DNA of 22,434 nt, from the IMG/VR virus record IMGVR_UViG_3300037141_000042, positions 1-22,434 of that record. The stretch is one strand, 5' to 3'. Of this stretch, positions 1 through 22,434 are shown one piece after another. Numbering within the stretch: position 1 is the first letter of the stretch; each line of letters starts with the position of its first letter. The stretch comes from a virus. The position numbers were made by a program, and so were the translations under genes. Under the pieces are notes generated by a model. It was not told where the DNA came from. It ran no database searches and worked only from the letters and a program-made list of their open reading frames with translations.

Positions 1-1
1 C

Positions 2-61
2 GTCACAGAAGAACTGAACCAGCAGCGCATCAAATTGGGAATCTCTAACAAAAAAGCGTAG
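2..61 (+). CDS. 3' end of an upstream gene (partial)
   Basis: An open frame enters from the left edge and stops at TAG 59-61. It encodes 19 residues ending in QQRIKLGISNKKA. The tail is basic and polar, as protein C-termini often are, and it lies just before the packaging genes on the same strand. Nothing about its function can be read from so short a piece. It could also be a chance open frame. Confidence 0.35.
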   Translation, partial: VTEELNQQRIKLGISNKKA

Positions 62-97
62 AATCATAAGCACTTCCTGAAAAGTAGATAGGTTTAG

Positions 98-580
98 ATG
101 GCAATTCGCAAAAAGACGGGCGGACGCAAGGCTGGAACCCCCAACAAAGAAACAGTTTCTCTTCAGCAGCTTCTTGACCGAGTGGGATGCGACCCCCGCG
201 AGATCATGGCGATGATCGCCTTGAACAAGCTGCCCTGCGGAGTGTGCAGGGGCACAGGGAAAACGCTTTACAAGAAGCCACTTAAGCCGAGAGTGAAGTG
301 TGAAAATTGCGGCTACGAGAACCCGGTTGCTTTTGTCCATTGCAAGGTTTGTGAAGGGCAGCCGGAAGTAGAACTAGCTCACCGCATTTGCATGTCCTGC
401 TACGGAACCCTAATGGAGGCGTGCTCACCCCAGCTTCGCGGATCGATGTGTGGGGAGCTGCTTCAGTACCAGATGCCGAAGCGCAAGGCCATCGAGCACA
501 CAGGGGCAGACGGCGGCCCGATCCAAGCCACAGTAACCGTCCGATTCGTGAAATCCCCCCATGCCAACGCAACCGATTGA
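98..580 (+). CDS. Small-terminase-like protein with a four-CxxC putative zinc-binding insert
   Basis: This is a 160-aa protein. The N-terminus (GGRKAGTPNKET, residues 8-19) and the C-terminal segment (PKRKAIEHTGADGGPI, about 127-142, then a short beta-like TVTVRFV) match the pattern of small phage proteins encoded just before the large terminase and usually regarded as terminase small subunits or DNA-recognition partners. Between them lie four CxxC pairs at C47/C50, C68/C71, C82/C85 and C98/C101. The first reads CGVCRGTG, like a DnaJ zinc-finger repeat. Two zinc sites are therefore likely. The small-terminase role is inferred from these end motifs and from position two genes before TerL. No strong ribosome binding site precedes the ATG. 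The next gene overlaps the end by 20 bases, suggesting translational coupling. Confidence 0.75.
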   Translation: MAIRKKTGGRKAGTPNKETVSLQQLLDRVGCDPREIMAMIALNKLPCGVCRGTGKTLYKKPLKPRVKCENCGYENPVAFVHCKVCEGQPEVELAHRICMSCYGTLMEACSPQLRGSMCGELLQYQMPKRKAIEHTGADGGPIQATVTVRFVKSPHANATD

Positions 581-755
581 AAAGGGACTAACACTTCGCT
601 TCGACCGAACGCGTCCCGTTGGCGATCGACTGGAAGTGATTTATTGGTGCTGGAAGCATAGCCAGTACGAGCATGATTGTACGGATTGCGCTCTTGACGC
701 TGAAGGGATACCTGGCAAAGACTCTTTTGAGCAATGCGCCGAGGGAGCTGATTGA
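561..755 (+). CDS. Small Cys/His protein of unknown function
   Basis: A 64-aa protein sits between the small-terminase-like gene and TerL, overlapping the first by 20 bases and the TerL TTG start by 3 bases (TTGA). It contains a compact Cys/His cluster, C30, H33, H38, C40 and C43 (WCWKHSQYEHDCTDC), that could hold one zinc ion. The rest is polar and shows no signal peptide or membrane segment. There is no clear Shine-Dalgarno sequence, so translation may depend on coupling to the upstream gene. I do not recognise the family. Its position suggests a packaging accessory or DNA-binding role, but that is only positional inference. Confidence 0.55.
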   Translation: MPTQPIEKGLTLRFDRTRPVGDRLEVIYWCWKHSQYEHDCTDCALDAEGIPGKDSFEQCAEGAD

Positions 756-2047
756 CAATTGAGGTTGAAGCCACTTTCCCGGAACCTTTCGAGTTTCTCT
801 TTGAACCGCATCGGTACAAGGGCATTCGAGGAGGCCGCGGCAAGGGTGCGTCGTGGAACATCGCCCGCGCCTTGCTGCTGATCGGCGCCCAGCGAGAGAT
901 CCGCGTTCTCTGTGCTCGTGAGACGCAGCGCTCGATCGCTGATTCGGTTCACGCGCTACTGGGTGACCAGATCCGAGCGCTCAACCTTCAGCACTTCTAC
1001 GTGATCACTGAGGCCCACATCCGCGGCGCCAACGGAACGGAATTCATTTTCGCCGGCCTGAAGCACAACGTCGCGAACATCAAGAGCCTCGAGGGCTGCG
1101 ACATCGTATGGGTCGAGGAAGCGCAAAGCACCTCGAAGAATTCGTGGGACACGCTCATTCCGACCGTGCGAAAGCCCGGCTCAGAGATCTGGATGAGCTG
1201 GAACGACATCTTCGAAACAGACGACACGTATCTCCGCTTCGTGGTCAATCAATCACCGGGTGCCGTCATCAAGAAACTGACTTGGCGAGACAACCCATGG
1301 TTCCCCGAAGTGCTGCGCATCGAAATGGAGCACCTGAAGGCGACGGACTACCAGGCCTATTTGCACGTTTGGGAAGGCGAATGCAAGAGCGCTGTGGAGG
1401 GCGCGGTTTATGCAAAAGAAGTCCAGCAAGCAGAGACTGAAGGAAGAATCACCTCGATCCCGTGTGACCGGACTCGTCCTGTCGATACTGTGTGGGACCT
1501 CGGCTTCGGCGATTCTACGGCTATATGGTTTGTGCAACCTGTCGGAGGCTGGTATCACCTCATCGACTACATCGAAGACGAAGGCCGAACCATCGAATGG
1601 TATCTGATCCAGCTCCAGCAGCGCGGCTATGTTTACGGCACCGACTGGCTTCCTCACGACGGAATCGACACGATCATTCACGGCAAGCTCGCCGGTGACC
1701 GCTCCCGCTCAATTGAGGGAATCATGCGCGCGGCGGGCCGAAACGTTCGCATCGTTCCTAAGATGCTGGTGACCGAGGGCATCAACGCCGCGCGGACGAT
1801 CTTCCCGCAGTGCCGCTTCGATGCGGCGAAATGCTACGAAGGGCTCAGAGCGTTGCGGATGTATCAGTGGGGACCGCCGAGCAAGCTGGGAGTTGCGAAG
1901 AGCGAGCCATTGCACGACGCGGCAAGCCACGGAGCCGACGCGTTTCGAGGAGTTGCCATCGCAGTGAGGGAAGAAACTATAGCGGAGCCGAGGAAGACAC
2001 CAGCACCGCGGCGAATCATGCCAGATGAATATTCGCCCTACGGGTGA
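752..2047 (+). CDS. terL: Terminase large subunit (PBSX/P22-type packaging ATPase-nuclease)
   Basis: This is the motor and nuclease that packages DNA into the prohead, 431 aa. An N-terminal ATPase domain has a phosphate-binding loop GGRGKGAS (27-34), a Walker B strand CDIVWVEEAQ (116-125, with E122/E123) and a coupling motif IWMSWND (146-152). WRDNPWFP (178-185) is typical of PBSX-family terminases (Terminase_3). The C-terminal RNase H-like nuclease begins at WDLGFGDSTAIW (248-259); candidate metal ligands are D249, D254, D303 (LPHDG) and D396 (HGADAFRG). The TTG start at 752 is chosen for its GAGGGAG ribosome binding site (741-747), five bases upstream, and its overlap with the previous stop. 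The lysine of the phosphate loop is displaced compared with the usual GGRGSGKS. The length is normal for the family. Confidence 0.95.
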   Translation: MTIEVEATFPEPFEFLFEPHRYKGIRGGRGKGASWNIARALLLIGAQREIRVLCARETQRSIADSVHALLGDQIRALNLQHFYVITEAHIRGANGTEFIFAGLKHNVANIKSLEGCDIVWVEEAQSTSKNSWDTLIPTVRKPGSEIWMSWNDIFETDDTYLRFVVNQSPGAVIKKLTWRDNPWFPEVLRIEMEHLKATDYQAYLHVWEGECKSAVEGAVYAKEVQQAETEGRITSIPCDRTRPVDTVWDLGFGDSTAIWFVQPVGGWYHLIDYIEDEGRTIEWYLIQLQQRGYVYGTDWLPHDGIDTIIHGKLAGDRSRSIEGIMRAAGRNVRIVPKMLVTEGINAARTIFPQCRFDAAKCYEGLRALRMYQWGPPSKLGVAKSEPLHDAASHGADAFRGVAIAVREETIAEPRKTPAPRRIMPDEYSPYG

Positions 2048-2050
2048 GGA

Positions 2051-2083
2051 AGCGCGGCGAATTACCTGCGAGCCCGCCGCGCT
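2051..2083 (+). terminator. GC-rich stem-loop after terL (possible terminator)
   Basis: Two perfect 9-base arms, AGCGCGGCG (2051-2059) and CGCCGCGCT (2075-2083), flank a 15-base loop four bases after the terL stop. No T-run follows, so it is not a classical intrinsic terminator. It may act with Rho, protect the upstream message from exonucleases, or mark the boundary before the promoter-like sequence at 2168-2195. Confidence 0.45.
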
Positions 2084-2167
2084 AGAATCGTTACGGCTTC
2101 GGGGGTTTCGGATCGTTGCGCATGGCAGTTATCCTTTCACGCATTGTTATATCACTTTCGTGGTCAC

Positions 2168-2195
2168 TTGCAAGCCATATGATTTCGTGTAGACT
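2168..2195 (+). promoter_or_regulatory. Candidate sigma70-like promoter ahead of the 2204 gene
   Basis: TTGCAA (2168-2173) and TAGACT (2190-2195) are separated by 16 bases and match the sigma70 -35 and -10 consensus at four of six positions each. The 2048-2203 gap is one of the longest non-coding stretches here and is visibly AT-richer near its end. A transcript from this site would begin within a few bases of the ATG at 2204, giving a nearly leaderless message, which fits the lack of a Shine-Dalgarno sequence there. This is a pattern match only. Confidence 0.3.
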
Positions 2196-2203
2196 ATTCC
2201 TAA

Positions 2204-2590
2204 ATGACAAACAGCTCACGTCGCGGATTCTTCGCCACAGTGGCAGCGGCTTTCGCTTTCGTCACAGCGTGGAGGTTCAAGGCGAAGCCGGTGACGGTGG
2301 CGCAATATACCGACGCGGATGACGCGCTTGAGTTCCCTCAGGGAGCATATTTCGAGAACTGCTTCGAAGTGAACCCGATGCGCCGCGAGGTCATCCCGGG
2401 CGTGCACAAGCGTTTCGACGTCGTATATTATCTGCCATACGGCTTGTACCCTCGTCCGATGCATGACGGGCCCTATCGGAACTGCAGCGCGATGCCGGAC
2501 GGACCAGCAAAGCCGTGGCCTCCTCCAAATTATGGCGCAGGTCTTAGAAATGGGACGATCAACGCTTTGCGCTCAGGAAAGGCTGTGTGA
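2204..2590 (+). CDS. Hypothetical protein with Tat-like signal sequence
   Basis: The protein is 128 aa. It begins MTNSSRRGFFATVAAAFAFV: a twin-arginine motif (SRRGFF, residues 5-10) followed by a short hydrophobic stretch, as in Tat export signals. The mature part is rich in Pro, Tyr and aromatic residues (YYLPYGLYPRP, about 84-94; KPWPPPNYG, about 106-114) and has two cysteines. I recognise no domain. No ribosome binding site precedes the ATG; a promoter-like sequence ends nine bases upstream, so the message may be leaderless. The stop codon overlaps the next start (TGATG), so the two are likely cotranscribed. An exported product in a packaging region is unexpected; the N-terminus could instead be a membrane anchor. 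Confidence 0.7.
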   Translation: MTNSSRRGFFATVAAAFAFVTAWRFKAKPVTVAQYTDADDALEFPQGAYFENCFEVNPMRREVIPGVHKRFDVVYYLPYGLYPRPMHDGPYRNCSAMPDGPAKPWPPPNYGAGLRNGTINALRSGKAV

Positions 2591-2919
2591 TGACTGAAGG
2601 CAAAGGGCACTCCGTCACGTTGACCGCGCACGGCGATGGGTCCTACTCGACCCAGGAGCACGGGCAGCCTGGCGAATATGGCGGCCCCGGCGGTCGAACG
2701 GGCAACAAGGAACACAAATCTTTCGGCGCGGCCGTCATGCACATGGCGAAGCACCATGCGACCGGCGATCACTTCCACGCCCAAGGTCACGACGAAGGCT
2801 TCACCGCACACTCGCTGAAAGAGGGTGGTAGTGTGAAAGGGCCAACGGAGCACGAGACCATCGGCTCACTCAAAAAGAACATGGCCTCGGCGTTAAACGA
2901 CGAAGGCGACGAAGGTTAA
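2590..2919 (+). CDS. His/Gly-rich small phage protein
   Basis: A 109-aa polar protein with 12 histidines, many in HxH or HH pairs (KHHATGDHFHAQGHDEG, about 53-69), and many glycines. The pattern resembles uncharacterised small proteins often seen between terminase and portal genes of podovirus-type phages; I know of no assigned function. The histidines could bind metal. The ATG at 2590 is preferred over the in-frame GTG at 2587 because it forms a one-base TGATG overlap with the previous gene, and AGGAAAGG lies upstream at suitable spacing. There is no signal peptide or hydrophobic segment. Confidence 0.7.
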   Translation: MTEGKGHSVTLTAHGDGSYSTQEHGQPGEYGGPGGRTGNKEHKSFGAAVMHMAKHHATGDHFHAQGHDEGFTAHSLKEGGSVKGPTEHETIGSLKKNMASALNDEGDEG

Positions 2920-2930
2920 GGAGAAAAACC

Positions 2931-3437
2931 ATGAACCCATTTGAACCAGGACTGCTTCCCGTCGCGCATCCGGCGGCGCCGAATCCCGTGAATCATCCAT
3001 CCATGCCACCCACCGCAGGACCGGCCGTGCAGCCTGTGGGACCCGTACCGGCCGGCACGGCGGCTCTGCCCGTCGCTCCTGACCAGACTGGCACAGCAGC
3101 CCTACCCGTTGCGCATCCGGCGAATCCGAGCGTCACGCCTCACCCGTTGGCGCCGAATCCTCCCTACATCCCAGTGAACCCGGGCAGCAAGCTAGCGGGA
3201 GTGATCGCAAAGCAGAATGCTGACCTCAAGCCGGTCGCGGAGGTTCGCAGACCGCGGGTGAACGAGATAATCTCGGTCGTGAATCCTCCGACCGCTCCAG
3301 GGCTTTCGCCGGCCATCGTGCGCTCGGTGAATTCGAACGGTTCTCTCAACCTCATCGCCTTTCTGCCGGCCGGAAGCGGAACGCAGGATCTTCTCAACGT
3401 GTTCGAGGGCAGCGATCCGGGCGACTGGAGCTGGTAG
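2931..3437 (+). CDS. Pro/Ala-rich repeat protein with conserved-looking C-terminal domain
   Basis: A 168-aa protein in two parts. Residues 1 to about 85 are a disordered-looking Pro/Ala tract with imperfect repeats built on LPVAHPA and PLAPNP. Residues about 105-168 form a compact segment (VNEIISVVNPP, AIVRSVNSNGSLNLIAFLP, ending GDPGDWSW-like as DPGDWSW) that recalls small phage proteins near portal genes whose C-termini end in aromatic-rich WxW. The function is unknown. AAGGAG (2918-2923), fused to the previous TAA stop, is a strong ribosome binding site seven bases from the ATG, so the gene is probably well expressed. The proline tract could act as a flexible linker or tether on the virion, but that is inference. 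Confidence 0.75.
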   Translation: MNPFEPGLLPVAHPAAPNPVNHPSMPPTAGPAVQPVGPVPAGTAALPVAPDQTGTAALPVAHPANPSVTPHPLAPNPPYIPVNPGSKLAGVIAKQNADLKPVAEVRRPRVNEIISVVNPPTAPGLSPAIVRSVNSNGSLNLIAFLPAGSGTQDLLNVFEGSDPGDWSW

Positions 3438-3438
3438 C

Positions 3439-3621
3439 GTGATCGAAATCAAACCTTCGCCCCGGGGCCTGGAGCATGAGCGCCTCGGTGTGCCCAAGGG
3501 CAAGAAGATCGGGCTCTCTGCTCTGATGTCCGCGAAGGCGCGAGACAAGAAAAGCGGCAACGTGAAAGGCGAGCGTCAGGATACCTTTGCCCTGAATGCC
3601 CGCAAGTGGCATCATGCATAA
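3439..3621 (+). CDS. Small basic hypothetical protein
   Basis: A 60-aa protein with a GTG start one base after the previous stop and a GGAG at 3427-3430 upstream. It is lysine- and arginine-rich in the middle (KGKKIGLSALMSAKARDKKS, 20-39) and ends in ALNARKWHHA. Short basic proteins with a similar K-rich body and an ARKWxH-type end occur beside portal genes in other podovirus-type phages, as far as I recall; none has a known function to me. It overlaps the next open frame by 26 bases. Confidence 0.6.
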   Translation: MIEIKPSPRGLEHERLGVPKGKKIGLSALMSAKARDKKSGNVKGERQDTFALNARKWHHA

Positions 3622-3979
3622 CTGCGAAGCAGGCTGCGGGCGCCCGGTTTCGGACAACAAGCTCTATTGCCTTGAATGCGACGGGAATCGTCAACGCTTT
3701 AGTGAGGCTGTTCATGGAGACGCTGTCATCTGCACGCTCACCCGCATCCGCTCCAAGCATGTGGACACGCTCTCTCGCGACTCTGACGGAATGGTGATTG
3801 CGCAGCGGCAAACTGCGATGGTTCTCGTGGGGGACGATCTGCGCAACCAAAAGAACCATCTATTCGTCGACGAGGACGCCGCGATCCGATTCATTCGAGC
3901 GTTGCATCCGATCTCAAAAGAGTTGGACGGCGAAAACATGATCGTGCCCGCCAACGGCAACATGGCCCTTCGGAACTGA
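3596..3979 (+). CDS. Cys-rich hypothetical protein next to the portal gene
   Basis: The protein is up to 127 aa. A second in-frame ATG at 3614 would begin MHNCEAGCGRP and shorten the overlap with the upstream gene from 26 to 8 bases; neither start has a good ribosome binding site, so the choice is open. The N-terminal part has four cysteines (CEAGC then, after 11 residues, CLEC) arranged like a small zinc ribbon. The remainder is a mixed alpha/beta-looking segment containing MVLVGDDLRNQKNHLFVDED. No family is recognised. The stop overlaps the portal ATG by one base (TGATG), implying translational coupling with the portal. Confidence 0.65.
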   Translation: MPASGIMHNCEAGCGRPVSDNKLYCLECDGNRQRFSEAVHGDAVICTLTRIRSKHVDTLSRDSDGMVIAQRQTAMVLVGDDLRNQKNHLFVDEDAAIRFIRALHPISKELDGENMIVPANGNMALRN

Positions 3980-6246
3980 TGGCCGAATACCCCAACCTGA
4001 AGGACGAAGACATTCCAGCATTCGTGCGCAGGTGTTGGGAGCGGTACATGGACTGTACCGAGGACGAGCGCGCCGCCGAAAAGACTTCCCAAGGCTTCTA
4101 CATCGGCGGCAAGCTGCAATGGCGCGAAATTGAGATTCAGCGTCGCGAAGCTTCGAATCGGCCATGGGTCTCGATTAATCGTTGTAAACCCGCCGTCGAC
4201 CAGATCGAGAACGAAGCCCGCAACAATCCCCCGGGCCCACAGGCTCACCCGATAGGCGGATCCGGTTCCGATGATGACGCAGCCGACATTATGGAAGGGC
4301 TGATCCGAGAATACGGTTTCCGCTGTGACGCCGATTCTGCCCGATTGCTCGCACTTCGCAACGCGGCGGCTGCGGGCCGTGGCTGTTATGAGATGGGCAC
4401 TGAGTACGCGGGCGAGCGGACCATGGAGCAGCAGATCGTCATCAAATCAGCTCCGGATTCGAGCCTCTATTTCTACGATCCCGACGCCCGGCAAATTTGC
4501 CTTGAAGACGCGATGTTTCAGGGCAAGGTGCGAAAGCTCACAGCAGAGCAACTTCGTGAGGAATTTCCCAACGCCAAGCTGAAGGTTTTGGACCGCAACA
4601 CGATGGGCTCCATGGCATCCTCAGCAGTCGGGTGGATGGCTGACGTGATCGGATGGAAGAACGATTTCAGCACTGCGACGACGTGGGTGGGTGGGCCGCA
4701 GGGAATCGGACCGTACTATGTGTGCGAGTTTTACATGGTCCGCATCGAGCAGCAAAAGCTCTCGCTCTGGACGGACAACATCCTTCGCTACGCTGACGAG
4801 GAAAAGCCCGAAGGTCAGACGGTAAAACTCAACGAAGCGGGCAAGCCGATCGAGCGCATGGAAACGCGTCGGATGATCAAGAAGTACGTCGTCACGGCTT
4901 TTGACGTTCTCGAAAAGACAGACTGGCAAGGTACGCTGATTCCCATCTTCTGGGTGCTCGGTCCCGAAATGTGGCGCGACGGAAAGCGCTATCGGCTCTC
5001 GCTTCTGACAAACGCCCAGGATTCGCAGGTGGGGCTCAACTTCGCCGCGACGTCAACCGTGGAGATCATGGGAGCCCAGGCCAAGAGCCCGATTATGGGC
5101 GCGGTGGGATCATTCGATGTCGCCAATGCGCAGGGCATCAACCCATGGGCCACCAACAATACACACGCCTATCAGTACATCGAGTACAAGCCCACATTCG
5201 CGGTCAACCCGATCAACAAATCGGAAGCGACGCTCTTGCCTCCACCGGCGCGGTTCACGTGGGAAGCTCCGCTCCAAAGCGCGCTGGAGCTGGCTAATTT
5301 CTTCGGTGAGCAGATCAAGGCGGCAACCTCGGTATTCTTCGAGCCGAGCCTTCCGAGTGCTCAGCAAGCTCAGAGCGGTCGGGCGATTCAGGCTCTGCAG
5401 CAGCAGTCCAATATGGGCACGGCAAACTGGCAAGCCGCGCTGCATCGCTGCATGTGGCTGGAGTTTCAACAGGCAGCAATCATCCTGCCTCAGATCTGCT
5501 CCGGCGAGCGCGTCAAGACAATCGTGCGGCCGGATAACCAGCATGAGATCGTGACGATCAACCGGGAATTTGGCGAATACGATCCTTCTCAGATCGATCC
5601 GAAGACCGGGAAGGCCATCGACAAAGACGGCAAGCTGGTGGCTCACAACCGTATCGGCGTGGGCAAGTTCTCGCTTCGTGTCATCGCCGGGCCGAAGTTC
5701 GAAGACCGCAACGACGAGGCCATGGAGGACTTGCTGGAGGTCGCGAAGATATCACCGGCGATCATGCAGAACCCGCAGATCCTCGCCAAACTGATCCGAT
5801 GGATCGGCAAGGGCAATCCGGAGATTGAAGGCGTGGCCGATGCACTGGTGCCTGATCCTTCGAAGATGACGCCCGAAATGATGGCCGGTCAGCTCGCCCA
5901 GGCCCAGAAGGTAGCCCAAGGTCAGCAGCAGATTATTGGGAAGCTGCAGCAGGTGCTTCAGAGCAAGCTTCCGCAGGTGGAGGCGGACAAGTGGAAAGCA
6001 GCACTGGACAGCTATACCAAAATAACCGTGGCAAAGATCACGGCGTCGAAAGATTCGGACAAAGAGCAAGCTAACCGCGAAGCGTCTTTGTTAGAATCAA
6101 TCCTTCAAATGGCGCACGAGACTTCACAACAAGCTGTTGACAACGAGCACGAAGCAGATCAGGCCACGCAAGCCCAAGGCGCGACGGCTGCCCAAGCCAC
6201 GCAAGCGCAGGCCGCCGACGCCCAACAGGCGCAACCCGTTCAATAG
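3979..6246 (+). CDS. Portal protein (P22 gp1-like)
   Basis: The portal is the ring at one head vertex through which DNA enters and leaves. At 755 aa this protein is close to P22 gp1 (about 725). P22-portal features are: an N-terminal helix-rich part, NRPWVSINRCKPAVDQIENE (60-79) followed by ARNNPPGPQAHPI, the DDDAADIMEGLIR segment (about 97-109), and ARLLALRNAAAAGRGCYEMG (about 121-140), matching the pattern where P22-type portals carry a glycine-rich turn. The last 110 residues are helical and Gln/Ala-rich, ending in QATQAQ-type repeats (about 728-755), as expected of a portal barrel. The start overlaps the previous stop. The scaffold gene follows after only seven bases. Confidence 0.93.
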   Translation: MAEYPNLKDEDIPAFVRRCWERYMDCTEDERAAEKTSQGFYIGGKLQWREIEIQRREASNRPWVSINRCKPAVDQIENEARNNPPGPQAHPIGGSGSDDDAADIMEGLIREYGFRCDADSARLLALRNAAAAGRGCYEMGTEYAGERTMEQQIVIKSAPDSSLYFYDPDARQICLEDAMFQGKVRKLTAEQLREEFPNAKLKVLDRNTMGSMASSAVGWMADVIGWKNDFSTATTWVGGPQGIGPYYVCEFYMVRIEQQKLSLWTDNILRYADEEKPEGQTVKLNEAGKPIERMETRRMIKKYVVTAFDVLEKTDWQGTLIPIFWVLGPEMWRDGKRYRLSLLTNAQDSQVGLNFAATSTVEIMGAQAKSPIMGAVGSFDVANAQGINPWATNNTHAYQYIEYKPTFAVNPINKSEATLLPPPARFTWEAPLQSALELANFFGEQIKAATSVFFEPSLPSAQQAQSGRAIQALQQQSNMGTANWQAALHRCMWLEFQQAAIILPQICSGERVKTIVRPDNQHEIVTINREFGEYDPSQIDPKTGKAIDKDGKLVAHNRIGVGKFSLRVIAGPKFEDRNDEAMEDLLEVAKISPAIMQNPQILAKLIRWIGKGNPEIEGVADALVPDPSKMTPEMMAGQLAQAQKVAQGQQQIIGKLQQVLQSKLPQVEADKWKAALDSYTKITVAKITASKDSDKEQANREASLLESILQMAHETSQQAVDNEHEADQATQAQGATAAQATQAQAADAQQAQPVQ

Positions 6247-6253
6247 GAGCTTT

Positions 6254-7255
6254 ATGGCTGACGAAGTAGTTACCCCCGCAGTCCCCCAAACCGAAGACGG
6301 CAAGATAGATTTCTCGAAGTGGGAGAAAGATCGCCCGCAGCGCGAAGCCGAGCGCGCCTCGAAAGCGGCTGAAGAGAAAAAAGGCACGGCAACGGAAGTG
6401 CCCAAGGCTGATGACAAGACCAAAGAAGGCGAGACGCCACGCCTCCCGCGGTCCACAGTTCGCGAGCTGAACAAGCTGCGCACGGAAGCGGCCGAAGAGC
6501 GCGGGCGTCGCCTGGCTCTCGAGGAGATGCACAAGGGAACGCCAGCCGCGGCGAAGCCCGAAGTGTCCGAAGATCCCGAGCCGCAGCGCAAAGACTTCGC
6601 CGACGATGCAACCTTCAACCGCGCTGCCGGTCGGTGGGATGCCAGGCAGGAAGCGAAGAAAGTGGTGTCCGCTAAAGAAGCGGAAACTTCCACTCAAGCG
6701 GCTCTTCGTGAAGAACTAAAAGCGGCGGACGAGAAATTCCAGAAGGACCGCGAAGCGATAGGCCCGGAGTGGGACGAAGCGCTGGAAGCATTGAAAGCGA
6801 TGGAGGCCGACGAGGAAGCGCCGACCTTTGTGATGGAGGAGCATCCCATCGTTTTCGGCGGCCTCGCAGCGAGCGATGTGCGCGCGCATGTGCTCGTATA
6901 TTTGGCGCGTCATCCGAAGGAACTCCAGCGGCTCCTGGACATGACCGCGACGAAGGACATGACCAAAGACCAGAAGGCCGCCGCGGATCGTGCCCAGGCG
7001 CGCGCTTTCAATAGACTTGAAGGGACCGCGGAAACGTGGTACAGTGCCAACAAGTCAAAAGCAGAGCCGAAGAAAGAAGCGGCAAAGTCCGAGACAGCAG
7101 CAGAGCGAGATGCAAAGTTACCGAAACCATCTGAAGCAGTGGCCCCTCGTGGGGGCGTTCCAACGGATGGCAAGGTCTCAATGTTTCTCGCGGATGGCGT
7201 GACTGTGAATCCGAGTTATTTAGCGGATTTCCAGGCAAGACGTTCGAAGCGGTAA
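6254..7255 (+). CDS. Scaffolding protein-like
   Basis: A 333-aa, highly charged protein lies between portal and coat, exactly where P22 encodes its scaffold (gp8, about 303 aa). It is rich in Glu, Lys and Ala, with long predicted helices and disordered acidic-basic tracts. It ends in a basic tail, SYLADFQARRSKR, which recalls the basic C-terminal helix-turn-helix that binds coat in P22. No sequence motif identifies it directly; the call rests on position, composition and length. The frame is open 117 bases further upstream inside the portal gene, but AGGAG (6245-6249) four bases before ATG 6254 fixes the start, and the upstream codons translate to an arginine/proline shadow of the portal's Gln/Ala repeats. 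Confidence 0.8.
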   Translation: MADEVVTPAVPQTEDGKIDFSKWEKDRPQREAERASKAAEEKKGTATEVPKADDKTKEGETPRLPRSTVRELNKLRTEAAEERGRRLALEEMHKGTPAAAKPEVSEDPEPQRKDFADDATFNRAAGRWDARQEAKKVVSAKEAETSTQAALREELKAADEKFQKDREAIGPEWDEALEALKAMEADEEAPTFVMEEHPIVFGGLAASDVRAHVLVYLARHPKELQRLLDMTATKDMTKDQKAAADRAQARAFNRLEGTAETWYSANKSKAEPKKEAAKSETAAERDAKLPKPSEAVAPRGGVPTDGKVSMFLADGVTVNPSYLADFQARRSKR

Positions 7256-7376
7256 AGCAGCAAGGGGCGCACGTCCCCTCCTGATAGCAGGGAAGCGTCG
7301 CCGATACCTCGCATAAGCCGGGTTCTCCGGTGGGGCGAACAACCGATCGTGTTTCACACTTTCAGGAGGTTCGCCT
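7256..7376 (+). promoter_or_regulatory. Leader of the coat gene with strong ribosome binding site
   Basis: This 121-base gap contains two small hairpins: AGGGG/CCCCT (7263-7267 with 7275-7279) and CCGG/CCGG (7318-7321 with 7327-7330). AGGAGG (7364-7369) lies seven bases before the coat ATG and is the closest match to the anti-Shine-Dalgarno sequence in the window. Neither hairpin has a T-run, so they are not convincing terminators. I found no clear -35/-10 pair. The strong binding site fits a protein needed in hundreds of copies. Confidence 0.45.
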
Positions 7377-8606
7377 ATGGCTGGAAACAGCGAAGCAGTA
7401 CGCCAAGAAGTTGCGATGGAGGTTCTAGCGATCCTCCGCAACACTTGCCGCATGCCGCGCCTCATCAAGCGCGATTATCAAAAGTATTTCGAGGACCCGA
7501 ATCACAAGATCGGCACTTCTCTGGACATTCCTCGCCCGATCCGCGCTATCGGCGCCGATGGTCAGGCGTTGCAGCCCGAAGGGCTCGTCCGCACCACGGT
7601 TCCGTTCACGATCGCGTACTGGTCGCAGGAAGCTTTCGTTTGGAACGACATCGACGAAGCGGCTTATCTTCGCGAGGACATGCGCGAGAACTACGTGAAG
7701 CCTCACGCGGTCAACCTCGCCAACAAAGTTGACCGGCAGATGATGCAGTACATATCAAGCATCACGCCGAACTTCGTTGGAACTCCCGGAACCCCTCCCA
7801 CCACGCGATTGCAATATTCTCAGGCGCAGACGAAGTTGAACCAGCTTCTGGCGGCCGAGAAAGATCGCTTCGTGGTGTTCAATTCCAGCTACTCCCAGAA
7901 CCTCATCCAGGCCGACGCTCCGCTCTTCAACCCGAAGGACATCATTTCAGATGAGTACCGTCTCGGCAGGGTCGGGATGTACGCCGACATGCAGTTCTGG
8001 CGGGATGAGCAAATCCCGACCGGCAACGTCGGAACCTACGCGGGTTCGGGCGTGGTCAACGGTGCCAATCAAACCGGCACATCGATCCTGACCAACGGAT
8101 GGAACTCCGGAAGCTTGGCTCTCAGCCAAACCGCGGGATTCTCCGATCGCGTGACCTTCGCCGGCTGCTACGAGATCAACGGGCAGTCTCGGTTAGCCAT
8201 TCCGAACACGCTGAAGCAATTCGCGGTCGTGGCTCCCGTGACCGATGCTACGGGCGCGGCGACGCTGACCATCTTCCCCGGCATCATCCCGAGCGGGCCG
8301 TATCAGAACTGCTCGGTATCGCCGACGGCGAGCGGCGCAGTGACCGTTGCCGGCGTTTCCGGCGCCACGGCGCAGACCGCCTTCGCGATGGCTCCCAGTG
8401 CCTTCACTTGGGGGGCTTTGCGGCTGCAGAATACCTCGGAATATGGGGCGAAATGTACCCTGATGACCGACGAAGAGACCGGGATCTCGATCCGCATCAC
8501 CCAGCAGTGGGACAACGTTATCGGGCAGGTCACCCTTCGAATGGACTTCGTTTGGGGCATTTCGCAGACCTACGCCGATTACGAGTCGGTTGTGATCTAC
8601 GGCTAA
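7377..8606 (+). CDS. Major capsid (coat) protein, P22 coat-like
   Basis: The 409-aa protein is close to P22 coat gp5 (430 aa) and sits directly after the scaffold. The first part has helices and an extended strand region (HKIGTSLDIPRPIRA, about 42-56), then LVRTTVPFTIAYWSQEAF (about 68-85), which matches the early beta-rich part of P22-type coats. The central AYLREDMRENYVKPHAVNLA (about 91-110) looks like the HK97-fold spine helix. A glycine- and alanine-rich beta section (about 220-340) could be the inserted domain of P22-type coats. The C-terminus GQVTLRMDFVWGISQTYADY is typical of this family, where the coat ends in beta strands. It has the strongest ribosome binding site in the window. 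Confidence 0.88.
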   Translation: MAGNSEAVRQEVAMEVLAILRNTCRMPRLIKRDYQKYFEDPNHKIGTSLDIPRPIRAIGADGQALQPEGLVRTTVPFTIAYWSQEAFVWNDIDEAAYLREDMRENYVKPHAVNLANKVDRQMMQYISSITPNFVGTPGTPPTTRLQYSQAQTKLNQLLAAEKDRFVVFNSSYSQNLIQADAPLFNPKDIISDEYRLGRVGMYADMQFWRDEQIPTGNVGTYAGSGVVNGANQTGTSILTNGWNSGSLALSQTAGFSDRVTFAGCYEINGQSRLAIPNTLKQFAVVAPVTDATGAATLTIFPGIIPSGPYQNCSVSPTASGAVTVAGVSGATAQTAFAMAPSAFTWGALRLQNTSEYGAKCTLMTDEETGISIRITQQWDNVIGQVTLRMDFVWGISQTYADYESVVIYG

Positions 8607-8631
8607 CCGGAAGAAAAAGGAGAATATCACC

Positions 8632-9492
8632 ATGAAAACACTTATGAAACTCTCTCTTCTGGCCTTCGCGGCGCTCGCTCTTCAGGCGCAAACCGCGACT
8701 CCGAACACCACGCTCTGCGCGGCTCTGCCGGTAGGCGTCAATCAGGTCTGCCTGACCGCGACCACGAGCCTTGTCAATCAGTCTCAGATTTACGTCGACC
8801 AAGAGTTGATGACGGTGGTTCTGTCCAACAGCCAGACCGTCTGTGCGAGTTCCTGCTACGTTCCCGTACGCAGGGGCGGAGCGGCGGCCGGATCCGGACC
8901 TCAGGCGCACGCCAACGCTGCGGTTGCCTGGTTCGCCCTGACTCCGGGAGCAACGAAAGTACCTGGCGTCAACGGGTTCAACATGGGCACGAATGTAACC
9001 GACATCGGACCATGCACCCGAACGGCTCAAATCTACCTTCCTAAGATTTACCCAAATCGCGGAATCAAACGCGATTGCGATGTGGGCGGAACTCTCGCAA
9101 CCGGGCAATCTGGTGTCTGGGTAGATTATGCTCCTGCGGAGGGGCTGGACTTCCCGAGTCCTTCGCCGCTGATCGCCGTGACCACGAACGGAGCGCTCAG
9201 CGTTTCGTCTGGGAATTACGTTCTCACGACCAAAGCGGGCGTGATTGCATTGACCCTCGCGGCTCCCACTGCGGGAGTCCAGGACGGAATGGTCATCACG
9301 ATCAGCACCGCCAACGGAGCGAATGCCGATACGCTTACCGCCACCGCATTGCTTCAGACCGGCGGCGGATCGTCTCCCTATACGACAGCGACCTTCGGAG
9401 CCACGACCGCATACGTGGGATCGACGCTCACTCTGAAAGCCTACAACGGCTTTTGGTATGTCGTTTCCTCGACCGGCGTAGCGTTCACCTAA
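8632..9492 (+). CDS. Sec-signal virion surface-type protein (possible decoration protein)
   Basis: The protein is 286 aa. Residues 1-20 (MKTLMKLSLLAFAALALQAQ) are a textbook Sec signal: positive start, hydrophobic core, small residues. After it, residues 25-100 resemble a beta domain common in phage structural genes: a repeat-like TTLCAAL/TATTSLV start, an acidic IYVDQELMTVV strand, then VPVRRGGAA and a HANAAVAW turn. Residues about 190-286 form a second beta domain ending AYNGFWYVVSSTGVAFT, also familiar from phage head or fibre proteins. Six cysteines (29, 40, 71, 75, 128, 149) could pair as disulfides if exported. The ribosome binding site AAGGAG (8617-8622) is strong and the gene follows coat directly, suggesting a decoration role. 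The signal peptide is hard to reconcile with that. Confidence 0.75.
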   Translation: MKTLMKLSLLAFAALALQAQTATPNTTLCAALPVGVNQVCLTATTSLVNQSQIYVDQELMTVVLSNSQTVCASSCYVPVRRGGAAAGSGPQAHANAAVAWFALTPGATKVPGVNGFNMGTNVTDIGPCTRTAQIYLPKIYPNRGIKRDCDVGGTLATGQSGVWVDYAPAEGLDFPSPSPLIAVTTNGALSVSSGNYVLTTKAGVIALTLAAPTAGVQDGMVITISTANGANADTLTATALLQTGGGSSPYTTATFGATTAYVGSTLTLKAYNGFWYVVSSTGVAFT

Positions 9493-9501
9493 GGAGAAAA
9501 G

Positions 9502-10530
9502 ATGCCAACTCCTCAACTTTTAACGCAGGGGCCGGGTGTTTTCACACTCCAAGCCCTTCAGGCCGTAAACGCGCTGATCTCAGCGCAGGGCATTCTCACT
9601 CCGGGTAATGTCTGGTGGGTCAAACCCATCAGCGGAAGCGATCTTGCTGACGGTCTCAGCCCGGCGACCGCGCTTCAGACACTCACCCAGGCGCAAACCA
9701 ACGCAGTCGCGAATCAGAATGATGTCGTCCTGCTTTGCGCCGAGGGAAACACGGCCACGAGCACGACGTCATACCAGAGCGGCACGCTGACTTGGGCTAA
9801 GAACCTCGTTCACCTGATCGGCATCAACGCCGGACCGCTGTTCTCGCAGCGCTCGCGCATCGCGTTTCAGGCGGCCTACGCAACGGCCGGGAACCTCTTC
9901 ACGCTATCGGGCAACGGCTGCTTGATCGCGGGTATCGAGATGTTCATGGGAGTCGCCTCGACGCTTCCCACGGGCTGTATGAGCATCACGGGTGCCCGCA
10001 ACGTGCTCCAGAAGTGCCACATCGCCGGCATGGGCGCGGCGACGAACGATATCAGCGGAGCCTATTCGCTGCAGCTCAACGGTGCCGAAGAGAACCTCTT
10101 CGAAGATTGCACCATCGGCCAGGACACGGTGCAACTCGGCGCAGGCACTTCGAACTCAGTTCTGCTGTTTTCGAATAACGCCGGAGTCGGTTGCACTCGC
10201 AATGTATTCCGCGGTTGCCGCTTCATGCTCGATACGAGCTCGGCCACGGCGTGCCTGTTTCTCCGATCCGGCGCCACGGCGATGGACCGCGAGAACATCA
10301 TGGAAGATTGCTTGTTCCTCAACGCAATCAACTCCGGATCTACGACCCTCACTCACGCGATGGCCGTGGTTGCCGGGACTTCCCCGGCTGGCGTGCTCAT
10401 CCTGACGGGCAGTAAAACCGGGCTGTTTGGCGCGAGCGGCTGGAATGCTACGAGCGCGATCGTATACGCCACGGGCGGGGTTCAGCCTACCAATAGCACC
10501 TGGGGGCTCGCGACCGCATTGACGAGTTAA
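9502..10530 (+). CDS. Right-handed beta-helix (pectate-lyase-like fold) virion protein
   Basis: The protein is 342 aa. The entry motif WWVKPISGSDLADGLSPATA (39-58) is the usual start of beta-helix domains with the Gly-Ser-Asp and DGxSPxTAxxTLxQA pattern. Repeated strand-turn rungs follow, with evenly spaced Asn, Cys and aromatic positions such as NVLQKCHIAGMG, NLFEDCTIGQD and NVFRGCRFM. Such folds form phage tailspikes and capsid or baseplate spikes and may cleave polysaccharide. No obvious catalytic Asp/Arg group can be assigned by eye, so a purely structural spike is equally likely. AAGGAG (9491-9496), fused to the preceding TAA, sets the ATG. It lies in the head module between two other putative structural genes. 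Confidence 0.75.
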   Translation: MPTPQLLTQGPGVFTLQALQAVNALISAQGILTPGNVWWVKPISGSDLADGLSPATALQTLTQAQTNAVANQNDVVLLCAEGNTATSTTSYQSGTLTWAKNLVHLIGINAGPLFSQRSRIAFQAAYATAGNLFTLSGNGCLIAGIEMFMGVASTLPTGCMSITGARNVLQKCHIAGMGAATNDISGAYSLQLNGAEENLFEDCTIGQDTVQLGAGTSNSVLLFSNNAGVGCTRNVFRGCRFMLDTSSATACLFLRSGATAMDRENIMEDCLFLNAINSGSTTLTHAMAVVAGTSPAGVLILTGSKTGLFGASGWNATSAIVYATGGVQPTNSTWGLATALTS

Positions 10531-10539
10531 GGAGAAATC

Positions 10540-11031
10540 ATGGCCGTACAATCTTACAATCCGAACTTTGGCAAAAACGGGCACGCCATGAGCATGAAGT
10601 CTTTTCTTCAGGCTCATATCAACGACACGGCAACCCTTCTGAACCTCGCCGAGGGGAAAGAGGCGGAAGCGCCGCGACCCTTCTACGATCCGAACCATCC
10701 CGATAACCAGTGGCCCACCATGCTGCATCATCCCGAAAAGGGTGAGCTGACGGTCGGAACATCGTTGGTGGGCGTCCAGGACACCCCGGGCGCGCCGTCG
10801 CGCCGGGCTGCGATCACCAAGGCCAACGAGAAGTTGGTCGCGGATGCTCTGGCGAACGGCTACCGCAAGGAGCCTTACGCCAAGCCGCAGATTCACGTTG
10901 CGGACCCGGCCGCGGAAAAGGCCGAGCTGAAGCGCAAGATGGACGAGCAACAGGGCCAGATCACGGTCCTTATGGACAAGCTCAACAAGCTGCAGGCTCC
11001 CGCTCCGGCGCTTGCTCTAAAGTCCGCGTAA
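10540..11031 (+). CDS. Head-module hypothetical protein with C-terminal coiled coil
   Basis: A 163-aa protein is preceded by AAGGAG fused to the previous stop. The N-terminal two-thirds is polar, with an aromatic/proline patch (PRPFYDPNHPDNQWPTMLHH, about 46-65) and a helical DAL/ANGYRKEPY region. Residues about 128-152 (EKAELKRKMDEQQGQITVLM and onward) have heptad-like spacing and probably form a coiled coil. An Ala/Pro tail closes it. I do not recognise the family. It is the last gene before the terminator at 11049, so it ends the head transcription unit. A virion or assembly role is inferred from position only. Confidence 0.7.
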   Translation: MAVQSYNPNFGKNGHAMSMKSFLQAHINDTATLLNLAEGKEAEAPRPFYDPNHPDNQWPTMLHHPEKGELTVGTSLVGVQDTPGAPSRRAAITKANEKLVADALANGYRKEPYAKPQIHVADPAAEKAELKRKMDEQQGQITVLMDKLNKLQAPAPALALKSA

Positions 11032-11048
11032 TCCTTTCGCGCGGGACA

Positions 11049-11086
11049 GCCCAGCCATTTCTCGGGGGAGGGTGGCTGGGCCTTTT
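11049..11086 (+). terminator. Rho-independent terminator between head and tail genes
   Basis: GCCCAGCCA (11049-11057) and TGGCTGGGC (11073-11081) are perfect 9-base inverted arms around a 15-base loop, followed by C and then TTTT (11083-11086). This is the clearest intrinsic terminator in the window. It separates the coat-side genes from the tail-adaptor genes, whose first ribosome binding site begins five bases beyond it. Partial termination here could lower tail protein output relative to head proteins. Confidence 0.8.
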
Positions 11087-11100
11087 AACAGGGAGGGATC

Positions 11101-11820
11101 TTGACCGGACAGCAAGTTATCACGCAAGCCTTGACCACCCTGGGAATCGTTCCGCAGGGCGGCGGGCCTTCCGCGTCCGATTCCGCCGATGCTCTCATCG
11201 AACTCAATAATCTCTGGGCCGGGGCTGGAATCGACAATGGGCTGATCTTCGCGGTTCAGCCCGCGACCGTGTCGACGACTGCCAATGGCGGAACGTATTT
11301 ATGGAGCGCCTTCAGCACAGCAGCCCCGCCAAGCATTGTTTATTCCGCAAACTGGAAAGCCGGGGCCGGGCAGCGCTTCTCACTGAAACTCATTTCCTCT
11401 GAGGCGTACTGGGCGCACCGAGATCTCGCCGCAGCCGCACTTGCTCCCGACGAACTCTATGCGGATTTCCTGCAGCCGGCCGCGACGGGTCCAGGAAGCG
11501 TCTTCCTGTGGCCCGTGCCGAGCGTCGTCGGCGTTCTCGATGTCGAAGTTGGCGTGATATTTGGAACCTGGGCTCTCGCGTCTCAATACAACGCCCCGCA
11601 GGGATACCTCGATTACGTCAATTACGCTCTTGCGGCCCGGCTCATCCCGCGGTTTGGTGAGATCGTGAGCGCGGAAGCTCAGCAGACTATCGAAGCGCGT
11701 CTCCTGAAGGCTGAGGCCCGGTTGCGCGACATGAACCTGCAAAACAGGCGATTAGAGCTTCCCGCAAGTGCGAATCCTGCCCAGATTCAAGCGGCGGCGA
11801 CACAGCAGCGAGGTCAGTAA
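11101..11820 (+). CDS. P22 gp4-like head-to-tail adaptor (first copy)
   Basis: The 239-aa protein probably binds the portal ring and starts tail assembly. The N-terminal helix pair VITQALTTLGIV then SADALIELNNLWAGAGIDNG (about 28-47) is the usual gp4-family opening, a helix with ALxxLG and a second ending in gly-rich NLW..GID. A beta-rich middle contains FLWPVP (about 135-140), and the helical end starts with GYLDYVNYALAARLIPRFG (168-186). P22 gp4 is shorter (about 166 aa). The TTG start is chosen because GGGAGGG (11091-11097) sits directly upstream and no better start exists. The next gene starts immediately after its stop and encodes a related protein. Confidence 0.82.
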   Translation: MTGQQVITQALTTLGIVPQGGGPSASDSADALIELNNLWAGAGIDNGLIFAVQPATVSTTANGGTYLWSAFSTAAPPSIVYSANWKAGAGQRFSLKLISSEAYWAHRDLAAAALAPDELYADFLQPAATGPGSVFLWPVPSVVGVLDVEVGVIFGTWALASQYNAPQGYLDYVNYALAARLIPRFGEIVSAEAQQTIEARLLKAEARLRDMNLQNRRLELPASANPAQIQAAATQQRGQ

Positions 11821-12633
11821 GTGGCTTTAGCAAGCGCCGTTTTGTATCAAGCCTTTCGCAAGATCGGCCAGCTCCGCCCGGGCTATACCGCCCCTCCCGA
11901 GCTGCTTGCCGACGGGCTTGTTGAATGGGCCAATTTCTTCGACGAGTGCGGTGCTGAGCGCAACACGCATTACTCGAATCCGTACTACCAGCACGCCATC
12001 ACCGGGCCTGGTTCGCAAACCCTCGGCAATGGCTATCTGATCGGACCATCGGCGACTACCGCGCCAGCCACCGCCACGACCCTCGCGGGAACGGCGAACG
12101 ACTGGAACCAACCGAGGCCGGTTTCAATCCTTCGAGCGAATCTCGTGCTGACGAACGGCGCGCAGCCGATCTATATTCCCATGACACCCTTGAGTCAGGA
12201 AGAATGGTCCGCGCTCTCGGTCCAGCAGATACCCGCTATCAGCATCGCGACGTCATTCTGGTACGATCCGCAGTGGCCGAACGGCGTATTTAACGTGTTC
12301 CCGCCCCTGAACGGCAACGCGGTGCAGATCTACCAGTGGGGCGTGTTGACGCCTCCGACGCTGCTCACGGACCCTTATACCGCGCCTCCTGGGTACGCCG
12401 ATTTCGTGATTTACGGCCTTGCTGAGCGGCTGTATTACATGGTACAGAATGCCAACATGTGCCCGCGTATGGCGCCCTACTCGCTGATCGCAGGGCAAGC
12501 GCTGATAGCGCGCCAAACCATCAAACTCGTGAACCGGGACATTCCGCGGCTGGCGACGGACTACCCGAGAAGCCCGAACAGCGGAGACGGGTTCTTCGAT
12601 CGGGATGTGAGCTATACAGGGGAACCGTACTGA
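11821..12633 (+). CDS. Second gp4-like adaptor protein
   Basis: The 270-aa protein shares the architecture of its neighbour: an opening helix with LYQAFRKIGQLRPG, a second helix LLADGLVEWANFFDECGAER, a beta middle with SFWYDPQWPNGVFNVFPP (about 143-160), which is close to the P22-gp4 pattern of a Y(F)YDP strand followed by a WPxP-like turn, and a helical tail opened by GYADFVIYGLAERLYYMV (191-208). The likeness is structural-pattern level, not high identity. The GTG start is placed directly after the previous TAA. It may form a second adaptor ring or replace the missing tail-needle anchor. An ancient tandem duplication is the simplest origin. Confidence 0.78.
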   Translation: MALASAVLYQAFRKIGQLRPGYTAPPELLADGLVEWANFFDECGAERNTHYSNPYYQHAITGPGSQTLGNGYLIGPSATTAPATATTLAGTANDWNQPRPVSILRANLVLTNGAQPIYIPMTPLSQEEWSALSVQQIPAISIATSFWYDPQWPNGVFNVFPPLNGNAVQIYQWGVLTPPTLLTDPYTAPPGYADFVIYGLAERLYYMVQNANMCPRMAPYSLIAGQALIARQTIKLVNRDIPRLATDYPRSPNSGDGFFDRDVSYTGEPY

Positions 12634-12640
12634 GGTCACC

Positions 12641-14434
12641 TTGCCGCAATTCCCGTTAGTCGGAGCCACCTACCAAGACGAGTCTCTCGCATCCGATGCG
12701 CAGATGACTCTCAATATGTACCCGCAACGGAACACCTCCGGATCGGGGCAAGGGTCCGCGGCTTCAGCGCTTTATCAGACACCGGGCTGTTATTTGCTCT
12801 GTACCGCTGGAGCGGCGGGCGCGTGCATCGTTCCGGCTGATACGTATGTGTTCCCAGATGGCGTCACCCCGGCGTTTTTCTGCATCAACGGCGATCAGCT
12901 TCAATACATCACCATTGCGCTCGGGGTAGGGGTTTTCACGGGCGCACTCGTCACGATCGGCACGGTGGCGCAAAAGCCGCTTATCGGATCTTCGCTCTTT
13001 CCTGCTCAGATCATCGTGATCAGCCCGCAGTTGCTTTTTGTGGTGGCGAATGGGCAAGCCTTCGTTGCTGCATACGGGGCGGCGATCGCCAGCAACGGGC
13101 TTGACCAGGGCGGGGCCTCGTATGCGGCCGGCGACACTGGTATCATTGACGGCGCGCAGGGCATCGACGCAACGTATGTGATCAACACGGTGGACGGAAG
13201 TGGGGCGGTGCTCACTTACACGCTCACCTATGCGGGTATAGGCTACTCAGTCGCCACGAGTGTCGGAACGCTGGCATTCGGAATGCAGCCGGGCATCGGA
13301 ACGGGCTTCACCATCGACATCGGTGGAACGATCGCTCCCGCATGGGTGGTTCAGCAGCAAGCCATACCCGTTACCGATACTGGGTTTGGCAATTGGATCA
13401 ATTCCGCGACGTTCATGGATGGATACGTGATCGTCTCGATGGCGCCGCAGTCCGCGGACCCGCTGAGGAGACAGTTCTTCGTCTCGGGGCTGAACGATCC
13501 GAGCTTTTGGGACCCGTTAGAAGTTGGCGAGAAGGAAGGCAATCCGGACCCGATTATCGCTGTTTTCGCCGCTTATGAAATGCTCGCACTTTGGGGCAGT
13601 CAAACGATGGAACTGTGGTATGACTCGGGGAACTTGCAATTTCAGTTCAGCCGCATTGCCGGTGGGGGGGTGATCGAAAACGGTCTGGCGAGCACGTGGT
13701 GTGTTTGCAAGGCTGACGGAACAGTCATTTGGCTCGGAACGGATATCCGGGGCGACAACGTCGCCTGGCAGCTTCAGGGGATGACCCCGGTTCGGATCTC
13801 CAATCACGCCATCGAAAACACCTGGCGCAATTACGACATGAACGGATCTTCCTGCTACTCGTATCAGGAAAACGGCCATTTCTTCTGTGTTTTTAATTTC
13901 CCCGTGCCCGATGCGACTTGGGTTTACGATTCGACTACCCAGATGTGGCACCAGCGGGGGAGCACCGACGGCGGCGGCGTGCTCCACTCATCTTACGGCC
14001 GCTATCACGCCTTTGCGCAGGGCGTCGGACATGTGCTCCAGGACTACAACAACGGAAATATCTACCTTTCGAATCAGGGATTCACGAATGAGAACGGCGC
14101 GGCGATCACGCGCATTCGAAGAACTCCGCACCTCCGCAAGGAACTCGCTCGCGGCGTGCTCGATCGCGTCCGGCTGCTGGTCGACGCCGGTGGATCTTCA
14201 GCGGGCCTCGGTGGGGGCTCGATCAGTTTGCGCGTGAGCTACGACGGCGGAAACACCTGGGGACCGTACCTGACGCAGTCGATGGGAGCCACGGGCGATT
14301 TCACGCAACTGATTCAGTGGTATCACCTCGGCTACGCCAGGGACTTCGTTTTAGAGATTTCGAGCAATTCAGAAGTCTTTCAGGGCTGGATTGAAGGGTA
14401 CGGAGAGTACCGCCTGGACAAGAATCACGACTAG
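12641..14434 (+). CDS. P22 gp10-like packaged-DNA stabilisation / tail hub protein with inserted domain
   Basis: The protein is 597 aa; P22 gp10 (about 472) plugs the portal after packaging and carries the tail hub. gp10-family features include the N-terminal MPQFPLVGATYQ with LNMYPQ nearby, the FMDGYVIVS and LNDPSFWDPLE (about 288-298) strands, GVIENGLAS then VIWLGTDIRGDNVAWQLQG (363-381) and PVRISNHAIENTW. The C-terminus holds RTPHLRKELARGVLDRVRLL and a Ig-like VSYDGGNTWGPY end. Residues about 143-236 are extra: a glycine/threonine-rich beta insert (SYAAGDTGIID, YAGIGYSVATS, GIGTGFTIDIGG). The TTG start has GAGGT five bases upstream and lies seven bases after the previous stop. Confidence 0.85.
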   Translation: MPQFPLVGATYQDESLASDAQMTLNMYPQRNTSGSGQGSAASALYQTPGCYLLCTAGAAGACIVPADTYVFPDGVTPAFFCINGDQLQYITIALGVGVFTGALVTIGTVAQKPLIGSSLFPAQIIVISPQLLFVVANGQAFVAAYGAAIASNGLDQGGASYAAGDTGIIDGAQGIDATYVINTVDGSGAVLTYTLTYAGIGYSVATSVGTLAFGMQPGIGTGFTIDIGGTIAPAWVVQQQAIPVTDTGFGNWINSATFMDGYVIVSMAPQSADPLRRQFFVSGLNDPSFWDPLEVGEKEGNPDPIIAVFAAYEMLALWGSQTMELWYDSGNLQFQFSRIAGGGVIENGLASTWCVCKADGTVIWLGTDIRGDNVAWQLQGMTPVRISNHAIENTWRNYDMNGSSCYSYQENGHFFCVFNFPVPDATWVYDSTTQMWHQRGSTDGGGVLHSSYGRYHAFAQGVGHVLQDYNNGNIYLSNQGFTNENGAAITRIRRTPHLRKELARGVLDRVRLLVDAGGSSAGLGGGSISLRVSYDGGNTWGPYLTQSMGATGDFTQLIQWYHLGYARDFVLEISSNSEVFQGWIEGYGEYRLDKNHD

Positions 14435-15730
14435 ATGGCCGTCGCGCTCCAATTTGACGTTGAACTCGAAGCCTATGGCTGCCTGACCATCGACAATCTC
14501 GCGATAACGGGCCTCCAGGCCTCCGGAGCGGCTCCTGGGCTACCTCAGCCTCCTCTCAATCAGGCCATGCTAGGAAGCCCTCCCACGTCCACAGCGACGC
14601 CATTGGACGGATCTGGCCAATCCGCTGTCTGCACCAGCACGCCGTGGGGCATGTGGTTCGTCCAACTCGTCAACCGGGTCAATTCGCTGGGCCTCGGCAC
14701 GGTGCCGATTCTGTTGGAGTGTCCCTCGGTCGACGAAGACGACCTCGGCTGGGGCGGCGGCGGAACGATCGATGCAACCACGGATCCGGTGACGTTCGAT
14801 GTGACAATCTTTGGAACCAGCCGCTATGGACGGAAGTTCAGCGTCGGAGATTACATTCTGTGGGACGATCCGACGACTTCAGGACAGAACTTCGTCTATG
14901 AAATCGACCAGATTACGGCGATCAGTGGGACCAAGTTCACACTTGCCAGGGGGTCCGCGGGCGGACAGGCGGCCCAATTCGGGAGCCTCAAATTCGCTCA
15001 CAGCACAAAGGTCTTTTTCAGACTGATCGATAAGTTCTTCACGCTCAACTGGAATGGCGTGCAAACGACCTTTGAGCTGGGCTGGTATAACAAATGCGTC
15101 TGCGCGGTGGTCGCCACCATGCCGGGGATCAAAGTACCGACGCTGGTGAATCTCTTCCCGCTGAACTCGACGGCGCCTGGCATCAACCTGACGACCACCC
15201 CGCCTTGTCCGGGACTGCGGACGCTGATCGGAAATGAGTACGCCATCGGGATGAGTGCGCCTCTCTCGGTCGGGGCGATCGCCGACAATTGGTTGCAGAT
15301 CACTGGGCCGGAGAGCATTCGTTCGGTTTTCGTGAGCCTGACGGATGCGCCGACGGGCGGACCGGCTCAGATCATCGTGATTTACCGCAGTCCGGACAAA
15401 TCGGCCGCGGGCGTGATCGACATCTTGAACGTCCCGCCGGGCAGCTACGGAAACTACGATTTGACGCTGAATCGGCCTGATCAGCGGCGCCAGATGCCCT
15501 ACCATGACGGCTGGCCTCCCACCACAGGAGTAGGCGAAGACTGGCCGCCGAACGTTCTACCGGGCGCACCGGGCGCGCTGCTCGCGAGCGGCAACATTGA
15601 CCCGTCATACACGGGCGCGACTAGTGGATCAGGAATATTGTTCGAGGAAGGGGGCTGGTGGAGTTACATTTGCACCCTGGCCGGAACAACGATACCGGGA
15701 CAGGTCGATGCTGTGACGCTACAGACTTAA
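14435..15730 (+). CDS. Putative tail protein of unknown family
   Basis: The 431-aa protein starts immediately after the gp10-like stop (TAGATG) with no ribosome binding site, so it is probably translationally coupled. Its start MAVALQFDVELEAYGCLTID is strand-rich. The middle contains a possible beta domain (FDVTIFGTSRYGRKFSVGDY, about 126-145, then DQITAISGTKFTLARG), whose GDYILWDD and TKFTLARG pattern recalls phage surface domains in which a value passes through a turn to an RG motif. A later part (about 285-345) looks like a jelly-roll or carbohydrate-binding sandwich (WLQITGPESIRSVFVSLTDA, PAQIIVIYRSP). No family is certain. Its place after gp10 suggests tail fibre or hub. The next 127 bases contain no + strand gene. 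Confidence 0.65.
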   Translation: MAVALQFDVELEAYGCLTIDNLAITGLQASGAAPGLPQPPLNQAMLGSPPTSTATPLDGSGQSAVCTSTPWGMWFVQLVNRVNSLGLGTVPILLECPSVDEDDLGWGGGGTIDATTDPVTFDVTIFGTSRYGRKFSVGDYILWDDPTTSGQNFVYEIDQITAISGTKFTLARGSAGGQAAQFGSLKFAHSTKVFFRLIDKFFTLNWNGVQTTFELGWYNKCVCAVVATMPGIKVPTLVNLFPLNSTAPGINLTTTPPCPGLRTLIGNEYAIGMSAPLSVGAIADNWLQITGPESIRSVFVSLTDAPTGGPAQIIVIYRSPDKSAAGVIDILNVPPGSYGNYDLTLNRPDQRRQMPYHDGWPPTTGVGEDWPPNVLPGAPGALLASGNIDPSYTGATSGSGILFEEGGWWSYICTLAGTTIPGQVDAVTLQT

Positions 15731-15857
15731 GATGCTCTCTTGTCACCTCGCGGGCGTATTCGATCACCAGTTGAAGGGCTTGTTCGGGCGTTTGTGTTTT
15801 CATGAGCCGAGTATGCGCCTCGACCGGCCCTTAGTTGCAAGAGGGAAAAACACTTAG
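15731..15857. other. 127-base gap with antisense reading frame and weak inverted repeat
   Basis: No convincing + strand gene or terminator lies here. An ATG on the - strand at 15803 opens a 60-aa frame that runs back into the upstream gene to 15621. Its first 26 residues (MKTQTPEQALQLVIEYAREV and on) look protein-like and helical, but no ribosome binding site precedes it at normal spacing. GTGTTTTC and GAAAAACAC near the right end form an imperfect inverted repeat. The downstream gene has only AGAGGG, about 13 bases away, as a possible binding site. Confidence 0.3.
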
Positions 15858-17756
15858 ATGGCGTTCCCGGTCACAGTTTCGACGGTCACGCAGAGCGCGG
15901 AAGGCCCGGGCAAGTATGGACCTTACCTCGTCGGAACCAACCGCTACGAAATTCTGCTCACTCTCGTCCTCGACTCAGGATCAGGATTTTACCAGCCTTA
16001 TCTTTCGGCCTATAAGAGCACGGATCTGGGGGCGACATGGAACGAGGTCGCCGCTGGGTCACGCCCGGCCGCAGGGAATGAGGTCGCGACCATCTATCAA
16101 GTCACGCCTTACACCTGCTGCCAATCGCAGACTGATCCAACCAAGATCTTCACGATTTACGTGAATCCATCCAGCGGACAGATTGGAATCATCGCTTTCG
16201 ATGCGACGGGCGACACATGGGGATCGCCGCTTTCGAGCTCCGGTGTAAACTTGCTGCCCACGCCGCCGATTCAGTCGTACTCTGGATTTATCGGGGGAAA
16301 CGGCTTCATTGTGGCGATTCACAGATCCGCGAGTAACGACGTTCTGCTAGCGTTCCCGCAATCGAACTACACCGATGCCTCAGATGAGATCCACTGGTAT
16401 CCGCAGGTGGTCTCTTACGACGTCGCCGGCAACGCCTGGGGCACTCCCTTTGATGTGAGCTACAACGATTACGCAACTGTGATCGGATGGACGCAAGTGC
16501 CTTGCGGTTTCGTTCTCGACAGCGGCGGCGTGGCGCATCTTTTCACGCAGCAGGTCACACACACCGTTCCGGCTGCAGTTCAAAGCATCAGCGTAGGACA
16601 GACCGTGCCCTGGTATGGAGGAACCGCCGATGTAGACGTGTGGGGCGGCGGGGGCGGGGGTGCAGGTGCTTCCGATTTATGGGCTGGTGGCGGCGGCGGA
16701 GCGGGCGCGTACGCAAACGGAAGCGTCGCACTCACCCCGTTAAGCACAATCACGGGCACGATCGGAACAGGCGGCCCAGGGGGAACTTATGATTCAGCCC
16801 TAGGCGGAGCCGGATCAGACGGCACGGGCACTTCGGTGCTCACTGTGAGCGCGGGCGGTGGGGCTGGAGCCCCTATTGCAGGCGTCCCCGGCGGCAACGG
16901 TGGATCTGGGTTCGTGGTCACGAGTGACGGCGGCGGCGGCGGAGGAGGAGGAGGAACAGACAACGCTTACGGATCTGGAGGCGTGGGCGGAGATGGCATC
17001 ATTTACGACGGGACACCAGGCGATCCAAATGGTGGAGATGGCGGCACGTACGGCGCCGGAGCAGCCGGTGGAAGCGGGGGCGCCGGTGGGACTTACAACC
17101 CGGTAGACTTCCCGTCAGGCGGCGGCGGAGGCGGCGCGCAACCCGGCGGCGGCGGCGGAGGAGGAGCGCGCGCGGGCAACGGCGGTGACGGCGGCCCGGG
17201 AGACTGCTCGATCACGTATACGGCGGTGCAGGGGACGGTTTACAATTCGCGGCTGTGGCAGCAAGCCATCAACGCTGACAATACGCTCGGCACGCTCAGC
17301 GAGATTTCAGACGGTGAGTTTCCGATTCAAAGTTTTGAATGCGTGCTGACCCTCATGCCGTTTGACTGCGCGGCGGGGCCGTCGGGAGTCTCTATCGCGT
17401 TTAGCGGGGCCTACAACACGACAGGCTATAGCGACATCGAAGTGATGAGCGGAGCGAACGCGGACCCGATCAGCTTCTCAGGCACGAGCTTCTCGACAGG
17501 CGGAAGCGTTGAACCTTCGCCCGCAGTGGCGATTGACTCAGGCGGCAAGACCTACTGCGCGTACAAGCAGGCGACGTCTGGGGCGGCCTGCACGTTTCTC
17601 TATCGTGATTCCGGTTCAAGTTTCGGAACATCAAGCTCTTTCGGTTCTTTCGCCGACTCTTTCTGCCGACTCCAGGTGGGAGCGTTCGGGCCGATTCCTG
17701 AGATTACTTTCGGCGTGCCGACAATTGCGGCCGCTGAGTTTAGCCCGACGAGCTGA
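15858..17756 (+). CDS. Propeller-like tail/receptor-binding protein with large glycine-rich insert
   Basis: The protein is 632 aa. Residues 1 to about 240 and about 455-632 look like sialidase/BNR-type beta-propeller blades: SAYKSTDLGATWNEV (about 50-64), VVSYDVAGNAWGTPFDVSYN, VLDSGGVAHLF, and the matching PAVAIDSGGKTYCAYKQ near the end. Between them, about 253-452, lies a Gly-rich region starting VDVWGGGGGGAGASDLW, with TITGTIGTGGPGG and many GGGGG blocks. It matches the general Gly_rich domain pattern of phage fibres, where polyglycine type II helices pack into a sandwich. The insert interrupts the propeller. It has many Cys-poor, Gly/Ala-only stretches. Function is inferred: adhesion or receptor binding. 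No signal peptide is present. The ribosome binding site is weak. Confidence 0.7.
   Translation: MAFPVTVSTVTQSAEGPGKYGPYLVGTNRYEILLTLVLDSGSGFYQPYLSAYKSTDLGATWNEVAAGSRPAAGNEVATIYQVTPYTCCQSQTDPTKIFTIYVNPSSGQIGIIAFDATGDTWGSPLSSSGVNLLPTPPIQSYSGFIGGNGFIVAIHRSASNDVLLAFPQSNYTDASDEIHWYPQVVSYDVAGNAWGTPFDVSYNDYATVIGWTQVPCGFVLDSGGVAHLFTQQVTHTVPAAVQSISVGQTVPWYGGTADVDVWGGGGGGAGASDLWAGGGGGAGAYANGSVALTPLSTITGTIGTGGPGGTYDSALGGAGSDGTGTSVLTVSAGGGAGAPIAGVPGGNGGSGFVVTSDGGGGGGGGGTDNAYGSGGVGGDGIIYDGTPGDPNGGDGGTYGAGAAGGSGGAGGTYNPVDFPSGGGGGGAQPGGGGGGGARAGNGGDGGPGDCSITYTAVQGTVYNSRLWQQAINADNTLGTLSEISDGEFPIQSFECVLTLMPFDCAAGPSGVSIAFSGAYNTTGYSDIEVMSGANADPISFSGTSFSTGGSVEPSPAVAIDSGGKTYCAYKQATSGAACTFLYRDSGSSFGTSSSFGSFADSFCRLQVGAFGPIPEITFGVPTIAAAEFSPTS
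16641..17203 (+). repeat. Low-complexity GGN-repeat tract encoding the glycine-rich domain
   Basis: About 560 bases are dominated by GGC, GGA and GGG glycine codons, with runs such as the uninterrupted tandem GGC then GGA codons around 16929-16957 and further blocks near 17120-17165. The tract encodes residues about 262-448 of the surrounding gene. All unit changes would be in multiples of three, so slippage would alter length without breaking the frame. Mixed codons suggest that selection acts on the protein rather than on a DNA repeat. Confidence 0.75.
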
Positions 17757-17758
17757 TC

Positions 17759-18178
17759 ATGCCCATTCCTTCCGGCGTCAGCCTTTTCGTTGTAGCAGCC
17801 AATCCCGGCCTCGATGGGAATCGAATCAGCGTCAATATCTTCTTCGTGTTCGGCGCGGGCGGCACGTCGGTGTCAGTGAGCACCCATGCCTACAATCGGG
17901 TCGTCATCAACGTTACCGAGGGATTCAACTTCACAAGTGGAATGAACGATCCATGGGACACGATCGCGGCGGCGATCAACTCGGCGGCATCCGCGTATGT
18001 GACGGCCTATGGAAATCCTTCGGATAACAGCATAGTTACGGCAGCAATCAACGGCCTTGCAGCGGGCGACCAGAGCGCCAACGCAGGTCAATACTACAGC
18101 GGCGGCGTTGCTCCGAATCTCAGCAAACGCTTTCCGGTGTTCATCAAAGGCCGAGGAGCCGGTCAGGGGGTATACTAA
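17759..18178 (+). CDS. Small tail-region hypothetical protein
   Basis: A 139-aa protein starts two bases after the upstream stop, with no clear ribosome binding site. The first half is strand-rich (VSLFVVAANPGLDGNRISVN, then VSTHAYNRVVINVTEG). A helix follows (DPWDTIAAAINSAASAYVTA, about 64-83), and the end is glycine-rich and basic (SKRFPVFIKGRGAGQGVY). No family or cysteine cluster is seen. Location between two putative receptor-binding proteins suggests a chaperone, adaptor or small fibre component. The pattern of small size directly after a large fibre gene is common for fibre-assembly factors, but nothing in the sequence proves it. Confidence 0.6.
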   Translation: MPIPSGVSLFVVAANPGLDGNRISVNIFFVFGAGGTSVSVSTHAYNRVVINVTEGFNFTSGMNDPWDTIAAAINSAASAYVTAYGNPSDNSIVTAAINGLAAGDQSANAGQYYSGGVAPNLSKRFPVFIKGRGAGQGVY

Positions 18179-18183
18179 ATCCA

Positions 18184-19311
18184 ATGAAAAAAGTACTGCT
18201 AGTACTGCTGTGCGTGGGTGTGATGCTCGCTCAAAAGGTCGCGCCGCCGTCTTTCAACCTTCAGTATTTTGACAACTCAGGCGCTCCGCTGTCTAGCGGG
18301 CAACTGGTCACCTGCGGAGCTGGTACGACGTGCGCGAATCCTCCGGGAGGGGACGCGGCGACCACGTATCAAACCCCAGCGGGAACGAGCAACGCCAATC
18401 CGATCATTCTCAACAGCGCTGGGCGGGCGAACATGTATCTGACTCCAGGAGTCTCCTACAAATTCGCGCTGTATACGGCGGGAAACGTCCTCATTGGAAC
18501 TTGGGATAATCAGCTCGCCAGTTCGCTCGCCGGGACCGCCACCACAACAGCAAATCTAGTTTACGCGGGTCCATCTTCCGGCAGCGCGGCGGTTCCAACG
18601 TTCCGAGCGCTTGCGGCGGCCGACATCCCGACTCTTGCGCTGACCCTCGCCGGTTCGCAGTTTGCGAATCAGGGGACGACCGTCACGCTCCTGCATGGCA
18701 ACGGAGCCGGTAATCCGGCATGGGGCGCGGTCACCGGAAACGACTTCGGTACGGGCATCGCGGCTCGATCCGGCCTCGGCAGAAACGCAGCGACCACCGG
18801 AGCGCCGGCCTTTGGCACCACGGAAGATCGACTCGCCTATCAAGTTGCCGAGATTCCCAGCTCAGTATTCGTGACGACCGACTTCACTACGGCCTCGAGC
18901 ACGGCGCTGCAGCTCATCACGGGGCTGACCTGGACCGTTCCGGCGAACACGGCGCTGAACATCCCGTTCACTTGCCATCTGACGTACTCCCAGGCGACGG
19001 CCGCCGCGGCGGTTGCATTTGGAATTCAGGACGCCACTGTTTCTCCCTCAAATATCGGCGCACAGGCCACGATCCAGACGAATACAACGGTCTTTGCATC
19101 GGGCGCGGTTGTGGCGCTGCAGAGCACGACAGCAACGGCCATCGTAAGCGCAACTCCGAGCGCCACAGGCACGAACTACACGGTCCAGATTACCGGCTTT
19201 ATCGAAGCGCCTTCGAACGCCTCGAGCACGGCGATAAACGTAATGGTGAGCACAGCGACGAGTGGCGACGCGGTCACGGTTTACGAGGGGTCGTTCTGCC
19301 ACGTCAACTAA
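18184..19311 (+). CDS. Tail-fibre-like protein with N-terminal Sec signal peptide
   Basis: The protein is 375 aa. Residues 1-17 (MKKVLLVLLCVGVMLAQ) form a Sec-type signal. Straight after it, residues 20-110 match a widely seen phage fibre opening: NLQYFDNSGAPLSSGQLVTC, a TYQTP..NANPIILNSAGRA block, and KFALYTAG..IGTWDN. A linker contains YAGPSSGSAA and PTFRALAAADIPTL (about 137-150), also typical of phage fibres. Residues about 234-375 are a Ser/Thr/Ala-rich beta domain (TALQLITGLTWTVPANTALN, QATIQTNTTVF) ending in CHVN, probably the trimer/receptor tip. Cysteines C44 and C50 replace positions I expect to be non-Cys, and C264 and C372 make an even set. A ribosome binding site is weak (AGGGGG about 13 bases away). 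Confidence 0.75.
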   Translation: MKKVLLVLLCVGVMLAQKVAPPSFNLQYFDNSGAPLSSGQLVTCGAGTTCANPPGGDAATTYQTPAGTSNANPIILNSAGRANMYLTPGVSYKFALYTAGNVLIGTWDNQLASSLAGTATTTANLVYAGPSSGSAAVPTFRALAAADIPTLALTLAGSQFANQGTTVTLLHGNGAGNPAWGAVTGNDFGTGIAARSGLGRNAATTGAPAFGTTEDRLAYQVAEIPSSVFVTTDFTTASSTALQLITGLTWTVPANTALNIPFTCHLTYSQATAAAAVAFGIQDATVSPSNIGAQATIQTNTTVFASGAVVALQSTTATAIVSATPSATGTNYTVQITGFIEAPSNASSTAINVMVSTATSGDAVTVYEGSFCHVN

Positions 19312-19329
19312 TTGACAAATATCCCTATA

Positions 19330-19791
19330 ATGACTCAAGTGACGGAGATTCGTAGAGTTACGGTTGAGGAACTTCCCAGTGTTGCGGGGCCAGCTCATGA
19401 GGTTTATGCCGACGTGCAGCCCATTTTTGACCACGGCCGCTTCGTGGAACTGTGGACGCGCTGGATTTCTGCCGGGACTGGTGTCATGTTCGCCGCCTTC
19501 GACGGCCAGCGCGTGGTGGGTGCGATCGCGGGCATGTCCTATATCGAGCCTTACAGCGGCGAGCGCACGGCGCAGGAATTCTTCTGGTTTATGTCGAAGG
19601 ACCACCGCGGCGGCATGACGAGCATTCGCCTCTATAAGCTGTTCGAGGGCTGGTGTCAGGAGAACGGTGTGCGTGAATTGCGCATGACGAGCCTGGCCAA
19701 TTCTAAATCAGTCTCCTCGTTTTACGGCCGGATGGGATTTCACGAGGTCGAAACGTTATACGCCAAGCGATTCAGAGAAAGGGCAGCGTGA
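19330..19791 (+). CDS. GNAT-family N-acetyltransferase
   Basis: The protein is 153 aa from ATG 19330; an in-frame TTG at 19312 right after the previous stop would add six residues, and neither start has a ribosome binding site. GNAT enzymes transfer an acetyl group from acetyl-CoA to an amine. The fold pattern is present: MFAAFDGQRVVGAIAG, the EFFWFMSKDHRGGMTSIRLY (about 82-101) strand plus acetyl-CoA loop and helix, LRMTSLANSKSVSSFYGRMGF and a last strand before KRFRERAA. The RGGMTS loop is close to, but not exactly, R/QxxGxG/A. The substrate is unknown. Its stop overlaps the GTG of the next gene (GTGA), implying coupled expression with the oxygenase-like protein. Confidence 0.82.
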   Translation: MTQVTEIRRVTVEELPSVAGPAHEVYADVQPIFDHGRFVELWTRWISAGTGVMFAAFDGQRVVGAIAGMSYIEPYSGERTAQEFFWFMSKDHRGGMTSIRLYKLFEGWCQENGVRELRMTSLANSKSVSSFYGRMGFHEVETLYAKRFRERAA

Positions 19792-20342
19792 CGCAAGTTT
19801 CAAGAATTTGCATCCTCGACAATGTTTTGAAAGATCCCGAACTCTATCGCGTGGAAGCACTGAAGCGTGAGTTTAAGACCTATGAGTTTCCAACCACCAT
19901 TTTTCACGGGCTCAGCCCGGGAACGGTCTCGACGGAACTCTTTGACCGCATTCGTGATTACAATCCGGAACTTGTCACAACCTTCTCTTCGTTCCGCCGA
20001 AGCCCGCTAGGGCAAGTAGAGCCGAACTTCATCCACACCGATATCGACATGGGAGAGTGGAGCGGAGTGTTTTACTTGAGTCCGAACCCGCCGCAGGGAG
20101 ACGGAACAAGCTTTTGGACGCATCGGGAGACGGGGGCCATCGAGAGTAACGTTCCGCATGAGCGGTCGACGGAAGGGCTCACCAGCGAAGGATGGATACT
20201 CCGGGAGGCAGTTGACGCAGTTTTCAATCGGTTGCTCCTCTTCCCTTCGGCATACTTTCATTCGCGCTCGATTCACGAAAACTGGGGCGCCGGTGAAGAC
20301 GCTCGGCTAACGCAAGTAGTATTCGGAAAAGGCAAACTGTGA
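19788..20342 (+). CDS. 2OG-Fe(II) oxygenase-like protein (DUF6445-type)
   Basis: The protein is 184 aa. Iron- and 2-oxoglutarate-binding residues of the family can be placed: H83 and D85 (NFIHTDIDMGEW), H158 (FPSAYFHSR) and R173 (ARLTQVVFG), separated by a strand GVFYL and a GTSFWTHRETG turn. The pattern resembles DUF6445-type putative oxygenases found in some bacteria and phages, which I recall only at family level. Such enzymes hydroxylate or otherwise oxidise a substrate; none is evident here. The GTG start overlaps the previous stop and has AAAGGG upstream. Its own stop overlaps the next GTG (GTGA). Its site inside the tail block suggests it modifies virion, host-surface or small-molecule targets. 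Confidence 0.8.
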   Translation: MTQVSRICILDNVLKDPELYRVEALKREFKTYEFPTTIFHGLSPGTVSTELFDRIRDYNPELVTTFSSFRRSPLGQVEPNFIHTDIDMGEWSGVFYLSPNPPQGDGTSFWTHRETGAIESNVPHERSTEGLTSEGWILREAVDAVFNRLLLFPSAYFHSRSIHENWGAGEDARLTQVVFGKGKL

Positions 20343-21157
20343 GCATCGGAACGGCCTTAATAATTGGAGGGTCAATCTCAGCCGCGGGAGGCATAGCCGA
20401 TGCGCTGATTGGTTCGAGCGCAGCGAAGACCGCCGCTCAGGAGCAGCAGCAGTCGGCTCAACAGGCACTCGATTTCCAAAAGCAGGTATACGGAACGCAG
20501 CAGTCGAACCTTGCGCCTTATATGACAGCCGGGAACACCGCGCTGTCTTCGCTGATGACTGGGTTTTCGAACGGAACCTTCGGACCTGGTTCCATTCCGG
20601 CATTTACCGCACCGACCGCAGCGCAGGCCGAAGCGACACCCGGCTATCAATTCAATCTCCAGCAAGGCCTAAAATCGGTTGACGAAGGAGCCGCGGCTCG
20701 CGGTGGATTGCAGACAGGCGGGACGATCAAAGCCGAGCAGAATTACGGGGCCGGTCTCGCTTCGAGTACCTATCAGAACACGTTTAGCAACGCACTCTCT
20801 CAGTACAATGCCGCACTCAGCGGCCAAGCGCAAAATTTCAATCAACTTGCTGGCGTGGCTGACATCGGGCTAGGAGCAGCGACTGGCGTGAACCAAGCCG
20901 GCACAGCGGCGGCTAGCAATATCTCACAACTGATGACCGCACAAGGCAACGCGGCGGCAGCGGGCACGGTGGGAAGCGCCAATGCGATCACGGGCGCGAT
21001 ATCAAACACGACGAGCAATACGGGAACGGATCTACTCCTGAGTCAACTCTTGAAGAATCCAGGAGCTAGTGGAGGCGGTGGGTTCTCCGTACCAGCGGGC
21101 ACAGCCACCGCTGCATCTTACGACCCCGTGACATCAGGGAATGGATTGGGGGGATAA
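20339..21157 (+). CDS. DNA ejection / transfer protein (P22 gp7-like type)
   Basis: The 272-aa protein has a GTG start that overlaps the previous stop (GTGA), with AAAGG upstream. It opens with a hydrophobic glycine-rich helix (ALIIGGSISAAGGIADALIG, 6-25) and a Gln/Ala-rich helix (SSAAKTAAQEQQQSAQQALD, 26-45). Then come PGYQFNLQQGLKSVDEGAAA (about 101-120) and RGGLQTGGTIKAEQNYG-like segments that are typical of podovirus 'DNA transfer' or internal virion proteins that leave the head with the genome and help form the channel. The end is Gly/Ser/Asn-rich. P22 gp7 is of similar size (about 229 aa). Identification is by pattern and by position before a second, longer ejection-type protein. Confidence 0.82.
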   Translation: MSIGTALIIGGSISAAGGIADALIGSSAAKTAAQEQQQSAQQALDFQKQVYGTQQSNLAPYMTAGNTALSSLMTGFSNGTFGPGSIPAFTAPTAAQAEATPGYQFNLQQGLKSVDEGAAARGGLQTGGTIKAEQNYGAGLASSTYQNTFSNALSQYNAALSGQAQNFNQLAGVADIGLGAATGVNQAGTAAASNISQLMTAQGNAAAAGTVGSANAITGAISNTTSNTGTDLLLSQLLKNPGASGGGGFSVPAGTATAASYDPVTSGNGLGG

Positions 21158-22434
21158 ATGCCTACCGACGCCTCAATCCCGCTCCAGGTTCAAGTTCCCC
21201 AGCAGCAGAGCCCGCTAGCCTCTCTATCTCAGATCATGGCGTTCAAAAACGGCATGGCTGAAACAGAGTTGCGCCGTCAACAGATTCTTCAGTCGCAGTC
21301 TCTTCAAGCGGAGCAACAAGCAAGAGCCGATCAGGCGAACCGCGATCTTGCCGATCAGAACACTATCCAACAATTGCAAAAGGACCCCGCGACGGCGCTG
21401 GCACTTGGCAGCGGCGATACGAGCATTCTGAATGGCAAAGTGCAGCCTAAGACCAAGCAGGAGGTTGACACCAACCTCGCCGCACTGCACGAGAAAGCTG
21501 CTACCAACACGACCGCCGATCTCAAAAACAAAGCAGAGGCGCTAGGCGGTCCTGGTGGCGTCATCGAAACGGTACAAGGAACAAGGCAACTGGCTGCCAA
21601 TAGCGGCATTGAGGCTGCGAACGCCCAATGGCCGCAGGCGATTCAAAGTCTGACCGCCTCAGGCGCTTTAAAGAACGCTGGCATCGATCCCAGTAAGATT
21701 CCGACATCCTTTAGCAGCCTTGACGATCTGGATTCGTGGGAAGCAGCAGCGGGTTTACTGCACGGTGTGACAACCAAGGCGCTTGCGATGAAGGGCGAAC
21801 AACAGAAGATCGATACTGGGGTTGCGACCCAGAAAAAAGACACGGCCGATGCCGCTCAAGCGCAGGCCGCAGCCGAACACCAGACGATGATCAACGGCTA
21901 TATGAAAGCCGCGCAGAACGGGACGACGACGGGCGTACATCCCATCGATTCGATTCTGGGTCAGGTCGATCCGCAGGCGGCGGCGAGCTACAAACCGGCA
22001 TACGACGCCGCGATGGCCGGGGGCGGACCCGAAGCAGCGAAAGCGATCCTTATGGCCGCGGCCGAGCATGCGGCGACTCTTTCGACGGCGACGACCGCGA
22101 AGAAATTGGCGGACTTGAAAGCGCTCGCACCGACTGAAATCGGAATCGCGGGCCAGAAAGCTGGCGTTGAGGAAACCGCACGCACCAACGCCCAGCTAGC
22201 TGTGCTGAACCAGGGCGCCGGACCGGACGGCATCAGCCAAACGGCGAAGGATATCGCGAACTATCGCATTAATCCGGCCACCGCTCTCGCGCGGTTGCAG
22301 CCGGCGGCGCGCGAAAGGATACTCTCTGATGCGCAGAAAGTGAACCCCGATTTCCGGCAGGAAAACTATAACGCGTTCAACGCAACCGAGAAGGACGCGA
22401 CCACCGGGAAAATGGCAACGTCGGCCGGCGCGAT
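21158..22434 (+). CDS. Large ejection-type internal virion protein, 5' part (runs off the window)
   Basis: The frame is open from ATG 21158 to the window edge, at least 425 codons, and follows the previous stop directly (TAAATG), with a GGGGGGAT site upstream. The visible part is Ala/Gln/Lys-rich and mostly helical, with coiled-coil-like sections (about 30-70 and 210-240), as expected of a long ejection protein (gp16/gp20-like in role). The segment VNPDFRQENYNAFNATEKDA (about 393-412) followed by TTGKMATSAGA recalls phage tail or ejection proteins with an F(N)xTExDxTSGKxA pattern. The C-terminal part, where a transglycosylase or other enzyme domain could lie, is missing. The product's exact family cannot be named. 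Confidence 0.75.
   Translation, partial: MPTDASIPLQVQVPQQQSPLASLSQIMAFKNGMAETELRRQQILQSQSLQAEQQARADQANRDLADQNTIQQLQKDPATALALGSGDTSILNGKVQPKTKQEVDTNLAALHEKAATNTTADLKNKAEALGGPGGVIETVQGTRQLAANSGIEAANAQWPQAIQSLTASGALKNAGIDPSKIPTSFSSLDDLDSWEAAAGLLHGVTTKALAMKGEQQKIDTGVATQKKDTADAAQAQAAAEHQTMINGYMKAAQNGTTTGVHPIDSILGQVDPQAAASYKPAYDAAMAGGGPEAAKAILMAAAEHAATLSTATTAKKLADLKALAPTEIGIAGQKAGVEETARTNAQLAVLNQGAGPDGISQTAKDIANYRINPATALARLQPAARERILSDAQKVNPDFRQENYNAFNATEKDATTGKMATSAGA

Follow-up and report, generated by a model that had tools for sequence, protein, structure and literature searches.

A pair of adjacent genes in a P22-like short-tailed phage, encoding a GNAT acetyltransferase and a predicted Fe(II)/2-oxoglutarate (2OG) oxygenase of the DUF6445 family, was found to recur in the same order in phage contigs of IMG/VR and in some of them to be fused into a single reading frame. 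Since the fusions occur in both orders and the distances within the two protein families are correlated, there is strong sequence evidence that the GNAT and the oxygenase would act as one functional unit. We propose that this unit may carry out post-translational modification of a tail or ejection protein of the phage, with the neighbouring gp7-like protein as the likeliest substrate, and we give this reading an even chance of being right.

Position of the enzyme pair in the window

The window, that is the whole stretch of DNA analysed, is a 22.4-kb IMG/VR virus record whose genes, according to Pfam and PHROGs, represent the block of head and tail genes of a P22-like short-tailed phage. The features referred to below are as follows.

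752..2047, + strand: terminase large subunit
3979..6246, + strand: P22-like portal protein
12641..14434, + strand: head closure Hc3 / P22 gp10-like protein
18184..19311, + strand: fibre-like protein upstream of the GNAT, without a family match; alternative proposed substrate
19330..19791, + strand: GNAT acetyltransferase (phrog_1249, PF00583); E83 (beta-4) and R93-G94 (CoA loop) invariant in the family
19788..19791, + strand: GTGA stop/start overlap from the GNAT to the oxygenase
19788..20342, + strand: predicted DUF6445 Fe(II)/2OG oxygenase (PF20043, phrog_1644); prolyl-hydroxylase-like fold model
20034-20036, 20040-20042 and 20259-20261, + strand: predicted metal triad H83, D85 and H158 of the oxygenase (19788..20342)
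20304-20306, + strand: R173 of the oxygenase, candidate 2OG carboxylate ligand
20339..20342, + strand: GTGA stop/start overlap from the oxygenase to the ejection gene
20339..21157, + strand: gp7-like DNA ejection protein, proposed substrate; phrog_598 'DNA ejection', weak P22_gp7 match; N-terminus MSIGTALIIGGS

The first-pass annotation had described GNAT and 2OG-oxygenase reading frames with GTGA overlaps at 19788 and 20339, lying between a fibre and an ejection gene. The coordinates and the Pfam and PHROG assignments agree with this description, and the pair is indeed flanked by the fibre-like gene at 18184-19311 and the phrog_598 gene at 20339-21157. The GNAT reading frame starts with ATG at 19330 (alternative starts are TTG at 19312 and GTG at 19339), the oxygenase frame begins with GTG, and an AAAGG-like stretch is present 5' of each of the two overlaps. 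Elsewhere in the window, a protein of 160 aa, zinc-finger-like in having several CxxC pairs, is encoded at 98-580, just upstream of the terminase gene, and the fibre-like protein at 15858-17756 contains a glycine-rich domain (PF21722).

Family, active site and predicted fold of the two proteins

The product of 19788-20342 scored 34.9 bits against PF20043 (DUF6445, cut-off 24) and matched phrog_1644 with an E value of 1.2e-22; a match to 2OG-FeII_Oxy_5 was sub-threshold. H83, D85, H158 and R173 were invariant in 33 of 33 aligned DUF6445 proteins, and among the 54 pair members they were kept wherever the sequence has letters at these positions. The AlphaFold2 model (31 sequences, pLDDT 91) showed a double-stranded beta-helix, to which 661 of 1000 chains were similar at Z >= 8. 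The best VIA-align row was the Pseudomonas prolyl-4-hydroxylase 4j25 (Z 13.3, rmsd 2.9, 149 aligned), and further best rows included PHD2, Trichoplax PHD, OGFOD1 and the P4H-EF-Tu complex 4iw3; the P4H enzymes, PHD2 and OGFOD1 have proteins as their substrates. The closest predicted folds, those of Pseudomonas P4H, PHD2 and OGFOD1 (Z ~13), have the same HxD...H...R layout, but these proteins are only 12-18% identical to the oxygenase and have no GNAT partner. The top Foldseek rows were the natural-product enzymes ColD, HygX and EvdO1, with prolyl hydroxylases lower, so the fold leaves the substrate class unsettled; the Z-scores do not separate prolyl hydroxylases from small-molecule oxygenases. 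On the basis of sequence and fold model we predict that 19788-20342 encodes an Fe(II)/2OG oxygenase. Two functions named by PHROGs, phrog_1644 'minor coat protein' and phrog_274 'DNA endonuclease V', were considered for this gene and rejected, as its sequence and its fold both mark it as a 2OG oxygenase. The families that bear these two names match 2OG oxygenases, and the names are probably mis-annotations, which have since passed into RefSeq cyanophages. Nothing on DUF6445 was found in a search of the literature. In a fold search of viral models, a domain of the Satyrvirus protein A0A3G5AE29 (585 aa, 'glycosyltransferase 2-like') matched the oxygenase with a TM of 0.79 on the query and 26% identity.

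The GNAT (19330-19791) scored 25.9 bits against PF00583, above the cut-off of 20.7, and matched phrog_1249 with an E value of 3.6e-18. Among the 54 pair members E83, R93 and G94 are invariant and Y132 is nearly so, E83 being located on beta-4, the usual place of the GNAT catalytic base. Within the CoA loop (R/Q-x-x-G-x-G/A), R93 and G94 are present in 54/54 members and the later glycine in 53/54. The window GNAT alone has a serine at the latter position and its CoA loop is two residues longer; because of these deviations the activity of this particular protein is not assured. The AlphaFold2 model (29 sequences, pLDDT 90) gave a confident GNAT fold, with 978 of 1000 chains at Z >= 8 and a top Z of 17.8. 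The protein acetyltransferases NatC, RimI and Ard1 appeared in the top rows, tied with aminoglycoside (AAC) and phosphinothricin enzymes, and the Z-scores do not tell protein acetyltransferases apart from those that act on aminoglycosides or polyamines. Aminoglycoside resistance was rejected as a role for the GNAT, with NCBIfam models scoring 19.9 bits against a cut-off of 140.

Recurrence, fusion and correlated divergence of the pair

A scan of IMG/VR with the oxygenase detected three close relatives, all in the order GNAT, oxygenase, gp7-like gene, and a scan with an oxygenase profile detected 80 loci. In the P22-like oxygenase clade (23 contigs and the window) the GNAT lay directly upstream in 24/24 and the gp7-like gene was found downstream in most, three being single-ORF; the other 57 of the 80 loci belong to a more distant clade, ~31-41% identical, with no GNAT in reach. 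A further scan, this time with a profile of the GNAT, raised the total number of pairs to at least 54 IMG/VR contigs including the window, or 43 clusters at 90% and 28 at 70% oxygenase identity, the counts being lower bounds since the scans rely on short conserved peptides. In nearly all of these contigs the pair is located inside the late structural block at the fibre-to-ejection joint and the gp7-like gene comes next. The recurrence of this gene order in 54 contigs is far more than chance. The pair clade is known from metagenomic contigs only.

Both domains were present in one ORF in 11 of the 54 contigs, as GNAT-oxygenase in ten (for example L022, 329 aa, and L026, 340 aa) and as oxygenase followed by GNAT in one (L124:4143-5432). 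When eight of the 11 fused ORFs were searched with Pfam, the GNAT was above cut-off in 8/8 and DUF6445 in five (L026, L124, L143, L150 and L161). DUF6445 was just below cut-off in L022 and L168, and the second domain of L129 was found only by the oxygenase profile built here. The pairwise distances of the GNATs correlated with those of the oxygenases (Mantel r 0.80, p 1e-4, 22 pairs). The earlier suggestion that the two genes form a unit is thus borne out by conserved adjacency, correlated divergence and 11 natural fusions. The search for the same adjacent pair in other phages, which the first-pass annotation had recommended, also answers its concern that the pair might be unique to one contig with degraded active sites, or H83/D85/H158 unconserved: the pair occurs in 54 contigs and the residues are invariant wherever they could be aligned.

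The GNAT-oxygenase pairing and the fusions were absent from the 50,697 annotated phage records searched, no record among these spanned both halves of the fused protein, and a literature search returned no paper describing the pair. The oxygenase query of annotated phages detected marine and cyanophage relatives only, and none in annotated roseophages; a GNAT and a 2OG oxygenase are both reported in some subgroups of the CRP-810-type roseophages (PMC11288001). The 2OG oxygenase of the P22-like phage MW202483 was considered as a relative and set aside (hhalign probability 2%, weak). A search for a bacterial host among 84,980 species genomes using one peptide pattern gave one distant relative, on a Bacteroidetes MAG contig, and a plasmid search gave no match.

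The insertion site and its occupants in other phages

In the nearest annotated P22-like phages, Rhodoferax phage P26218 and DSL-LC05, the fibre gene overlaps the ejection gene and there is no insert, so the cassette represents an insertion at exactly the fibre/ejection joint. A GNAT without the oxygenase was found directly before gp7 in approximately 20 related IMG/VR contigs. In another contig the core GNAT is fused to a second GNAT (PF13302, RimJ-like) and not to an oxygenase (L159:4995-5924), and in yet another a PF13302-type second GNAT is encoded as a separate gene just upstream (L001:5056-5541). The GNAT-only contigs and these second GNATs indicate that the cassette is modular around the core GNAT, with enzymes swapped; its forms are the GNAT, the GNAT with a second GNAT, the GNAT with the hydroxylase, and fusions in both orders.

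GNATs of phrog_1249 are found beside tail or internal virion genes in the cobaviruses SIO1 and ICBM2, Vibrio phage 1.293.O, Pam1 and the SP6/K1E group, and those scanned (ICBM2, 1.293.O and K1E) belong to the same PHROG as the window GNAT. In the cobaviruses, 1.293.O and Pam1 the GNAT occupies the same slot, with tail proteins on one side and internal virion or injectosome genes on the other, and the codons often overlap. It is followed in Lentibacter phage ICBM2 by the gene of internal virion protein B, with a one-base overlap, and in Vibrio phage 1.293.O by a gene of phrog_8168, the same PHROG as the downstream gene of ICBM2; in Pam1 the GNAT, similar to the family GNAT by tblastn, is located among needle and injectosome genes. 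Unlike the window GNAT, none of the cultured-phage phrog_1249 GNATs inspected has an oxygenase partner. In K1E and the Vectreviruses this PHROG is represented by a GNAT next to the portal gene and not next to gp14, a position that counts against the role proposed below. The next gene after it in K1E, gp28 (L104:3310-3519), belongs to phrog_1320 'host range and adsorption', which we take to be T7 gp7.3-like, so phrog_1249 GNATs may pair with different virion proteins.

T7 gp13 (PF11090, phrog_308) occupies an equivalent slot, between genes 12 and 14 and directly before the gp14-like ejection gene, but its Pfam and PHROG families differ from those of the window GNAT. It matched only PF11090/phrog_308, and hhalign of the GNAT profile against the single T7 gp13 sequence gave a probability of 0.5%. 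This profile comparison speaks neither for nor against gp13 being of the GNAT family, and the link between the two is one of position only. The cobavirus GNAT has been proposed to be equivalent to T7 gp13, with a suggested role in morphogenesis (PMC6775973), and T7 gp14, gp6.7 and gp7.3 all exit the virion at ejection (PMC11784390). Published guesses for ejection-side GNATs comprise a fatty-acid transporter, host metabolism and virion morphogenesis. The view that this slot is purely structural in other phages is not general, given the GNATs in cobaviruses, Vibrio phage 1.293.O and cyanophage Pam1. Each half of the pair is a known, uncharacterised phage family and a GNAT in the slot was already known; what is new is the hydroxylase partner and the fusions. 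The earlier proposal of an undescribed system holds for the pairing, which was found in none of the annotated phages and papers searched, but not for the GNAT half, of which same-PHROG members are known.

Proposed function and alternatives

We propose that the GNAT and the DUF6445 oxygenase would be expressed late, together with the virion genes, as one unit, and that the target of this unit would be a tail or ejection protein of the phage, likeliest the gp7-like ejection protein encoded beside it. In the GNAT step, an acetyl (or other acyl) group would be passed to an amine, for which the N-terminus or a lysine is plausible. The oxygenase step would use Fe(II), O2 and 2-oxoglutarate to hydroxylate a side chain, with proline as a plausible target. 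The GNAT would be the core of the cassette and the hydroxylase an add-on placed between the GNAT and gp7. A virion-protein target is favoured by two observations: an ejection gene is the neighbour that stays constant, and the oxygenase fold is nearest to protein prolyl hydroxylases. The occurrence of DUF6445 relatives elsewhere in glycan clusters counts against a protein-modification reading. We infer the protein nature of the substrate, its identity as the gp7-like or the fibre protein, the chemistry of each step and the action of both enzymes on one molecule. The three targets suggested by the first-pass annotation fared differently: a virion protein gained from the ejection neighbour and the fold, whereas a host envelope component and a secondary metabolite found no support, as genes for sugars, lipids or biosynthesis are absent beside the pair. 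The N-terminal serine of gp7 was considered as an acetylation mark and rejected. The motif MS[IV]G is common in the pair phages, yet it is not evidence, because the ATGA overlap forces codon 2 to begin with A.

The alternatives are taken in the order host protein, small molecule, structural role and DNA modification, each less probable than the one before. Modification of a host protein during infection, for instance a ribosomal protein or EF-Tu (related hydroxylases and acetyltransferases are known to act on both), which would favour late expression or block a defence, seems to us unlikely: the fold matches include the EF-Tu-bound P4H, RimI and OGFOD1, which acts on a ribosomal protein, but the pair lies in the late structural block in nearly all contigs and not with early takeover genes. 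In favour of the idea that a small molecule or surface sugar (an antibiotic, polyamine, amino acid or LPS) is modified, the GNAT matches include aminoglycoside and polyamine acetyltransferases and the first Foldseek rows of the oxygenase act on natural products; relatives in glycosyltransferase clusters (S-SSM7 and AG-345-E08) are also in keeping with it. This idea we consider improbable, as there is no sugar or biosynthetic gene beside the pair and the aminoglycoside models scored 19.9 against 140 bits.

One or both proteins might instead serve in assembly or as structural components, and their enzyme activity might be dispensable; T7 gp13 may be a case of this kind. The slot is that of T7 gene 13, which encodes an internal virion protein, between genes 12 and 14, the gp13 correspondence with a morphogenesis role has been suggested (PMC6775973), and the CoA loop of the window GNAT deviates. 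The catalytic residues, however, are invariant even between members of 37% identity and hhalign gave no match of the GNAT profile to T7 gp13, which makes a structural role a still more improbable reading. Base modification of the phage DNA is very improbable. Although phage DNA modification is known to involve 2OG oxygenases as well as proteins of the GNAT fold, the window contains no further base-modification gene, and the P4H-like fold and the position by the ejection gene argue against it.

Returning to modification of a tail or ejection protein as the preferred reading, we tentatively extend it to a two-step system in which the phage would acetylate and hydroxylate its own DNA-ejection (or tail) protein by means of a modular cassette, so that injection machines would mature through small-molecule cofactors and oxygen; in this full form the proposal is possible but rather doubtful. 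If it is true, phage enzymes would finish ejection proteins post-translationally, possibly in an oxygen-dependent manner, and such self-modification of the injection machine by a phage is not known from any described phage system. Annotations of short-tailed phages have listed ejection-side GNATs for years and given them no function. The coupled or fused hydroxylase narrows the question to two enzymes with intact sites that would work on a common target or pathway, and the gene that constantly adjoins the pair points to the injection apparatus.

Relatives of the two proteins in other gene neighbourhoods

Oxygenases of the same DUF6445/phrog_1644 family, 24-31% identical, are encoded by S-WAM2, S-SSM7 and AG-345-E08 (cyanophages and marine viruses), and the metal triad is kept in the two that were aligned, AG-345-E08 and S-WAM2. 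These genes are located near tail or neck genes or in glycosyltransferase clusters, the latter in S-SSM7 and the marine virus AG-345-E08, and in the three regions inspected no GNAT was found beside the oxygenase. Inspection by eye of the AG-345-E08 cluster (L006:2334-8824) placed the DUF6445 gene among apparent glycosyltransferases, more 2OG-type oxygenases and nucleotide-sugar genes, which suggests hydroxylation before glycosylation in that cluster. A second large DUF6445 clade was observed in other phages (L037, L047, L053, L055, L071 and L087; oxygenase at ~8000-8480), where the neighbours of the oxygenase gene are two large genes and one for a protein of 187-188 aa, all three conserved, and codon overlaps are frequent; the 187-188 aa neighbour showed a weak, sub-cutoff match to GroES/Cpn10 in L053. 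A relative of the GNAT was also detected in a siphophage, Paracoccus phage vB_PthS_Pthi1 (L191, 3992-4393), between the tape-measure and tail-fibre genes, so the link to tail-tip genes extends past short-tailed phages.
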